A program made the translations under genes and the position numbers. Shown here in pieces: positions 1 through 64,000 of a stretch of DNA of 64,000 bases. The notes below the pieces were generated by a model. That model worked only from the letters and a program-made list of their open reading frames with translations, did no database searches and was not told the origin of the DNA. This stretch comes from Pseudomonadota bacterium. Its GTDB lineage: Bacteria; Pseudomonadota; Alphaproteobacteria; Sphingomonadales; Sphingomonadaceae. Numbering within the stretch: position 1 is the first letter of the stretch; each line of letters begins with the position of its first letter. Location of the stretch: the NCBI GenBank assembly GCA_021849075.1, contig JAJZTH010000001.1, forward strand, positions 1 to 64,000. Reading direction: 5' to 3'.

Positions 1-36
1 GATGCCACCACGTGAGTGGACCATGGCGAAGGCGCA

Positions 37-216
37 ATTTGCCGTGATCTTCGGCGAACGTTTCATCAGAGCCATGGCGGCCTGATGATCAACCGCCCGG
101 CCACACACGGAAATCCTGACAGTCCCATTTGCCGTGATCTTCGGCGAACGTTTCATCAGAGCCATGGCGGCCTGATGATCAACCGCCCGGCCACACACGG
201 AAATCCTGACAGTCCC
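37..216. repeat. 90-bp perfect tandem duplication (two copies)
   Basis: Bases 37-126 and 127-216 read as the same 90-bp unit twice in a row, beginning ATTTGCCGTGATC and ending CTGACAGTCCC. No reading frame across it resembles a known protein. It lies immediately upstream of the transposase remnant, so it may be decayed insertion-sequence DNA or a duplication made during rearrangement. Perfect identity points to a recent event or an assembly artefact. Confidence 0.9.
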
Positions 217-407
217 AGAGCAATCGGCGCGAACCTATCCTGCACAACCGCGCAAAATGCCGCTGGCGCAATCTCGTGGAGAACCTGTTCAACAAACTCA
301 AAAACTGGCGGCGCATAACCACCCGATACGACAAAACCAAGGAATTCTACCTTGGCTTCGTCAGTCTCCTCGCTGACCTAAACTGGATACCCTTTGTCCA
401 CGACAAC
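216..407 (+). pseudogene. IS5-family transposase, 3' remnant
   Basis: Reading the frame through 276, the translation contains RNLVENLFNKLKNWRR, then TRYDKTKEFYLGFV and WIPFVHD. This is the typical C-terminal end of IS5/IS427-type DDE transposases (the region holding the catalytic Glu, then the R-x-A/T-TRYDK motif). Only about 60 residues remain and nothing upstream encodes the DDE core, so the gene is dead. The frame runs on without its usual stop into antisense of the neighbouring sulfotransferase, so the element's right end is also lost or lies close to 405-411. Family assignment rests on motif memory. Confidence 0.75.
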
Positions 408-1973
408 CTAATCGACCGCGATGCCCTGCGTCGCCAGCCAATGTGCGACCGGCGCCAGATCCGCCGCGTGCCGTTTCCAGCGCGCCACCGCATCGGCATT
501 GATCGGCCGGCGCACCTGCGCGGCGCTGGGCGTGGCGACGGCGGCCTTATTCTCATGGAAGGACAGGCAGGCCGCATCCCAGTCCAACCCGCAATGATCG
601 AGCAAGCGCCGCGTCTGCCCTTCCTGATCGGCGACCAGCGCTTCGTAAGAGAGCGACAGCACCCGGCCGGGAAACAGCCGGTCCCACAGCGCCATCAACC
701 CGTCGAAGCGCGCATAATAACGCGCCGTATCCATCAGGTCATAGCTATAGGCATAATAGGTCGACTGGCTGGCGAAGAGATTCTTGTAGTTGCTCCAGAC
801 CGTATCCATCGGATGACGGCGCAGGCAGATGATCCGCGCCTGCGGCAGTGCGCGCGCGATATGGCCGACATAGAGGAAATTGGCCGGCAGTTTGTCGATG
901 AAGCGCGGCGTCCCTTTTGGCCGGTGATGCTCCGCCCGCGCCATATAGGCCCGGCCGATGGCCAGCGGATCGATCGTGGCGCTGGCGGCGATCGTCTCCG
1001 GATCGATGACAAGGCGGGAGGACGTGGCCGTCAACTGCTTCACCGCCAGCGGCATCGCCTGCAATTCGCCCGCCGACCCGACCGACGGGTGGGAAGAAAG
1101 GATGCGATCGACCAGGGTCGTGCCGGTGCGCGGCATGCCCACGATGAAGATCGGCGCAGACTCTTCCAGCCCCGCCCCCCAGGCGGCAGGCGCGCCATCG
1201 GAAAACAGCCCCTCGATCGCGTCGAAAATCGCCCGGTCCTGCGCGAAATCATAGCCGATCGTGCGTTTGTGATCGGCATTGGCGGCGGACAAATAGGTGA
1301 AGGCTTCGCGCCCGTTGCCCATATCCTCATGGCTTTTGGCCAGCGCATAGCGGATGCGCAGCCGGTTTTCGGGCTGGGCCGCGCGGGCGAGCGCCGCCTC
1401 CAGCCGGGGCAGGCTGTTCACCTCCACGCTCTGGCGCGACAATATGGCGAGCGCATAATGAACGCGGGAATCGCCCGGATCGGCCTTCAGGATCGTCTCA
1501 TAATGGTCGCGCGCCGCCTCCACCCGCCCGGTAAAGCCGCAGGCGGCGGCGAGATTGTAGCGATAGGAGAGATTGTCCGGTTCCGCCGCGACCGCCCCTT
1601 CGAACGGTGCGATCGATGTTTCATGATCGCCCAGCCGCGCCAGCACGCAGCCGATCGTGTCGAGCGTGCGCGCATCCTGCGTTCCGGCGGCCATCGCATC
1701 GCGCGCCGCCTGCGCCGCATCGCCATCGCGCCGCAGCAGGATCAGCAATTTGGCATATTGAGCCAGATGTTCAGCATCGCGCCCGCGCGCCAGCGCATGT
1801 TCCAGCATGGGCAGCGCCTTGGCCACCTGCCCCGCCTCCACCGCCGCCATGCCGAGCAGGAAATAGCCGTCGGGCTGCTCCGGCTGTTCCATGGCCAGCC
1901 GCTGCGCCGCCTGCGCCGCAGCGGGAAGATCGCCCCGCGCCAGCGCCGCGCGCGCCTGCGCCGCCAGCGTCAT
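408..1973 (-). CDS. TPR-repeat sulfotransferase family protein
   Basis: 521 residues. Residues 1 to about 250 are Ala/Leu-rich helical repeats of TPR type (for example 100-135 and 136-170). Residues 272-521 form a PAPS-dependent sulfotransferase domain whose 5'-phosphosulfate loop is visible as GMPRTGTTLVDR (279-290). The family transfers sulfonate from PAPS to a protein or small acceptor; the acceptor here is unknown. The ATG at 1973 is chosen because it overlaps the upstream gene's TGA as ATGA, which implies translational coupling. The stop TAG (408-410) lies at the border with IS-like DNA, so the last residues (VD) may not be native. Third gene of the PPIase-HupE-sulfotransferase operon. 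Confidence 0.82.
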   Translation of the reverse strand: MTLAAQARAALARGDLPAAAQAAQRLAMEQPEQPDGYFLLGMAAVEAGQVAKALPMLEHALARGRDAEHLAQYAKLLILLRRDGDAAQAARDAMAAGTQDARTLDTIGCVLARLGDHETSIAPFEGAVAAEPDNLSYRYNLAAACGFTGRVEAARDHYETILKADPGDSRVHYALAILSRQSVEVNSLPRLEAALARAAQPENRLRIRYALAKSHEDMGNGREAFTYLSAANADHKRTIGYDFAQDRAIFDAIEGLFSDGAPAAWGAGLEESAPIFIVGMPRTGTTLVDRILSSHPSVGSAGELQAMPLAVKQLTATSSRLVIDPETIAASATIDPLAIGRAYMARAEHHRPKGTPRFIDKLPANFLYVGHIARALPQARIICLRRHPMDTVWSNYKNLFASQSTYYAYSYDLMDTARYYARFDGLMALWDRLFPGRVLSLSYEALVADQEGQTRRLLDHCGLDWDAACLSFHENKAAVATPSAAQVRRPINADAVARWKRHAADLAPVAHWLATQGIAVD

Positions 1974-2971
1974 GCCTGCCCCAGAGTGAAGCCCGCCACC
2001 CGTTCGATCATCCAGAAGCAACCAATGATGCCAGCGCCATAGAGGGCAGCCTGTCGCACCCACCGGTCGCGGTCAAGGATCTCGGCGATCTTCATCACCG
2101 CCAGCACGCAGGCGACGAAGATCAGCTGGCCCAGTTCCACGCCGCCATTGAAGAAGAGCAGACCCGACAGTCGCTCCTGCGGCGCCACGCCCAGTTCGCG
2201 CAGCACGGTCGCAAAGCCCAGGCCATGGAGCAGGCCGAAGCCCGCAACCACGGCCAGCTGGCGGCGGCGCTTGGCCGGATCGGCCCCATCCTCCTCCTTC
2301 GCGCGGATCGCCTCCCGCGCCATGAAGGCGATGGACAGGGCGATCACCGCCTCCACCGGGGGCACCGGCACGGTGATGATGTCGAAAAAGGCGAGCGCCA
2401 GACTGAGCGAATGGCCGATGGTGAAGGTCGTCACCAGCGCCAGCAGGAAACGCCCGCGCGCCAGCAGACACAGGCACAGGACAAAGGCCAGATGATCCCA
2501 GCCGCCCAATATGTGGACGATCCCCTGCCCGGTATATTCCACCGCGATGACGGGCAGCGCGCGGGTGCGCGCCGCCGTCTCGCCGATCGGCAGGGACAAT
2601 GTGTCGCCATCGGGCTGCAACGCCTGCTGCACCCGCGCGCCGGTGGCGGTGGACAGGAAGGTGCCGCCATCGACGGCCCAGGGGGTGACGATGGCGTCAT
2701 CCGCCGCCAGCGCCCGGTCACAGGCGATACCGATGGCATAACGGGTCATCACCGTTTCGGTCAGTTTCTCCCGGCTGGTTTCCCGGCAGCCTTCGGGCAG
2801 GCCCAGCGCCTTGTCGCTGGCAAGGACGGAGGGCACCGAAGCGCTGAGGTCGAAGCTGCCGGGGTCGATGCCCGGCTGAATCACGAAATCGCCGACGCGA
2901 AACACGTCCGCCTGCGCCGGGGCGGCACAACCAACCGCCAGCATCAGGATCAGCAACAGGCGGCGCAGCAT
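1970..2971 (-). CDS. HupE/UreJ-like membrane protein
   Basis: 333 residues. A signal peptide (LLLILMLAVGCAAPAQA) is followed by a periplasmic segment of about 140 residues and then six or so membrane helices. The membrane half carries conserved His motifs typical of the HupE/UreJ_2 group: GGWDHLAFVL, FTIGHSLSLAL and GLLHGLGFA. HupE/UreJ proteins are associated with nickel handling near hydrogenase or urease, but neither enzyme is encoded here, so the transported metal or role is open. The start is 1 nt after the PPIase stop and the stop overlaps the sulfotransferase start, so the three are one operon. Confidence 0.8.
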   Translation of the reverse strand: MLRRLLLILMLAVGCAAPAQADVFRVGDFVIQPGIDPGSFDLSASVPSVLASDKALGLPEGCRETSREKLTETVMTRYAIGIACDRALAADDAIVTPWAVDGGTFLSTATGARVQQALQPDGDTLSLPIGETAARTRALPVIAVEYTGQGIVHILGGWDHLAFVLCLCLLARGRFLLALVTTFTIGHSLSLALAFFDIITVPVPPVEAVIALSIAFMAREAIRAKEEDGADPAKRRRQLAVVAGFGLLHGLGFATVLRELGVAPQERLSGLLFFNGGVELGQLIFVACVLAVMKIAEILDRDRWVRQAALYGAGIIGCFWMIERVAGFTLGQA

Positions 2972-2972
2972 G

Positions 2973-3797
2973 TTACTGCTCCACCTTGATGCGGTATCCG
3001 GCCTCCAGCTTCTGCACTTCCTGCTCCACCAGCGCGCCGGTCTGCGCCGCCAGATAGTCCTGCTTCACCTGATCGCGCACATCGGTATAGGGCAGCATGG
3101 CGGATGCGCCACGATCGCGCACGCGGGCGAAATGCCAGCCGCGCGTCGATTGCAGCGGGCCGATCCACTGGCCGGCCGGCGTCTTCTTGAGCGTGTCGAG
3201 GAAAGGCTGGCCGAACATGCCGCGCAGCATGGATTCGCCATAATCCTTCAGGTCGTGGCCCATCCAGAAATCATCGCCCTTCACGCTGCCGCCCGATTGC
3301 AGCGTGGCGAGCAGCGCGGGCGCATTGCCGGGCTTTTGTTCGAAAAACACATGATCGACCGACAGGCGCGGTTCGGCGCGGTAGAGGTCGCGATGGCTGG
3401 CATAATAGCCCATCAGCTGATCCTCGCTGGGGTCGGCCGGCGCACCCGCGATCATGAAGCGGACCCGGTCGATCAGCCGTTGCTTAGTGGTCTTGTCGGT
3501 CATGTGCATGCCGCGCTCCACCGCTTCGCGGAACAGCAGCTCGTCGGCGACATAATCGTGGATCAGCTTCGCCTTTGCCTGCGCATCGGGCTTTTTGCCG
3601 GCCATCATCTCATAATCGTCGGACAGGCTTTTCTGGACGGAAAGCGGGACGTCGATCTCCTGATGCCGGGCACTGACCGCCCAGTAGAGCGCGAAGATCA
3701 CGCCCGCGACGCAGAGGAAAACGATAAACGGATCACGGTCCGCCCAGCCGCGCAGCGACAGCAACAGTCCGCGCAGGGAAGTCATCACACGGCGCAT
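2973..3797 (-). CDS. Membrane-anchored parvulin-like peptidyl-prolyl isomerase
   Basis: 274 residues from the ATG at 3797, preceded by AAAGGG about 12 nt upstream; a GTG at 3815 is a possible longer start. One N-terminal membrane helix (FIVFLCVAGVIFALYWAV) places the rest in the periplasm. The C-terminal two thirds resemble SurA/PpiC-type rotamase domains (Rotamase_2): the LSVDHVFFEQ strand, GDDFWMG, and the closing GWHFARVRDR strand are visible. Likely a periplasmic folding factor for the operon's products or for an outer-membrane partner. The fixed pairing with a HupE-like protein and a sulfotransferase suggests one shared envelope pathway, by inference only. Confidence 0.78.
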   Translation of the reverse strand: MRRVMTSLRGLLLSLRGWADRDPFIVFLCVAGVIFALYWAVSARHQEIDVPLSVQKSLSDDYEMMAGKKPDAQAKAKLIHDYVADELLFREAVERGMHMTDKTTKQRLIDRVRFMIAGAPADPSEDQLMGYYASHRDLYRAEPRLSVDHVFFEQKPGNAPALLATLQSGGSVKGDDFWMGHDLKDYGESMLRGMFGQPFLDTLKKTPAGQWIGPLQSTRGWHFARVRDRGASAMLPYTDVRDQVKQDYLAAQTGALVEQEVQKLEAGYRIKVEQ

Positions 3798-3906
3798 CAG
3801 CGCAAACCCTTTCACACCCCGCCCGGCAGGCCGGGCGTTCCTGCCGGTTATGACGATCCATGGGGCGGCGCCCTCTACGTCAAATGACGCATGGGTGGGA
3901 CGCTTA

Positions 3907-3942
3907 CGCCACGCCCCTCCAGTTTATGGGAGGGGCGTGGCG
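3907..3942. terminator. Perfect 14-bp hairpin after metH
   Basis: CGCCACGCCCCTCC (3907-3920) pairs exactly with 3929-3942 around an 8-nt loop. It lies 11 bases past the metH stop, so it probably ends the methionine operon transcript. There is no clear T tract, so it may instead protect the 3' end or be a member of the GC-rich palindrome family also seen at 15776. Confidence 0.55.
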
Positions 3943-3953
3943 CGCGAAAATCC

Positions 3954-6554
<2,601 letters not shown>

Positions 6555-6563
6555 CTTTTGTTC

Positions 6564-6643
6564 GTCACCCCAGCGAAGGCTGGGGTCTCCCGATTTAGAG
6601 CGCGCCCCAAGAGGCACGAGATCCCAGCTTTCGCTGGGATGAC
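6564..6643. repeat. REP-like palindrome inside the split metH
   Basis: Two 26-nt arms (6564-6589 and 6618-6643) form an imperfect palindrome around CCCAGCGAAGGCTGGG and its partner CCCAGCTTTCGCTGGG. Elements with a CCCAGCGAARGCTGGG core are common in sphingomonad intergenic DNA. It fills nearly all of the gap between the two metH genes. Confidence 0.8.
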
Positions 6644-6652
6644 ATATTGTTC

Positions 6653-7699
6653 TTACGCCGCGATATGCATCGGTTCGAGGCCGGCGAGCCGGGTCACGAC
6701 CTGCAATTCCGGCATCTGGCGCGGCTTGTGTCCCGCCAGCGCCTTCGCCACCGCGCCGATATGCGCCGGCGTGGTGCCGCAACAGCCGCCGACCATGTTG
6801 ACGAGGCCCTCGTCCACCCATTGGCGGATCAGGCTGGCGGTGGTTTCCGGCAATTCGTCATATTGGCCCAATTCGTTGGGCAGGCCGGCATTGGGATAGG
6901 CCAGGATCAGCGTGTCGGCATTTTTGGACAATTCCGACAGATAGGGCCGCAACAGGTCCGCGCCGAACGCGCAGTTCACGCCGATGGTCAGCGGCTTCAA
7001 ATGCCGCAGCGAATACCAGAAGGCGTTGATCGTGTGGCCCGACAGGTTCCGGCCCGACATGTCGGTGATGGTGAAGCTGAGCATCACCGGCACCGGGCGA
7101 CCCGACGCCGCCTCCGCTTCCCGCGCGGCCATGCCGGCGGCCTTGGCGTTGAGCGTATCGAAACAGGTTTCGATCAGCAGGAAATCGACCCCGCCCGCGA
7201 TCAGCGCATCGCACTGTTCGCGATAATCGGCTTTCAGCGTGTCATAATCGACCTCGCGATAGGCCGGATCGTTGACATCCGGCGAGATCGACAGCGTCTT
7301 GTTGGTCGGGCCGATCGAACCGCACACGAAACGGGGCTTTCCGTCCTTGGCCGTCGCCTTCTCGCAGGCGGCGCGGGCGATCTTCGCGGCGGCGACATTG
7401 ATGTCCCACACCAGATGCTCGCAACCATAATCGGCCATCGCGATCTTGGTCGAACTGAACGTGTTCGTCTCGATCATGTCCGCGCCATTGTCGAGATAGG
7501 CGGTGTGGATGCCCTCCACGATGTCCGGGCGGGTCAGGCACAGAAGGTCGTTATTGCCCTTCTGGTCCTTGGTCAGGTCCAGATCGCCGCGATAATCCGC
7601 TTCGGTCAGGCCATGTTTCTGGATCGACGTGCCATAGCCCCCGTCGAAAATCAGGATCTTTTCCGCCGCCAGGGCGCGCAATTTCTGTTCAGCAGTCAT
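6653..7699 (-). CDS. metH: Homocysteine S-methyltransferase (MetH N-terminal unit)
   Basis: 348 residues, matching only the first domain of E. coli MetH. It binds and activates homocysteine through zinc. The expected three Cys ligands are visible: one in GVNCAFG (near 240) and two in VGGCCGTT (near 305). [14 protein letters not shown] near the start is the usual TIM-barrel entry. It is the partner of the downstream gene holding the folate, B12 and SAM domains; together they make a complete cobalamin-dependent methionine synthase. The ATG at 7699 opens the fold directly. Transcription probably runs metF, this gene, then the second metH gene. Confidence 0.93.
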
Positions 7700-7709
7700 C
7701 GTGAAAACC

Positions 7710-7787
7710 CCGTTCGGGCTGAGCCTGTCGAAGCCCTGCCCTTTCTTGAAGAAAAGTACAGCCCTTCGACAAGCTCAGGGCGAACGG
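7710..7787. repeat. Dispersed palindromic repeat, copy 1
   Basis: The left arm contains GAGCCTGTCGAAGCCCTG, and the right arm CCCTTCGACAAGCTCAGG followed by GCGAACGG. The arms are near-complementary around a short A/T-rich centre. Copies 2 and 3 are at 17987-18062 and 19071-19174. It lies in the gap between metF and the first metH gene. Confidence 0.85.
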
Positions 7788-7798
7788 AAATGAAAGGT

Positions 7799-8704
7799 TC
7801 ATGCCTCCACATGCACCTGCGGCCTTAGCCCCAGCAGATGGCAAATGGCATAGCTATGTTCCGCCCGGTTGAGCGTGTAGAAATGGAAATCGCGTACGCC
7901 GCCTTCATACAGCTTGCGGCACAATTCCGCCGCGATCGTCGCCGACACCAGCTGGCGGGCGGACGGGTGATCGTCCAGCCCTTCGAACAGGCGGCCCATC
8001 CATTGCGGCACATCGGTATTGCACATGGCGGCCATGCGCTGGGTCGCGGCGAAATTGCCGACCGGCATGATGCCCGGCACGATGTCCGCGCTGATGCCCG
8101 CCGCCAGCACCTTGTCCATGAAGCGGAAATAGGTGTCGGGCGCGAAGAAGAATTGCGTGATCGCGCGGGTCGCCCCGGCGTCCAGCTTGCGCTTCAGATT
8201 ATCCAGATCGCTCTGTGCGCTCGCGGCTTCGGGGTGTACTTCCGGGTAGGCGGAAACGGAAATCTCGAACGGATGGCGCTGCATCAGCCCTTCGACCAGA
8301 TCGGCCGCGCCGGTATAGCCGTCCGGGTGCGGCTCGAACGTGCCGCCCGCTTCGGGCGGATCGCCGCGCAGGGCGACGATATGGCGCACGCCCGCTTCCC
8401 AATAGGCGTCGGCAATCTCGCCAATCTCGGCCTTGCTCGCGGCCACGCAGGTCAGGTGCGCGGCGGCGGCCAGCGGCGTTTCCTGCGCGATGCGCGCAAC
8501 CGTATTATGGGTGCGCTCCCGCGTGGAGCCGCCCGCGCCATAGGTGACGGACACGAATTTGGGGGCCAGCGGCGTCAGCGTCTCGATCGCCGACCACAGC
8601 TGCGTCTCCATCTTCTCCGTCTTGGGCGGGAAGAATTCGAAGCTGACCTGGCAGTCGCCGGCCAGATCCGCATAAAGAGGGGTGGCGGGATCATTCAGGG
8701 TCAT
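7799..8704 (-). CDS. metF: 5,10-methylenetetrahydrofolate reductase
   Basis: 301 residues, the normal bacterial length. Reduces methylene-THF to 5-methyl-THF, the methyl donor for MetH, using FAD and a reduced nicotinamide. The N-terminal VSFEFFPPKTEKME holds the catalytic Glu of the family, and VTYGAGGST, ALRGDPP and ITQFFFAPD are the expected barrel motifs. Its ATG overlaps the TGA of the upstream ArsR-methyltransferase gene (ATGA), so regulator and enzyme are translationally coupled. Supplies the substrate for the two downstream metH genes. Confidence 0.95.
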   Translation of the reverse strand: MTLNDPATPLYADLAGDCQVSFEFFPPKTEKMETQLWSAIETLTPLAPKFVSVTYGAGGSTRERTHNTVARIAQETPLAAAAHLTCVAASKAEIGEIADAYWEAGVRHIVALRGDPPEAGGTFEPHPDGYTGAADLVEGLMQRHPFEISVSAYPEVHPEAASAQSDLDNLKRKLDAGATRAITQFFFAPDTYFRFMDKVLAAGISADIVPGIMPVGNFAATQRMAAMCNTDVPQWMGRLFEGLDDHPSARQLVSATIAAELCRKLYEGGVRDFHFYTLNRAEHSYAICHLLGLRPQVHVEA

Positions 8705-9672
8705 GCGGAAATCCGTTCATCGATGGGCAGGATGCGCGCCGTCCTGCGGCGCCCCAGCCAGAGTTGTACCGTCAGTTCCTGTCCGGGCAGCGTCTCCACC
8801 CGTTCCAGCGCCAGCCCCGCCGCAACGAACCAGTTGTCCATTTGCTCGTCGGAAAAGCCCAGCCGCGCATGCTGATCGCGCGTGCGCAATTCTTCGCGCT
8901 CATGTGCGGCGAAATCGACGATCAGCACCCGGCCGTCGTTGCGCGTCACCCGCGCCGCCTCGGCAATCACCGCCTCAGGCGCCTGCGCATAATGCAGCAC
9001 CTGATGCAGCACCACCGTATCGGCGCTGTCCCGCTCCAGCGGCAGATCCAGAAAATCGCCCAGCAACAGCGCATATTTGTCGCCCGCGTCCGGCGGCAGC
9101 TTGGTGCGCGCCAGACGGAGCATGTCAGGGCTGCGGTCCAGCGCGGTCACATGCGCGGCCGCTTCGCCGAACAATTCGATGATCCGCCCGGTCCCGGTGC
9201 CAATGTCCAGCAAATGGCCGATCGGCTCACGCGCCAGCAGCGCCCGCATCGCCGCCTCCACTTCGGCTTCGGCGACATGGAGCGACCGGATAGCATCCCA
9301 TTGTTCGGCATGTTCGGCAAAATAGGTTTCGGCCGCCCGCGCCCGGTCCGCACGAACCGCCGCCAGCCGGGCAAGGTCCGCCGCCTGCCACAGCGCTTCG
9401 CCGTCGGATGGCTCCAGACGGTCGAACAGGGCCAGGAACGGCGCGACGCCGGCATCGCGACCCAGCCGCAGAAACACCCAATTGCCTTCCTTGCGCCGTT
9501 CGACCAGCCCCGCCTCCGCAAGAATACGGACATGGCGCGACACGCGCGGCTGGCTCTGCCCCACGACCTGCGCAATTTCGCCCACGGCCAGCTCCATCGC
9601 GCGCAGCAAATGGATGATGCGCAGCCGCGTCGGGTCGCCAAGTGCCCGGAAAATGTCGAGTGCCGCATGCAT
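8701..9672 (-). CDS. ArsR-type regulator fused to SAM methyltransferase
   Basis: 323 residues. Residues 1-95 are an ArsR winged helix (FRALGDPTRLRIIHLL, then QSQPRVSRHVRILAEAGLVERR as the recognition helix). Residues 130-300 form a class I methyltransferase fold with LLDIGTGTGRIIELF as the SAM-binding loop. No ArsR metal-site Cys pair is seen in the helix, so metal sensing is unlikely. As the first gene of a metF-metH operon with a perfect palindrome at its own promoter, it fits the SahR-like group of methionine-cycle repressors that respond to S-adenosylhomocysteine; that assignment is inference. Start at ATG 9672, where the ArsR fold begins; ATGs slightly upstream would place the operator inside the gene. 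Confidence 0.82.
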   Translation of the reverse strand: MHAALDIFRALGDPTRLRIIHLLRAMELAVGEIAQVVGQSQPRVSRHVRILAEAGLVERRKEGNWVFLRLGRDAGVAPFLALFDRLEPSDGEALWQAADLARLAAVRADRARAAETYFAEHAEQWDAIRSLHVAEAEVEAAMRALLAREPIGHLLDIGTGTGRIIELFGEAAAHVTALDRSPDMLRLARTKLPPDAGDKYALLLGDFLDLPLERDSADTVVLHQVLHYAQAPEAVIAEAARVTRNDGRVLIVDFAAHEREELRTRDQHARLGFSDEQMDNWFVAAGLALERVETLPGQELTVQLWLGRRRTARILPIDERISA

Positions 9673-9681
9673 GAAAGCATC

Positions 9682-9701
9682 ATATAAAGAAATCTTTATA
9701 T
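9682..9701. promoter_or_regulatory. Palindromic operator of the methionine operon
   Basis: ATATAAAGAAATCTTTATAT is an exact inverted repeat: 8-bp arms around AAAT. It stands 9 nt before the start of the ArsR-methyltransferase gene in an otherwise GC-rich region. Position and symmetry fit a dimeric ArsR-family site for autoregulation of the whole metF-metH operon. Confidence 0.75.
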
Positions 9702-9888
9702 GCGTCAATGGCCGTTCATTTTCGCGCTTCGCAGGCAGCTACACCCCTCTAACATAGTGTCAATCGCATGAATGGGATTGCCTTGCATCGCTCAAAGCAT
9801 TACGAATCGGCGCGCAGGCGCAATGGGGGGTGAGCTTTTCTCCGAGAGTGGTCTGCATCTTTTTTTTCTCAGAGAGGGGTTTTAGCCC

Positions 9889-10104
9889 ATGACCAAGTCG
9901 ATTGCTCTTTCGCTCGTTCTCGCCGCTTCGCTCGGCCTGGCTGCTTGCTCGGGTGGCCATGAAAACGCCGCCAACAACGCTGCCAACGCTGCCGAGAACG
10001 CTTCGAACGCTGCCGACAACGCCATGAACGCTGCGCTGAACGCCGCCGACAACGCCGCCAACGCTGCGTCGAACGCGACCAACAACGCCGCGAACGCGAT
10101 GTAA
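9889..10104 (+). CDS. Ala/Asn heptad-repeat lipoprotein (Lpp/OprI-like architecture)
   Basis: 71 residues: a signal peptide with lipobox LAAC (Cys20), then a 51-residue tail built almost wholly of Asn and Ala. The tail parses as heptads of the form N-A-A-x-N-A-x: three, a single four-residue step (NAAL), then three more. Ala at regular a/d-like spacing suggests an Ala-zipper coiled coil, as in Braun's lipoprotein Lpp and Pseudomonas OprI. Unlike Lpp it has no C-terminal Lys for peptidoglycan linkage. Function is not established; a small abundant outer-membrane spacer is the inference. A strong rho-independent hairpin follows. Annotation as low-complexity 'circumsporozoite-like' protein would be misleading. 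Confidence 0.8.
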   Translation: MTKSIALSLVLAASLGLAACSGGHENAANNAANAAENASNAADNAMNAALNAADNAANAASNATNNAANAM

Positions 10105-10130
10105 TTTTCGCTTTACGCGAAAAAATTTCG

Positions 10131-10170
10131 AAAGGGGTCGCACCGGCAACGGCGCGGCCCCTTTCTTTAT
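10131..10170 (+). terminator. Rho-independent terminator of the Ala/Asn lipoprotein
   Basis: AAAGGGGTCGC (10131-10141) pairs with GCGGCCCCTTT (10153-10163), with one G-T pair, and is followed by CTTTATT. It stands 26 nt after the stop codon. Confidence 0.85.
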
Positions 10171-10199
10171 TGGTCCTGTCCCTGTTGGAGCATCAAGTG

Positions 10200-10448
10200 A
10201 TGACATGCCCCCGCCTGCCCCTGCCTCTGTTGGCGACGCTGGCGCTGGCCGCCTGTGGATCGGGCGATCAGGATGGCGTCGGCGGCGTCAGCGCGGGCGA
10301 AGCCAGGGCGCTGAACGCAGCAGCCGCGCGGCTCGATGCACAGGCCGGCGCCGCCCATAGCGACGCGCCAGCGCTGAACCCCGCCGCGACCGCCGCCGCC
10401 CGCGCCGACCGGAACCGGACCGCTCCCCGCCCCGAAGGCCAGCCATAA
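10200..10448 (+). CDS. Small hypothetical lipoprotein
   Basis: 82 residues from the ATG at 10200. The signal peptide ends in lipobox LAAC (Cys19). The mature part of about 64 residues is rich in Ala, Arg and Asp, with no recognisable domain and a likely disordered C-terminus (TAPRPEGQP). It follows the terminator of the Ala/Asn lipoprotein gene, so it probably has its own promoter. Function unknown; real-gene status rests on the clean signal peptide and the terminator right after the stop. Confidence 0.6.
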   Translation: MTCPRLPLPLLATLALAACGSGDQDGVGGVSAGEARALNAAAARLDAQAGAAHSDAPALNPAATAAARADRNRTAPRPEGQP

Positions 10449-10480
10449 AAAAGGCCGCCCCATGCGGAGCGGCCTTTCCA
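10447..10480. terminator. Bidirectional terminator
   Basis: AAAGGCCGC (10450-10458) pairs with GCGGCCTTT (10469-10477). A run of A on the left serves as the T tract for the minus-strand gene at 10502, and CTTTCC serves the plus side. It lies between two convergent genes. Confidence 0.85.
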
Positions 10481-10501
10481 GATCGGCATATCGCCAATTT
10501 T

Positions 10502-10945
10502 TTAGCAGTTGCGGTCGATCGCGCGGCCGGCCAGCGCACCCACGCCAGCGCCGATGATCGCGCCGGTCGTGCCGTCGCCGCGGCGGCCATAGCGGCCTGA
10601 ACCCTTGCCGACTTCATTACCCAGCAGGCCGCCGGCGATCGCGCCGATGATGGTGCCGCCCGTGCCGTTATCCCGACAGCGATAGCCGCCCCGATAACCG
10701 CGATAGCCATTGTTGCGATAATAGCCGTCGCCACGATAGCCGCGATAATAATCGCCGCGATAGCCCCGGTTATAATAGCCACGGTCATAACCGCGATAGC
10801 CCCGGTCATAGCCGCCACGATAATAATCGCCACGATCATAACCGCGATAATGGTCGCGCGCCATCGCCGGGGTGGCGGTGACGGCCAGCGATGCCGCACC
10901 CATGGCCAGGGCCGCACCCATATTCACAAGAAACTTCATCTTCAT
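10502..10945 (-). CDS. Glycine-zipper 2TM protein with Tyr/Arg/Gly repeats
   Basis: 147 residues from ATG 10945, which has GAGGAG about 9 nt upstream. A signal peptide ends at TPAMA (about residue 29). Residues 31-92 are tandem Y-R-G / Y-D-R-G-Y units, an extremely basic and aromatic low-complexity stretch. Two glycine-zipper segments follow (TIIGAIAGGLLGNEVG and AIIGAGVGALAG), the Gly-zipper_2TM pattern of outer-membrane-associated small proteins such as SlyB/YmgG/OsmB. Usually stress-linked and envelope-located; exact role unknown. The protein ends in a Cys (RNC). Confidence 0.78.
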   Translation of the reverse strand: MKMKFLVNMGAALAMGAASLAVTATPAMARDHYRGYDRGDYYRGGYDRGYRGYDRGYYNRGYRGDYYRGYRGDGYYRNNGYRGYRGGYRCRDNGTGGTIIGAIAGGLLGNEVGKGSGRYGRRGDGTTGAIIGAGVGALAGRAIDRNC

Positions 10946-11133
10946 GGCTCTGCTCCTCAATTGCCATCCTCTTGGGCGGCCGCTGAAAAGAACGGGATTG
11001 CCCATCGATTGCCCTGCTTATGCCGGAGTCGGCTTGAGCCGAGCCTGAATGGGGGTGACAGCCCCCGTTCAGATGCGATCGCCCCGCCACTGCCCTGCTG
11101 CGTCCTGCCGAATATTCGCCTAGGACAGGGTCG

Positions 11134-12117
11134 ATGCAGCGAATCCTGATCGTCCTCGCCCTTGCAATCCTGCTGTTGCCGGCGCCCCATCCGGGAAAAC
11201 CCGAAGCCGTTCAGGCCGGCGCGCTGCTGGTGACGGCGCGCGCCATGCCGCTCAGCAGCGTCGATCCCGCCCTGCGCCGCGTCGGCGCGCTCGACTATCT
11301 GGGTGGATGGTCGCTGGAAAGCGACAATCCCGGCTTTGGCGGCATATCCGCCCTGCTGGCGACGCCGCAGGGCGATGTGCTGGGCCTGAGCGATTCAGGC
11401 ATATTGATGGGCTTTCATGTCGGGCCGGGGGACGCGGCCCGCCGCCCCTTCATCGCCCCGCTGCCGGTGCGCCGGCAGGACCGGTTCCGCCCCTGGTGGG
11501 CATGGGATTCGGAATCCATGACGCATGATCCGGCGACCGACCGCTATTGGGTCGGCTTTGAACTGCAACAGGCGATCTGCCGCTACAGCCCCGGCTTCGC
11601 CCGGGTGGAGGCATGCCGCACCTGGCCCGACATCATGGCCTGGCCCAAGACCGGATCGATCGAATCGCTCGCCCGCCTGCCCGATGGCCGCTTTCTGGCG
11701 ATTGGTGAAATGGGCATGACGCCCGATGGCAAGCATGACAGCCTGCTCTTCGCCGGCGACCCGGCGGAAACCAGCACGCCCGCCCCCGTCCATCTGCGCT
11801 ACACCCCGCCAAAGGGCTATCGCCCGACCGATGCGGTCGCGATCGACGACCGCCATGTGCTGGTGCTCAATCGCCGCCTGACGATAGAGGATCTGTTCAC
11901 CGCCACGATCGCCATGGTCGAGTTGCCCGAACGGCCGACACCCGGCACGGACTTGAAGTCCCGCACGCTGGCTCGGCTCGCCCCGCCATTGCTGGCCGAT
12001 AATTTCGAAGGGATGGCGGTGACGCGCGAACGGGGGCGCACGATCATCTGGGTCGTATCGGACGACAATCACGAATTTTTCCAGCGCACGCTGCTGCTGA
12101 AATTCGGCCTGAATTGA
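11134..12117 (+). CDS. Phytase-like esterase domain protein
   Basis: 327 residues with an N-terminal signal peptide or anchor (ILIVLALAILLLPAP). The body matches the phytase-like (esterase-like activity of phytase) beta-propeller family: GGWSLESDNPGFGGISAL near the start, SDSGILMGF, ESMTHDPATDRYWVGFE, then SIESLARLPDGRFLAIGE and NFEGMAV. The family is extracytoplasmic, usually annotated without proven substrate. Divergent from the glycine-zipper gene across 188 bp; monocistronic here. Confidence 0.8.
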   Translation: MQRILIVLALAILLLPAPHPGKPEAVQAGALLVTARAMPLSSVDPALRRVGALDYLGGWSLESDNPGFGGISALLATPQGDVLGLSDSGILMGFHVGPGDAARRPFIAPLPVRRQDRFRPWWAWDSESMTHDPATDRYWVGFELQQAICRYSPGFARVEACRTWPDIMAWPKTGSIESLARLPDGRFLAIGEMGMTPDGKHDSLLFAGDPAETSTPAPVHLRYTPPKGYRPTDAVAIDDRHVLVLNRRLTIEDLFTATIAMVELPERPTPGTDLKSRTLARLAPPLLADNFEGMAVTRERGRTIIWVVSDDNHEFFQRTLLLKFGLN

Positions 12118-12172
12118 ACGCCTGTCTGAAAATGCGCCTTTGGCGCAGCCGTCCTGAACCAGATTCAAACGC

Positions 12173-12198
12173 AAAAAAGCGGCCCGGTGAGGGGCCGC
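12173..12198 (-). terminator. Terminator of rpmB
   Basis: GCGGCCC (12179-12185) pairs with GGGCCGC (12192-12198). On the minus strand it is followed by six T. It lies 29 nt beyond the rpmB stop. Confidence 0.85.
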
Positions 12199-12226
12199 TC
12201 CTTATGCCGAAACGAATCGAGCGGAA

Positions 12227-12520
12227 TCAGGCTGCTGCGGCAGCCTTCTTCTTGACGATGTCGCGCTTCAGGCGACGGGCCTTCAGCGACAGCTTGTCGT
12301 CGTTGGTCTTGACCAGCCAGTTGTCCAGGCCGCCATTATGTTCGACCGAACGCAGGCCATGGGTCGACACGCGCAGCTTCACGGTGGTTTCCAGCGTTTC
12401 GGAGATCAGCGACACGTTCTGCAGGTTGGGCAGGAACACACGCTTGGTCTTGTTATTGGCGTGGGAAACATTGTGACCCACCTGGCGACCCTTACCGGTC
12501 AGCTCGCAAATGCGCGACAT
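12227..12520 (-). CDS. rpmB: 50S ribosomal protein L28
   Basis: 97 residues, the length of alphaproteobacterial L28. [20 protein letters not shown] is the conserved N-terminus. This version has a single Cys there, not the four-Cys zinc form. The C-terminus has the basic K/R-rich tail ([11 protein letters not shown]) ending in a run of Ala. The start is the second in-frame ATG (12520), which matches the family exactly. Flanked by its own terminator. Confidence 0.97.
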
Positions 12521-12667
12521 AGTCAATCAACCTTTGAAATTCGGGTTCGTTCGGAAAGCCGCGCCGATAACGGGATTCGTGTCTCCCGTCAACCCGCAGC
12601 GAAGCAGGATCGCAACCCTTTGGCGACCCGATGCGTTGAAAGCGCGACTAACCCAAAGGAGGGACAA

Positions 12668-12889
12668 ATGCGAGTCATTGGTGGATTGCTGGTGATTATC
12701 CTGCTCGTTCTGGCCGGCGGCATCGCCACGGGCTTCATCGACCTGCAAAAGACGCAGGAAGGGCGCCTGCCCGAAATCGCCGTGAAGGAGGGCGCGCTGC
12801 CCAAATATGAAGCCAGCGTCGCCAAGGTGCAGGTCGGCACCCGCAAGGAAACGGTCGACGTGCCCACGGTGGACGTGAAGAAGCCCTGA
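12668..12889 (+). CDS. Small single-pass membrane protein, unknown
   Basis: 73 residues. A strong AAGGAGGG Shine-Dalgarno sequence sits 6 nt before the ATG at 12668. One N-terminal membrane helix (VIGGLLVIILLVLAGGIATGF) is followed by a 45-residue exported or cytosolic tail ending VDVPTVDVKKP. No domain recognised. The clean ribosome site, intact frame and 38-nt gap to tadA support a real gene. Confidence 0.68.
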   Translation: MRVIGGLLVIILLVLAGGIATGFIDLQKTQEGRLPEIAVKEGALPKYEASVAKVQVGTRKETVDVPTVDVKKP

Positions 12890-12927
12890 TCCTTTCTAAC
12901 AGCCAAATCATCCTGTAACGGGCGGAT

Positions 12928-13389
12928 ATGGCTCCGCCCCCCTTTCCCCTCCCCATGCCCATGCGCCGCGCGCTCGACCTCGCCCGCACGTCGCAGGCGG
13001 CGGGCGAAGTGCCGATCGGCGCGGTGGTGACGAAGGATGGCGCGATCATCGGCGAAGGCGAAAATCGCAACCGCCGGGACAATGATCCCACCGCCCATGC
13101 GGAAATCGTCGCGATGCGCGCGGCGGCGGCGGCGCTGGGCGACCATCGCCTGACAGGCTGCGACCTGTGGGTGACGCTGGAGCCATGCCCGATGTGCGCG
13201 GGCGCCATATCCCACGCACGGATCGCCCGCCTTTATTATGCGGTGGGGGATCCCAAGGGCGGCGCGATCGAACAAGGACCGCGCCTCTTCGCCCAACCGC
13301 AATGCCTGCACCGGCCCGACGTCTATGGCGGACTGGCCGAGGCCGAAGCCTCAACGCTGTTGCGCGACTTTTTCCTCGCCCGGCGTTGA
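12928..13389 (+). CDS. tadA: tRNA-specific adenosine deaminase
   Basis: 153 residues. Converts A34 to inosine in the wobble position of tRNA-Arg(ACG). Zinc and catalytic residues are present: TAHAE (His57, Glu59) and PCPMC (Cys87, Cys90), with the family's ISHARIARLYYAVGDPKGGA. The C-terminus overlaps the convergent membrane-protein gene by 39 nt. Confidence 0.95.
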   Translation: MAPPPFPLPMPMRRALDLARTSQAAGEVPIGAVVTKDGAIIGEGENRNRRDNDPTAHAEIVAMRAAAAALGDHRLTGCDLWVTLEPCPMCAGAISHARIARLYYAVGDPKGGAIEQGPRLFAQPQCLHRPDVYGGLAEAEASTLLRDFFLARR

Positions 13390-15264
13390 ATAATCTATTC
13401 TGTAGAGCTGGTAAGGCAGCGTCATCGCCGTCTCCAGCTTCACCGGCACCAGCCATTTGGGCAGGTCGCCCCGCATCAGCCCGGCATAGAAGCCACCGGG
13501 GCTGCGCGACTGATAGATGGTGCCTTCGGGGAACCAGGGACAGACCAGCAAATAGGTGGCGTGATGCTTGGCCGCGATCGCGCGGAAATCGCGCGCCGGA
13601 CCGTCAAAGGCATGGTGAATGTCCAGAATCGTCGCGCCATTGCGATGATAGGGACCGGCCAGCGCGCTATGGTGCGTGGTGGCGATCAGGCGCGGGCCAA
13701 GATCGACCATGGTGAAGATGGTGGCCGGCGGCAACTGATCCAGCACCTGCAACGCCGGCAAAGTGCGGCAACGGCCATTGGCCTTCTTGATCGAATCGTT
13801 CCGCGCAATGGCGGATGGCCGCCAGGGCTTTGGCACGGTGCCGGTCGCCTGCTGCCACAGCGTCACCATCTGCGGATAGAGCGGATAGGCGCAGGCGATC
13901 ACCGCCAGCAGCGCCACCCCCGCCCCGGCGGCGATCTTCACGGCGCGCCTGCCCATCAATATCGCGACGACCAGCCGATGCGCGGCCCAGGCGGCGGGCG
14001 GGATCGCCAGCAATTGCGCCGCAGGGCCGGCGCGCAGCTGCCAGAAGAGCAGCGCCGTGGAAAAGAGCATCATCAGCCCCACGGTGGCCCAGGCCCAAAG
14101 CCGTTCGGGATCGCGCCGCGCATCCCACAATGCCCAGATCAGGCCGATCAGCCCGGCGACCGGCACCGCCAGCAGCGGCACGACCATCGACTGCGCCTGC
14201 GCCGTGATCGGCTTGGCCTCGCGAATATTGGCGAGCCACAGCTTCTGAAGCTCGGGCGAAATCTGATAGGGGGTCAGGCATTGCGGCCAGTTGAGATAAA
14301 AGAAGACCGCAACTGCGCCGCCCACCACTGCGCCCGCCGCCATCCGCACCGGCCATCCGCGTAGGGGCGCGATCGACAGGATCACCATCCCCGCCCCCGC
14401 CGCGCCGAACACCGCGACCCAGATGGGCGATATCGCGTCACACACCATCGCGCGATTGGCATAGCTGGCGAACAGCAGATAGAGGATCGACGTCGCCCCC
14501 GCGAGGCTGAGGCCATAGGGCAGCAAGCGCCGTTCCGCCCCCGGCCGGAATACCCAGCGCAGCGCGATCAACGCGCCGCCCGCCGCCAGATAGACGATCA
14601 TCTCCATGCCGATGGCGATCGACAATGCGCTGCTGATCCCGGCCATCAATCCGCCGCGCAGGCGATTTTCGTCGATCACCCCCGCCAGCATCGTCAGCGC
14701 CAGCGCCAGTTGCCAGCCATGATGGTCGATCCGCATCGGCGCATACATGCCCAGCGCCATCTGCGTCGCCAGCGGGCCGAGAATGGCGAGGAACCAGCCA
14801 TGCGGCCCCGCCAGCCGTCGCCCGATGAAGCCCAGCGAGAGCATCAGCAGCAGCAGCGGCAGCAATGGCGCGATGCCGCAGGCCAGCCGATCGGCCAGCC
14901 CCTGATCCACGAACGCGCGGAAGAACAGGATCAGCCCCGCGATCGGAATGTCCACCAGCCGCGACCAGTGGATATTGGCCCCGCCCGGCGGATCGAGCCG
15001 ATATTGGCGCAGATCATACCAGCCCTGCCCGGCCAGCCAATCCTTCACCTGGACATAACGGATATTGTCGTCGGTGTCGCTCAGCACCAGCCAGTGGATC
15101 GCCGGCCAGCGCGTCGCCACCATCGACACGGCGATGATGATCCAGATGAGGAAGGTCAGCCATTTCCAGTGCCGCTGGGCATAGGCGGTCAGGATCGGCG
15201 CCCAATGGAGAGCATGGTTACGCAGGGCATGGGCGCGCAGGATATCGCGGCTAGGCAAGGTCAT
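13351..15264 (-). CDS. Polytopic GT-C-like membrane protein
   Basis: 637 residues with about 11-13 predicted membrane helices and a C-terminal soluble domain from about residue 500. An acidic first loop (SDTDDNIRYVQVKDWLAGQG, near residue 62) followed by GGANIHWSRLVDIP resembles the first periplasmic loop of GT-C glycosyltransferases (STT3/PMT/ArnT type), where Asp residues bind metal or sugar-lipid. Likely a lipid-linked sugar transferase, but substrate and linkage cannot be read. Divergent from gtrA by 45 nt, a frequent partner of such enzymes. Overlaps tadA tail-to-tail. Known informally as a conserved hypothetical of alphaproteobacteria. Confidence 0.6.
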   Translation of the reverse strand: MTLPSRDILRAHALRNHALHWAPILTAYAQRHWKWLTFLIWIIIAVSMVATRWPAIHWLVLSDTDDNIRYVQVKDWLAGQGWYDLRQYRLDPPGGANIHWSRLVDIPIAGLILFFRAFVDQGLADRLACGIAPLLPLLLLMLSLGFIGRRLAGPHGWFLAILGPLATQMALGMYAPMRIDHHGWQLALALTMLAGVIDENRLRGGLMAGISSALSIAIGMEMIVYLAAGGALIALRWVFRPGAERRLLPYGLSLAGATSILYLLFASYANRAMVCDAISPIWVAVFGAAGAGMVILSIAPLRGWPVRMAAGAVVGGAVAVFFYLNWPQCLTPYQISPELQKLWLANIREAKPITAQAQSMVVPLLAVPVAGLIGLIWALWDARRDPERLWAWATVGLMMLFSTALLFWQLRAGPAAQLLAIPPAAWAAHRLVVAILMGRRAVKIAAGAGVALLAVIACAYPLYPQMVTLWQQATGTVPKPWRPSAIARNDSIKKANGRCRTLPALQVLDQLPPATIFTMVDLGPRLIATTHHSALAGPYHRNGATILDIHHAFDGPARDFRAIAAKHHATYLLVCPWFPEGTIYQSRSPGGFYAGLMRGDLPKWLVPVKLETAMTLPYQLYRIDYSTPGEEKVAQQR

Positions 15265-15309
15265 GGCGGTGGATTAAACGCTCCGCATCAAAGCGCAACC
15301 GGGGCCGTC

Positions 15310-15726
15310 ATGAATTATCTGTCACGACTTTATGCAGAGCATGGCGCGCTGTTCTGGCAGATTGTGCGCTATGGCGTGACCGGCCTGTTCGTCACCGCCT
15401 GTCAGGCGGCGATCTACTGGACGCTGGCGGCCCCGGTCGGGCTGCACCCTCAGATCGCCAATGGCATCGGCTATCTCGCCGCCGTCATGATCGGCTATGT
15501 CAGCCACAGCCTCTTCACCTTTCGCGGCCATGGCGGCGATGCCAGCCACGGCGCGCGCGGCGTCAAATTCATCCTCGTCTCGCTGGTCAGCTACAGCCTC
15601 AACGCACTGTGGGTCTATCTGTGCGTCACCCATATGCGCTGGCCCGAATGGTCGCCCATCCCCGCCATGATTTTCGTCACGCCGGTTCTGGTGTTCGGCC
15701 TGAACCGGCAATGGGTGTTCCGGTGA
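15310..15726 (+). CDS. GtrA-family membrane protein
   Basis: 138 residues with four membrane helices. QIVRYGVTGLFVTACQAAIYW and the C-terminal FGLNRQWVFR are the GtrA signatures. Members flip or present polyprenyl-linked sugars for cell-surface glycosylation. Its head-to-head position with the GT-C-like gene (45 nt) suggests a joint role in surface polysaccharide or lipid modification, as inference. The ATG at 15310 begins the fold; no strong Shine-Dalgarno is visible. Confidence 0.88.
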   Translation: MNYLSRLYAEHGALFWQIVRYGVTGLFVTACQAAIYWTLAAPVGLHPQIANGIGYLAAVMIGYVSHSLFTFRGHGGDASHGARGVKFILVSLVSYSLNALWVYLCVTHMRWPEWSPIPAMIFVTPVLVFGLNRQWVFR

Positions 15727-15775
15727 GGAGGTGACAAGCGACAAGAGCGGGTTGCGGCCAAGGTCGGACATAATT

Positions 15776-15901
15776 AGCCCCTCCCTTTCAAGGGAGGGGG
15801 TGGGGTGGGTGCGAGCGCAGCGAGCTTACAATCTATCGGTGTAAAGCGTCGCTGACGCGACGCTCCCCACCCCAACCCCTCCCCTGAAGGGGAGGGGCTT
15901 A
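15776..15901. repeat. GC-rich palindromic intergenic element
   Basis: About 126 bp with nested symmetry. Each end holds a small hairpin (CCCCTCCCtttcaaGGGAGGGG on the left; CCCCTCCCCtgaaGGGGAGGGG on the right). Beyond them GTGGGGTGGG on the left pairs with CCCCACCCC on the right, around an inner GCGTCGCTGACGCGACGC hairpin. Typical of sphingomonad intergenic repeats; no coding content. Confidence 0.8.
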
Positions 15902-16084
15902 TGGCAGGAAACAACCCATCCCGGCCATCGGCCTGTCCTATGTTCCGCCATCTTGCTAGTCTCACAGCATGACCGCGCCGCGCCCCTCCTTCACTCCAGC
16001 CACCTCGCAACAAAATTTCACTATCTTGTTCCAAAATGTCTCATTCGGCGAGAAATATGCGAAGTTAAGCGTGGGCCTCACTCT
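15902..16084. other. Intergenic leader before xerC
   Basis: Together with the repeat to its left this makes a 358-base stretch without a gene. Apart from the palindrome at 15776-15901 I see only ordinary AT-enriched upstream DNA near 16015-16070, probably the xerC promoter region. No confident -35/-10 pair or small gene was identified. Confidence 0.4.
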
Positions 16085-16975
16085 ATGACCGCCCCCCTCC
16101 CCGAACGCTGGCGTCAGCATCTCAGCCTCGACCGGCGGCGCTCGGTCCATACGGTGCGCGCCTATGTCGCCACCGCCGAACGGCTGATCGCCTTTCTGGA
16201 AGAGCATCGCGGCGAACGGGTCAGCGCGTCGACGCTCGCCGGACTGGATCAGGCGGACCTGCGCGCCTTCCTGACCAGCCGGCGGATGGACGGGATCGGC
16301 AACCTGTCGGCGGCGCGTGAACTTTCCGCCGTGCGCGGTTTCCTGAAGTTTGTCGGCGGCGATGACGCCCGCATCCCTCAGCTCAAAGGCCCGCGGGTCA
16401 AGCGCGGCCTGCCCCGCCCCGTTTCCCCGGACGAAGCGGTCGCGCTGGCGCAGGACATTGCCGAAACCGCGCGGGAGGACTGGATCGGCGCGCGCGACTG
16501 GGCGGTGCTGCTGCTGCTCTATGGCGCGGGGCTGCGCATTGGCGAGGCGATGGGCCTTAACGGCGACATCGTCCCGCTGGGCGACACGCTGCGCGTTACC
16601 GGCAAGCGCAATAAGACGCGGATCGTGCCGCTGCTGCCGCAGGTGCGGCAGGCGATCGACGCCTATGTCGACCAGTGCCCCTACCCCCCCGCGCGCGACG
16701 CACCGCTGTTTCGCGGCGCGCGCGGCGGTCCGCTGTCCGCCGCGCTGATCCGCCGCGCGGTGCAGGGCGCGCGCGGCCGGCTGGGCCTGTCGGACCGGAC
16801 GACGCCGCATGCGCTGCGCCACAGTTTCGCGACCCATCTGCTCGGCCGTGGCGCGGACCTGCGCAGCCTTCAGGAATTGCTGGGCCATGCCAGCCTGTCC
16901 TCGACCCAAATCTATACCCAGGTCGACGCCGCCCATCTGCTCGACATTTATCGCAACGCCCACCCTCGAGCCTGA
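16085..16975 (+). CDS. xerC: Tyrosine recombinase XerC
   Basis: 296 residues, the standard Xer length. Resolves chromosome dimers at dif together with XerD and FtsK. N-terminal SAM-like core-binding domain (1-105), then the catalytic domain with Arg150 (GLRIGE), Lys (GKRNKTR), His-x-x-Arg (HALRH, about 242-245), His268 (LLGHAS) and nucleophile Tyr277 (STQIYTQVD). Full length and all six residues intact. No attachment sites or cargo nearby, so this is the housekeeping enzyme and not an integrase. ATG 16085 matches the family N-terminus. Confidence 0.92.
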   Translation: MTAPLPERWRQHLSLDRRRSVHTVRAYVATAERLIAFLEEHRGERVSASTLAGLDQADLRAFLTSRRMDGIGNLSAARELSAVRGFLKFVGGDDARIPQLKGPRVKRGLPRPVSPDEAVALAQDIAETAREDWIGARDWAVLLLLYGAGLRIGEAMGLNGDIVPLGDTLRVTGKRNKTRIVPLLPQVRQAIDAYVDQCPYPPARDAPLFRGARGGPLSAALIRRAVQGARGRLGLSDRTTPHALRHSFATHLLGRGADLRSLQELLGHASLSSTQIYTQVDAAHLLDIYRNAHPRA

Positions 16976-17043
16976 AAGGGCCTCATATCCGCCGCATTTA
17001 ACGGCAAGCCTGTGCCCCTCACCCGACCGAGGGGACGACCATC

Positions 17044-17331
17044 ATGCTGCGTCTGATTCTGATATTGCAGAGTGTCGGCGCAGGCGAAATTCCGCCCGAT
17101 TTCGATCTGGCCAAGGTGAAGCCCTCGCCCGACGCCAACGCCATCGTCGTCACCGCACGCAAACAGAGCCAGCGCATCGAACGTCTGCCCGAAGACATGG
17201 AACCGCCGCTGGGCCGCGCCGAATTCGGGCTGTTCGGCAAGGCGAAGGGCGATGTGCATGTCGACAGTCAAAGTTTCGGCAACGGCACCACATCGCAGCG
17301 GGTGATGGTGCGAATAAAGCTGCCCTTCTGA
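17044..17331 (+). CDS. Conserved-looking small exported protein, unknown
   Basis: 95 residues. Short hydrophobic N-terminus (MLRLILILQSVGAGE) that may be a weak signal. The middle has AIVVTARKQSQRI, reminiscent of the start of TonB-receptor plugs but far too short to be one. It ends with a beta-rich segment (SQRVMVRIKLPF). No known domain. 4 nt from the convergent dedA stop. Confidence 0.5.
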   Translation: MLRLILILQSVGAGEIPPDFDLAKVKPSPDANAIVVTARKQSQRIERLPEDMEPPLGRAEFGLFGKAKGDVHVDSQSFGNGTTSQRVMVRIKLPF

Positions 17332-17335
17332 CCCG

Positions 17336-17935
17336 TCAGCCGCGCGGCCGCCAGGTCGCCAGCCGCCACAGATAGATGACGACCGCCCCCACCACGCAGG
17401 CGGTGGCGGCCGGCCCGACATAATGGTCGATATGGCGAAAATTCTGCCCCAGCACATAGCCGGCATAGGCCAGGATGACATTCCACACCAACGCCCCGGC
17501 CGTGGTCCACAGCAGGAAGCGGACATGCCCCATGCGGAACAGTCCGGCCGGCAGCGATATCATGGTGCGGAACGCGGGCATGAAGCGGAAGACGAAGACG
17601 ACGATCTGGCCATATTTGCCGAACAGATGGTCCAGCGCCTCGACATCGCGCCATTCCAGCGTCGCCCAGCGGCCATAGCGGTCGACCAGCGGCTTCAGGC
17701 GATGAAAGCCCAATATATGGCCGACCAGATACCAGAAATAATTGCCGATGGTGGTGCCGATGGTGCCGGCCAGCAGCAGCCATTCCATATCCATCCGCCC
17801 CTGCCCGACGCGGATGCCGCCAATGCCCATGATCAGTTCTGACGGGATCGGCGGAAAGATATTTTCCAGGATCATCAGAAAGAAGATGCCCCAATATCCC
17901 CCCGCATCGATCAGGCGGAGAACCCAGTCGGTCAT
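17336..17935 (-). CDS. DedA-family membrane protein
   Basis: 199 residues. DedA family members are half-transporter-like membrane proteins needed for envelope homeostasis; some flip undecaprenyl phosphate. Family marks are visible: ENIFPPIPSELIMGIGG, GTTIGNYFWYLVG, the amphipathic FGKYGQIVVFVFRFMPAFRT with its essential Arg pair, and SLPAGLFRM. Last gene of the rsmI-yraN-gshB-dedA block, separated from gshB by a palindromic repeat. Confidence 0.9.
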   Translation of the reverse strand: MTDWVLRLIDAGGYWGIFFLMILENIFPPIPSELIMGIGGIRVGQGRMDMEWLLLAGTIGTTIGNYFWYLVGHILGFHRLKPLVDRYGRWATLEWRDVEALDHLFGKYGQIVVFVFRFMPAFRTMISLPAGLFRMGHVRFLLWTTAGALVWNVILAYAGYVLGQNFRHIDHYVGPAATACVVGAVVIYLWRLATWRPRG

Positions 17936-17986
17936 GGAATGCTCATCTCCAAGGTGCGCTTATACATAACAACGCGCCTCTCTCCC

Positions 17987-18062
17987 CCGTTCGCCCTGAG
18001 CTTGTCGAAGGGCCGCTCTTTTCTGGAAAAGAACAGGGCTTCGACAGGCTCAGCCCGAACGG
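17987..18062. repeat. Dispersed palindromic repeat, copy 2
   Basis: 76 bp: left arm CCGTTCGCCCTGAGCTTGTC and right arm GACAGGCTCAGCCCGAACGG around TTTTCTGGAAAAGAA. Same family as 7710-7787 and 19071-19174. It fills the gap between gshB and dedA. Confidence 0.87.
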
Positions 18063-18082
18063 ATTTCGGGATAATATTGCGA

Positions 18083-19057
18083 TTAGGCCACAGCCCGCTG
18101 CGCCAGCCGCGCGTCGATCGCGTCCCAGATCATACCGCCGGTATCAGTGCCGTCGAAGGCGTCGATCGACACGATCCCTGTCGGTGAGGTGACGTTGATT
18201 TCCGTCAGCCACTCGCCGCCGATCACGTCGATGCCCACGAAGAGCAGGCCGCGCGCCTTCAGCTCCGGTCCCATGGCGGCGCAGATTTCCCGCTCCTTGT
18301 CGGTCAGCTGCGTCTTGGCGGCCGATCCGCCCACGGCCAGATTCGACCGGATTTCGCCCGCACCGGGGATCCGGTTGACCGCGCCGGCGACTTCGCCATC
18401 GATCAGCACGATACGCTTGTCGCCTTCCGCGACGCCGGGGATGAACGCCTGAACCATGAAGGGTTCGACCCACGACGCCTTGAACAGTTCCACCAGCGAC
18501 GACAGGTTCGCGCCATTCTTGCCGACATGGAACACCGCCACGCCGCCATTGCCATAAAGCGGCTTCACCACGATTTCGCCATGCTGGGCCAGGAAGCTCT
18601 TCACCTCGGCCAGATCGCGGGTGATCATGGTGGGCGGCATGAACCGGGCATAATCGAGCACGAACAGCTTTTCGGGCGCGTTGCGGACGCTGGCGGGATC
18701 GTTCACCACCAGCGTTTCATCCTGCACCCGCTCCAGCAAATGAGTGGCGGTGATGTAGCTGAGGTCAAATGGCGGGTCCTGCCGCATCCATACGACATCC
18801 ACGTCGCGGCCAAGGTCGAGCATCTCTTCGGGACCAAAGGCGAAATGATCGCCCTCAACCTTCTGCACATTCACCGGCCGCGCCTTGGCCAGAACGCGGC
18901 CGTCACGGAACGTCAGGTCGGGCGCCAGATAATGATAGAGCCGATGCCCCCGCGCCTGCGCTGCGAGCATGATGTGAAAGGTCGAATCGCCTCCGATCTT
19001 GATCCCTTCCATCGGGTCCATCTGCACGGCGACGGTCAGGGGGTTGAGTGTGGTCAT
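18083..19057 (-). CDS. gshB: Glutathione synthetase
   Basis: 324 residues. Joins gamma-glutamylcysteine and glycine using ATP. AVQMDPMEGIKIGGDSTF is the conserved N-terminus; the ATP-grasp domain is seen in VVKPLYGNGGVAVFHV, ADGDKR-like EGDKRIVLIDGE, and GIDVIGGEWLTEINVTSPTG, which carries metal-binding Glu and Asn. Start 19057 has AAGGA 6 nt before it; the ATG two codons upstream (19063) is less well placed. Downstream of yraN with a repeat between. Confidence 0.95.
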   Translation of the reverse strand: MTTLNPLTVAVQMDPMEGIKIGGDSTFHIMLAAQARGHRLYHYLAPDLTFRDGRVLAKARPVNVQKVEGDHFAFGPEEMLDLGRDVDVVWMRQDPPFDLSYITATHLLERVQDETLVVNDPASVRNAPEKLFVLDYARFMPPTMITRDLAEVKSFLAQHGEIVVKPLYGNGGVAVFHVGKNGANLSSLVELFKASWVEPFMVQAFIPGVAEGDKRIVLIDGEVAGAVNRIPGAGEIRSNLAVGGSAAKTQLTDKEREICAAMGPELKARGLLFVGIDVIGGEWLTEINVTSPTGIVSIDAFDGTDTGGMIWDAIDARLAQRAVA

Positions 19058-19070
19058 CGTCATTCCTTTT

Positions 19071-19174
19071 CCGTTCGCCCCGTTCAAGCAAGCCACTTGT
19101 CTTGCCCGAATGTCGAAGGGCCGTACTTTTCTTCAAGAAAAAAGGCTGGGCTTCGACAAGCTCAGCCCGAACGG
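19071..19174. repeat. Dispersed palindromic repeat, copy 3 (interrupted)
   Basis: 104 bp. The right arm (GACAAGCTCAGCCCGAACGG) is intact. The left arm CCGTTCGCCC is separated from TGTCGAAGGGCC by about 30 extra bases, so this copy is damaged or rearranged. Lies between yraN and gshB. Confidence 0.8.
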
Positions 19175-19185
19175 GGAGTGTTATT

Positions 19186-19539
19186 TCACCCCCCATGCCA
19201 GACATTGGCCAGATGGCGTGGCGGGCGGCCGGGCGCAAGGAGGATGACGTCGATTCGCATGTCATCCCCCGCTTTTGCCAGATCATGCCACAGGATTTCG
19301 GCCGCGGCGGCCACTCGCGCCAGCCGCCTTTCGTCGATGGCGAGGGCAAGGTCGGTATCGCTGCCCCGCGCCTTCACCTCGACAAAGGCGATCATCGACC
19401 CGCGCCGCGCGACCAGATCGACCTCGCCGGCCGGGGTCCGCAGCCGCCGGCCAACAATCTGCCAGCCTTTCAGGCGCAGCCACCAGGCGGCGATGCGTTC
19501 GGCCTGACGCCCGCGCTTCTCCGCCTGCTGCCGGCTCAT
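19186..19539 (-). CDS. YraN family (UPF0102) endonuclease-like protein
   Basis: 117 residues. Restriction-endonuclease-like fold of the UPF0102 family: GRQAERIAAWWLRLKGW, GEVDLVARRGSMIAFVEVKAR (the E-x-D...E-x-K metal-site pattern) and a C-terminal DVILL strand. Biochemical role unproven; proposed DNA or RNA nuclease. Its ATG overlaps the rsmI stop as ATGA. The rsmI-yraN neighbourhood is conserved widely in proteobacteria. Confidence 0.9.
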   Translation of the reverse strand: MSRQQAEKRGRQAERIAAWWLRLKGWQIVGRRLRTPAGEVDLVARRGSMIAFVEVKARGSDTDLALAIDERRLARVAAAAEILWHDLAKAGDDMRIDVILLAPGRPPRHLANVWHGG

Positions 19540-20393
19540 TCTTCGGATTCCGCGGCCTTCAATTCCATCGCCCGATCATACAGCGCCCGCCGATCGAGGC
19601 TCAGCTTCTTGGCCACTTCGCCGGCCGCCTTCGACACCGGCAGACGGGTCAGCGCTTCGCGCAGGGCGGCGTCGGCATCTTCGGCGCTGGCCGGCGGCGC
19701 TTCGCCCGGCGGCCCCACGGTCACGACGATCTCGCCCTTGGGCGGCGCGTCTGCATAGCGGGCGGACAATTCGGACAGCGTGCCGGTCGCCGTCTCTTCA
19801 TACGCCTTGCTGATTTCCCGGCTGACCGCCGCGTCGCGATCCCCCAGATGCGCCGCCATGGCCGACAGGCTTTCCGACAGGCGCGGCCCGCTTTCATAAA
19901 AGACCAGCGTCGCCCGCAGCGCCGCCACCTCGTCCAGCACATCACCCCGCGCCTTCGCCTTGTTCGGCAGGAAGCCCATGAACAGGAAACGGTCAGTCGG
20001 CAGGCCCGACAAAGTCAGCGCCGCGATCGCCGCGCTGGGTCCGGGCAGGGTCGTGATCCTGCGCCCCGCCGCCCGCGCATCGCGCACCAGCTTATAGCCC
20101 GGATCGGAAATCAGCGGCGTCCCCGCATCCGACAACAGGGCGACCGATTCGCTCGCCATCCGCTCGATCAGGCGGATGCGGACATGATCGGCGCTATGAT
20201 CATGATAGGGCAGCATCGGCCGGTCGGAGCCGGCATGGCGCAGCAGGCGCGCGCTCACCCGTGTATCTTCCACGGCGACCACATCGGCCAGCCGCAGGAT
20301 TTGCGCCGCGCGCGGCGTAAGGTCTGCAAGGTTGCCGATCGGCCCAGCCACGATATAAAGCCCGGGTTCAAGCCCTGAAGGTTCAGTTTCCAT
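19536..20393 (-). CDS. rsmI: 16S rRNA (cytidine-1402) 2'-O-methyltransferase
   Basis: 285 residues. Tetrapyrrole-methylase fold: GLYIVAGPIGNLADLTPRA at the N-terminus, VVAVEDTRVSARLLRH, LLSDAGTPLISDPGY and LPGPSAAIAALTLSGLP are hallmark RsmI motifs. Methylates C1402 in the decoding centre. Start 20393 is chosen because homology begins there; it leaves only 11 nt to the divergent lipoprotein start. First gene of a four-gene minus-strand block. Confidence 0.95.
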   Translation of the reverse strand: METEPSGLEPGLYIVAGPIGNLADLTPRAAQILRLADVVAVEDTRVSARLLRHAGSDRPMLPYHDHSADHVRIRLIERMASESVALLSDAGTPLISDPGYKLVRDARAAGRRITTLPGPSAAIAALTLSGLPTDRFLFMGFLPNKAKARGDVLDEVAALRATLVFYESGPRLSESLSAMAAHLGDRDAAVSREISKAYEETATGTLSELSARYADAPPKGEIVVTVGPPGEAPPASAEDADAALREALTRLPVSKAAGEVAKKLSLDRRALYDRAMELKAAESEE

Positions 20394-20404
20394 AAGGACG
20401 CCAG

Positions 20405-21610
20405 ATGACAGAGACGGATGCCCCCCGGCAAGCAAACATGTTCGCCGCCGCAAAAAGGGGCGCGCGTATCGCCTTCATGGGGGCGGCCTTGTTCCTGGCC
20501 GCCTGTCAGTCGATCGTGCCCAAGGGGCCAGCGCCGACCACGCCGACCGGCCCCGCCCAACCGACTGGTCCCGAAGTTGTTCAGGGCCTGCCGTCCGACG
20601 CCACACGCCATCGCGTCGCATTGCTGGTGCCGATGACCGGCACCAATGCCGGGGTTGGCCAGTCGATCGCCAACGCCACCACGCTGGCGCTGCTGGATAC
20701 GAAAACGGACCGGGTGCGCATCACCACCTATGACACCGCGCTGGGTGCGGCCGCCGCCGTCAACAAAGCGCTGGCCGACGGCAATCGCCTGATCCTGGGT
20801 CCGTTGCTGGCGGAAGACGCCCGCGTGATCGGGCCGATCGCGGCGCGCGCCAATGTGCCGGTCATCAGCTTTTCCAACGATGCCGGCATTGCTGGCGGCG
20901 GCGTCTATGTGCTGGGCTATAACACCGCCCAGTCGATCGACCGGGTCGTCAGCTTCGCCAAGGACAAGGGGCTGACCCGCTTCGGTGCGCTGGTGCCGCG
21001 CGGCGTCTATGGCGAACGGGCCGGCAATGCGCTGCTGCGCGCAGTGGAACAGGCCGGCGCAACCGTAGTGTCGATGCAAAGCTTCGACCGGTCGCCCGCA
21101 TCGATCACGGCGGCCGTCAAGAAATTGCAGGCGTCGTCCAGCTATGACGCGCTGCTGATCGCGGACAGCGGCCGGGTGGCGTTGCAGGTCGCGCCGATCG
21201 TGCGCAAGAATGGCGGGGCCACCGCCCGCCTGCTGGGCACGGAGCTGTGGAACACGGACACATCGTTAGCCGCCAGCCCGGTGCTGCGTGGCGCATGGTT
21301 CGCCAGCGTGTCCGACACCCTCTATCGCCAGCTCGCGACCAAATATCGCGCCCGTTATGGCGCAGCGCCGTTCCGCCTGTCCTCGCTCGGCTATGATTCG
21401 GTGCTGCTGACGGTGCGGATCGCGCAGGACTGGAAACCGGGCACGCCATTCCCTGCGGCGCGACTGCGCGATGCGGGCGGCTTTTCCGGCATTGACGGCG
21501 CGTTCCGCTTCAACCGGCAGGGTGTTGCTGAACGCGCGCTGGAGGTGAATGAAGTGGGCGCGGGCGCATCCACGGTGGTCGATCCCGCGCCACGCGGTTT
21601 CGGGGATTGA
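20405..21610 (+). CDS. LpoA/YraM-like periplasmic-binding-fold lipoprotein
   Basis: 401 residues. A long cytosolic lead precedes a signal peptide ending LAAC (Cys34), a Pro/Thr linker, then a type 1 periplasmic binding fold (HRVALLVPMTGTNAGVGQSIANA; ILGPLLAEDARVIGPIAARANVPVISFSNDAG). In E. coli, LpoA activates penicillin-binding protein 1A and its gene is head-to-head with rsmI, exactly as here, which supports this role over amino-acid binding. AAGGACG sits 7 nt before the ATG. A bidirectional terminator follows. Confidence 0.82.
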   Translation: MTETDAPRQANMFAAAKRGARIAFMGAALFLAACQSIVPKGPAPTTPTGPAQPTGPEVVQGLPSDATRHRVALLVPMTGTNAGVGQSIANATTLALLDTKTDRVRITTYDTALGAAAAVNKALADGNRLILGPLLAEDARVIGPIAARANVPVISFSNDAGIAGGGVYVLGYNTAQSIDRVVSFAKDKGLTRFGALVPRGVYGERAGNALLRAVEQAGATVVSMQSFDRSPASITAAVKKLQASSSYDALLIADSGRVALQVAPIVRKNGGATARLLGTELWNTDTSLAASPVLRGAWFASVSDTLYRQLATKYRARYGAAPFRLSSLGYDSVLLTVRIAQDWKPGTPFPAARLRDAGGFSGIDGAFRFNRQGVAERALEVNEVGAGASTVVDPAPRGFGD

Positions 21611-21620
21611 TATTTCCGCC

Positions 21621-21649
21621 ATGGGGCGGGTTTATCGAACCCGCCCCAT
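21621..21649. terminator. Bidirectional terminator overlapping btuD's stop
   Basis: ATGGGGCGGGTT (21621-21632) pairs perfectly with AACCCGCCCCAT (21638-21649), loop TATCG. The TAA stop of the minus-strand ATPase gene lies inside the stem-loop. It serves the convergent lipoprotein and ABC genes. Confidence 0.8.
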
Positions 21650-22408
21650 TGGCAGGATCATCAGCCCATCGTCCGCCTGCTCGATCCGGGCGGTGACGCC
21701 ATAGACCCGGACCAACGCATCCGGCGTCAGCACATCCATCGGCGCGCCATCGGCCACCAGCGCGCCGCCCTCCATCAGCAGCAACCGGTCGCAATAGCGC
21801 GCCGCCATGCTGAGGTCGTGCAGCACCGTCACCACCAGCGCCCCACCGCGCGCCTCATCGCGCAGCAGGTCCATCACATCGATCTGATGCCCCGGATCGA
21901 GCGCGGCGAGCGGCTCGTCGGCAATCAGCGCCCTTGCGCCCACCGCCAGCGCCCGCGCCAGCAAGACCCGCGCCCGTTCCCCGCCCGACAATTCGGTTGC
22001 AACCCGGCCTTTGAGGTGCAGCACATCGGCGCGCGCCATCGCCGCCTCGATCGCCGCTTCATCTTCAGCCCTCAGGCGGGAGAGTGGTCCCAGATGCGGC
22101 AGCCGCCCCAGCGCCACCAGCCGTTCGACGCTGAGCGGCCAGTGCAAAGTCTGGCCCTGCGGCAGATAGGCGATGGCGCGTGCGATCGCCGGTCGATCGA
22201 GCCGCGCCACATCCTGCCCGTCAATCGTCACCTGTCCCGCCTGCGGTTTGGCAAGGCCCAGCAGCGCCCGGATCAGCGTCGATTTGCCTGCCCCATTGGG
22301 ACCGATGATGCCGACCAGTTCACCCGGCGTCAGCGTCACATCCACCTCGCGCACCGCCGCATGGCGACCAAGGCGGACGGAGAGATTGTCTGCGCGCAAC
22401 GTCACCAC
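21632..22408 (-). CDS. btuD: Vitamin B12/heme-type ABC transporter ATPase
   Basis: 258 residues. Walker A GPNGAGKST, Q-loop LPQGQ, signature LSGGERARVLLARAL and Walker B LIADEPLAALD are all present, with switch His in VLHDLS. FecE/BtuD-type. Starts inside the last codons of the permease gene (7-nt overlap). Set beside a riboswitch-controlled btuB and a substrate-binding protein, cobalamin is the probable cargo. Confidence 0.88.
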   Translation of the reverse strand: MVTLRADNLSVRLGRHAAVREVDVTLTPGELVGIIGPNGAGKSTLIRALLGLAKPQAGQVTIDGQDVARLDRPAIARAIAYLPQGQTLHWPLSVERLVALGRLPHLGPLSRLRAEDEAAIEAAMARADVLHLKGRVATELSGGERARVLLARALAVGARALIADEPLAALDPGHQIDVMDLLRDEARGGALVVTVLHDLSMAARYCDRLLLMEGGALVADGAPMDVLTPDALVRVYGVTARIEQADDGLMILPMGRVR

Positions 22409-23400
22409 AGGCGCTTCTCCCGCATCAGATGGATCAGAAAGACCGGCACGCCCAGCAGCGCCGTCACCACACCCAGCTTGAGTTCGCTGCTGGTGGGGAT
22501 CAGCCGCACGCCAATATCCGCCAGCGTCAACAGCGCAGCACCGCCCAGCAGGGAAGGCAGCAACACCGCCGAAGGCGACCGATCGGTCAGCGGCCGCACC
22601 AGATGCGGCACGATCAGCCCGACGAAACCGATCGCACCCGACACCGCCACCGCGCCGCCCACGCCTACGCCCACGCCCAGCATCATCCGCAACCGCGCGG
22701 TCGACAGGTTGATGCCCAGCGCCTGCGCGCCCTCCTCCCCCAAGGTCAGTGCGTCCAGCGTCCGTCCATCCGCGATCAGCAGCCCCGCGCCGATCGCGAC
22801 ACAGGGCAGCGCGATCCAGACATGGTCATAGCTGCGATTTTCCAGGCTCCCCATCAGCCAGCTCATAATTTCCATCGCGGCAAAGGGATTGGGGGACAGG
22901 TTCAGCGACAGGCTGATCCCCGCCCCCGCCAGTGTCGCCACCGCAATGCCGGCCAGAATCAGGGTCAGCGGGCTTTCCGCCGATCCCGACAGCAGGAACA
23001 ACGCGCCGATCGCAATCAGGGCGGCGCTGATGGCCAGAACCGGCAACGCCAGCGGATGCAGCTGCGCCAGCCCGAAATAGAGCGCGCACACAGCGCCCAG
23101 CGCCGCCGCATTGGACGCGCCCAGCACCGATGGCTCGGCGAGCGGATTGCGCAAATAGCCCTGCAAGGCCGCGCCAGACACGCCCAGCATCGCGCCGACG
23201 ATCAGCCCCAGCAGCATGCGCGGCAAGCGCAGGTCCAGGATGATGGCACGGGCGATGTCGTCTCCCCCGCCGGTCAGCACGGCAGCGATCCGCTGCGGGC
23301 TGAGCGACACGGCGCCGAGCATAACCGATCCGAACGCCGCGAGGATCATCAACAGCAACAGGCCGGGCAGAAGCAGGGGATGATGGCGGCGCGCGGTCAT
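22402..23400 (-). CDS. btuC: FecCD-family ABC permease (B12 uptake)
   Basis: 332 residues with about ten membrane helices. FecCD marks: LRLPRMLLGLIVGAMLGVSGAALQGYLRNPLAEPSVLG and the C-terminal GAIGFVGLIVPHLVR coupling region. Forms a dimer with two ATPases. Divergent from the binding-protein gene across 38 bp, so the cluster is driven both ways from one short promoter region. Confidence 0.9.
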   Translation of the reverse strand: MTARRHHPLLLPGLLLLMILAAFGSVMLGAVSLSPQRIAAVLTGGGDDIARAIILDLRLPRMLLGLIVGAMLGVSGAALQGYLRNPLAEPSVLGASNAAALGAVCALYFGLAQLHPLALPVLAISAALIAIGALFLLSGSAESPLTLILAGIAVATLAGAGISLSLNLSPNPFAAMEIMSWLMGSLENRSYDHVWIALPCVAIGAGLLIADGRTLDALTLGEEGAQALGINLSTARLRMMLGVGVGVGGAVAVSGAIGFVGLIVPHLVRPLTDRSPSAVLLPSLLGGAALLTLADIGVRLIPTSSELKLGVVTALLGVPVFLIHLMREKRLW

Positions 23401-23438
23401 GACTTGCCTCCGCTCATGGTCTTGCTAAGCCGCTGGCG

Positions 23439-24248
23439 ATGATCCGGCCATTGACCCTTGCGGCGACCGCGCTGTTCCTGCTGACCGGTGCGGCAGCGCC
23501 ACAGGCCCCGCGCAGAATCGTTTCGCTCAATGTCTGTGCCGACCAATATCTGCTGGCGCTGGCCGATCCGGGGCAGATTGCCGCGCTCAGCAGCAATGCG
23601 CGCGACCCCGAACTGTCGGCAGCGGCGGACAAGGCGCGCGGCTATCGCACGCTGCGCCGTCCGTCCGAAGAAGTGCTGGCGATCCGGCCCGATCTGCTGG
23701 TCGGTTTCCCGCTGGGTCCGGGCGCGGTCGCCGGCGCGCCGCCCGGCCAGTGGCGCACGCTGGGCGTCGCCAGTGCCGACAGCTACGGCGCGATCCTGGA
23801 CCAGATCAGGCAGGTCGCGCGCGCCGTGGGCCATATCGACCGCGGCGAAAAGCTGATCGCCCGGATGAACCGTGATCTTGCCGCCCTGCCCAAGGCCCGA
23901 CGCGGCGGCGTTGCGGCCTATTATCAGCGGCGCGGCTACATGACCGGCACCGGCACCTTGATCGATGATCTGATGCATCGGGTCGGCCTGACCAACCTTG
24001 CCGCGAAACTCGGCAAGCCCGCGCTGGCGCAGGTGTCGCTGGAGGAAATGGTCGCCGCCCGGCCCGACTGGCTGATCGTGGAAAGCGCCACCGATCACGT
24101 GGTCGATCAGGGGACGGAAATGCTGCACCATCCTGCGCTGGCCCGCATCCCGCGCATCAGCCTGCCGCAAAGCTGGACCGTGTGCGGCGGCCCCGCCTAT
24201 GTGCAGGCCGCGCGCGCGATCATAGCGCGCCTCAACGCGCCACGCTGA
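23439..24248 (+). CDS. btuF: ABC substrate-binding protein, BtuF-like
   Basis: 269 residues with a classical signal peptide (LAATALFLLTGAAA) and no lipobox. The helical-backbone binding-protein fold of BtuF/FhuD is seen in RRIVSLNVCADQYLLALADPGQIAALS and RPSEEVLAIRPDLLVGF. Delivers corrinoid to BtuCD. Divergent from btuCD, convergent with btuB; its stop codon overlaps the downstream hairpin. Confidence 0.85.
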   Translation: MIRPLTLAATALFLLTGAAAPQAPRRIVSLNVCADQYLLALADPGQIAALSSNARDPELSAAADKARGYRTLRRPSEEVLAIRPDLLVGFPLGPGAVAGAPPGQWRTLGVASADSYGAILDQIRQVARAVGHIDRGEKLIARMNRDLAALPKARRGGVAAYYQRRGYMTGTGTLIDDLMHRVGLTNLAAKLGKPALAQVSLEEMVAARPDWLIVESATDHVVDQGTEMLHHPALARIPRISLPQSWTVCGGPAYVQAARAIIARLNAPR

Positions 24249-24274
24249 AAGGGCGGGCATCACGCCCGCCCTTT
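24248..24274. terminator. Bidirectional terminator between btuF and btuB
   Basis: AAAGGGCGGGC (24248-24258) pairs with GCCCGCCCTTT (24264-24274), loop ATCAC. Ten bases before the btuB stop, so both convergent genes share it. Confidence 0.85.
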
Positions 24275-24284
24275 CCTGTAACGA

Positions 24285-26126
24285 TCAGAAACGGACACGC
24301 ACCCCGCCATAAGCGGCGCGGCCGAAGGTGTTATAGCCATAGGCCGTGGCGTATCCTTCATCGAACAGATTGTCGATGCGGCCATAGACTTCCAGATGAT
24401 CGCCGACCGGCAGGGACGCGCGCAGCCCGACCAGCGCATAGCCGTCCAGCCGCCGCGTGTTCGCCGCATCGTCTAAACTGTCGCCGACCATGGTGACGGT
24501 CGCGCCGGTCGACAGGCCGAAGAACCAGTCATAATCGGCCGAAACGCTGACCGCATTGGCGGCCCGGCGGGCAAGGCGATTGCCATAGGTGGCCGCTCCA
24601 GCCGAACGATCGCGCGCATCGACATAGCTGTAGCTGCCCGTCACCGTCAGCGCGTCGACCGGCTTCAGCGCAACCGATGCTTCCACGCCCTTGGCCCGCG
24701 TGCGATCCAGATTGCCATAGGTGAAGGTGGCGTTGTCATAATTGATCTGGTTGCGGGTATCGCGCCGGAACGCCGTCAACGACAGGGTCGCGCGGCCGCC
24801 GTCCAGGCTCTGGTCAAAGCCGATATCATAGCTTTTCGACCGTTCGGGCGTCAGCGCACGGTTGCCGCTATAGGTGTCGTACAGCTGATAGAGCGAGGGG
24901 GCCTTGAACCCCTCGCCATAGCTCAGGCGGATGTTGGTCGCGCCGGCATTGGGCGTATAATTGACGTTCGCGCCAAAGGTGGTCGCGCCGCCAAACTGGC
25001 TATGATCGTCATGGCGCAGGCCGCCGGTGACGGCCAGGCCCGTGAAGGGCTTCACGATCGCCAGACCATAGACGCTGTCGATGTTGATCTTCGCGCTCGC
25101 CGTGTCGCCAAAGCCGAAATAATCATAATCGGGCCGTTCATGCTCATAGCCGAAGACCAGCTTCGCCTGATCGACCGGGGCATAGACGCCCTCATATTCG
25201 AAGCGCAGATTGGTGCCCGAATAGCCATAATCCGGGTCGGTGCCGCGCACGAAATAATAGTCGCGGTCATTGCGCATCCAGGTGACGGCCGCGCGGTTGG
25301 TCAGCTTGCCGTCCAGCAGCGCCAGATTGACGCCGGCATAGCCGACATATTGATCGACCTTCGACACATCGGCGCTGTCGGCGGGCGCGCCGAAGAAGCT
25401 GTCATAATCGAGATCGGCGTGAATATAGTAACCGCGCAGGTCGAGGCTGAGATTATCGGTGAAGGCCAGCTTCAGCCGGGCATTGGTGGCGATATTCTCA
25501 TAGCCGTCCCGCTCGGTGCCGCCAGCGGCCGAGGAAATGCCGTCCGTACGATAATAGGCCGCGCCGATCCCGCCGGACGCGATACCGGCCGTGCCGGACA
25601 CATCGGCCTTGGCGTTAAGCGTATCGGCATAGCCATAATCGATCGAGGCGTTGCCGGCGAAGCCCTCGGCCGGCGTGCCGGTCATCAGGTTGACGACGCC
25701 GCCGATCGCCTGGCTGCCATAGACGATCGAGTTGGACCCGCGCAGCACTTCGACCCGGCGGATATTGGCGGTCAGCAAATGGCCGAAATCATAGCCGTCG
25801 CCAATGCCGCTGGGGTCGTTCACCTTCACCCCGTCGATCAGCACCAGCGTCTGCGTCGTTTCCGCCCCGCGCAGCGACACGCTGGTCACGCCGCCGGTCG
25901 ATCCGTTGCGGTTGAAACGCACGCCCGGCGTCGTCGCCAGCAGATCGACAATGTCGGTCGCCTGCCGCTGCTCGATCGTCTTTGTGTCGATGACGGTGAT
26001 CGCCTGCCCGACTTCGTCACGCGGCTGCTCGATGCCGGTGGCGGTGACGATGATTTCGTCATCCACCTGCGCCAGCGCCGGCGTCGCAGCCAGCAAGGCC
26101 GCGAGCGATATTCCCATTCTTACCAT
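24285..26126 (-). CDS. btuB: TonB-dependent vitamin B12 receptor
   Basis: 613 residues, BtuB length. Signal peptide ends at ALAQ. DDEIIVTATG is the TonB-box/plug start, VSLRGAETTQTLVLIDGVKVND and RRVEVLRGSNSIVYGSQAIGGVVNLMT are plug motifs. A 22-strand barrel follows, ending in a Phe-terminated strand (AYGGVRVRF). Controlled by the cobalamin riboswitch at 26311-26495, which settles the substrate. A second in-frame ATG at 26117 is an alternative start. Confidence 0.94.
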   Translation of the reverse strand: MVRMGISLAALLAATPALAQVDDEIIVTATGIEQPRDEVGQAITVIDTKTIEQRQATDIVDLLATTPGVRFNRNGSTGGVTSVSLRGAETTQTLVLIDGVKVNDPSGIGDGYDFGHLLTANIRRVEVLRGSNSIVYGSQAIGGVVNLMTGTPAEGFAGNASIDYGYADTLNAKADVSGTAGIASGGIGAAYYRTDGISSAAGGTERDGYENIATNARLKLAFTDNLSLDLRGYYIHADLDYDSFFGAPADSADVSKVDQYVGYAGVNLALLDGKLTNRAAVTWMRNDRDYYFVRGTDPDYGYSGTNLRFEYEGVYAPVDQAKLVFGYEHERPDYDYFGFGDTASAKINIDSVYGLAIVKPFTGLAVTGGLRHDDHSQFGGATTFGANVNYTPNAGATNIRLSYGEGFKAPSLYQLYDTYSGNRALTPERSKSYDIGFDQSLDGGRATLSLTAFRRDTRNQINYDNATFTYGNLDRTRAKGVEASVALKPVDALTVTGSYSYVDARDRSAGAATYGNRLARRAANAVSVSADYDWFFGLSTGATVTMVGDSLDDAANTRRLDGYALVGLRASLPVGDHLEVYGRIDNLFDEGYATAYGYNTFGRAAYGGVRVRF

Positions 26127-26310
26127 ATTAAGCCCCTATGGCGTCGCATTGCGACTGTCAGGGCCGGGGCGTCCGCGCAGGCGGTCGGATATTGGAGGGA
26201 TGACGCCATGTCCCGTCCGCAACCCGATGCGGCCCCGGCCGCACGGCGTCGCTCGACGGAAAACCCACCGTGCCCCGGCCATCCCCTGGACCAAAGCAGA
26301 GCGACCAAGC
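26127..26310 (-). other. btuB leader between riboswitch and start codon
   Basis: 184 bases between the conserved aptamer end and the btuB ATG, with no convincing gene. With the aptamer and the gap to fdhD this makes a 452-base stretch without a protein gene. It should contain the expression platform. GC-rich stretches complementary to each other are visible near 26225-26260, but I could not fix a single terminator or ribosome-site sequester. Confidence 0.45.
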
Positions 26311-26495
26311 GCCGGCAGGTCTCCTGGCTCGCGGGTCATGGCACGATGCATCAGCCTTCCCGGATTGACTCCAGTGGCCGGTCTTTCGACCCCCATGCAT
26401 CGCGCTATCCGCTTACAGTTGCAGGGACAGCCACGGAATTGGGCGCTCACGCACCCGCACCGCATTCCCGTTTTCAGCCCTTGCGGGCACCGGCG
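26311..26495 (-). promoter_or_regulatory. Cobalamin riboswitch
   Basis: Read on the minus strand: GGTGCCCGCAAGGGCTGAAA and CGGGAATGCGG at the 5' end, then CTGCAACTGTAAGCGG, then GCCACTG, GGGAAGG, and finally the B12 box GAGCCAGGAGACCTGCC. These are the conserved blocks of the adenosylcobalamin riboswitch in the correct order. It lies upstream of btuB, so corrinoid should switch off receptor synthesis. Confidence 0.96.
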
Positions 26496-26578
26496 CGATC
26501 TGTTTGCAGGGAAAGAACAGCCCCTCCCCACGCGCCGCGCTGTAGGGGAAAGCGGGGGCGAATCCAAGCAGGGCGCGA

Positions 26579-27397
26579 TTAAAGCGCCACAGCGTTGCCA
26601 CAGTGCAACAGCGCGTCGGAGCGAGCGAGCGCAACCAGCGGCAACCCCGCCGCCGCCGCGCGCTCGGTCGCCAGCCGGGTCGGCGCGGAAATGGTGACGA
26701 GCAGCGGACAATCGGCCAGCGCCGCCTTCTCCACCAGTTCATAGGAACAGCGGGAGGAAAGCAGCGCGAACCCGCCGTCCCAGTCCATGTCCTGCCGCGC
26801 CATCGCCCCGATCAGCTTGTCGAAGGCATTGTGCCGTCCGATATCTTCCCGCACCAGCCGGATGCCGCCATCCACGCCGACCAGCGCGGCGGCATGGGCG
26901 GCGCCAGTGGCGGCATTCAGCGGTTGATGATCGCGCAGCGCCTCCAGCGCGCGGAAGATAGCCCCGCGATCGGCAAGTGACGTCGTGGTGACTTTCGGCA
27001 GCGGCCTGATAGCCTGCTCCAGATTTTCGATGCCGCACAGGCCGCAACTGCTGTCCGACGCGCGATGCCGCACCCGTTCCAGCAAGCCCTCGGTCCGGTG
27101 CGGCGGCAATGTCGCGCGGGCGATGACGCCGCTGTCGGTGCGATGCACGTCGACGTCCAGCAACCCATCCGCGCGCGTCACCAGCCGTTCGGCCAGGCTG
27201 AAACCCTGCACCAGATCGTCCATATCGGCTGGCGTGGCCATCAGCACGGCATAGCCCGCGCCATTATATTCGATCGCGACCGGCACTTCCTCCGCCAATT
27301 GGCGATCGACCGGCGTGGCCGCACCATCGGGGGTCAGCCGGGTGAAGGTCAGGCCGCCATCCGACGGCAGGACTACATTCTCATCATTCATATCCAT
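26579..27397 (-). CDS. fdhD: Formate dehydrogenase accessory sulfurtransferase
   Basis: 272 residues. FdhD moves sulfur from IscS to the molybdenum cofactor of formate dehydrogenase. The catalytic CxxC is present as SCGLCG (Cys118, Cys121). EVPVAIEYNG, SLAERLV and REDIGRHNAFDKLIG (cofactor loop), then SSRCSYELVEKAA, are family motifs. No formate dehydrogenase is in the window. Divergent from mobA across 110 bp, a molybdenum-cofactor pairing. ATG 27397 or 27391 are both possible; no clear ribosome site. Confidence 0.93.
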   Translation of the reverse strand: MDMNDENVVLPSDGGLTFTRLTPDGAATPVDRQLAEEVPVAIEYNGAGYAVLMATPADMDDLVQGFSLAERLVTRADGLLDVDVHRTDSGVIARATLPPHRTEGLLERVRHRASDSSCGLCGIENLEQAIRPLPKVTTTSLADRGAIFRALEALRDHQPLNAATGAAHAAALVGVDGGIRLVREDIGRHNAFDKLIGAMARQDMDWDGGFALLSSRCSYELVEKAALADCPLLVTISAPTRLATERAAAAGLPLVALARSDALLHCGNAVAL

Positions 27398-27507
27398 ATT
27401 TTATTGTGTGACCCGGCATGTCGCAATGCGTCCTCTGCACCACGCTTGATGCAGCGGATCTGGCGAAAATCTGCTATGATCAGGTCGCTCTTATGATGGA
27501 GGCGGAT

Positions 27508-28029
27508 ATGCGCGGTGGACCGATATTGGGCGCAGTGCTTGCCGGTGGACGCTCCAGCCGTTTCGGCAGCGACAAGGCGCTGGCATTGCTCGATGGGAAA
27601 AGCTTGCTCGACCACGCGATAGCCGCCCTCGCCTCCCATGTCGCAGAGGTGGTGATATGCGGACGCGACGGCGGACTGGCGGATCGCCCGCATCCCGACA
27701 TGGGACCGCTGGGCGGTCTCAACGCAGCGCTGCATCATGCATTAAGCCATGGCTTTGTCGGCGTGCTGACCACCGGCTGCGACATGCCTTTCTACCCCGG
27801 CGATCTGCCCGCCGCGCTGATCGGCGACAAGGCGGCCGTGCTACAGGGCCAGCAACTGCTCGGCTGGTGGCCGGCGACCCTGGCGTTCGAACTGGATGCG
27901 CATCTGGGCGAGGAGAATAATCGCTCCATCCATGGCTGGCTGGAGCGCATAAATGCCCAAACGGTGGAAATGCCGGGACTGATGCTGCCCAACATCAACC
28001 GGCCGGAGGATCTGGCCGCGTTGGCATAA
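27508..28029 (+). CDS. mobA: Molybdenum cofactor guanylyltransferase
   Basis: 173 residues. Attaches GMP to molybdopterin to give MGD. GAVLAGGRSSRFGSDKALALL is the GTP-binding loop; DMGPLGGLNAAL and TTGCDMPFYPGDL are conserved. Start 27508 is chosen because GGAGG lies 6 nt before it and the fold begins at MRGGPILG; a longer reading from 27418 adds 30 residues unlike the family. Slightly short at the C-terminus. The product could serve nitrate reductase or formate dehydrogenase. Confidence 0.88.
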   Translation: MRGGPILGAVLAGGRSSRFGSDKALALLDGKSLLDHAIAALASHVAEVVICGRDGGLADRPHPDMGPLGGLNAALHHALSHGFVGVLTTGCDMPFYPGDLPAALIGDKAAVLQGQQLLGWWPATLAFELDAHLGEENNRSIHGWLERINAQTVEMPGLMLPNINRPEDLAALA

Positions 28030-28048
28030 CGGCGTTCGCTTGCGTTGG

Positions 28049-28816
28049 TCAGACGGAAAGCACCAGGCTCGCCGTCGCTTCCACTGGACAATGGCCGCCC
28101 GCCACCGCTTCGCCGATCAGCAGCAGCGTGGGGTCTTCGTCGCTGATCGTCTGCACCAGAAAGGCGAGCGCGCTGAGCTTCCCCCGGATCAGCCTTTCCT
28201 GGGGCAGCGAGACATTGACCGCCACCATGACGGGCGTTTCAGGGTCGCGCCCGGCCGCGATCAGATTGCGGCTGATCTCGCCCGCCGCCGCGCGGCCCAT
28301 ATAAATGCCCAGCGTGCCGCCCGGCCGCGCCAGCGCTTCCCAGTCGAGCCGGAGCGGTTCGCCCGCCTTCATATGCGCTGTCACCAAAGTCAGCCCCCGC
28401 GCCACACCGCGCAGGGTGAGCGAAGCGCAGCCGCTCGCTGCCGCCGCGCTGGCGGTGGTGATGCCGGGGCAGATATGGAAACGAATGCCGTCAGCGGCCA
28501 GATGCGCCATTTCCTCCGCCGACCGGCCGAATACCGACGGATCGCCGCCCTTCAGCCGCACGACCCGCTTGCCCGCCTTCGCCGCCGCCAGCAGCAGATC
28601 ATTGATGCTCTCCTGCGCCTTGCTGTGCCGGCCGGATCGCTTGCCGACGCTCACCCGCTCGACGCCGGGCGGGATCAGGTCCAGCACGCCCGGCCCGACC
28701 AGCGCATCGTAGAAGACGATCTGTGCCGCCGCGATCAGCTTTTCGGCCTTGCGGGTCAGCAGGTCCGGGTCGCCCGGCCCCGCCCCCACCAGCCAGACCT
28801 CGCCCGGCGCGATCAT
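28049..28816 (-). CDS. cobA: Uroporphyrinogen-III C-methyltransferase
   Basis: 255 residues, SUMT only with no CysG oxidase/chelatase part. WLVGAGPGDPDLLTRKA, VVRLKGGDPSVFGR and CPGITTASAAAASGCASLT are signature motifs. Makes precorrin-2, the precursor of siroheme needed by NirB. Its ATG overlaps the nirD stop (ATGA), tying siroheme supply to nitrite reductase synthesis. Whether it also feeds B12 synthesis cannot be told; the strong B12 uptake system suggests siroheme is its main use. Confidence 0.93.
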   Translation of the reverse strand: MIAPGEVWLVGAGPGDPDLLTRKAEKLIAAAQIVFYDALVGPGVLDLIPPGVERVSVGKRSGRHSKAQESINDLLLAAAKAGKRVVRLKGGDPSVFGRSAEEMAHLAADGIRFHICPGITTASAAAASGCASLTLRGVARGLTLVTAHMKAGEPLRLDWEALARPGGTLGIYMGRAAAGEISRNLIAAGRDPETPVMVAVNVSLPQERLIRGKLSALAFLVQTISDEDPTLLLIGEAVAGGHCPVEATASLVLSV

Positions 28817-29148
28817 GCCGCCGCCTGCAGCGCGGTCGGGCGCGCGATCAGGATACGGCCGCCTTCCTGCTTGACCGCGATGGTCGGCGTGCAGCCTTCG
28901 TCCGCGCCCTGCGCCTCGCCCGTTTTCAGGGCGATGTTCCAGTTGTGCAGCGGACAGGCGACGCTGTGGCCATGAACAATGCCCTGGCTGAGCGGTCCCT
29001 TCTTGTGCGGGCATTCATTGATCAGCGCGAACACATGATCGTCCCCGGTGCGGAATACCGCGATTTCCTTCTCCCCCGCCAGTTGCACCGTGCGGGCGCC
29101 GCGCTGGGGAATGTCGGCCAGCGTGCCAATGTCGATCCAATCGGTCAT
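28813..29148 (-). CDS. nirD: Nitrite reductase (NADH) small subunit
   Basis: 111 residues. Rieske-type fold with intact ligands: CPHKKGPLSQG and ACPLHNW (Cys-x-His ... Cys-x-x-His), so a [2Fe-2S] cluster is expected; some enteric NirD proteins lack these. Partner of NirB in six-electron reduction of nitrite to ammonium. 4-nt gap after nirB and overlap with cobA. Confidence 0.93.
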   Translation of the reverse strand: MTDWIDIGTLADIPQRGARTVQLAGEKEIAVFRTGDDHVFALINECPHKKGPLSQGIVHGHSVACPLHNWNIALKTGEAQGADEGCTPTIAVKQEGGRILIARPTALQAAA

Positions 29149-29152
29149 GATC

Positions 29153-31675
29153 TTACTCCGCGGCGATAGCGATGGGTTCAAGATGCTGGTGCAGTTCGGC
29201 ATGCTGGCCGGCCGCACGCTCGGCCCAGGGATCATCCTGGCTGAAGCTCTGCGAATAGAGGAAGCGCGCGCGCAGCGCTTCACGACCGGCTTCATCCTCC
29301 ACGATCCGCTGCTTGATATAATCGACGCCGATCCGCTCAATCCACGGCGCGGTCCGCTCCAGATAGCGCGCCTCCTCGCGATAGAGCTGGATGAAGGCGG
29401 CGCAATAATCCAGCGCCTCCTGCTCGGTCGCGACCTTGCACAGCAAATCAGTGGCGCGGACATGGATGCCGCCATTGCCGCCAACATGGAGTTCATAGCC
29501 GGAATCGACGCAGACCACGCCGAAATCCTTGATCGTCGCTTCGGCGCAGTTGCGGGGGCAGCCCGACGCCGCGATCTTGAATTTGTGGGGCATCCACGAA
29601 CCCCATGTCATCCGTTCGATCTTGACGCCAAGGCCGGTGGAATCCTGCGTGCCGAAGCGGCACCATTCGGACCCGACGCAGGTCTTCACCGTGCGCAGCG
29701 ATTTGCCATAGGCATGGCCAGACACCATCCCCGCGGCATTCAGGTCAGCCCAGACGGCAGGCAAATCTTCCTTCTTGATGCCGAAAATGTCGAGCCGCTG
29801 GCCGCCCGTCACCTTGACCATCGGCGCATTGAACTTCTCGACCACATCGGCGATCGCGCGCAGTTCGCGCGGGTTGGTCAGGCCGCCCCACATGCGCGGC
29901 ACGACCGAATAGGTGCCATCCTTCTGGATATTGGCGTGCATCCGTTCATTGACGAAGCGGCTCTGCTGATCGTCCTGATACTCGCCGGGCAGGGCGCACA
30001 GCAGATAATAGTTGAGCGCAGGACGGCAGGAGGAACAGCCATCGGGCGTCGACCAGTGCAGCAACTGCATCACTTCGGGGATGGAGCGCATATTCTGCGC
30101 CACGATCTCACGCCGTACATCGTCATGGGTGAAGCTGGTGCATTTGCACATCGTCTTGGGACCGGACTTGACCTCATCGCCCAGCACGACAGTCAGCAGA
30201 TTTTCGACAAGGCCGGTGCAGCTGCCGCAGCTGGCCGATGCCTTGCACCCGGCGCGCACCGCGTCGAGGCTGCAATTGCCCGCCTCGATGCAGGACACCA
30301 CCTGCCCCTTGCTGACGCCATTGCAGCCGCAAATCTCCGCATCGTCGGACAACGCGGCGACCGCCGCCAGCGGATCGAGTGCGCCGCCACCCGACGCAAA
30401 AGCCTGTCCCAGGATCAACCGTTCCCGGATTTCGCTGACATCTTCCTCGCGCTTGAGGAGATCGAAATACCAGCCGCCATCGACCGTATCGCCATAGAGC
30501 ACCGCGCCGACGATCCGGCCGTCCTTCACCACGACCCGCTTGTAGACCCCGCGTGAGGCGTCGCGCAGGACGATATCCTCGCACCCCGCCCCGCCCGAAA
30601 AATCACCGGCGGAAAAGACGTCCAGCCCGGCAACCTTCAGCTTGGTCGACGTAACCGATCCCTTGTAACCGCTATGCTGATCGGTCAGGCCGTCGGCCAG
30701 GCTGCGGCACATGTCCCACAGCGGCGCGACAAGGCCATAGACATTGCCGTCATGTTCCACGCATTCGCCGACCGCCAATATGTCGGGATCGCTCGTCACC
30801 ATATGATCGTCGACCTGAATGCCGCGATTGACCGCCAGCCCGGCTTCGCGAGCCAGCGCGGTCGACGGGCGGATGCCTACCGCCATGACGACCAGGCTGG
30901 CCGGGATTTCGCGGCCATCCTTCAGTCGGACGCCCTCGACCTTGCCTTCGCCATAAATCGCCTCCGTATTGGCGCCGGTCAGAATGGTCTGGCCGCGTCC
31001 TTCCAGCGCGGTCTTGAGCAGCCAACCCGCCGCTTCATCGAGCTGCCGCTCCATGAGCGTGTCCATCAGGTGGATGACCGTCACCTTCATGCCGCGCAGG
31101 GTCAGGCCATGCGCCGCCTCCAGCCCCAGCAGACCGCCGCCGATCACCACCGCATCGCCACCCGCTTCGGCGGCCGCTAGCATCGTGTCGACATCCTTCA
31201 TGTCGCGGAAGCTGATGACGCCGGGCAGGTCCTTGCCGGGAACCGGGATGATGAAGGGGTCCGACCCGGTGGCGATCAGCAGCTTGTCATAGCCCATGGT
31301 GCGACCCGACTGGCTCTTGACGGTCTTCGTGGCCCGATCGATCGCCGTCACGGGATCCCCCGCGATCAGCTCTATGCCATTATCGGCATACCATTCGCGC
31401 GTGTTGATGACGATATCGTCGAAGCTCTTTTCCCCCGCCAATACCGGCGAGAGCATGATGCGGTTGTAGTTCACATAGGGTTCTGCGCCGAAGATGGTGA
31501 CGCGATAGCGCCCCCCTCCCTTTTCCGGCTTGTCCCGCGCCAGCAATTCCTCGACCGCGCGGCAGCCGGCCATGCCATTGCCCACCACGACCAGATGTTC
31601 GCGGACATCCTCGAACGGCACCAGAGCATCGCCCTGCGCTTCGGCCCGACCGTCACCCCTGAGTTGCAATTCCAT
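29153..31675 (-). CDS. nirB: Nitrite reductase (NADH) large subunit
   Basis: 840 residues, full length. Order: FAD site VVVGNGMAGCRAVEEL (from about residue 29), NADH site VVIGGGLLGLEAAHGL (about 178), a BFD-like [2Fe-2S] domain (CGCNGVSKG ... CKASASCGSC), then the siroheme-[4Fe-4S] sulfite/nitrite reductase domain with TCVGSEWCRFG and ASGCPRNCAEA, giving Cys-x5-Cys and Cys-x3-Cys. Cytosolic, assimilatory. GGACCGGGG precedes the ATG. Expression should depend on the ANTAR leader at 31691-31792. Confidence 0.96.
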   Translation of the reverse strand: MELQLRGDGRAEAQGDALVPFEDVREHLVVVGNGMAGCRAVEELLARDKPEKGGGRYRVTIFGAEPYVNYNRIMLSPVLAGEKSFDDIVINTREWYADNGIELIAGDPVTAIDRATKTVKSQSGRTMGYDKLLIATGSDPFIIPVPGKDLPGVISFRDMKDVDTMLAAAEAGGDAVVIGGGLLGLEAAHGLTLRGMKVTVIHLMDTLMERQLDEAAGWLLKTALEGRGQTILTGANTEAIYGEGKVEGVRLKDGREIPASLVVMAVGIRPSTALAREAGLAVNRGIQVDDHMVTSDPDILAVGECVEHDGNVYGLVAPLWDMCRSLADGLTDQHSGYKGSVTSTKLKVAGLDVFSAGDFSGGAGCEDIVLRDASRGVYKRVVVKDGRIVGAVLYGDTVDGGWYFDLLKREEDVSEIRERLILGQAFASGGGALDPLAAVAALSDDAEICGCNGVSKGQVVSCIEAGNCSLDAVRAGCKASASCGSCTGLVENLLTVVLGDEVKSGPKTMCKCTSFTHDDVRREIVAQNMRSIPEVMQLLHWSTPDGCSSCRPALNYYLLCALPGEYQDDQQSRFVNERMHANIQKDGTYSVVPRMWGGLTNPRELRAIADVVEKFNAPMVKVTGGQRLDIFGIKKEDLPAVWADLNAAGMVSGHAYGKSLRTVKTCVGSEWCRFGTQDSTGLGVKIERMTWGSWMPHKFKIAASGCPRNCAEATIKDFGVVCVDSGYELHVGGNGGIHVRATDLLCKVATEQEALDYCAAFIQLYREEARYLERTAPWIERIGVDYIKQRIVEDEAGREALRARFLYSQSFSQDDPWAERAAGQHAELHQHLEPIAIAAE

Positions 31676-31690
31676 CCCCGGTCCTTTCGG

Positions 31691-31792
31691 AAAAGAAAAA
31701 GGCCGCCATCCAGACCCCCGGTTCTAAAAACCGAAAGTCTGGATGGCGGCCTTGCCATCATCTGCGTCTTGATGGCCCGTCCCTGAACCATC
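31691..31792 (-). promoter_or_regulatory. ANTAR-type antitermination leader of nirB
   Basis: On the minus strand, hairpin P1 (31792-31771) has stem GATGGTTC/GGGCCATC and loop AGGGAC. Hairpin P2 (31759-31742) has stem GATGGC/GCCATC and loop AAGGCC. Both loops are six bases with A first and G fourth, the ANTAR target rule. P2's 3' arm is shared with the left arm of a 15-bp terminator (31751-31737 with 31715-31701) that ends in TTTTTCTTTT. P2 and terminator cannot form together. NasT is encoded 4 kb upstream. Confidence 0.85.
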
Positions 31793-31839
31793 GCGACTAT
31801 GTAGAGAAGGACAACCTTGTCCCTTGCACTGCACCATAA

Positions 31840-31871
31840 ACGGAATCGCCGATCGGCTCAAGCGATTCCGT
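31840..31871 (-). terminator. Hairpin after the porin gene
   Basis: ACGGAATCGC (31840-31849) pairs perfectly with GCGATTCCGT (31862-31871), and TTTA follows on the minus strand. It lies 12 nt past the porin stop and separates narK-porin from the nirB leader. Confidence 0.7.
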
Positions 31872-31883
31872 CATGGCTTTCCA

Positions 31884-33092
31884 TCAATAGGTCCAGTCGG
31901 CCTGCACCCATAATTTCTTCGTATCGGTCGCCATGCTCTTTGCATCATAATCGGCATAGCGGATCGACAGCGTGGTCTTGTTCACCTTCGCGGACGCGAG
32001 AAGATTGAGTTCATTGCCATAATGCTGGTCCAGCCGGTCGCTGTCGAACCGATGCCAGACTGCCTGCAATGAAACGCCAGACAATGGTCCCAGCTGCTTC
32101 CAACCATAGCCCCCGCCAACATAGAGATCGCGGATGCCATTGGCGGGCGTGGTCAGGAATTTGTCGGCCCAGCCCTGAAATTTGAAATTGGTGCCAAGCG
32201 GCGTCTGAAAACTGGTGAAGGGCGCGCCGCTGCTGGCGCCCAGCACTTCATAGCCGGCATTCAGCTTCCAGCCCCTGACGTCCAGCGTGGCGTCCGCCAG
32301 CCAATAATCGGCGCTATAGCCGTTGGGATTGCGGTGATAGTCCGACTGGCGGGCGTAACTGAGCTGATAGCTGACCTTCGCCGCCTTCGACAGCGACTGC
32401 GCGCCGGCCAGCCGCAATCCATAGGTCTGGCTGGACAGGCGGAACGCCTGCACGGCCGCTTCGTCCTGATCGACCAGATAGGCAAAGCCGGTCAGCGTGC
32501 CGAGGGGCGTGACATAGGACAGGTTGGCGAAGATATTGTCGCCGCCGACCGCCTGTTGCCGCGCGCCCCTGCCCTGAAAACCCCAGATGGTCCGCACCGA
32601 CCAGACATAGGCGACATCCAGCTTCAACCCCTTGGCCGGGGCCAGTTCGGCACGCACCGCATCGAAGGTCTGGCCATTGTAGCGAAAGGCGACGTTGCCG
32701 ACGAAACGCTCGTCATCCAGCGCGATTTTCTGCCGCCCGCCGGTCAGGGTCAGCGCCTTCGTCCTATATTGCAGTTGGGCGATATAGAGGGCGATATTTT
32801 CAGGATCGGCAATGATCGGCCGGGTGGCCGCGCCATTCACGCCGTCATAATAATCGTCGACCAGCGCCAGCGTCCCCTGCCCCACGACCGTCGCCGACAA
32901 TGCGCCGCTGCTGGCCGTCAGCCCGGCGCGGGCGCGCAAGGTGAGAGCGTCGGATTTTTCTTCGGCCAGCCCATCCTGATCGGCATGTTCGTAGCGCAGC
33001 CGCGCTTCGGCGACGGGTTTCAGGCTGATTTGCTGGGCGTAAGCCGGCCCTGCGACGGCCAGCATGGCCGCCGATGCTAAAAGATATTTCAT
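31884..33092 (-). CDS. Outer-membrane porin (alginate-export-like family)
   Basis: 402 residues with signal peptide ending PAYAQ. Beta-barrel pattern throughout, closing with a Trp/Tyr-terminated strand (KLWVQADWTY). Similar to the alginate export/porin proteins found in nitrate-assimilation clusters of sphingomonads: LRYEHADQDG and GRQKIALDDERFVGNVAFRYNGQTFDA are the recognisable pieces. Probably lets nitrate or nitrite cross the outer membrane, inferred from context. ATG 33092 is preferred to the GTG three codons upstream. Confidence 0.78.
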   Translation of the reverse strand: MKYLLASAAMLAVAGPAYAQQISLKPVAEARLRYEHADQDGLAEEKSDALTLRARAGLTASSGALSATVVGQGTLALVDDYYDGVNGAATRPIIADPENIALYIAQLQYRTKALTLTGGRQKIALDDERFVGNVAFRYNGQTFDAVRAELAPAKGLKLDVAYVWSVRTIWGFQGRGARQQAVGGDNIFANLSYVTPLGTLTGFAYLVDQDEAAVQAFRLSSQTYGLRLAGAQSLSKAAKVSYQLSYARQSDYHRNPNGYSADYWLADATLDVRGWKLNAGYEVLGASSGAPFTSFQTPLGTNFKFQGWADKFLTTPANGIRDLYVGGGYGWKQLGPLSGVSLQAVWHRFDSDRLDQHYGNELNLLASAKVNKTTLSIRYADYDAKSMATDTKKLWVQADWTY

Positions 33093-33172
33093 GGAAAGCA
33101 CGTCCCCCCTCGGACGAGATAAGATGCAACCCGAACGGGGCGGCGGTCATTGCCGCCGCCCTCCTCTCCAGA

Positions 33173-34417
33173 TCAGATGCGGGCGCCCGTCTTCCAGGTC
33201 GCGCGCCATTTGCCCTTAACCAGCGTCACGCCCAGGAGGGCGACGATCGCCAGCCCGGCAAAGATCAGAAAGCCGGGTGCAAAGCTGCCCGTCAGCTGCT
33301 TGGCAAGGCCCAGCGAACTGGCGAGATAGAAGCCGCCAATGCCGCCCGCCATGCCGACAAGGCCGGTCATGATGCCGATTTCGGCCTGAAAACGCTGCGG
33401 CACCAGCTGGAACACCGATCCGTTACCGGTGCCCAGCGCCAGCATCGCCAGCACGAAGCAGCCAAGGGCGGCGGGCAGGCTCGTCGCCTGGCTGACGCCC
33501 GCCAGAGCGATAGCCGCCACGACATAGACGATCATCAGCGCCTTCGACCCGCCGATCTTGTCGGCCAGCGCGCCGCCCATCGGGCGCACCAGCGACCCGG
33601 CGAAGACGCAGGCGGCGGTGCAATAACCCGCCACGATCGGCGTCAGGCCAAATTGGTCGGTGAAATAGATGGGCAGGCTGGCGGCCAGGCCCACGAACCC
33701 GCCGAAAGTAACGGCGTAAAAAGCCATCAACCACCAGGCATCAGCCTGCTTCAAAGGCTGGAAATACTCGACGATCTTCTTGGGTGCGGGCGCATTGGGC
33801 GCGTCCTTGGCCATGATCATGTAGAGGACGAAGACGATCGCCAGCGGGATGCAGGCCAGACCCAGAACCGCATTCCAGCCGAAAATCTTGGCCAGCACCG
33901 GCGCAAAGAGCGAGGCGAGCACCGTGCCCGAATTGCCCATGCCGGCAAGGCCCATCGCCTTGCCCTGATGCTCTGGCGGATACCAGCGGCTGGCGAGCGG
34001 CAGCGCGATCGCGAAGCTGGCGCCGGCAAAGCCAAGAATGACGCCCAGCGCCAGCGTGCCGCCAAAACTGTCGATCCCCGCAACCCAGGCGGTGAACAGG
34101 CCGGCGATGACGATGATCTGGCTGATCGCGCCCGACAATTTCGGCCCGATCCGGTCGACCAGCAGGCCGTTGACGACGCGCAACAACGCGCCGGCCAGCG
34201 TCGGCGTGGCGACCATCAGGCCCTTTTCGGCCGGGGTCAGCGCCAGCGTCTTGGAAATCATCGGCGCCAGCGGGCCGAGCAGCACCCACACCATGAAGGC
34301 AAGGTCGAAATAAAGAAAGGCAGCGATCAGGGTCGGCGCGTGGCCGGCCTTCCAGAAGCTGGTCGCGGGCGCAGATGCGGCGTCCTGTCCTTCGCGATCC
34401 CAATAAGCAGTTGCCAT
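33173..34417 (-). CDS. narK: Nitrate/nitrite transporter, NarK-type MFS
   Basis: 414 residues, about 12 membrane helices. The NNP-family motifs are there: GLLVDRIGPK, GFAGASFAIALPLASRWYPPEHQGKAMGLAGMGNSG (nitrate signature 1) and the second signature FGGFVGLAASLPIYF with GGIGGFYLA later. Imports nitrate or nitrite across the inner membrane. Start ATG 34417 has GGGGA 9 nt upstream; longer frames run through the leader terminator. Its own ANTAR-type leader precedes it. Confidence 0.93.
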   Translation of the reverse strand: MATAYWDREGQDAASAPATSFWKAGHAPTLIAAFLYFDLAFMVWVLLGPLAPMISKTLALTPAEKGLMVATPTLAGALLRVVNGLLVDRIGPKLSGAISQIIVIAGLFTAWVAGIDSFGGTLALGVILGFAGASFAIALPLASRWYPPEHQGKAMGLAGMGNSGTVLASLFAPVLAKIFGWNAVLGLACIPLAIVFVLYMIMAKDAPNAPAPKKIVEYFQPLKQADAWWLMAFYAVTFGGFVGLAASLPIYFTDQFGLTPIVAGYCTAACVFAGSLVRPMGGALADKIGGSKALMIVYVVAAIALAGVSQATSLPAALGCFVLAMLALGTGNGSVFQLVPQRFQAEIGIMTGLVGMAGGIGGFYLASSLGLAKQLTGSFAPGFLIFAGLAIVALLGVTLVKGKWRATWKTGARI

Positions 34418-34448
34418 GATACGTCCCCAATAAACGGAAATGGACACG

Positions 34449-34553
34449 AAAAAAGCCGCAGCCCGGACAGCATCCCTTGGGATGATCCGGTCAGCGGCTT
34501 TGCTGCGATATATGGTGAGGATGGCGGCCCCACCCTTGGGACGGCGCATCCAG
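34449..34553 (-). promoter_or_regulatory. ANTAR-type antitermination leader of narK
   Basis: On the minus strand, P1 (34542-34527) has stem GTCCC/GGGGC and loop AAGGGT, extended outward with one mismatch and a bulge to about 34553. P2 (34505-34492) has a short stem CAGC/GCTG and loop AAAGCC. Both hexaloops again show A1 and G4. P2 overlaps the left arm of a terminator (34500-34454) whose stems CCGGAtCATCCC/GGGATGctGTCCGG and AAGCCGC/GCGGCTT end in TTTTTT. P2 is weaker than in the nirB leader. Confidence 0.75.
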
Positions 34554-34631
34554 ATAGCGCGCTTCGTCGCGCGACCTCTATGTTATCTCGCGAATCGCAT
34601 CATGTTGCAAGGCACAAAATTCTGCGTCGAT

Positions 34632-35846
34632 TCAACGCGGCGCCGCAAAACCGGCAAGGAAATCATCGATCCGTTCAGGATCAAACACCCGACCGTCGAA
34701 GAAGCGATCCGGCCCCAGCGTCAACTCACCCCGGCGCGATCCCACCGCCAGCGGCAGGTCAACCGCGCCTTCCACCTTCATGCTCGCGCCGGGCATCGGC
34801 ATGTCGCTGTCTGCCAGCGCGCGGCGGAATATATCGGGACGAAACACCGCCGCCGCCTTTGCAGCCGTCGCAGCGTCATGCTCCACCATGTTCCAGCGCA
34901 CCAGTTGCGAATAGATCCACAGCGCTTGGCTGCGCCATGGAAAAGGCGTGGCTTCCCGGCTGAACAGCATGAAATCGGGACTGGCGATCGCCGCCTCCCC
35001 CGCTCGCGCCACGATCTGACCAGACAGGGCGCGCAGGATGAGGTCGGCGGGCTGGTCGACATAGCGCGGATCGGACAGCAGATCGGCCAATGCGGGATGA
35101 TTGGCCGGATCGTCGCACCATAGCGCCGCCTTCGCCAGCGCCCGCAGCAGCCGATCAACGGTATCGGGATTTTCCTCCATCCACGCTTCGCGGAAGGCCA
35201 GCACTTTCTCCACCCCGCGCTGCCATATGCGTTCGCCGATCGCCACGGTTTCGGCCAAGCCCGCCTCGACCGCCGCCGTGCCCCAAGGCTCGCCCGCAAT
35301 GAAGCCGTCAATCTCGCCCGCGCGCATCGCCTCCACCGTCAGCGATGGCGGCAATACGCGCAGCACCACGTCCCGATCGGGATCTATCCCTGCGCTCGCC
35401 AGCCAGTAACGCAGCATCAGCGCGTGGCTGGAGAAGCGATGGACCACGCCGATGACCGGCTTGCGCCGCCACAGGCCGATCGCGGCCGCAAAGTCATGCG
35501 CGGTGCCCAGCGGATCGGCCAGCCGCGCAGCGACGTTCTGCTCCAGCGCCTTGGCGAAATCCGTCGCCATCACCAGCATATTGCCGTTGACGTTCAGCTT
35601 GTAGGGGGCGGCCAGCGCGGCGGGCTGCTGGCTGAGGCCAAGCGTCACCGCAACGGTCAGTGGCGCCAGCATCTGCGCGGCATGCACCTGCCCATAGACC
35701 AGCCGGTCGCGCAACGTCGCCCAGCTGGTCGTCGGGACGAGATCGAGCGCCAGCCCCTCTTCTTCCGCAAAGCCCCGTTCGCGCGCCGCGACCAGCACGG
35801 CGGCGTCGTTCAGCGGCAGGAAGGCGATTTTCAAGTTGCTTGTCAT
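34632..35846 (-). CDS. nasS: Nitrate sensor NasS
   Basis: 404 residues without a signal peptide. It resembles NrtA/CmpA-type nitrate-binding proteins (KIAFLPLNDAAVLVAARERGF, GQVHAAQMLAPLTVAVTLG, FIAGEPWGTAAVEAG) but cytosolic, as known for NasS. NasS holds the ANTAR protein NasT when nitrate or nitrite is absent and releases it when ligand binds. Its start overlaps the nasT stop (ATGA), the expected coupling. The gap to narK holds the leader. Confidence 0.92.
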   Translation of the reverse strand: MTSNLKIAFLPLNDAAVLVAARERGFAEEEGLALDLVPTTSWATLRDRLVYGQVHAAQMLAPLTVAVTLGLSQQPAALAAPYKLNVNGNMLVMATDFAKALEQNVAARLADPLGTAHDFAAAIGLWRRKPVIGVVHRFSSHALMLRYWLASAGIDPDRDVVLRVLPPSLTVEAMRAGEIDGFIAGEPWGTAAVEAGLAETVAIGERIWQRGVEKVLAFREAWMEENPDTVDRLLRALAKAALWCDDPANHPALADLLSDPRYVDQPADLILRALSGQIVARAGEAAIASPDFMLFSREATPFPWRSQALWIYSQLVRWNMVEHDAATAAKAAAVFRPDIFRRALADSDMPMPGASMKVEGAVDLPLAVGSRRGELTLGPDRFFDGRVFDPERIDDFLAGFAAPR

Positions 35847-36424
35847 AGCCCTCCTCCCAACAGGTCGCTGGCGGTGATCAGCGCCTGCGCCACATCGACA
35901 ATGCGCTTGCCCTGATTCATCGCGCTCGACCGCAACAGCGCATAGGCGTCCTGTTCGGTCAGGCTGCGCTGGTTCATCAAAATGGATTTGGCGCGGTCGA
36001 TGATCTTGCGATCGGACAATGCCGTGCGCGCCTCGTCCAGTTCCGCCTGTATCTTTGCAAAGGCGTTGAAGCGCCGCACCGCCAGTTCCAGCACTGGCTT
36101 CACCCGTTCCTTGCGCAACCCATCCACCACATAGGCGGACACCCCGGCGTCGATCGCCGCGCCGATCATCGCCTCATCCGATTGGTCGACGAACATGGCG
36201 ATCGGTCGGGCCAACGCACGGCTGACAGTCAGCATTTCTTCCAGCGTATCGCGGCTGGGGCTGCCCAGATCCATCAGCACGACGTCGGGCGCCATCCGCT
36301 CGAGCCGCGCGACGAAGGCGCCGCGCGGGGGTACGATATGAATATCGTCATAGCCCGCCTCGCGCAGCCCTTCCTCCAGGACCGTCGCGCGCAAGCCGCT
36401 GTCGTCGATGATGACGATTCGCAT
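35843..36424 (-). CDS. nasT: ANTAR-domain antiterminator NasT
   Basis: 193 residues. Receiver-like domain 1-120 with Asp52 (VVLMDLGSPS), then the three-helix ANTAR RNA-binding domain at about 130-188 (DRKIIDRAKSILMNQ, TEQDAYALLRSSAMNQG, VDVAQALI). Free NasT binds two-hairpin leader RNAs and prevents termination. Candidate targets are present in the same cluster before nirB and narK. First gene of the nas block; 84 bp separate it from the TonB receptor. Confidence 0.94.
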   Translation of the reverse strand: MRIVIIDDSGLRATVLEEGLREAGYDDIHIVPPRGAFVARLERMAPDVVLMDLGSPSRDTLEEMLTVSRALARPIAMFVDQSDEAMIGAAIDAGVSAYVVDGLRKERVKPVLELAVRRFNAFAKIQAELDEARTALSDRKIIDRAKSILMNQRSLTEQDAYALLRSSAMNQGKRIVDVAQALITASDLLGGGL

Positions 36425-36508
36425 CTACCCCGCCTTCTTTTGCCTCGTAACTGACGGCGATGTTGCGTCGCGTCAATCGGCGCTGAAGGCGGGATCAGTG
36501 CTGCACGG

Positions 36509-38644
36509 TCAGAAATCGACCGTGGCGGACAGCCAGAGGCGGCGACCTTCCTGATTGATCGAATAGGCCGGGGTATAGGCCGTCACAGTCGGGCTGGTTT
36601 GATAGGGAACATAGACCGCATAGTCTGTGTCGAGAATATTGTAGAGCGTCGCCGACAGGCGGAAGGCCGGTGTGACTTGATAGTTGCCGCCCAGATGGAA
36701 GACTTCATAGCTGCGGAAATCACCCACGGCGGTCTGCTGCGCATTGGCGCCGCGATAGCGGCTGGAGCGGATTTCGGCGCGCGCCCAGACGCTGGCCTTG
36801 TCATCCAGCTTCCAGCGCAGATTGCCGTTCAGCATATGTTTGGGCATGCCGATCAGCGGCAGCCCTTCTTCCGCACCGCTGAGCTGTTCGGTTTCGGTAT
36901 AGGTATAGTTGGCCGACAACGACAGGCTGCGCGTGAAGGCGAAGCGCGTCGCGACCTCGACGCCGCGGGTGCGCGCCTTGTCGATGTTGATCGACTGGCT
37001 GAACTGTTCAACATTGGGGAAATTGCCGACATCGACGCAACCGGCGGGCGGCTGTCCCTGGAAGCCCGAGAAGGTGCAATTGTTCACACCGGGACCGGAT
37101 GCGATCTTGTCATCGAAATCATTGTTGAACAGGGTGACGTTGCCGCTGAAGAAGCCCTGATTGTCGAAATAGAGGCCCGCTTCATAGCTGGTGCTGGTTT
37201 CGGGCGTCAGGCCGGGAGATCCCAGCAACGGTACGCGGCCCTGACTGCCAAAGCCGATGATACCGCTGGCAATCTGTTCGACGCGCGGCGTCTTGAAACC
37301 ACGGCTGACGCCGCCCTTCAGCGTGATCGCATCGGTCATGTTCCACACCGCATAGGCGCGCGGCGACCATTTGTTGCCGAAGGTCGAATGATCGTCATAA
37401 CGCGCGCCGCCGGTGATGTTGAACCCGTCGGTCACGGTCAGCGTGGCTTCGGCAAATCCGGCCCATTGAGTGAATTTGAACGGTTCGGGGGCCACGCCCT
37501 CGACCATGCGCGCCTTCCAATATTGGCCGCCCACGGTGAAAGCCAGGGGGCCGAACTTGCCGGCAAAACGGGAATCGAGAATGTCGTTGCGCGCTTCCAG
37601 CGTGCGCGGGCTACCCGGCACCGCGCCCGGCGTGCCATTGGGGATCAGGCGGCCGATGGTTTCCGTCTCGTTGCGGGTCAGCGTGGTGTCGAGTTGCCCA
37701 AAGCCCATGCGCCAGCTGTGCGCGACGACATAATTGCTGCGATTGAAACGCTGCTCAGGCGCATAGCCGCCCGCCCCCAGCGTGCCGAGTTGCCCCCGGC
37801 TATTGTCATAACGCTGTTCGTTGCGGTCATATTCGAACCACAGATCATGATCGGCATGGGGCGTGATGCTCAGCCGCCCGCCATAGGTGTAGATATCCGA
37901 TTCCACCGGATTGCGACCCAGCGTCAGCGCCGGATCGCCGGGGATTTCGATGTTCGATCCCGCACGGTGGAATACGCTGCCCCGCAGGGTCAGCCCGACC
38001 AAATTCTGGATCAGCGGTCCCTGCGCAAAGCCGTTGACCGACTGAATATTGCCGAAGCGGTCATCGCCCTGAATGGTGCTTTCCGCAGTCGCGGTGCCAA
38101 CCCAGCGATTGCCGACCTTGCGCGTGATGATGTTGACGACGCCGCCCATCGCATCCGAACCGTACAGGGTGGACATGGGGCCACGCACCACTTCAATCCG
38201 ATCGATGGCGGAGAAAGGCGGCAGGAAGCTGGTGGAGGTTTCGCCAAAGCCATTGGGTGTGACGCCGCCCGGCGCATTCTGGCGGCGGCCGTCGATCAGG
38301 ACCAGCGTATAGTCGCTGGGCATGCCACGAATGGAGATGTTGAGACCGCCGGTCTTGCCCGCTTCGCCGCCGACGTCGACACCCTGCACATCCTGCAACG
38401 CTTCGGCGAGGCTGCCGAACCGCTTTTCCTGCAATTCCTCGCGGCCCAGCACGGTGATGCTGGCGGGCGCTTCGGTAATATTCTGTTCGTAACCAGCGGC
38501 GGTGACGACGATGGCGCTGCTCGACGGATCATCTGCTTCAGGTGCGGGCGCCTCTGCGGCAAAGGCTGGCGCGGCCGTGGCGGCGGCAAGGACGAACAGG
38601 CTGGCGCGCAGCAAGGACGCGCGCGTAACGGATGCAGCAGACAT
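36509..38644 (-). CDS. TonB-dependent receptor (iron-complex type)
   Basis: 711 residues. Signal peptide to about residue 29 (APAFAAEAP), TonB-box region AIVVTAAGYEQ, plug motifs VGGEAGKTGGLNISIRGMPSDYTLVLIDGRR and EVVRGPMSTLYGSDAMGGVVNIIT, then a barrel ending in Phe (LWLSATVDF). Closest in style to FepA/CirA/IrgA-type catecholate-siderophore receptors. A palindrome at 38667-38685 may be an iron-repressor site. Substrate is not readable. Same strand as nasT but likely a separate unit. Confidence 0.86.
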   Translation of the reverse strand: MSAASVTRASLLRASLFVLAAATAAPAFAAEAPAPEADDPSSSAIVVTAAGYEQNITEAPASITVLGREELQEKRFGSLAEALQDVQGVDVGGEAGKTGGLNISIRGMPSDYTLVLIDGRRQNAPGGVTPNGFGETSTSFLPPFSAIDRIEVVRGPMSTLYGSDAMGGVVNIITRKVGNRWVGTATAESTIQGDDRFGNIQSVNGFAQGPLIQNLVGLTLRGSVFHRAGSNIEIPGDPALTLGRNPVESDIYTYGGRLSITPHADHDLWFEYDRNEQRYDNSRGQLGTLGAGGYAPEQRFNRSNYVVAHSWRMGFGQLDTTLTRNETETIGRLIPNGTPGAVPGSPRTLEARNDILDSRFAGKFGPLAFTVGGQYWKARMVEGVAPEPFKFTQWAGFAEATLTVTDGFNITGGARYDDHSTFGNKWSPRAYAVWNMTDAITLKGGVSRGFKTPRVEQIASGIIGFGSQGRVPLLGSPGLTPETSTSYEAGLYFDNQGFFSGNVTLFNNDFDDKIASGPGVNNCTFSGFQGQPPAGCVDVGNFPNVEQFSQSINIDKARTRGVEVATRFAFTRSLSLSANYTYTETEQLSGAEEGLPLIGMPKHMLNGNLRWKLDDKASVWARAEIRSSRYRGANAQQTAVGDFRSYEVFHLGGNYQVTPAFRLSATLYNILDTDYAVYVPYQTSPTVTAYTPAYSINQEGRRLWLSATVDF

Positions 38645-38666
38645 GACAGACCCCCATGCAGATAAG

Positions 38667-38685
38667 AACGCGACTAAGTCGCATT
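38667..38685. promoter_or_regulatory. Possible Fur-type palindrome before the TonB receptor
   Basis: AACGCGACTAAGTCGCATT reads as a 19-bp near-palindrome: 8-bp arms with one mismatch around TAA. It stands 23 nt upstream of the receptor start. Length and spacing fit a Fur-like operator, but the sequence is not a textbook Fur box. Confidence 0.45.
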
Positions 38686-38855
38686 AGATGAGCTTGCCTG
38701 TGATGATGCTGTCAGGGGTGGTCAATCGAACGAGTGCGCCCAGCATTGTCGGCAATGATTTCTTACAGTTAAGGCATGATCAGGCAGGCCGGTCAGCCAA
38801 TCCGGTCATATTTGCGCTACATCTGCAACATTCCGCTACAATGAAGCAGTCCCCT

Positions 38856-41123
38856 TTACCCCTTTACTTCGGCATAGAGAGTGAATTGCGCATGGAGGCC
38901 GCCCACGCTGGACTGACCGATCCATAGATCAAAGACGCCCGGCTCCGCGGCACGCTGATTGCGCGCGCCCACAAACTCCAGATCGGTGCGGGATAGCGAG
39001 AAACGCACGATCTTGCTCTCGCCGGGTGACAAAGTAACGCGCTCCATGCGTTTCAGCTCACGGATCGGGCGGGTGCGGCTGGCGACCCGGTCGCGCGTGT
39101 AGAGCTGGACGACTTCGCTACCCTTGCGGCCGCCCTTGTTGGTGATGCGCGCCGTCACCTCGATCGCCGCGTCCCAGCGCAACGCCATGTCGGACAGCTT
39201 CAACTGGTCAAGCGTGAATTCTGTGTAGCTAAGACCATGGCCAAAGGGAAAACGGGCGCTGTTGTCGGTGGTGGCGTATCGCGCCTTATATTCGCTGCTG
39301 CCATTGTCCACGACCGGACGGCCGGTCGACTTGCGATCATAGTAGAAAGGCTCCTGCCCGCTTTCCCATGGGAAGCTGACTGGCAATTTTGCCGATGGGT
39401 CGACCGCCCCCAGCACGATGTCGGCGATGGCGTTCCCCGCCTCGCTCCCCAAAAACCAGGTGGCCAGGATGGCATTGGCGTTGGCGACGCCATCATGCAA
39501 AGCCAGCGCGCGGCCATGGCGCAGCAGGACGGCGACAGGCTTGCCCGTGGCGACCACGGCATCGGCCAGCGCCTGCTGCGCGGCGGGGATTTCGATCATC
39601 GTGCGCGACTGCGCCTCGCCCGACATGGCCTGCGATTCGCCGATGGCGAGCAGGACGATGTCCGCCGCTTTTGCCGCATCGATTGCGGCGGCGATGCCGC
39701 CATCGATGGCCCCGCTGATGTCGCTGCCGCGCGTCACGCTCAGCTTTGATGCGTCGGGCAGCGCCCCGCGCAGACCGGTGGCGATGTCGACGCCCTTGTC
39801 CGGATCGCCATAAAAGGCCCAGGGACCATAGATATTGGCGCGATCTTCCGCGAACGGCCCGATCAGGGCGATGCGCTGGCCATTCGCCGGATCGATCGGC
39901 AACACACCATCATTTTTGAGCAGCACGACCGATCGCGCCGCCGACTCCCGCGCAAGGGCGCGATGGGACGATGTATAGATGCGGGTCTTTTCCGCTTCCT
40001 CATTCAGCGACCGATAGGGATTGTCGAACAGGCCGATGGCCGATTTCACATAGAGAATGCGGCGCACGGCGACGTCGATCGTGCCCATGGGCACCGCGCC
40101 GCTCTTCACCAGCTCGGGCAGATATCGGATATAGAGGCCGCTCTGCATCGACATGTCGACCCCGGCCAGCACGGCGAGGCGGGCTGCGTCGCGATCATCC
40201 TCGGCAAAGCCGTGGGCCACCAATTCTTCGTCGGCGGTATAGTCGGAAAAAACGAAGCCACGGAACCGCATCTCGCCGCGCAATATGTCAGTGAGCAATT
40301 CGCTGTCGGCCGTGGCGGGGACGCCATTAATCTCGTTGAAGGCGGCCATGGTGGTCAGCGCGCCGGCCGCGAACGCCTTGCCAAAGGGCGGCAGATGCGT
40401 TTCGCGCAGCGTCTCCTCACTGATGTCGACATTGCCATATTCAAGCCCGGCGGCGACGGCGCCATAAGCAGCAAAATGTTTGGGACAGGCAAGCAGACTG
40501 TCGTCACGGCGCAAATCGCGCCCCTGAAAACCGCGAATGCGGGCAGCGGACAGCAGGCCGGTCAGGGTAACGTCCTCCCCCGCCCCTTCGACCACCCGGC
40601 CCCAGCGCTGGTCGCGGGCAACGTCGACCATGGGCGCGAAGGTCAGGTGCAGGCCGGCGGCTGTCGCCTCGATCGCCATGGCGCGGGCGGTGCGCTCCAC
40701 CATGGTCGGATCGAAGCAGGATGATTCGCCCAGCGGCACGGGAAATATGGTCTTAAGGCCATGGATCACGTCGCCCGCGAACAGCAGCGGTATGCCAAGC
40801 CGACTGTCCTTGACCGCAATGTCCTGCGCACGGCGGGCGCCCGCGACGCCGATGCCGTTGAACAGGCAACCGACCCGCCCCTTTCGCACTTCGTCCGACA
40901 GACGCTTTTCGTCCTGAATGCCGACTTGCGGATTGGGCGGATTGAAGGGCCGAAAACTGTCGGCAAGGCAGGTCATCTGCCCGGCTTTTTCCTCGATCGT
41001 CATCTTCGCGATCAGAGCATCGACACGCTCCACATCGCTCTGCGCCAGCGCGCGAGGGGAAACGCCAAGCGCAAGAGCGCCGCCCAGCGTGCGGATCATG
41101 AGGTCGCGACGGTCTAATATCAT
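38856..41123 (-). CDS. bglX: Glycoside hydrolase family 3 beta-glucosidase
   Basis: 755 residues. A signal peptide of possible Tat type opens the protein (DRRDLMIRTLGGALALG, cleavage after ALAQ). The GH3 N-terminal barrel shows IEEKAGQMT, LLFAGDVIHGLKTIFP, RWGRVVEGAGED, CPKHFAAYGA and the nucleophile Asp in GFVFSDYTADEE. The C-terminal sandwich has VVLLKNDGVLPI and LPVSFPWESGQEPFYY; a fibronectin-III-like tail ends the protein. Periplasmic beta-glucosidase of the BglX type. Start at 41123 gives the Tat-like signal; an upstream longer frame adds an implausible Cys-rich lead. Confidence 0.9.
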   Translation of the reverse strand: MILDRRDLMIRTLGGALALGVSPRALAQSDVERVDALIAKMTIEEKAGQMTCLADSFRPFNPPNPQVGIQDEKRLSDEVRKGRVGCLFNGIGVAGARRAQDIAVKDSRLGIPLLFAGDVIHGLKTIFPVPLGESSCFDPTMVERTARAMAIEATAAGLHLTFAPMVDVARDQRWGRVVEGAGEDVTLTGLLSAARIRGFQGRDLRRDDSLLACPKHFAAYGAVAAGLEYGNVDISEETLRETHLPPFGKAFAAGALTTMAAFNEINGVPATADSELLTDILRGEMRFRGFVFSDYTADEELVAHGFAEDDRDAARLAVLAGVDMSMQSGLYIRYLPELVKSGAVPMGTIDVAVRRILYVKSAIGLFDNPYRSLNEEAEKTRIYTSSHRALARESAARSVVLLKNDGVLPIDPANGQRIALIGPFAEDRANIYGPWAFYGDPDKGVDIATGLRGALPDASKLSVTRGSDISGAIDGGIAAAIDAAKAADIVLLAIGESQAMSGEAQSRTMIEIPAAQQALADAVVATGKPVAVLLRHGRALALHDGVANANAILATWFLGSEAGNAIADIVLGAVDPSAKLPVSFPWESGQEPFYYDRKSTGRPVVDNGSSEYKARYATTDNSARFPFGHGLSYTEFTLDQLKLSDMALRWDAAIEVTARITNKGGRKGSEVVQLYTRDRVASRTRPIRELKRMERVTLSPGESKIVRFSLSRTDLEFVGARNQRAAEPGVFDLWIGQSSVGGLHAQFTLYAEVKG

Positions 41124-41272
41124 GCGGGGAAAGGGATAGCCTGGTAAGGATGAACGGAACTTGTCCAACCAACCCATGCCTCCGCATTTTGTTGCGCCGC
41201 AGCAAAGATGCTGCGACATATCGCCCCGCGCCTGCGATGGCCGGGCTAAATGTCACACTATAGGGAGGAAAA

Positions 41273-41348
<76 letters not shown>

Positions 41349-41402
41349 ACACTGGCCTTCGTCACGATCCTGTGGGATCGCCTGCATCATGGCCTGATGC
41401 AG

Positions 41403-41489
41403 TGGTGGACAGGGCTGGATTCGAACCAGCGTACGGGAAACCCGGGCAGATTTACAGTCTGCTGCCTTTAACCACTCGGCCACCTGTCC
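41403..41489 (-). tRNA. tRNA-Tyr (GTA)
   Basis: Minus strand, class II with a long variable arm. Acceptor GGACAGG pairs with CCTGTCC, anticodon arm CAGA-CTGTAAA-TCTG with anticodon GTA, variable arm CCCGGGTTTCCCGTAC, T arm CTGGTTCGAATCCAG. CCA is encoded. 54 nt from tRNA-Lys, probably cotranscribed. Confidence 0.97.
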
Positions 41490-41594
41490 AGTGCCCTACC
41501 CGGTGAGGAATTTGTGTTCCCCGCCGCGCTGGAGGCGGCCTAATGGCGAATGGAGACTTGCCTGTCAATGCCTTGATGTGAAAAGAGCGCAAAC

Positions 41595-42335
41595 ATGAAA
41601 AAAGGTCATCGTTCCGCCAAGCCCAAGGGCGCCTTCCCGCGCTTCTACGGGCGTCACGCCGTCATCGCGGCGCTCGCCAATCCCAACCGCATCGTGCGCA
41701 AGATCTGGGGCACGCGCGAAGCGCTGGCCCAGCTGGATCTGCCTCCAGTGCTGCCGATCGTCTATTCCGACGTCGCCGACATGGGCCGCATGGTGCCGTC
41801 CGATGCGCCGCATCAGGGCATCGTCGCTGAAGTCGAGCCGCTGGACGATGTCTGGCTGGGCGAGATTCTGGAGGAAGGACAGGACAACAAGCGCCCTATC
41901 CTGGTGCTGGATCAGGTGACGGACCCGCATAATGTGGGCGCGATCCTGCGCTCCGCCGCTGCGTTCGACGCACTGTGCATCGTCACGCAGGACCGCCATG
42001 CTCCACCCGAATCGGGCGTGCTGGCGCGCGCTGCATCAGGCGCGCTGGAAAGCGTGCCATGGGTGCGCGTGGTCAATCTGGCCCGCGCGCTGGAGGAAAT
42101 TGCCGAGGCTGGCTACTGGCGCATCGGGCTGGACGGCGACGCAGATGCGACGCTGGGCGAAGCGATCGGCGAATCGCGCGTCGCGCTGGTTCTGGGGGCC
42201 GAGGGCGAAGGACTACGCCATAATACGATTGCTCATTGCGACATCATCGCCAAATTGCCGATCAGCCCGCGCATGGAGAGCCTGAACGTCTCCAATGCCG
42301 CAGCGATCGCGCTCTATGCCGCCACGGTCGGCTGA
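41595..42335 (+). CDS. rlmB: 23S rRNA (guanosine-2251) 2'-O-methyltransferase type SPOUT enzyme
   Basis: 246 residues. TrmH/SpoU family: N-terminal substrate-binding domain (RFYGRHAVIAALANPNR; SDAPHQGIVAEVEPL), then the SPOUT domain with VLDQVTDPHNVGAILRSAAAFDA, LVLGAEGEGLR and PMxS-like ISPRMESLNVSNAAAIALY. RlmB is the best match by layout; a related TrmH-type specificity is possible. Divergent from the tRNA pair. Confidence 0.9.
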   Translation: MKKGHRSAKPKGAFPRFYGRHAVIAALANPNRIVRKIWGTREALAQLDLPPVLPIVYSDVADMGRMVPSDAPHQGIVAEVEPLDDVWLGEILEEGQDNKRPILVLDQVTDPHNVGAILRSAAAFDALCIVTQDRHAPPESGVLARAASGALESVPWVRVVNLARALEEIAEAGYWRIGLDGDADATLGEAIGESRVALVLGAEGEGLRHNTIAHCDIIAKLPISPRMESLNVSNAAAIALYAATVG

Positions 42336-42366
42336 CAGGGGCAAGTAAAAAGGGAGGAGAGACGCC

Positions 42367-43095
42367 ATGGACCGCCTGTATCGCACCTTGGGGGCGCTTA
42401 TGGGATTGCTGGCGCTCTCCGCCTGCCTGGTGACGCCGGGCCGATTCGAATCCACCCTCGACATTCGCGCCGACCGCAGCTTCGCCTTCACCTACAAGGG
42501 CGAAATATTGGCGTCGGACATGGGCAAGAACGCCCTGACCGGTGGAACCGGCGATAGCGAGGATGGATCGCAGGAGGGCGAAGCGGAAAATAGCCCGACG
42601 CTCATGCAAATCGCAGCGCAGGAGGAGGATTTCAGCGATTCTTCCACAGCGGGCGACGAGGCCCAGATGAAGGCGATCGCCACCGCCCTGTCGAAGGAAA
42701 AGGGGTTTCGCTCCGCCCGCTATGTCGGCAATCACAAGTTCGAGATCGACTATGCGATCAACGGTACGCTGACCCACGCCTTTCTCTTTCCCTTCAACAT
42801 CGATGCGCAGATCGTGCTGCCTTTCGTCGCGGTGGAGATGCGCGGCGCAGATCGCGTGCGAGTGAAGGCGCCAGGCTTTGCCAACAGCTTCGACAAGAGC
42901 CAGGGACCGGCCGGTGCGGGAGATGAGGCGGCGAAGGCGCTGAACGGCACCTTCACCCTGACCACCGATGCAGAGATCATCAGCCAGAATCAGGAAGAGG
43001 GCGCGCAAACCACACCGCAGGGCAGACGCATCGCCTGGACGATTACCCCCCTGACCAGCGACGCCCCCGCAGCCACGCTGCGGGTGAAGCCGTAA
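42367..43095 (+). CDS. Hypothetical lipoprotein
   Basis: 242 residues. Signal peptide with lipobox LSAC (Cys20). Mature part begins GRFESTLDIRADRSFAFTYKGEI; an acidic low-complexity segment (SEDGSQEGEAENS) follows; the rest is beta-rich (FEIDYAINGTLTHAFLFPF; ADRVRVKAPGF). No domain recognised. GGAGGAGA lies 6 nt before the ATG. Convergent with the ferredoxin gene. Confidence 0.75.
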   Translation: MDRLYRTLGALMGLLALSACLVTPGRFESTLDIRADRSFAFTYKGEILASDMGKNALTGGTGDSEDGSQEGEAENSPTLMQIAAQEEDFSDSSTAGDEAQMKAIATALSKEKGFRSARYVGNHKFEIDYAINGTLTHAFLFPFNIDAQIVLPFVAVEMRGADRVRVKAPGFANSFDKSQGPAGAGDEAAKALNGTFTLTTDAEIISQNQEEGAQTTPQGRRIAWTITPLTSDAPAATLRVKP

Positions 43096-43111
43096 CGGGC
43101 GCTTCCGGCGA

Positions 43112-43429
43112 TCAGTCTTCCGGGGCGATGGTAACGCGCAGCCCGTCCAATCCATCGTTCAGCACCAGCTGGCAGGACAGGCGGCTGGCGTCATTGCGAT
43201 GATCGGAACTGTCGAGCAGATCATTCTCGTCTTCGGTCATCGCCGGCAGAATATCGGCAAAGGCCGGGTCCACATAGATATGACAGGTCGCGCAGGAGCA
43301 GCAACCGCCGCACAGCGCCAGCAACTCGTCAAATCCGTTGTCGCGAATGACTTCCATCACCGACAGGCCATTGTCGCCATCAACGGCCTGTTCTTCACCC
43401 GCACGGTTGACCACAATCAGCTTCGGCAT
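43112..43429 (-). CDS. Adrenodoxin-type 2Fe-2S ferredoxin
   Basis: 105 residues. Cluster ligands follow C-x5-C-x2-C-x36-C: Cys40, Cys46, Cys49 and Cys86; Cys43 and Cys44 are extra cysteines between the first two. Sequence blocks [14 protein letters not shown] and [10 protein letters not shown] are those of the adrenodoxin/putidaredoxin class, which feeds electrons to P450s or Fe-S assembly. No P450 or reductase nearby, so the partner is not known. Confidence 0.92.
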
Positions 43430-43505
43430 CTATCCAACCCCTCGAATTTTCTCCGCCGCTGTGACCGACAGACGCCGGGAAATCAAGGGCCGGACCGAAA
43501 CACCA

Positions 43506-44123
43506 ATGGTTACGACAGCAGATCAATTGCGGATCAGCCTGGACGCGATCGCCGCGCTGGAGCCAGGCTTCGTGGCGGCGATCGGGCGCGTGGGCTATCC
43601 CACGCCGCGGGTGCGTGCGCCAGGCTATGAAACCTTGTTGCGCACGATCGTCGGCCAGCAGGTGAGCGTGGCCGCCGCCGCCGCCGTGTGGCGCAAGCTG
43701 GAGGCGGAACTGGGCGAAGGCTGCGCACCCGAAGCCCTGCTGGCGCGTGACTTCGACACGCTACGCGCCTGCGGCCTTTCTCGCCAGAAACAGGGCTATG
43801 CCCGCAGCCTAGCCGAACTGGTCTTATCGGGCGCGCTGGATTTGCACGCCCTGCCCCCCGATGACGAAGAAGCGATCGCGCAACTGGTGCAGATCAAGGG
43901 GATTGGCCGCTGGTCGGCGGAAATCTATCTGCTGTTCGCAGAAGGCCGCCCCGACATCTGGCCAGCCGGCGATCTGGCGGTGCAGATCGAGATTGGCCGC
44001 ATATTGGGCCTGCCCGAACGCCCCAGCGAAAAACTGACCCGCGCCCTTGCCGAAGCCTGGCGCCCCCATCGCGGCGCCGCCGCGATCATGGCCTGGCACC
44101 ATTATAACACCGAGGTACTGTAA
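43506..44123 (+). CDS. alkA: DNA-3-methyladenine glycosylase II
   Basis: 205 residues, AlkA without the N-terminal TATA-like domain. LLRTIVGQQVSVAAA, the helix-hairpin-helix LVQIKGIGRWSAEIYL (128-142) and the catalytic Asp156 in PAGDLAVQ match the HhH-GPD family. Removes alkylated purines. Start ATG 43506; a longer frame reads into the ferredoxin promoter. Followed after 2 nt by a small DUF2188-like gene. Confidence 0.92.
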   Translation: MVTTADQLRISLDAIAALEPGFVAAIGRVGYPTPRVRAPGYETLLRTIVGQQVSVAAAAAVWRKLEAELGEGCAPEALLARDFDTLRACGLSRQKQGYARSLAELVLSGALDLHALPPDDEEAIAQLVQIKGIGRWSAEIYLLFAEGRPDIWPAGDLAVQIEIGRILGLPERPSEKLTRALAEAWRPHRGAAAIMAWHHYNTEVL

Positions 44124-44125
44124 CC

Positions 44126-44350
44126 ATGACTGCCAAGCTCCCCCATGCCCGCTACATCGTCCTGGAACATGAGGGCGTTTGGAAGATCAACCTCGACAAC
44201 ATATATTATGGCCCCTTCCCGACCCAGACGCAGGCCATTCAAAGCGCCACCGAAACGGCGCAGAAGGCCACAGAGGCGGGATATCCCGCATCGGTTCTGC
44301 TGATGCAGGGCGCGACATTCGACACCGTCTGGACCAATGTCCCCGCCTGA
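44126..44350 (+). CDS. Small DUF2188-like protein
   Basis: 74 residues. Pattern of a beta-hairpin (RYIVLEHEGVWKINLDN), a PF-T-QTQAIQSATETAQKA helix and a closing strand (VLLMQGATFDTVW) resembles DUF2188 proteins. Function unknown. 2 nt after alkA, so cotranscribed with a DNA-repair gene. Confidence 0.7.
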   Translation: MTAKLPHARYIVLEHEGVWKINLDNIYYGPFPTQTQAIQSATETAQKATEAGYPASVLLMQGATFDTVWTNVPA

Positions 44351-44449
44351 AACACGCCGTATGACAAATCCCGTCATTTTTTTTCGCAAATGCGGGAACC
44401 CAAAGCAGCAAACGGATTTTACATTCTCCAAGTTCTGCAGGCTGAAGGC

Positions 44450-44884
44450 ATGGGCAAGAAAGTTCTGATCGTAGAGGACGAGATTTTCGTCGCACTGGAA
44501 ATAGAGCAGATCGTCGAAGACGCCGGCTTCACGGTGGGCGCGATTGCGGCCGATCGTGCAGCCGCGCTCGAATCGGCGGAAAGCTGCGACATCGCCCTTG
44601 TCGACCTCAACCTGCGTGACGGACCGACCGGCCCTCAGATCGGGATGGAACTGGCCAGCCGACATGGCATCCGCGTCATCTATGTCACGGCCAATCCGGC
44701 GCAGATAGGCGATGCCTCCGTCGCGGCGCTGGGCGTCATCACCAAGCCATTCCGCGCGCACAGCGTTTCCGCGGCATTGAAATTGGCGGCGAGCGACACA
44801 CCCGACCTGTTGGCGGCCGAGATTGCCGGCTTTACGCCCTTCCCGCCGCCCGGCTCATGGAACGGGATGGAATCGAGAGGTTAA
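44450..44884 (+). CDS. Single-domain response regulator
   Basis: 144 residues. Receiver only: acidic pocket VEDE (9-11), phosphoacceptor Asp52 (LVDLNLRDG), Thr in YVTANPAQ and Lys in ITKPF. No output domain; 25-residue Pro-rich tail. Such regulators commonly pair with HWE/HisKA_2 kinases, and the kinase gene is directly convergent, overlapping by 53 nt. ATG 44450 is preferred because the fold starts there and GAAGG is close. Confidence 0.88.
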   Translation: MGKKVLIVEDEIFVALEIEQIVEDAGFTVGAIAADRAAALESAESCDIALVDLNLRDGPTGPQIGMELASRHGIRVIYVTANPAQIGDASVAALGVITKPFRAHSVSAALKLAASDTPDLLAAEIAGFTPFPPPGSWNGMESRG

Positions 44885-46361
44885 GACGAAGACCGTCCGC
44901 CTGCCAGTCGCGTACAATGCGCCCGCCCAATTGCCGTTCGACACTGAGCGTCATCAACCGGCTGCCAAATCCTTCCGCACCCGATGGCGCAACCGCAGGA
45001 CCGCCCGCTTCGCGCCAGTCGATCCGCACATCGTCCCCCTCGATCGCGACATGCAGGTGGACCCGGCCATCGGCCACCGACAAGGCGCCATATTTGGCGG
45101 CATTGGTCGCCAGTTCATGAAACAGCAGCGCCAGCGGCGTCGCAGAACGATCGTCAATGCGCGGATCATCGCCCGACAGCAGGATGCGTGAACCGGCGCT
45201 GGTGCGATAGGGGGCAAAAATCTGTTCCAGAATGCCCCAGAGATGCCCTTGCCCCTGCCCGACCTGTGGCGCCGATTCGGCGCTGTGCGGACGCACGAAA
45301 TCATGGGCGCGGCCCAGCGCGAGAATGCGGTCGCGCAAATCTTCCGCCACATCGCCAATTTCGGGGTGCTGCCGCGCCGACAGGCCGATGAGGCCCGCAA
45401 TGACGGAAAAGATATTCTTGATCCGGTGCGACAGTTCATGCGCGATCATCTCGCGCTCTTCCATCATCAGCCTTTGCTCATGAATGTCCGTGCAGGTGCC
45501 AATCCAGCGCACGATATGGCTAGCGGCATCCCTGATCGGCAGCGCGCGGCCCAGCGTCCAGCGATAGTCGCCGCTACGATGGCGCAGCCGATATTCGATC
45601 TCATAGGGATCGCCGGTCTTGAGGCTGTGGCGCCATTTTTCCCACGCGCGGGCCTGATCATCGGGGTGGAACATCCCGTTCCACGCCTCGCCATCGGTCG
45701 ATCCGGCCGGTACGCCGGTATATTCATACCAGCGGGCATTATAATAATCATGATAGCCGTCCGGCAGCGTCGACCAGACCATTTGCGGCATGGTGTCGGC
45801 CAGCGTGCGGAACATGCGATCGCTGTCGGCGACGGCGGCGGCATCCAGCCGTTGCTGAAGGATCGTATCGCGATCGCGCCGCCGCCCTTCCAGTTCCATC
45901 ATCACCTGTCGCGCCAACAGGGTCAGCCCCTGCCGCTGCAAGGGAGTGAGATCGTCGCGGGACTGCGTATCGATGACGCAGAGAGCGCCGAGCGGCTCGC
46001 CATCTGCGCCGGTCAACGGCGCGCCGGCATAGAAACGGATATACGGCGCACCGGTGACGAGCGCATTGTCGGCAAAACGGGGATCGCGCGTCGCATCAGG
46101 CACGACGAAAATCTCGTCGCCCAGCATGGCGAGGGCGCAGAAGGAGACGTCGCGTGGCGTTTCTTCCGCATCCAACCCGGTACGCGCCAGAAAGCGCTGG
46201 CGCACATCCTCCACGATGCTGACCAGCGCGATCGGCGCATCGCACAATTGCGCCGCAAAAGCGGTAATATCGTCAAGCGTGCGAAAGCCGCCAGTGTCGA
46301 GATCGTAGAGCGCCAGCAGCGCCGCCCGATCCGTGGCCAGCCCCCGCCCCTCAGCCATCAC
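44832..46361 (-). CDS. GAF-PAS sensor kinase, HisKA_2/HWE type
   Basis: 509 residues, no membrane helix. GAF domain about 25-165, PAS/PAC about 180-300 (WYEYTGVPAGS, YEIEYRLRHRSGDYRW), HisKA_2 box EREMIAHELSHRIKNIFSVIAGLI with His312 as phosphoacceptor, and an HATPase (FHELATNAAKYGALS; GFGSRLMTLSVERQLGG). The EFAARAKA-like H-R-I-K-N pattern is that of light/stress HWE kinases. GAF here lacks an obvious bilin Cys. Starts 5 nt after the murA stop, so partly cotranscribed with it; probable partner is the overlapping response regulator. Confidence 0.88.
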   Translation of the reverse strand: MMAEGRGLATDRAALLALYDLDTGGFRTLDDITAFAAQLCDAPIALVSIVEDVRQRFLARTGLDAEETPRDVSFCALAMLGDEIFVVPDATRDPRFADNALVTGAPYIRFYAGAPLTGADGEPLGALCVIDTQSRDDLTPLQRQGLTLLARQVMMELEGRRRDRDTILQQRLDAAAVADSDRMFRTLADTMPQMVWSTLPDGYHDYYNARWYEYTGVPAGSTDGEAWNGMFHPDDQARAWEKWRHSLKTGDPYEIEYRLRHRSGDYRWTLGRALPIRDAASHIVRWIGTCTDIHEQRLMMEEREMIAHELSHRIKNIFSVIAGLIGLSARQHPEIGDVAEDLRDRILALGRAHDFVRPHSAESAPQVGQGQGHLWGILEQIFAPYRTSAGSRILLSGDDPRIDDRSATPLALLFHELATNAAKYGALSVADGRVHLHVAIEGDDVRIDWREAGGPAVAPSGAEGFGSRLMTLSVERQLGGRIVRDWQADGLRLNLSIPSRSMSRAAGRA

Positions 46362-46366
46362 GCCGC

Positions 46367-47650
<1,284 letters not shown>

Positions 47651-47851
47651 TGGACAGCGTTCATAACGCCTCCCGCGCGCCGTGCAAGGCGGCTCGATGG
47701 CCATCTGGCATAGTTAACCGCGCCTGGCGCACGCCATGCAACATATTTGCAAAGCGGCGGCATCCCTTGATCGAGTTTAGTGCAGATTCTGAAAATGCAG
47801 CCAAAAGGCAGGTCAGGCGTTTTGCCATCGTAACGACAATTTTGGAAAAAG

Positions 47852-48592
47852 GTGTTTTTGGTGGCAACAAGCTGTTTCGCGGCAAGGCTGGCCAAGCAAG
47901 TGCCGCTGTCGGAAGCGGAAAAGGAAGCGCTGGCCCGACTGGAAGAAAATCCCCGCAAGGTGAAGCGCGGCGCCATGATCCAGCGCGTCAACGAGACCGT
48001 GACGGAGTTGTTCGTGCTGCGCGAAGGCCGGGTGATGAGCTTTGTCATCCTGCCCGACGGCAGTCGACAGATATTGCGCGTCTACTTCCCCGGCGATTTC
48101 ATCGGATCGGCCAGCACCATCTATAGCAAGGCGCCGGAATCGCTGGTCGCCCTGTCGGATGCGATCATCTGTCCGTTCGACAAACATGCGCTACGCCGGC
48201 TGCTGGATGAATATCCGCGCGTCGCCGCCTTGCTGTTCCTGCTGTCCAATGCGGAGCGCGTGTCAATGACCGATCGGCTCGCGGCGCTGGGCCGCACCTC
48301 TGCCAAGGCGCGGGTCGCCTCCTTCCTGCTCGACATGTTCGACCGGCTGCGCGTCACCGACGATAGCATAACGGACAGTTTCGACCTGAAGCTGACGCAG
48401 GAGGAAATCGGCGATTCGATCGGCCTGACATCCGTCCATGTGAACCGCATGATCCGGCAGATGGAGCAGGAGGGGCTGATCAGCCGCTCCAACGGTCGCA
48501 TCACCCTGCTGGAAATGGCGCGGCTGGAGGAAATCGGCCATTACACCAACCGGCATAAGGACATGGATCTGGACTGGCTGCCGGTCGGCTGA
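47852..48592 (+). CDS. Crp/Fnr-family transcription regulator
   Basis: 246 residues from GTG 47852 (a GTG at 47861 is equally possible). cNMP-binding beta-roll with GSRQILRVYFPGDFIGS and a C-terminal winged helix (LTQEEIGDSIGLTSVHVNRMIRQMEQEGLI). The N-terminus lacks the Cys cluster of Fnr, so it is not an Fe-S oxygen sensor. Effector and targets unknown. Preceded by 201 bp; ends 2 nt from the convergent cytochrome. Confidence 0.88.
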   Translation: MFLVATSCFAARLAKQVPLSEAEKEALARLEENPRKVKRGAMIQRVNETVTELFVLREGRVMSFVILPDGSRQILRVYFPGDFIGSASTIYSKAPESLVALSDAIICPFDKHALRRLLDEYPRVAALLFLLSNAERVSMTDRLAALGRTSAKARVASFLLDMFDRLRVTDDSITDSFDLKLTQEEIGDSIGLTSVHVNRMIRQMEQEGLISRSNGRITLLEMARLEEIGHYTNRHKDMDLDWLPVG

Positions 48593-48594
48593 TT

Positions 48595-48858
48595 CTACTT
48601 CCCCGGCTTGCGATCGGGTGGGAAGCAGGTGGCGCAGCGCCGCCAACAGCTGACGCCCGGCATGGCCAGCGCCGGGGTCAGCCCGCGTTCGGGATACAGG
48701 CCCGTCAATATGGCCGGCGACACGCCTTCGGGCGCGGCGCGATTGTGGCACATCAGGCAGTTGCGCACATATTTGGCGCGGGTCAGGCCGCTATGATCCT
48801 CCTGCCCCCATACGCCGCTGGGCGCCAGCAGCAACAGGAGCGCGAGGGCGCGCCTCAC
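48595..48858 (-). CDS. Mini c-type cytochrome-like protein
   Basis: 87 residues from GTG 48858, which overlaps the HNH gene stop as GTGA. Signal peptide ends GVWGQ. One heme-attachment motif CLMCH (34-38) and a later Cys group SCWRRCATC (71, 75, 78) lacking a His. Too short for a standard class I cytochrome c; no clear Met ligand context except LAMPG (64-68). Probably periplasmic. Function unknown. Confidence 0.72.
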   Translation of the reverse strand: MRRALALLLLLAPSGVWGQEDHSGLTRAKYVRNCLMCHNRAAPEGVSPAILTGLYPERGLTPALAMPGVSCWRRCATCFPPDRKPGK

Positions 48859-49421
48859 GCCAGCAGCTCGACATCCCAATAGAGCCAGTCGTGCCAGCTT
48901 TCATGCAGATAGCCTGGCGGGAAGGCGCGGCCATGTTCCTGCAATTGCCAGCTGGTCGGCCGGATCGGCTGGACATAGAGCTGCATGCCCGCCTCGCGCG
49001 GCGTCCGCCCGCCCTTGCGCAGATTGCACGGCGAACAGGCGGTCGCGACATTTTCCCATGTCGTCCGCCCGCCAGCCCGACGCGGCACGACATGGTCGAA
49101 CGTCAGGTCATGGGGCGAACCGCAATATTGGCAAGCGAACTTGTCGCGCAGGAACAGGTTGAAGCGCGTGAAGGCGGGATGTTCGGACGGCTTCACATAT
49201 TGTTTCAGCGCGATCACCGAGGGGATTTTCATCTCCAGGCTGGGGCTGTGTACATGTCGTTCATAGCTGGAGACGATGTCCACCCGATCCAAAAAAACCG
49301 CCTTGATGGCGGTTTGCCAGGGCCAGAGGCTCAGGGGATAATAGCTTAGCGGCGTATAGTCGGCGTTCAACACCAGCGCCGGACAATTTTCCGGGTGTCG
49401 TATGAGGTCGGGATGGTACAT
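48855..49421 (-). CDS. HNH endonuclease family protein
   Basis: 188 residues. Treble-clef HNH domain: CQYCG (Cys97, Cys100), LTFDHVVPRRAGG (Asp109-His110) and ACSPCNLRKGG (Cys129, Cys132, Asn133). N-terminal ALVLNADYTPLSYYPL is the usual lead of this widespread alphaproteobacterial family. Not linked to a methylase or mobile element; a chromosomal housekeeping or repair nuclease is more likely than a restriction enzyme. AAGG precedes the ATG. Confidence 0.9.
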   Translation of the reverse strand: MYHPDLIRHPENCPALVLNADYTPLSYYPLSLWPWQTAIKAVFLDRVDIVSSYERHVHSPSLEMKIPSVIALKQYVKPSEHPAFTRFNLFLRDKFACQYCGSPHDLTFDHVVPRRAGGRTTWENVATACSPCNLRKGGRTPREAGMQLYVQPIRPTSWQLQEHGRAFPPGYLHESWHDWLYWDVELLA

Positions 49422-49515
49422 AAAAACCTTCTTCCCCCTGGTCGACGCTGCTGATCCACCAACAACGTGACATCCGCATGACAGCATTAACGAATATCAT
49501 CCGTCAAGAGCCTGT

Positions 49516-50415
49516 ATGACTCCGCCTGCCGCACCACTGCATATGGTGACACGTTTCGCCCCCAGCCCCACCGGAAGGCTGCATGTCGGCCATGGCTGGT
49601 CGGCGTTGCTGGCGATGGACATGGCGCGCGCCGCCGGTGGCGCGTTCCGGCTGCGAATCGAGGATATAGACGGCACGCGCAGCCGGCCCAAGCATGTGAC
49701 CGGGATTATCGAGGATCTGCGCTGGCTGGGCATGGAGTGGGATGGCGAGATCATCTTCCAGTCGCAACGGCTGGATCGTTATGACGCGGCGCTGGAACAG
49801 CTGCGGTCCCAGGGGCTGCTCTATCCCTGTTTCTGCACGCGCGCCGATATTCAGGCGAGCCTGTCCGCGCCCCATGGTCCCGAAGGGCCGGTCTATCCGG
49901 GCACCTGTCGCACGCTGCCCCCGGCGGAAAGCGCGGGGCGAATCGCGGCCGGAGCGGCGCATGCTTGGCGTATCGACATGGGCAAGGCGGCGGCGCGGGC
50001 AGGTCCGCTGTACTGGAGCGCCCTGCCCTTTCCCGTCCGGGATATCCAGACACAGGTCATCGCCCACCCTCTCCTTCATGGCGACGTCGTGCTGGCGCGC
50101 AAGGATGCGCCGGCCAGCTATCATCTGTCCTGCACGTTGGACGATGCCGCGATGGGCGTGACCCATGTGCTGCGCGGCGATGACCTGCGCGGCGCAACCG
50201 ACATTCATCGGCTGTTGCAGGCGCTGCTCGACCTTCCCTCGCCCGCCTATATCCATCATCCACTGCTGGTCGGGCCGGATGGCAAACGCCTCGCCAAGCG
50301 GGACGGGTCGATCGCCCTGGCCGATCTGCGCGCGCAGGGGATGGACCCGGCGCTACTGGCGGCCGACCTGCGCGCCGGGCGCTTTCCCATTGGCATCGCG
50401 CCCGCAAGGGCCTAG
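49516..50415 (+). CDS. gluQ: Glutamyl-Q tRNA(Asp) synthetase
   Basis: 299 residues. Catalytic core of GluRS without an anticodon-binding domain. HIGH motif variant RFAPSPTGRLHVGHGW (13-28), zinc-binding CFC ... YPGTC, and KMSKS-like KRLAKRDGS. Attaches Glu to queuosine in tRNA-Asp. ATG 49516 or 49543 both fit. Followed by HIG1 and adenosyltransferase genes at 9- and 18-nt spacings. Confidence 0.93.
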   Translation: MTPPAAPLHMVTRFAPSPTGRLHVGHGWSALLAMDMARAAGGAFRLRIEDIDGTRSRPKHVTGIIEDLRWLGMEWDGEIIFQSQRLDRYDAALEQLRSQGLLYPCFCTRADIQASLSAPHGPEGPVYPGTCRTLPPAESAGRIAAGAAHAWRIDMGKAAARAGPLYWSALPFPVRDIQTQVIAHPLLHGDVVLARKDAPASYHLSCTLDDAAMGVTHVLRGDDLRGATDIHRLLQALLDLPSPAYIHHPLLVGPDGKRLAKRDGSIALADLRAQGMDPALLAADLRAGRFPIGIAPARA

Positions 50416-50424
50416 CATCGCCCC

Positions 50425-50661
50425 ATGAAAACCTTCCTGGTCATCCTGCTGATCCTTGCCATGATCGCTACGCTGGTGGCGCTGATCCGTGGCATCATCG
50501 CCTTCCTCCAGACGACCAAGGAGGATTTGAATGCCCCCGAAGGCAGCGGCCCCAGCCCCGCGCGCCTCAAGCAGAACAAGATGATGATGAACCGCATCCT
50601 GTTTCAGGCGGCGGCGATCATCATCGTCGCCATATTGCTGATGGCCAAGGGGCACGGCTGA
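50425..50661 (+). CDS. HIG1-domain twin-transmembrane protein
   Basis: 78 residues with two helices: FLVILLILAMIATLVALIRG and ILFQAAAIIIVAILLM, joined by KEDLNAPEGSGPSPARLKQNKMMMNR. The pattern matches bacterial HIG_1_N proteins, some of which act as cytochrome oxidase assembly factors; role here not established. Confidence 0.82.
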   Translation: MKTFLVILLILAMIATLVALIRGIIAFLQTTKEDLNAPEGSGPSPARLKQNKMMMNRILFQAAAIIIVAILLMAKGHG

Positions 50662-50679
50662 ACGCAGGAATCCGACCCC

Positions 50680-51249
50680 ATGGTCAAGCTGAACAAAATC
50701 TACACCCGCACCGGCGACTCCGGCACGACGGGATTGGTCGATGGATCGCGCCTGCCCAAACACGCGCCGCGCATGCAGGCGGTGGGCGATGTGGACGAGG
50801 CGAACAGCGCCATCGGTCTGGCCATCATCGCCATGGGCGCACGGCCCGAAACGCGCTGGCTCACCACCATCCAGAATGATCTGTTCGATCTGGGCGCCGA
50901 TCTTGCCACGCCGATCCCGGACGGCGCGGACGAACCATGGGCGCTGCGCATCGTCGCCAAACAGGTGGAGCGGCTGGAGGGCGAGATCGACCTGATGAAT
51001 GCGGACCTCGCCCCGCTGGACAGCTTCATCCTGCCCGGCGGATCGGCCGCCGCCGCCGCCGTCCATCTGGCCCGCGCCATCACCCGCCGCGCAGAACGCA
51101 GCGCCACGGCGGCAGCGATTGAGGTCGCGCTCAACCCGCAGGCACTCGCCTATCTCAATCGCCTGTCCGACCTGTTGTTCGTGCTGGCGCGGCGCGTGAA
51201 TGATAATGGTGCGGGCGACGTCAAATGGGTGCCGGGCGCTTCGCGTTGA
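50680..51249 (+). CDS. Cob(I)alamin adenosyltransferase, PduO type
   Basis: 189 residues. ATP-binding TRTGDSGTTGLVDGSR, GDVDEANSAIGLA, and FILPGGSAAAAAVHLARAITRRAER with RRxE-type signature. Converts cob(I)alamin to adenosylcobalamin. It uses corrinoid brought in by btuBCDF and also generates the riboswitch ligand, though MetH itself needs methylcobalamin. Third gene of gluQ-HIG1-this gene. Confidence 0.93.
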   Translation: MVKLNKIYTRTGDSGTTGLVDGSRLPKHAPRMQAVGDVDEANSAIGLAIIAMGARPETRWLTTIQNDLFDLGADLATPIPDGADEPWALRIVAKQVERLEGEIDLMNADLAPLDSFILPGGSAAAAAVHLARAITRRAERSATAAAIEVALNPQALAYLNRLSDLLFVLARRVNDNGAGDVKWVPGASR

Positions 51250-51395
51250 AAATCCGGCCACAATTGGGAAACACGGCTCGACTCTCCTGTAGCACGGTCT
51301 ATCCGCCACCGCAGGATTAACCCTGTTTCTTCATGCTGCGTTTAGGCGCGCGCCCGGAAATGCGGTTCGCAGTCGCATCATAACGGGGGAAGGCC

Positions 51396-52238
51396 GTGCA
51401 ATTCTATCTCGCCACATCCTTTATCTTTCCGCGCTCGTTGCGCTTACGCCTTTTCACCCTCTGTTTCGTCGCCACCCATTTGCCGCTGCTGGGCTATCTG
51501 GTCTGGGGCCTTGCCACCGGGCGCATCGCCCTGGCCGAATTCGTGCTGCTGACGCTGGCCACCATTATCGGCACTGGCATCGCCCTGTTCGGCATCGGCG
51601 CGCTGCTCAACCCGATCCATGCGCTGGCGGAGGCGCTGCATGAAGGGAAGGATGACGCCCCGGTTCTGCCTGTCGTGGGCGACGTTATCCAGACGCTCTA
51701 TGCTGGCGTCCAACGCGCGCGCGATCGTATCGACGACCTGCATCAGGCCGCGCATGAAGATCCATTGACCGGCATCGCCAACCGGCGCGGCTTTCTGGCG
51801 GAACTGGACGCCCTGCCGGCCGATCGCCGCAGGGGCTGCGTCGCCATCATCGACATCGACTATTTCAAGCGGGTCAATGATCTGATGGGACATGAGGAGG
51901 GCGACCGCGTGCTGGCCGCCTTCGCCACCCGCCTGTCCGCATTGGTGCGCCGCGTCGATCTGGTCGCGCGCTGGGGCGGCGAGGAATTCGCCATCTTCTT
52001 CCAGGATTGCATCGAGGATGAGGCAAGCTGGTCGCTGGCGCGCATCGCCAGCCGGATGCGCACCCACCCGATCGGCGATATTCATGGCCGGCCGATCAGT
52101 TTTTCCGCCGGCATCTGTCGCTGGAACGGCGGCGAACTGGAAGACGCCCTCGCCCGTGCGGACGAGGCGCTCTACGACGCCAAGCAATCGGGCCGCGACC
52201 GCATCGCCCGGGCGCCATCGCTGTTGCAGGAGGTTTGA
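51396..52238 (+). CDS. Membrane diguanylate cyclase (GGDEF)
   Basis: 280 residues from GTG 51396. Two membrane helices (about 18-40 and 45-70), a short linker, then GGDEF from about 118. Active-site GGEEF (194-198) is functional in type, and the RxxD inhibition site RRVD (185-188) is five residues before it, so product feedback is expected. IDIDYFKRVNDLMGHEEGD binds GTP. No EAL. A hairpin follows the stop. Confidence 0.92.
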   Translation: MQFYLATSFIFPRSLRLRLFTLCFVATHLPLLGYLVWGLATGRIALAEFVLLTLATIIGTGIALFGIGALLNPIHALAEALHEGKDDAPVLPVVGDVIQTLYAGVQRARDRIDDLHQAAHEDPLTGIANRRGFLAELDALPADRRRGCVAIIDIDYFKRVNDLMGHEEGDRVLAAFATRLSALVRRVDLVARWGGEEFAIFFQDCIEDEASWSLARIASRMRTHPIGDIHGRPISFSAGICRWNGGELEDALARADEALYDAKQSGRDRIARAPSLLQEV

Positions 52239-52242
52239 GAAT

Positions 52243-52280
52243 ATGTCTGGAAATAGGTGCAGACGCCTGTTTCCAGACAT
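52243..52280. terminator. Strong hairpin after the GGDEF gene
   Basis: ATGTCTGGAAATAGG (52243-52257) pairs with CCTGTTTCCAGACAT (52266-52280), one T-G pair. 4 nt past the stop codon. No T tract follows, so termination may need Rho or the hairpin may serve another use. Confidence 0.6.
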
Positions 52281-52368
52281 CCCCGAACCGACAGACTGAC
52301 CGGAACTCCATGCGCTTTCATGCGCTTGTCCCAGAGAGAACGGCGCAACCGTATCGGAAAGGGCAGGC

Positions 52369-53637
52369 ATGGCCAGAAGCTGGATGGACGCCCGGCAGGA
52401 TGATCTGGAAGAGCGCTTCCGCGCGGTCCGGGCGCTGAGCGAAGCGCTGGCGGCGCCCCTGTCCGACGCGGACGCCACGGTCCAGTCCATGCCAGACGCC
52501 TCCCCCGCCAAATGGCATCTGGCGCATAGCAGCTGGTTTTTCGAAACATTCGTCCTGCGCGATCATGTGCCGGGATATCGGCCGTTCGATCCGCGCTACG
52601 CCTATCTGTTCAACAGCTATTATGAGGCGGAGGGCGCACGCCATGCCCGGCCCTTGCGCGGCATGCTCACCCGGCCGACGCTGGCCGATGTGCGCGCCTA
52701 TCGCGGCCATGTCGACACGGCGCTGATCGATGCGCTGGGCATGCTGCCGCAGGCCGGCCGGGCGCTGGTGACGCTGGGGCTGCACCATGAACAGCAGCAT
52801 CAGGAATTGCTGCTGACCGATTTGCTCCATCTTTTTTCGCTCAACCCGCTGGAACCCGCGCTGTTCAACGCGCCCAGCGCCGCGCCGGTCGACCTGCCCG
52901 GCCCCCTCCATTGGATCGAAGGGCGCGAGGGACTGGTCGAAATTGGCGAGGATGGCCGCACCGGCTTCGCCTTCGATTGCGAAGGGCCACGGCATAAGGC
53001 TGTCCTGCGCCCGCACGCGCTGGCGCACAGACCCATAACCAATGGCGAATGGATCGCCTTCATCGAAGATGGCGGCTATCGCCATGCGGCACATTGGTTG
53101 TCGGACGGCTGGACCTGGGTGCAGGCCCAGGGGATCGAAGCGCCACTCTATTGGAAGCAGGGCGAACAGGGCTGGACCCGTTTCGGGCTGGACAGCCGCC
53201 AACCGCTCAATCCCGCCGCGCCCGTTACCCATATCAGCCTGTTCGAAGCGGACGCCTATGCCAGCTGGGCGGGCGCACGGTTGCCGACCGAGGCTGAATG
53301 GGAAAGCACGGCCCAGAATATCGCGTCGATCAGTGGCAACCAGTTGGATGGCCCCGCCTGCCCTCGCCCGGTCCCGGCAACGGATGGCGCCACCCTGACG
53401 CAAATGTTCGGCGACGTATGGGAATGGACTGGCAGCGCCTATCGCCCGCACCCCGGCTTCCATGCGGCGGCGGGCGCGGTCGGCGAATATAATGGCAAGT
53501 TCATGTCCGGCCAGTTCGTGTTGAAAGGCGGCAGCTGCGCCACGCCGCGCGGCCATGTGCGGGCGAGCTATCGCAATTTCTTCTACCCCCATCAACGCTG
53601 GCAGTTCACGGGGCTGCGGCTGGCCAAGGATCTGTGA
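52369..53637 (+). CDS. egtB: Ergothioneine sulfoxide synthase
   Basis: 422 residues. DinB-like N-terminal domain with iron ligands in WHLAHSSWFFE and LHHEQQHQELLLTD (His53, His140, His144 likely), and a C-terminal formylglycine-generating-enzyme-like domain (RLPTEAEWE, GDVWEWTGS, VLKGGSCATPRGHVRASYRNFF). Joins trimethylhistidine with a thiol using O2. 4 nt before egtD. Confidence 0.94.
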   Translation: MARSWMDARQDDLEERFRAVRALSEALAAPLSDADATVQSMPDASPAKWHLAHSSWFFETFVLRDHVPGYRPFDPRYAYLFNSYYEAEGARHARPLRGMLTRPTLADVRAYRGHVDTALIDALGMLPQAGRALVTLGLHHEQQHQELLLTDLLHLFSLNPLEPALFNAPSAAPVDLPGPLHWIEGREGLVEIGEDGRTGFAFDCEGPRHKAVLRPHALAHRPITNGEWIAFIEDGGYRHAAHWLSDGWTWVQAQGIEAPLYWKQGEQGWTRFGLDSRQPLNPAAPVTHISLFEADAYASWAGARLPTEAEWESTAQNIASISGNQLDGPACPRPVPATDGATLTQMFGDVWEWTGSAYRPHPGFHAAAGAVGEYNGKFMSGQFVLKGGSCATPRGHVRASYRNFFYPHQRWQFTGLRLAKDL

Positions 53638-53641
53638 CATC

Positions 53642-54610
53642 ATGCTGCTGACTGACGAAGCGCCCGCCGCCCGGCGCGCGATCGATCCCGCATTTCGCCG
53701 CGACATCATCGACGGCTTGTCGCGCAGCCCGAAAGCCACCCCGCCGATCTGGTTTTACGACCGGCGCGGGTCGGAATTGTTCGAACAGATTACCGACCTG
53801 CCCGAATATTACCCCACCCGTACCGAAACCGCGCTGCTGCAAGCCCATGGACAGGATTTCGCCAAGGCGGTCGGCGAAGGGCGCGCGGTAGTGGAGTTTG
53901 GCGCAGGCAGCGCCCGCAAGACGCCGCATCTTCTGCGCGCAATCCAGCCAGCGGCCTATGTGCCGATCGACATCAGCGGCGACTTTCTCCACGCCAGCAG
54001 CGCGCAACTGGCCAGGGTCTTCCCCGACCTGCCAGTGCTGCCGCTGGTCGGCGACTTTAACGGGCCATTGCACCTGCCGGCGGCGATCGACGGATTGCCA
54101 CGACTGGGCTTCTTCCCCGGTTCGACCATTGGCAATATGGAACCTGACGCCGCCGTCGATCTGTTGCGCGCCATGCGCCATTTGCTGGGCGACGCATCCA
54201 TGCTGCTGATCGGTATGGACCGGATCAAGGATCGGCAGAGGCTGGTCGCCGCCTATGACGACGATGCCGGCGTGACCGCCGCGTTCAACCTGAACCTGAT
54301 CGCGCGCATCAACCGCGAACTGGAAGGCGACCTGCCGATCGACGGCTTTGCCCATCGCGCCTTGTGGAACGACGACAAGGCGCGGATCGAAATGCATCTG
54401 GAGGCGGTGCGTCCGCTCCATTTTCATGTCGCGGGCCAGTGCTTCCGCATGGCGGCCGGCGAAACGATCCATACCGAGAGCAGCCATAAATATGGCGCGC
54501 GGGACGAACGGCTGTTGCTGCGCGCCGGCGGATGGGAGCCTGTGCGCGGATGGACCGACCCGGATGGGCTGTTCGCGCTGGTGCTGGCGAAAGCGGGTAG
54601 AGCATTCTGA
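53642..54610 (+). CDS. egtD: L-histidine N-alpha-methyltransferase
   Basis: 322 residues. Trimethylates histidine with SAM, first step of ergothioneine. Motifs: IWFYDRRGSELFEQITDLPEYYPTRTE, VEFGAGSARKTPHLLRA, FFPGSTIGN and the C-terminal ESSHKYGARDE. The last three codons and TGA (54601-54610) lie inside a repeated structured element, so the C-terminal end RAF may be element-derived. Confidence 0.95.
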   Translation: MLLTDEAPAARRAIDPAFRRDIIDGLSRSPKATPPIWFYDRRGSELFEQITDLPEYYPTRTETALLQAHGQDFAKAVGEGRAVVEFGAGSARKTPHLLRAIQPAAYVPIDISGDFLHASSAQLARVFPDLPVLPLVGDFNGPLHLPAAIDGLPRLGFFPGSTIGNMEPDAAVDLLRAMRHLLGDASMLLIGMDRIKDRQRLVAAYDDDAGVTAAFNLNLIARINRELEGDLPIDGFAHRALWNDDKARIEMHLEAVRPLHFHVAGQCFRMAAGETIHTESSHKYGARDERLLLRAGGWEPVRGWTDPDGLFALVLAKAGRAF

Positions 54611-54703
54611 AGTCGGCTGAAACAGCCGACGCCTCGCAGAATGCGGAAAACAAAAGAAAATTAGAATATTATCCGATTCAATCTAATCGGATAATATTCT
54701 AAT
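54598..54703 (-). repeat. Structured intergenic element, copy A
   Basis: Minus-strand order: long perfect AT-rich hairpin (19-bp arms 54703-54685 and 54678-54660, ATTAGAATATTATCCGATT), then TTTTCTTTTGTTTTCC, an outer stem GCATTCTG/CAGAATGC (54644-54637 and 54609-54602), inner hairpin GTCGGCTG/CAGCCGAC (54630-54612), and TGCTCTA. Same layout as 61173-61279. It contains the stop codons of egtD (plus) and the HAD gene (minus). Confidence 0.85.
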
Positions 54704-55400
54704 CCGTCGCCAGCAGCAGGTCGCGCAAATCGGTCAGGCTGGGAAGCACCTGCGCGCAGGCAAGCACAAGTTCCTCAGTAGGTGGCAGCAGATCGGGAAC
54801 CATCACCGTCGCGATTCCGGCGGCCGTGGCTGACCGAACGCCGGCATAGCTGTCCTCCACTGCAACGGCATGCGCCGGATCGACGCCCAACCGCTGCGCC
54901 GCCAGCAGATAGGGTTCGGGATGCGGCTTGGGCCGTTCCACATCGCTACGAGTGACAATCACATCGAAATAGGGAAGCAGGCCGGTCTTCTCCAGCCGCT
55001 GCTGCGCATAGGGCGCGGCGGTGGATGTTGCCAGCGCCATTGCAATGCCGGCCTGCGCCAGATGATCGAGCAGCAGCAGCGCGCCCGGGCGCAGCGGAAT
55101 GCCAGCATCAACCGCCGCCTCGAACAGCGCGTCGCTATCGGCATAGAAGCGCGCCAGCGGAAAATCCGGCCCCATATGTTCGGCCAGCATCCGCTCATTC
55201 TCGTCGCGATGAATGCCCACCATCGACAGCAATAGCGCGTCCGACATCGGCCAGCCCAGCGCCTGCGCCGTCTGCGCAAAGGCATTGCGATGCACCGCCT
55301 CGGTTTCGAGCAGCGTGCCGTCCATGTCGAAAATCACGGCGCGGATCGGGTCCGGCAGGGTGGAAGGGGCTGGAGCGGAGGGACGATATGCGGTTGCCAT
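54699..55400 (-). CDS. HAD-superfamily phosphatase (beta-PGM-like)
   Basis: 233 residues from ATG 55400; an ATG at 55421 is possible. Motif I FDMDGTLLETE, cap domain with HRNAFAQ, motif II ALATSTAAP, motif III Lys in RPKPHPEPYLLAA and motif IV VEDSYAGVRSATAAG. Subclass I phosphatase or phosphoglucomutase; substrate unknown. Its TAG stop is inside the structured element. Confidence 0.87.
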   Translation of the reverse strand: MATAYRPSAPAPSTLPDPIRAVIFDMDGTLLETEAVHRNAFAQTAQALGWPMSDALLLSMVGIHRDENERMLAEHMGPDFPLARFYADSDALFEAAVDAGIPLRPGALLLLDHLAQAGIAMALATSTAAPYAQQRLEKTGLLPYFDVIVTRSDVERPKPHPEPYLLAAQRLGVDPAHAVAVEDSYAGVRSATAAGIATVMVPDLLPPTEELVLACAQVLPSLTDLRDLLLATD

Positions 55401-55499
55401 GCCGTCAATATGAGGGCGCATGATGCAAATTCCATTGCAAAGCGTGGCAGGGCAATTGCGCGGACTATAGTCCCCACGCAATTGCCCATGTGAACAAGC

Positions 55500-56582
55500 C
55501 TATTCCGTCACCTGCGCCGACCAGGTTCTGATCCAGCGCCATGCGCCGCGACATTCGCCCATCGCCGTCGCTTCAATCAGGCGGAAGCGGGTTCCATCCC
55601 ACACATAGGTTTCGCTGCCGCCGCAATCGCCAATACCCCGCCCCTTGGCGAAGCTCGACAATTCGGATTTCTCCGCAACCCAGCCGGCATTGACCAGCAT
55701 CGGCCGCGCTTCTTCCTCGCTCCAGCCGGGCTTACGATCGAAAGTCGCAAGGTGAAACATACGGCGGCCGGGCGTGCCGGTCGCGATCACCGGAACGGCG
55801 GTGAAATTATAGGCCCCATTGCCGCACGGCACCAGAATCAGCGTTTCGGTCTTTGACAGGCGATGCAGGTCTGGCGTCTGTGCGCTATCGCGCATTTCTC
55901 CGTCGCAGCCGGTAAATTTGCCCAGCGCCGTCAATTCTTCACGCCACAGACCGGCGGGCGCAGCGCCGCCCGGAACGACAACTCGCCGCACCATTGGCGC
56001 AACGGGCGCGGCCCGCACCGCAATCGGCCCCATGGCCCCGGTCGCGACCAGCGCCGTGCTGGTGCCGGCCCGGCCCTGTCGCGCATCCATGTACCGCAAA
56101 GCCGCGCCAGATCCGGCGAGCGAAGGCCGGCCCAGAAGGCGATTGCCCGATCGCACTTCCAGCACGCCGCCGCGCGCCATGGCGATCGCCAGCGCCGCCG
56201 CCTGCGGCCCACGCAGCGTCGCATCGCCATCGCGGCTCTGCGCGCTGGCGACCTTGCGCCCGTCGACATGGAAGCTGACATCGCCGCCGCCCTTGGCGTC
56301 GCGGCTGACCCACACTTCTGCGGCGGCATCCGGCCCGGCTTCGCGCACGACGCCGACCATCACAGGATTATCCGGCCATGTGCCGCCATCGGGCAACAAC
56401 GACACCGCCTCACATCGGTTGCGATTGTCGCAACCGATGGTCCAGTCTTTGTAGGTTTCCAGTGCGCCAGGCGTAGGCGCCGGCACGCCCATATGCGCGC
56501 CCGACGCAGCCGTCTGCGCAGCACCCAAGGCGGGCCAACCCATTGCCGTCAACGCGACAAGGAAAAAAGCTTTTGTCCCCAT
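55500..56582 (-). CDS. DUF1176 domain protein
   Basis: 360 residues. Signal peptide to about GAAQ (20-23). YKDWTIGCDNRNRCEAVSLLPDG is the typical entry of DUF1176, and ECRGAWRWIRTWSAQVTE its end. Cys pairs suggest disulfides in the periplasm. Function unknown. 67 bp after nupC on the same strand. Confidence 0.86.
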   Translation of the reverse strand: MGTKAFFLVALTAMGWPALGAAQTAASGAHMGVPAPTPGALETYKDWTIGCDNRNRCEAVSLLPDGGTWPDNPVMVGVVREAGPDAAAEVWVSRDAKGGGDVSFHVDGRKVASAQSRDGDATLRGPQAAALAIAMARGGVLEVRSGNRLLGRPSLAGSGAALRYMDARQGRAGTSTALVATGAMGPIAVRAAPVAPMVRRVVVPGGAAPAGLWREELTALGKFTGCDGEMRDSAQTPDLHRLSKTETLILVPCGNGAYNFTAVPVIATGTPGRRMFHLATFDRKPGWSEEEARPMLVNAGWVAEKSELSSFAKGRGIGDCGGSETYVWDGTRFRLIEATAMGECRGAWRWIRTWSAQVTE

Positions 56583-56649
56583 GGGTTAACCATAACGCAT
56601 CCGCATCGATAGCGGTAGAGTCCTTGTCAGACCCGCGTCCTGATTGGGA

Positions 56650-57963
56650 TCAAAGGCTTAGCATCAGTCCGGCCAGCGCCGCGCTCATCAGATTGGCCAG
56701 ACTGCCGGCGACCAGCGCCTTCAGCCCTAGCTTGGCGATCATCGGCCGCTGGTTGGGGGCCAGATTGCCCGTCACCGCCATCTGGATCGCGATCGAGCTG
56801 AAATTGGCGAAACCGCACAGCGCAAAGGTGATGATGGCGATGGTCGCGGGCGACAACGCGCCCTGCACCTGACCCAGGTTGATGTAGGCGACGAATTCGT
56901 TGAGCACGACCTTGGTGCCAAACAGGCCACCGGCGATCTGCGCTTCGTTCCAGGGGATGTTGAGCAGGTACATGACCGGCGAGAAGACATAGCCGAGCAG
57001 CATCTGGAAGCTCAGGTCAGGATAGCCGAAAAACGCGCCGATGCCGCCCAATATGCCGTTGGCCAGCGCGACCAGCGCGACAAAGGCCAGCACCATGGCG
57101 CCCACTGCGACAGCGAGTTTGACGCCCGTCTGCGCGCCCTGTGCGGCGGCCATGATAATATTGGCGGGCTTTTCCTCATCATGGGTGGCGACCGGCATCG
57201 GTTCGCCCGGCGTGGTTTCCGCGTTCAGCGCCTGCGACACCGCCGCGCTGCGCCGCGCTTCGGGCAGGTGGATGTCGTCTTCCAACGGCAGTTCGGGTTC
57301 GCGCTCCGGCTGGTCGGGCATCATGATCTTGGCCATCAGCAGGCCGCCGGGCGCGGACATGAAGCTGGCGGCGAGCAGATAATCGATCTTGATGCCCATG
57401 GAGGCATAGGCGGCCAGGATGGTGCCGGCGACACCCGCCATGCCGCTGGTCATCACCGCAAACAGTTGCGGCCCATTGAGACCCGCCAGATAGGGACGGA
57501 TGACGAGCGGGCTTTCGCTCTGCCCAACGAAGATGTTGGCCGCGGCGCACAGGCTTTCCACCTTGGACACGCCCGTCACCTTCTCGATCGCGCCACCGAC
57601 CCAGCGGACGATGAACTGCATGATGCCCAGATAGTAAAGAATGGACACCAGGCTGGCGAAGAAGATGATCACCGGCAGCGCAGCGATGGCAAAGCTGGCC
57701 CCGCCAATTTCCGGCTTGGCCAGCGGGCCGAAGATGAAATTGGTGCCCGCCTGCGCATAGCCCAGCAGATTGGCGACACCATGGGACATGCCGCCGATGA
57801 TGGCGCGCCCCGCCGGGACGTAGAGGACCAGCATCGCGATCCCCGCCTGCAACAGGAAGGCCGCACCCACCACGCGCGGCTTGATGGCGCGACGATCGGA
57901 CGACAGGGCGAAGGCGATGGCAAGGATCAGGAGAATGCCGGCAAGGCCGATGAGAAGATGCAT
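56650..57963 (-). CDS. nupC: NupC-family nucleoside transporter
   Basis: 437 residues, concentrative nucleoside transporter. GLLMAKIMMPDQPE, VGQSESPLVIRPYLAGLNGPQLFAVMTSGMAGVAGTIL, KVVLNEFVAYINLGQ and LCGFANFSSIAIQM are family signatures. Eight or more helices. Ion-coupled uptake of nucleosides. A mid-protein acidic linker (PEREPELPLEDDIHLPEARR) is longer than usual. Confidence 0.92.
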   Translation of the reverse strand: MHLLIGLAGILLILAIAFALSSDRRAIKPRVVGAAFLLQAGIAMLVLYVPAGRAIIGGMSHGVANLLGYAQAGTNFIFGPLAKPEIGGASFAIAALPVIIFFASLVSILYYLGIMQFIVRWVGGAIEKVTGVSKVESLCAAANIFVGQSESPLVIRPYLAGLNGPQLFAVMTSGMAGVAGTILAAYASMGIKIDYLLAASFMSAPGGLLMAKIMMPDQPEREPELPLEDDIHLPEARRSAAVSQALNAETTPGEPMPVATHDEEKPANIIMAAAQGAQTGVKLAVAVGAMVLAFVALVALANGILGGIGAFFGYPDLSFQMLLGYVFSPVMYLLNIPWNEAQIAGGLFGTKVVLNEFVAYINLGQVQGALSPATIAIITFALCGFANFSSIAIQMAVTGNLAPNQRPMIAKLGLKALVAGSLANLMSAALAGLMLSL

Positions 57964-58162
57964 GAAGCGCTTTCGCGGGAAATGACAAACCGCGCAACTA
58001 TATGAGCGCGGCACGCCCATGGCCAGCCGCTTCGCGCACCCGTGCGTCCAACAGCCTGAGCCAGCGCTACAAAGCCGCTACATTGGGCAATCGCCCGGAC
58101 ATGTCCGCCGCCTAATCCGCATGATCGAGGGTCCGACGATATGCAGGAAGTGGCCAAACGGG

Positions 58163-59068
58163 ATGACACAGGGTAGCGAGCTTAACGATCAGGCGCACGA
58201 CCACGGGTTGATGCACGATCTGGAACGGATGCGCGCATTGGCGCGCGAGAATATCGGCCGCCGACGGACGTTGCGGCTGCTGTTTTCGGCGAGCGGCGCG
58301 GCTTTGCTGGGCGCATGCGGCGGCGGCTCCGGTTCGTCCGACGCCTCGACCGCGACACCCACGCCGACGCCAACCCCGACACCCACTCCAACCCCCACGC
58401 CCACACCGACCGGCACATGCGTTACGGACCCGGAGGAAACCAACGGTCCCTACCCGGCCGACGGGTCCAACAGCCGCAGCGGCAGCGTGGTCAATGTTCT
58501 GGACGACAGCGGCATCGTACGCAGCGACATCCGATCGAGCTTCGGATCGTCGACCACGACCGCCAGCGGCCTCTACACCACGCTGACGATCACATTGGTC
58601 AACACCAATGGCAGCTGCGCCGCGCTGGAAGGCTATGCCATCTATATCTGGCATTGCGACATCAACGGCAAATATTCGCTCTATGACTATCCGGCGGAAA
58701 ATTTCCTGCGCGGCGTGGGCGTGACCGACGCCAATGGGCAGGTGACATTCACGACCATCTTCCCCGGCTGTTATGACGGACGCTATCCGCATATCCATTT
58801 CGAGGTCTATCCCAGCCTGGCGCGGGCCACCACCTACGCCAACCGGGTGCTCTGTTCGCAATTCGCGATGCCGGCCGCCACCTGCAACACGGTCTACGCC
58901 ACCAGCGCCTATAGCAGCAGTAAATCCAATTTCGCGGGAGAGAGCATCAGCAGCGACAATGTGTTCGGCGACAACACGACCGCGCAACAGGAAGCCATGA
59001 CCGTCAGCATGACCGGCGACACCACCAACGGCTATACCGGCACGGTGACGGTCGGCGTAGCGATCTGA
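58163..59068 (+). CDS. Intradiol dioxygenase-like Tat/lipoprotein
   Basis: 301 residues. The N-terminus has a Tat-like RRRTLRLLFSASGAALLGAC with lipobox Cys52, then a nine-unit Thr-Pro tract (66-81) as a stiff spacer. The catalytic part matches the intradiol ring-cleavage (protocatechuate 3,4-dioxygenase) fold: NGPYPADGSN, YIWHCDINGKYSLYDYP and GRYPHIHFEVYPS, giving the expected Tyr-Tyr-His-His Fe(III) set. An exported, lipid-anchored dioxygenase is unusual in location; substrate unknown. Start ATG 58163. Confidence 0.85.
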   Translation: MTQGSELNDQAHDHGLMHDLERMRALARENIGRRRTLRLLFSASGAALLGACGGGSGSSDASTATPTPTPTPTPTPTPTPTPTGTCVTDPEETNGPYPADGSNSRSGSVVNVLDDSGIVRSDIRSSFGSSTTTASGLYTTLTITLVNTNGSCAALEGYAIYIWHCDINGKYSLYDYPAENFLRGVGVTDANGQVTFTTIFPGCYDGRYPHIHFEVYPSLARATTYANRVLCSQFAMPAATCNTVYATSAYSSSKSNFAGESISSDNVFGDNTTAQQEAMTVSMTGDTTNGYTGTVTVGVAI

Positions 59069-59083
59069 ACAAAGGGCGCACGG

Positions 59084-59851
59084 ATGACTTTGCAGGAAGC
59101 GTTTTCCGCCGATATGCTGCCGCCGATGGACGGTTCGCGCATATTGGTGGTCGATGATGACGCGGATATCCGCGCGCTCCTTTCCGATTTTCTGGAACAG
59201 CATGGCTTTGCCGTGACGACGGCGGCGGACGGCGCGGCGATGGACCGCACGTTGGCCACGCAGGATTTCGACATAGCCGTGCTGGATGTGATGATGCCGG
59301 GCGAAGACGGCTTGTCGATCCTGCGCCGGCTGGCCGCGCGTGGCGGATTGCCGGTGATCATGCTGTCGGCCATCGGCAGCGATATCGACCGGATCGTCGG
59401 GCTGGAAATGGGGGCGGAGGATTATCTGCCAAAACCCTGCAATCCACGTGAATTGCTGGCGCGCATCCGCACCGTGCTGCGCCGCCATCGCCGGCAGGAA
59501 CGGGAAACGCCCGAACTCAATGGCCGCAAATTGCGCTTTGTCGGCTGGCAGATCGATATGGGCGCGCGCCTGCTAACTGATCCCGACAATGTCGTGGTGA
59601 CGCTGACCGATGGCGAATTCCGCCTGCTGCGCGCCTTTATCGAGCATCCGCGCCGCGTGCTGAGCCGCGACCAACTGCTCGACTATTCGGCAGGCAATGA
59701 CAGCGAAAGCTATGACCGGGCGATCGACGTGCAGGTCAGCCGGTTGCGCCGCAAGCTGGAGCGCAGCGCGAAAGGCGAAGGCGGCGACGAACTGGTCCGC
59801 ACCATCCGCAACGAAGGCTATATGTTCACCGCCGAGGTCCGCCCGGCGTGA
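59084..59851 (+). CDS. OmpR-family response regulator
   Basis: 255 residues. Receiver 17-130 with DDD (24-26) and phospho-Asp68 (VLDVMMPGEDG), Lys in LPKPC; DNA-binding winged helix at about 150-250 (LTDGEFRLLRAFIEHPRRVLSRDQLLDY, SYDRAIDVQVSRLRRKLE). Stop overlaps the kinase start as GTGA. Confidence 0.94.
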   Translation: MTLQEAFSADMLPPMDGSRILVVDDDADIRALLSDFLEQHGFAVTTAADGAAMDRTLATQDFDIAVLDVMMPGEDGLSILRRLAARGGLPVIMLSAIGSDIDRIVGLEMGAEDYLPKPCNPRELLARIRTVLRRHRRQERETPELNGRKLRFVGWQIDMGARLLTDPDNVVVTLTDGEFRLLRAFIEHPRRVLSRDQLLDYSAGNDSESYDRAIDVQVSRLRRKLERSAKGEGGDELVRTIRNEGYMFTAEVRPA

Positions 59852-61170
59852 GCGCGCGCCTCGACCGGTTCAATCCGTCGATCCTGACGCGCATCGTCGC
59901 CCTGCTGGCGGCCACCTTGCTGTTGGCCCTGGGCGCGATGATGCTGGTCGCCTTTCGCGGTCCCCCGCCCCATGCCCGGCCGATGATGCTGGGCGAAGCG
60001 GCCGCCCTGATGCAGGGCGGCGCGACCCCGACGGGCAGTTGGACGATCACCCGCTATCGATCCGATCCGCCGCCCCTGATCGAACCGGGGCAAAAAGACG
60101 ACCGCCGCGCCGCCGCGCAAATTGCCCGCCTGCTGGGCGCGCCGTCCGCCGACATTCGCTTATTTAAAGAAGCGCCGCCGGCACGGATGCCCGACGCGCA
60201 GATGACGCTGTTCCCACAGCCCGGTCCAGACCGGATGATGCTCCACGGCGCCTTCCTGCTGGCGCGGCGCACCGATGCGGGATGGCTGGTGGTTCAGGCA
60301 CGGCAGGGCGCCAACAGCAGCTGGTATGCGATCACCCTGTCGCTGATGGCGGGGATCTTCATCCTCTTGCTGCTGCCGGCCTATTGGGTGGCGCGGCGCA
60401 TCACCCAGCCCATTCGCCTGCTGGCCGAAGGAGCGGCGACCGAGCGGCCCGAACGTGCCGATCCTCTGCCCCTGACCGGCCCGCCTGAAGTGCGCGCGGT
60501 GGGCGCGGCCTATAACCAGATGCGCATGCGGATCGCCGACTATCTGAGCGAACGGACGGCGATGCTGGTGGCGATCGCGCATGATTTGCGCACGCCGATG
60601 ACGCGCCTGTCTTTCCGTCTGGAGCAATTGCCCGACAGTCACCGCGACAAGGCGCAGGCCGATGTCGAGGAAATGCGCGCCATGGTGACGACCCTGCTCG
60701 ATTTCATGCGCGAAGGAACGGACAGCGCGCCCCGGGTGCGGATCGACCTGTCTGCCATTGTCGAGACGCTGGCCGACGATCTGGCCGACATGGGACAGGA
60801 TGTGGCGGTAACGCACAGCGCCCGCGCCGTCATATTGGGTGATCCGGTGGCGTTGCGGCGCTGTGTCGGCAATCTGGTGGAAAATGCGGTGCGCTATGCC
60901 GGCTCGGCGCGCATCGCCATCACCATGGCGCGACGGCATGTGGCCGTGACGGTCGAGGATGACGGACCGGGCGTGCCGGATGCGACGATCGATCAGCTGT
61001 GCGAACCCTTTTATCGCGGAGAAGCCTCACGCAATCGAGAAACAGGCGGTGTGGGGCTGGGCCTGTCAATCGCACGGACCATCGCCGACAGCCATGGCGG
61101 CGCCCTCTCCTTCGCCAATCAGCCCGAAGGCGGATTGCGCGCAACCCTGACCCTGCCGCTGGACCGCTGA
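59848..61170 (+). CDS. EnvZ-type sensor histidine kinase
   Basis: 440 residues. Two membrane helices (about 13-35 and 160-181) around a 120-residue periplasmic sensor, HAMP (RRITQPIRLLAEGA), HisKA with VAIAHDLRTPMTRL (His245), N-box VGNLVENAVRYA and G-boxes DDGPGVPD, GVGLGLSIA. Partner of the overlapping OmpR-type gene. Its transcript probably ends in the structured repeat that begins 3 nt after the stop. Confidence 0.94.
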   Translation: MSARLDRFNPSILTRIVALLAATLLLALGAMMLVAFRGPPPHARPMMLGEAAALMQGGATPTGSWTITRYRSDPPPLIEPGQKDDRRAAAQIARLLGAPSADIRLFKEAPPARMPDAQMTLFPQPGPDRMMLHGAFLLARRTDAGWLVVQARQGANSSWYAITLSLMAGIFILLLLPAYWVARRITQPIRLLAEGAATERPERADPLPLTGPPEVRAVGAAYNQMRMRIADYLSERTAMLVAIAHDLRTPMTRLSFRLEQLPDSHRDKAQADVEEMRAMVTTLLDFMREGTDSAPRVRIDLSAIVETLADDLADMGQDVAVTHSARAVILGDPVALRRCVGNLVENAVRYAGSARIAITMARRHVAVTVEDDGPGVPDATIDQLCEPFYRGEASRNRETGGVGLGLSIARTIADSHGGALSFANQPEGGLRATLTLPLDR

Positions 61171-61172
61171 TC

Positions 61173-61279
61173 CTAGAGCGTAATCCGTTCATACTGAATC
61201 AGATCACGCTCTATTTTTCTTTTGTTTTCCACATTTTCCGAGCCAGCAGATGGTGCCATCTGCTTCGAAAATGCTCTAG
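61173..61279 (+). repeat. Structured intergenic element, copy B
   Basis: CTAGAGC at the left and GCTCTAG at the right are 7-bp terminal inverted repeats. Between them: imperfect hairpin 61175-61212 (AGAGCGTnATC ... GATnACGCTCT), TTTTTCTTTTGTTTTCC, outer stem CATTTTC/GAAAATG (61232-61238, 61267-61273) and inner hairpin GCAGATGG/CCATCTGC (61246-61263). Provides the TAG stop of the minus-strand gene at 61276. Partner copy at 54598-54703. Confidence 0.85.
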
Positions 61280-61749
61280 TCATCGCCCGAAAAGGCGATG
61301 GAGGACCAGGACGCCATTGCGTCCACCGCCAGAGGCGACAGACGCAGGGCGCTTCGACGGCGACTATTGGGGGATGTGCGATGTTCCAGCAGCAGGCCGC
61401 GTCGCTCCATCACGCCCACCTGCCCGACGACGATGCTCAGCGACAGGCGCAGCGTTTCGCTCAGCTGCTCCAGCGTCAGCGCCTTGCCCTCCAGTTCGGC
61501 CTGATAGAGGGCCAGCAATATGTCCCAAGCGGGGTCGGAAAACAGGTTTTGCCCGAACAGCATCGCCCGAACCCGACGCGCTTCGGCATAGCGGTTGATC
61601 GCGGCGATCTGCTCTGCGCCTTCGCCGTCCAATATCGCCGGCTCTTCCTTGCGGGCGTGGAAATTGATGAGGCAGCGTTGCAGGGCGACCACCAGATCGA
61701 CCGCCTCCTGATTGGGGGCGCTCCGGTCAGGCGGGATATGCGCGGTCAT
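61276..61749 (-). CDS. MarR-like winged-helix protein
   Basis: 157 residues from ATG 61749. Middle section DPAWDILLALYQAELEGKALTLEQLSETLRLSLSIVVGQVGVMERRGLLLEHR reads as a winged helix of MarR type. The N-terminal helix LVVALQRCLINFHARKEE may be a dimer arm. C-terminal stop is provided by the adjoining repeat element. Its start lies inside the upstream membrane-protein gene (23-nt overlap). Fourth gene of the LuxR-led set. Confidence 0.75.
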   Translation of the reverse strand: MTAHIPPDRSAPNQEAVDLVVALQRCLINFHARKEEPAILDGEGAEQIAAINRYAEARRVRAMLFGQNLFSDPAWDILLALYQAELEGKALTLEQLSETLRLSLSIVVGQVGVMERRGLLLEHRTSPNSRRRSALRLSPLAVDAMASWSSIAFSGDD

Positions 61750-62152
61750 GCGTCGCCTTCCGGTCGAGTTCGATGCCGATGATCGCAAACAGCATCAACG
61801 GAATGACCCAGACCGTACTCAGCCCTGCATAGATCATCTCTGAAAAATGGGGCAGCATCAGTGTGACGACATGGGTCAGCACCGTCATCAGTTGACAGGC
61901 GGCCGTCCAGATCGGCCAGTAGCGCCGGCTGTTCAGCATCAGCCAAACCAGACCGCAAAAAGCGCCAAGATCGACCGTCAACAGCCAGAATTGGGTGGCG
62001 TGCCACGACCCGGCCAACTGCGCCGGGATGGTGAGCAGCGCCGCTGCGACAGAGATCAGGACCAGCAACCGTCCTTCGCGTCCGCCAAAGCAGACGGCGA
62101 AGGCGCAGGTCATGATCATCAACAGCCAGAAGAAAGCCGCCAGCATCTGCAT
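61727..62152 (-). CDS. Small polytopic membrane protein
   Basis: 141 residues with about four membrane helices (QMLAAFFWLLMIMTCAFAV; LLVLISVAAALLTIPAQLAG; FWLLTVDLGAFCGLVWLML; STVWVIPLMLFAIIGIEL). No family recognised. Overlaps the MarR-like gene, so the two are translationally coupled; 54 nt after the small helical-protein gene. Confidence 0.75.
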   Translation of the reverse strand: MQMLAAFFWLLMIMTCAFAVCFGGREGRLLVLISVAAALLTIPAQLAGSWHATQFWLLTVDLGAFCGLVWLMLNSRRYWPIWTAACQLMTVLTHVVTLMLPHFSEMIYAGLSTVWVIPLMLFAIIGIELDRKATHDRAYPA

Positions 62153-62206
62153 TTCCGATTGAGAGGGGGGCCAAAGGTCATGCGGATGCCGACGGCTTCC
62201 ACCCGG

Positions 62207-62551
62207 TCAGGCGACCAGGGTCAGGTGACGCGCGGTTTCGCGTTGTTCCAGTTCCAGCCCAATGGGGCAGCCAAAGGCCGTCACTTCATGCTGGCTGCGT
62301 TCGATGCAGCGGGTGAGCAGCGCGGTGGCGCGCACCATGTCGCTGCGGCCTTCGATGATCTTGGTCGCGCTGTCGTGAATCTGCTTGATGATGCGCTGGC
62401 TTTCGCTGGCGGTCAGGCCCGATCCTTGCGACGCGGTGAGGAAGGCGGTGGTCAGCTGCGCGGCGTCGACCAGCGCATTGTCGAGCGCGGCGAAAGCCTG
62501 GCGGGTCTGGTCGGCGACGGCCTGGGTCTTGATCGGATCGAGGTTGAGCAC
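62207..62551 (-). CDS. Small helical protein, unknown
   Basis: 114 residues, mostly amphipathic helix (KTQAVADQTRQAFAALDNALVD; ESQRIIKQIHDSATKIIEG; VRATALLTRCIERSQ). No signal or membrane segment. AAGGAGATGAC precedes the ATG at good spacing, supporting a real gene. Lies between the membrane LuxR-type regulator and the membrane protein. Confidence 0.7.
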   Translation of the reverse strand: MLNLDPIKTQAVADQTRQAFAALDNALVDAAQLTTAFLTASQGSGLTASESQRIIKQIHDSATKIIEGRSDMVRATALLTRCIERSQHEVTAFGCPIGLELEQRETARHLTLVA

Positions 62552-62618
62552 AAGTCATCTCCTTCACACGCGCCCTACCCCGGGCGGTGCGTCTTTCAGC
62601 ATGGCGATTTGGGTAGGA

Positions 62619-63119
62619 TCAACCCAGGACCCTGAAGGCCCCACTGATGAGCAGCAGCAATGTGACGACACCAGCGCCGGTCAGAACGGCGGCGCGGATC
62701 ATCGCCAATATGCGGCCATCGATGCTCAGTTCATTGGTCGATCCCCCTAGCGGCGGGCCGAAGGCGAGGATGCGGCGTAGGAGCGTCTTTGGCTCCTTCT
62801 GCGCATCCGGCCTGTCCGGCTGATCCATGGATGACGCAGGTTCGGGATCGGAGGCAAGCGGCTGCGGCTGATATATCAAAGGCTGATATGTGTCGATTTG
62901 GGGCGGGCGTTGTTCGACCGAAACGAACAAGCGGGCCGCTTCCTTCCGATTGGGCACGCCGAACTTGCGCAGACTGGTGCGGACGCGCTGATCGACCGTA
63001 TGCTCCGACACATGGAGCTGGCGCGCGATTTCCTTGGAATTGAAGCCCTGCGCCACCAGGCGCAGGCACTGCTTTTCCCCCTCGCTCAAGGCCGGAAGGG
63101 TATCCGCCACGTCCGTCAT
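62619..63119 (-). CDS. LuxR-type HTH protein with C-terminal membrane anchor
   Basis: 166 residues. A GerE/LuxR helix-turn-helix is at the very N-terminus (LSEGEKQCLRLVAQGFNSKEIARQLHVSEHTVDQRVRTSLRKFGVPNRKEAARLF, 11-65), with no sensor domain before it. A Pro/Gln linker (66-110) leads to a predicted membrane helix at 143-162. The DNA-binding head would therefore be tethered to the inner membrane. Likely regulates its own cluster; release by proteolysis or membrane-state sensing are both possible. Confidence 0.85.
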   Translation of the reverse strand: MTDVADTLPALSEGEKQCLRLVAQGFNSKEIARQLHVSEHTVDQRVRTSLRKFGVPNRKEAARLFVSVEQRPPQIDTYQPLIYQPQPLASDPEPASSMDQPDRPDAQKEPKTLLRRILAFGPPLGGSTNELSIDGRILAMIRAAVLTGAGVVTLLLLISGAFRVLG

Positions 63120-63276
63120 TCCTCCTGAACAGGTTCCTGCCGGTCAACCCACGACCGGCGACCCGGAACCCAGCCCACCCATTTCACATATGTCGACACA
63201 AGGTTGCGATTCGGTTCGCCTATAGACCTTAAGTGGCATGATGGGACGCGAATGCGCAATGAGGATGGCGTTAAGC

Positions 63277-63308
63277 AGAAAAGGCCGGCGCCTCGCGGCA
63301 CCGGCCTT
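63277..63308 (-). terminator. Terminator of the flavin monooxygenase gene
   Basis: AAGGCCGGCGCC (63281-63292) pairs with GGCACCGGCCTT (63297-63308), one G-T pair. TTTTCT follows on the minus strand. 21 nt past the stop codon. Confidence 0.85.
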
Positions 63309-63329
63309 CATCATGCACAAGATTGGCAA

Positions 63330-64000
63330 TCAGGCGGCGTTCTTGGCCTCCCGCGCCGTCGTGTAGCGATTATCGGGCACCGCCAGCCCCAGATGTTCGC
63401 GGAAGGTGGCGCCTTCATAATCGGTGCGGAACAGCCCGCGCGCCTGAAGGATGGGAATCACCTTGTCGACAAATTGCTCCAGTTGTCCGGGCAATGGCTC
63501 GAAGATGACGAAGCCGTCCGCCGCTCCGCTCTCGAACCATGCCTGCAATCGATCCGCCACGGTTTGCGGCGACCCGACAAAGGCGCCGCGCGGGGTGGCC
63601 AGCCTTTCGGCGATCTGGCGCAGGGTCAGATTGTCCGCACGCACTTCCGCCAGGATGCGCAGCGTGCCGCTCTGCTGACTGTTGAGGCCGATATGTTCGA
63701 CATCCGGGAAAGGCGCGTCGAGGTCATATTGGCGGAAATCATGGTCGTTGAAGGTGCGCGACAGATAGCCAAGGCCGGTGTCGATCGATTCGAGCGCAGC
63801 CAGTTCGCGATAGCGCGCCTCCGCCTCTTCGTCGGTATCGCCGATGATCGGGGCGATGCCGGGCAGGATGAACAGCTGGTCGGCGTCGCGGCCAAAGCCC
63901 TTCGCCCGCGCCTTCACATCGGCATAATAAGCTTGCCCCTCTTCCTGCGTCGGGGCGTGGGTGAAGATCACCTCCGCCCGGCGTGCGGCGAAGCTGCGGC
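63330..64000 (-). CDS. LLM-class flavin monooxygenase, NtaA/SnaA/DszA type (5' cut off)
   Basis: The last about 223 residues only; the frame runs off the right edge (63972-64000 already reads RSFAARRAEV). VIFTHAPTQEEGQAYYADVKARAKGFGRD and ILPGIAPIIGDTDEEAEARYRELAALES, then the lid/C-terminal region GAFVGSPQTVADRLQAWFESGAADGF, are those of the FMN-dependent NtaA-type bacterial-luciferase-like monooxygenases. Substrate unknown; relatives act on sulfur compounds, aminopolycarboxylates or related molecules. Confidence 0.88.
   Translation of the reverse strand, partial: RSFAARRAEVIFTHAPTQEEGQAYYADVKARAKGFGRDADQLFILPGIAPIIGDTDEEAEARYRELAALESIDTGLGYLSRTFNDHDFRQYDLDAPFPDVEHIGLNSQQSGTLRILAEVRADNLTLRQIAERLATPRGAFVGSPQTVADRLQAWFESGAADGFVIFEPLPGQLEQFVDKVIPILQARGLFRTDYEGATFREHLGLAVPDNRYTTAREAKNAA

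Follow-up and report, generated by a model that had tools for sequence, protein, structure and literature searches.

Two leader RNAs that precede the nitrate-transporter and nitrite-reductase genes of a sphingomonad bacterium are very probably ANTAR-type antitermination leaders read by the adjacent NasT, with hairpins P0, P1 and P2 in that order and P2 formed in competition with an intrinsic terminator. The textbook ANTAR leader has two hairpins; judged from aligned sequences, each leader here seems to carry three that NasT would grip, P0 being the apparent novelty relative to known dual-hexaloop leaders. Neither P0 nor a further leader that probably precedes nasA figures in an earlier sequence-only reading of this DNA. 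The three hairpins, their common loop signature, the covariation of P0 and P1, the overlap of P2 with the terminator and the retained RNA-contact residues of NasT are features of the sequences themselves.

Two leaders adjoin nasS and nasT

The window (the whole 64-kb stretch of DNA analysed) contains the leaders within the following cluster.

35843..36424, minus strand: nasT, 193 aa, degenerate receiver plus ANTAR domain (Pfam ANTAR 67.8 bits, Response_reg 35.3 bits)
34632..35846, minus strand: nasS, NMT1_2-type binding protein, probable nitrate sensor (Pfam NMT1_2 218.5 bits)
34582..34610, minus strand: candidate narK promoter, TTGCAA-N17-GATAAC, or TAACAT with spacing 19 (consensus match only)
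34558..34573, minus strand: narK P0, CGCGC-GACGAA-GCGCG, G1 and G4
34527..34542, minus strand: narK P1, GTCCC-AAGGGT-GGGGC, A1 and G4, within an outer GGATG/CATCC stem
34492..34505, minus strand: narK P2 (antiterminator), CAGC-AAAGCC-GCTG
34449..34501, minus strand: narK intrinsic terminator, T tract 34454-34449; its left arm uses the P2 loop and 3′ arm
33173..34417, minus strand: narK, MFS transporter (Pfam MFS_1)
31884..33101, minus strand: porin-like outer-membrane protein (weak Pfam Alginate_exp, 23.1 bits, under the 25.2 cut-off)
31833..31861, minus strand: candidate nirB promoter, TTGAGC-N17-TATGGT (consensus match only)
31807..31824, minus strand: nirB P0, AGGGAC-AAGGTT-GTCCTT, beginning 1-2 nt past the predicted start
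31771..31792, minus strand: nirB P1, GATGGTTC-AGGGAC-GGGCCATC
31742..31759, minus strand: nirB P2 (antiterminator), GATGGC-AAGGCC-GCCATC
31691..31753, minus strand: nirB intrinsic terminator, 26-bp stem plus T tract 31700-31691
29153..31675, minus strand: nirB, siroheme nitrite reductase large subunit (Pfam NIR_SIR, Fer2_BFD, Pyr_redox_2)
28813..29160, minus strand: nirD, Rieske small subunit (Pfam Rieske, Rieske_2)
28049..28999, minus strand: tetrapyrrole methylase (Pfam TP_methylase), from its position probably SUMT making the sirohaem precursor

A scanner for two hairpins with six-base loops bearing A at position 1 and G at position 4 (A1/G4), together with an overlapping terminator, returned these two leaders as the sole sites on either strand of the 64 kb; run on 100 first-order shuffles of the window, it averaged 0.03 sites and never exceeded 1, so that two appeared in none. 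The loops named in the sequence-only reading, AGGGAC and AAGGCC before nirB and AAGGGT and AAAGCC before narK, lie where it had placed them and all bear A1 and G4. Its account of the second hairpin (P2) overlapping the left arm of a U-tract terminator in each leader, of the T tracts on the minus strand, of a 4-bp narK P2 stem and of adjoining nasS and nasT genes (by Pfam and position) was likewise borne out. P1 and P2 are short hairpins whose linkers, 11 nt in nirB and 21 nt in narK, fall inside the 2-25 nt range given for the curation of ANTAR leaders (PMC8164766). The nasS and nasT genes overlap by 4 bases and place, by Pfam, a receiver-plus-ANTAR protein beside an NMT1/NrtA-like binding protein, as in NasS-NasT systems. 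Some relatives showed no porin-like gene in the narK-nirB interval.

The minimum-energy folds of nirB P0 (AAGGTT) and narK P1 (AAGGGT) add an A-U pair that leaves a four-base loop, so the hexaloop is not the sole reading of these two hairpins.

Loop signature and stems are conserved across relatives

Both leaders were found again in about 75 relatives, from the best 80 of 182. With leaders taken by position and the window included, a terminator tail was present at 76/78 nirB and 77/79 narK upstream regions, and the 80 loci (best 80 of 182 relatives) held 144 P2 sites, against 1-3 in five shuffles. Excluded were regions with no narK or nirB match (nirB L013, L079, L084; narK L013, L079), no terminator tail (nirB L060, L072; narK L044, L066) or no P2 core (nirB L063; narK L072). 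Dereplication gave 56 nirB and 62 narK leaders, of which 47 nirB (9 excluded: L042, L059, L065, L066, L071, L073, L080, L082, L085) and 60 narK (2 excluded: L060, L084) entered the P0 alignments. The L042 nirB leader has an A1/G4 hexaloop at -66; the stem rule chose another hairpin there.

Throughout the six hairpin classes of these alignments, the closing C-G pair and loop G4 were invariant (G4 in 47/47 nirB and 60/60 narK leaders) and position 1 was a purine, A or G, so that the three hairpins share the signature C-R-N-N-G-N-N-G. Around these fixed points the stems varied in a compensated manner: double changes occurred in 4/6 pairs of nirB P0, 8/8 of nirB P1, 6/17 of the nirB terminator, 3/5 of narK P0 and 3/5 of narK P1 (4/5 in its outer stem), and the number of double-changed pairs in nirB P0-P2 was equalled or exceeded by 20 of 500 shuffles. 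Covariation is silent on P2 because its pairs hardly vary; five of the six in nirB never do, and the narK P2 stem and G4 are invariant. The narK terminator is paired in 99.6% of cells in its outer stem and in 41% in its inner six pairs, and it fails the covariation controls, a +1 slide scoring 0.214 against 0.111 for the true register and several shuffles reaching the counts. Covariation of the kind expected of an ANTAR leader is thus found in P0, P1 and the nirB terminator. The two leaders also differ in folding energy, with means of -8.8 (nirB) and -5.0 (narK) kcal/mol for P2 and of -43.3 and -30.9 kcal/mol for the terminator. This difference, the basis of the suggestion in the sequence-only reading that the two may differ in sensitivity, is conserved across the 75 nirB and 76 narK leaders evaluated.

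A third hairpin lies at the predicted transcript start

In both leaders P0 begins at the predicted start of the transcript. The promoter pattern TTGA..-N16-18-TA[TA]... is present, with spacing 16-17, in 45/50 dereplicated nirB leaders with P0, and a TTGC-based pattern was found in half (30/60) of the narK leaders having P0. The motif C-RNNGNN-G occupies the P0 zone in 48/56 nirB and 59/62 narK leaders, at a density of 0.048-0.053 per nt compared with 0.0007-0.0028 in controls, an enrichment of at least 18-fold. The hairpins are spaced at 33-38 (P0-P1) and 31-32 (P1-P2) in nirB, and at 28-34 and 32-42, respectively, in narK. A first scanner, requiring A1 and 4-bp stems, under-counted P0 and missed arrays in divergent loci; a later one, admitting any purine at position 1 and 3-bp P2 stems, detected more. 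A possible pairing of the nirB P0 3′ arm (GTCC) with the P1 loop (GGAC), assessed by eye, was rejected, as P1 loops such as AGGGTA and ACTGAC break it.

Palindromes near promoters are common operators, and P0 spans roughly the first 20 positions (+1 to +20) of the predicted RNA, where an inverted repeat could serve a transcription factor as DNA rather than as RNA. The arms of P0, however, change by compensation (GGAC/GTCC, GGGC/GCCC, AGGC/GCCT, AGAC/GTCT), and its invariant points are loop G4 and the closing pair instead of whole arms; an operator is therefore very improbable and was set aside on the compensatory changes.

A plain 5′-end hairpin that protects the mRNA, leaving P1 and P2 as the whole ANTAR element, is a more serious though still rather unlikely account of P0. 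Its position at the predicted 5′ end would suit such a role, and seven Sphingomonas nirB leaders, in which P0 is missing at -65, manage without it there. Loop positions 1 and 6 can pair in 46/47 nirB P0 hairpins (A-U 35, G-U 11), compared with 17/60 in narK, so the loop of nirB P0 may have four bases rather than six. Moreover, position 1 of narK P0 is G in 46/60 leaders, and since A1 was found essential for NasR at nasF (PMC3369936), this counts against P0 as a NasT site. The crystal contacts of EutV with RNA, on the other hand, involve G4 and not A1 (PMC8934654). Nor would a stability hairpin need to hold G4, the closing C-G and the position-1 purine fixed in every aligned leader amid compensatory stem changes. 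P0 is also found in two different leaders at nearly the same spacing, and again in three divergent loci of the family.

One NasT, and a probable third leader

NasT is the sole ANTAR protein over the cut-off in a profile search of its own genome. Aligned to EutV (6wsh, 6ww6), it keeps the equivalents of R142, K143, Y164 and M172, and has R at that of K147. Its receiver retains Asp 52 and has Val 79 at the Ser/Thr position and Asp 101 at the Lys position, both in 80/80 relatives (best 80 of 182; positions set by the EutV alignments). With the Lys and Ser/Thr positions replaced, the receiver, judged by its sequence, is probably not used as a phosphate switch.

A covariance-model search with models of the two leaders gave strong matches in 14 genomes for the nirB model (R1, E≤1e-5) and 24 for the narK model (R2, E≤1e-4). 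NasT is present in all of them (14/14 and 24/24), a statistic that ignores kinship and is partly circular, the R1 and R2 models having been built from loci found through NasT. Among the 298 genomes compared, some of which look like the same strains (G076 matches L059 by position), the 203 family genomes without NasT had no strong match; weak matches (E≤0.01) in NasT-less genomes amounted to 6/27 for R1 and 2/29 for R2. That the leaders obey something other than NasT, or that their hairpins only terminate constitutively, would agree with the Rfam searches at gathering and at E≤10, in which no match described the leaders (such a family may or may not exist in the library), but the shared occurrence with NasT, the lack of any other ANTAR protein over the cut-off in its genome and its retained RNA-contact residues make this highly unlikely.

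These observations refine what had first been proposed. Leaders served by NasS-NasT are probable, given that P0, P1 and the nirB terminator covary, that P2 overlaps the terminator and that NasT keeps RNA-contact residues, while the paired-hairpin part gives way to three apparent hairpins per leader, of which narK P0 has G1 in the window. One NasT acting at both leaders of the cluster also remains probable, although its regulon probably reaches further: a different contig has, at weak model scores, what is probably a third leader, situated before nasA (locus L162). Across loci L156-L177, an array with a terminator appears only there and at L164, the latter a single weak array of different make-up. 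A site in the same genome matched weakly by both models (C13:244231) was rejected, having one 4-bp hexaloop stem nearby and no terminator array. Independent control of transporter/porin and reductase, also proposed, is not supported; with no second ANTAR protein scoring over the cut-off, co-induction of both leaders by one NasT, possibly with different gain, is the simplest reading.

Proposed mechanism

On the ANTAR reading, NasS would hold NasT when nitrate and nitrite are absent, and transcription, presumably beginning just before P0, would halt at the terminator. Nitrate or nitrite would lead NasS to release NasT, which would bind P0, P1 and P2 as they emerge about 32 nt apart and stabilise P2; since forming P2 takes up the terminator's left arm, polymerase would then read through into narK and the porin-like gene or into nirBD. 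P0 may give NasT one more place to load and so make timely capture of P2 likelier. An opposite role, in which P0-P1 forms a competing dual motif that keeps NasT off P2 as a decoy or threshold device, we judge unlikely. In its favour, P0-P1 and P1-P2 spacings are alike, and the EutV-sequestering EutX (rli55) RNA, which acts in trans and is not a gene leader, resembles our leaders in adding a single G4 hexaloop to a dual motif (PMC8934654). Against it, P0 emerges first and in cis, and by argument only, NasT loaded close to the exit channel should be more of a help than a hindrance.

Discussion

Elements of this kind are already on record as dual-hexaloop ANTAR leaders (PMC3369931), and cases of a single NasT or EutV with more than one leader have been published (PMC6759348, PMC3369931). 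Ramesh et al. (2012) described leaders for EutV (eutP/G/S/A), NasR (nasF) and AmiR (amiE), with ANTAR-motif matches listed upstream of nitrite reductase and nitrate/nitrite transporter genes (PMC3369931). Ours agree with these in A1/G4 hexaloops, P2-terminator overlap, a cognate ANTAR protein and nitrogen genes, and differ in that both carry P0, whose loop bears the signature of the other hairpins, that position 1 is often G and that the closing C-G pair never varies in the alignments. In Paracoccus denitrificans, where nitrate or nitrite dissociates the NasS-NasT complex and frees NasT (PMC3795266), the nasT-nasS order and a leader directly after nasS are the same, and hairpin HI is required for growth on nitrate (PMC3795266, PMC5424462). 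That system has two named hairpins before a single operon, HI and HII, at distances of 137 and 91 bp from nasA on its upstream side, although the 2013 paper mentions a series of hairpins as data not shown (PMC3795266); here there are three per leader, two leaders in one cluster and a probable third elsewhere. In Bradyrhizobium diazoefficiens, hairpins are likewise predicted in several leaders under one NasT, those of narK and nirA among them, but the narK operon genes rose upon nasT deletion, which counts against our preferred explanation; triple arrays were not found mentioned in the available text on that regulon (PMC6759348). In a literature search with subscription journals mostly outside its coverage, we found no report of a three-hexaloop ANTAR leader and, in the text available, no stated upper limit of two hairpins.

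Why a leader needs two hairpins if a dimer holds only one has been asked for EutV, with successive binding as the proposed answer (PMC8934654). More tentatively, and against the balance of our own expectation, the NasT leaders of sphingomonads, perhaps of alphaproteobacteria in general, may be three-station relays in which a NasT dimer, caught at P0 on the extreme 5′ end before the terminator region has been transcribed, steps to P1 and then to P2 at intervals of ~32 nt. If so, they would extend the successive-binding model and explain the need for more than one hairpin, and how an operon responds to nitrate dose would be set by how many stations its leader has and how strong they are. A family in which two leaders of one genome carry three hairpins at even intervals, with a reduced set in some relatives, offers natural variation in station number and spacing. 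The consensus sharpened by conservation (C-R-N-N-G-N-N-G, with G4 fixed and position 1 only a purine, in conflict with the essential A1 of NasR) could improve searches for ANTAR RNAs. For the organism, the arrangement suggests a single NasT that gates nitrate transport as well as the reduction of nitrate and of nitrite, in each case after initiation.

Two leaders in the nitrate cluster

NasT in this sphingomonad window finds its best matches in Sphingobium (97–98% identity), and the genes of its cluster run on the minus strand in the order nasT, nasS, leader, narK, porin-like gene, leader, nirB, nirD and tetrapyrrole methylase gene. The sequence-only reading had proposed a leader before narK and another before nirB, each with two hairpins whose six-base loops carry A at position 1 and G at position 4 (A1/G4). 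All four hairpins were recovered where that reading had put them, and in each leader the loop and 3′ arm of the downstream hairpin, the antiterminator P2, are indeed common to the terminator. A scanner for two A1/G4 hexaloop hairpins with an overlapping terminator matched the 64-kb window at the narK and nirB leaders only, compared to a mean of 0.03 sites, and never two, in 100 shuffled windows.

Several other elements were observed in these upstream regions. An inverted repeat, GGAATCG...CGATTCC, covers the −35 box of nirB together with some of the spacer (31842–31869), and GCGATTC is present too in the narK promoter spacer. By eye, a conserved stretch like GCAAAAA...CTTGC or TTTTGTGCCTTGCAA, longer than a −35 box and possibly a nitrogen-regulator site, precedes narK, NrtA-like and nasA leaders (window 34605–34620 and other upstream regions). 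Elsewhere in the window, a cobalamin riboswitch (26297–26509; Rfam, 105.5 bits) stands before an ORF (24285–26126) that looks like a putative outer-membrane receptor.

A conserved third hairpin

Relatives were gathered by a NasT scan, from which the best 80 of 182 loci were retained; run on these, the same hairpin scanner counted 144 P2 sites (1–3 in five shuffles). Upstream regions of narK and nirB were then taken by protein alignment to avoid motif-based choice; with the window counted in, a terminator tail pattern was present in 77 of 79 narK and 76 of 78 nirB regions, and dereplication and P2 location left 62 narK and 56 nirB leaders. When hairpins were picked by stem alone, with loop sequence left free, a further six-base-loop hairpin, P0, unseen in the sequence-only reading, appeared upstream of P1 and ~65 nt before the P2 loop in 68 of 75 nirB and 74 of 76 narK leaders, with G at loop position 4 in 49/50 and 57/60 dereplicated cases, respectively. 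Across the aligned leaders (47 nirB, nine left out; 60 narK, two left out), each of the six hairpin classes (P0, P1 and P2 of both leaders) closes with an invariant C-G pair and has an invariant G4 and a purine at loop position 1. The remaining loop positions vary unequally, freely in P1; nirB P0 has T at position 6 in 46/47, and narK P0 has A at positions 2 (54/60) and 5 (55/60).

Covariation and density measures support these structures. Double changes occur at 4/6 P0 stem pairs in nirB and 3/5 in narK; the covariation score and percentage paired of the three-hairpin structures were reached by 0/500 shuffles, the number of double-changed pairs in nirB by 20/500, and sliding the structures lowered paired cells from 87% and 93% to at most 60%. 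Counted among hexaloop hairpins selected by stem, C-RNNGNN-G had a density of 0.048–0.053 per nt in the P0 zone and 0.0007–0.0028 per nt in controls upstream and within genes. Loop spacings are 33–38 (P0–P1) and 31–32 (P1–P2) in nirB, and 28–34 and 32–42 in narK. A sigma-70-like pattern was found in 45/50 nirB leaders; in 44 of these it ends 13–15 nt upstream of the P0 loop, so that the start predicted for the window lies 1–2 nt ahead of P0. For narK the promoter is harder to discern (30/60 leaders matched).

We consider P0 a likely NasT site, with some features that limit this assignment. Loop positions 1 and 6 of nirB P0 are pairable in 46/47 leaders (A-U 35, G-U 11), and nirB P0 may thus be a longer stem capped by a tetraloop; elsewhere they are pairable in 17/60 narK P0 loops, 9/47 (nirB) and 14/60 (narK) P1 loops and no P2 loop. 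Whereas A1 is reported essential for NasR at nasF (PMC3369936), narK P0 has G1 in 46/60; the EutV-RNA structure, as described in PMC8934654, has a contact to G4 and none to A1. P0 is absent at its usual position in seven Sphingomonas nirB leaders (L065, L066, L071, L073, L080, L082, L085), and all of these except L066 have one hexaloop 54–58 nt before P2 in place of the usual P0 and P1. In some of those six, complementary segments seen by eye between hexaloop and P2 may shorten the distance between them.

Terminators and NasT

The nirB terminator is supported by covariation, with double changes at 6/17 pairs and a score of 0.175 (0.075 or less when slid). No such support was obtained for the narK terminator. 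Its outer eight pairs are nearly invariant (99.6% of cells paired) and its inner six form in 41% of cells; several measures are matched by shuffles, and sliding by +1 raises the score (0.214 versus 0.111), a probable effect of misalignment in the inner loop. Its mean energy (−30.9 over 76 leaders) and T tract nonetheless speak for a terminator.

NasT is the sole ANTAR protein over cut-off in this genome. Upon alignment with EutV (6wsh, 6ww6), Rv1626, NasR and AmiR, the EutV RNA-contact residues R142, K143, Y164 and M172 are identical in the window's NasT and K147 is R (by our own count, residue numbers in PMC8934654 are two lower than chain numbering); among 80 relatives, the K147 equivalent is K in 12 and the K143 equivalent R in one. 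The receiver keeps Asp 52, and its Ser/Thr and Lys positions are Val 79 and Asp 101 in 80/80 relatives, a replacement that fits control by NasS rather than phosphate; AmiR has been described as a pseudo-receiver (PMC8934654). NasT antitermination at the narK and nirB leaders is very likely.

Co-occurrence with NasT and further leaders

We built covariance models from the triple arrays of nirB (R1) and narK (R2) and searched 298 family genomes with them, 95 of which bear NasT. Strong matches were obtained in 14 genomes for R1 (E≤1e-5) and 24 for R2 (E≤1e-4), all NasT-bearing (hypergeometric values 6e-8 and 1e-13, relatedness ignored). The test is partly circular, since the models were built from NasT-found loci and some of the 298 genomes are apparently the same strains; its informative part is that 0/203 NasT-less genomes had a strong match. 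At E≤0.01, 6/27 (R1) and 2/29 (R2) matched genomes were NasT-less, with E ~1e-3 or worse.

Leaders also exist apart from nasT, before narK in one genome (G008) and an NrtA-like gene in another (G046). In L186 (G031, contig C19), a single cluster holds three model matches: one ahead of an NrtA-like gene, one past the porin-like gene on the side of narK, and one ahead of nirB; nasT lies on a different contig. In Sphingobium lactosutens DS20 the nasTS-narK-porin-nirB cluster occurs twice, on separate contigs (L020, L056), both leaders in each.

Unlike in the window, nasA follows nirD in ten of the 20 divergent family loci (in the other ten, no nirD is seen in the stretch examined); the five other same-genus genomes with NasT have a nasA-like match within 12 kb of nasT. 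The window's own genome encodes a fused nitrate reductase-flavodoxin-reductase (1346 aa) on contig C46, outside the window, preceded by one further feature:

L178:9190–9300 (contig C46, genome G000): probable nasA leader, directly before the fused NasA-flavodoxin-reductase gene

This leader has two hexaloops rather than three, AATGGT and AAAGGC, with a tetraloop hairpin as spacer between them, and its 21-bp terminator carries a T tract. R1 scores it weakly (14.6 bits with E 2.8 genome-wide; E 0.16 in a 205-kb set), and R2 gave no match in the genome at E≤10 (E 0.34 in the 205-kb set). The case for a probable third NasT leader therefore rests on position, terminator and the same layout, by eye, before the two genes with 82% identity in G123 and G156. 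The same contig holds an ORF with TIR_2/ThsB_TIR Pfam matches (L178:215–1657; E ~4e-7), possibly a defence gene.

Novelty and origin of the triple array

PMC3369931 already covers the dual motif with its overlap rule, as well as matches at nitrite reductase and at nitrate transporters. Control of several leaders by one regulator is in that paper and in PMC6759348, whose nasT mutant showed a rise in narK genes; PMC3795266 describes how NasT is released and binds the leader, and gives free NasT as roughly hexameric. Compared to this known dual motif, the two-hairpin leaders as first noted are ordinary and the conserved triple array would be the new part; no report of such arrays in leaders was found in the open-access literature searched. 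At Paracoccus nasA, hairpin HI is required and HII, under nitrate, is not (PMC5424462), and PMC8934654 raises the question of why a pair of hairpins is required and suggests that binding is successive. If P0 is a NasT site, it may serve as a first loading station, a guess that stands against avidity or a decoy role in which P0-P1 would keep NasT from P2.

A second scanner found arrays in 8 of the 20 divergent family loci and none in 12, with three hexaloops at L118, L123 and L131 and, less regularly, at L120. In other families of the class (27 loci, 26 genomes), 10 had arrays and 17 none; shuffles of all 47 loci gave 0–2 arrays over four rounds, and no triple. Eight of those ten (L219 and L243 left out) mostly show a single upstream hexaloop, with an extra G4 hexaloop between it and P2, by eye or scanner, in L224, L235 and L237 (ambiguous in L230). 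These extra hexaloops offer a lead, rather than a result, that the third hairpin may predate the family.
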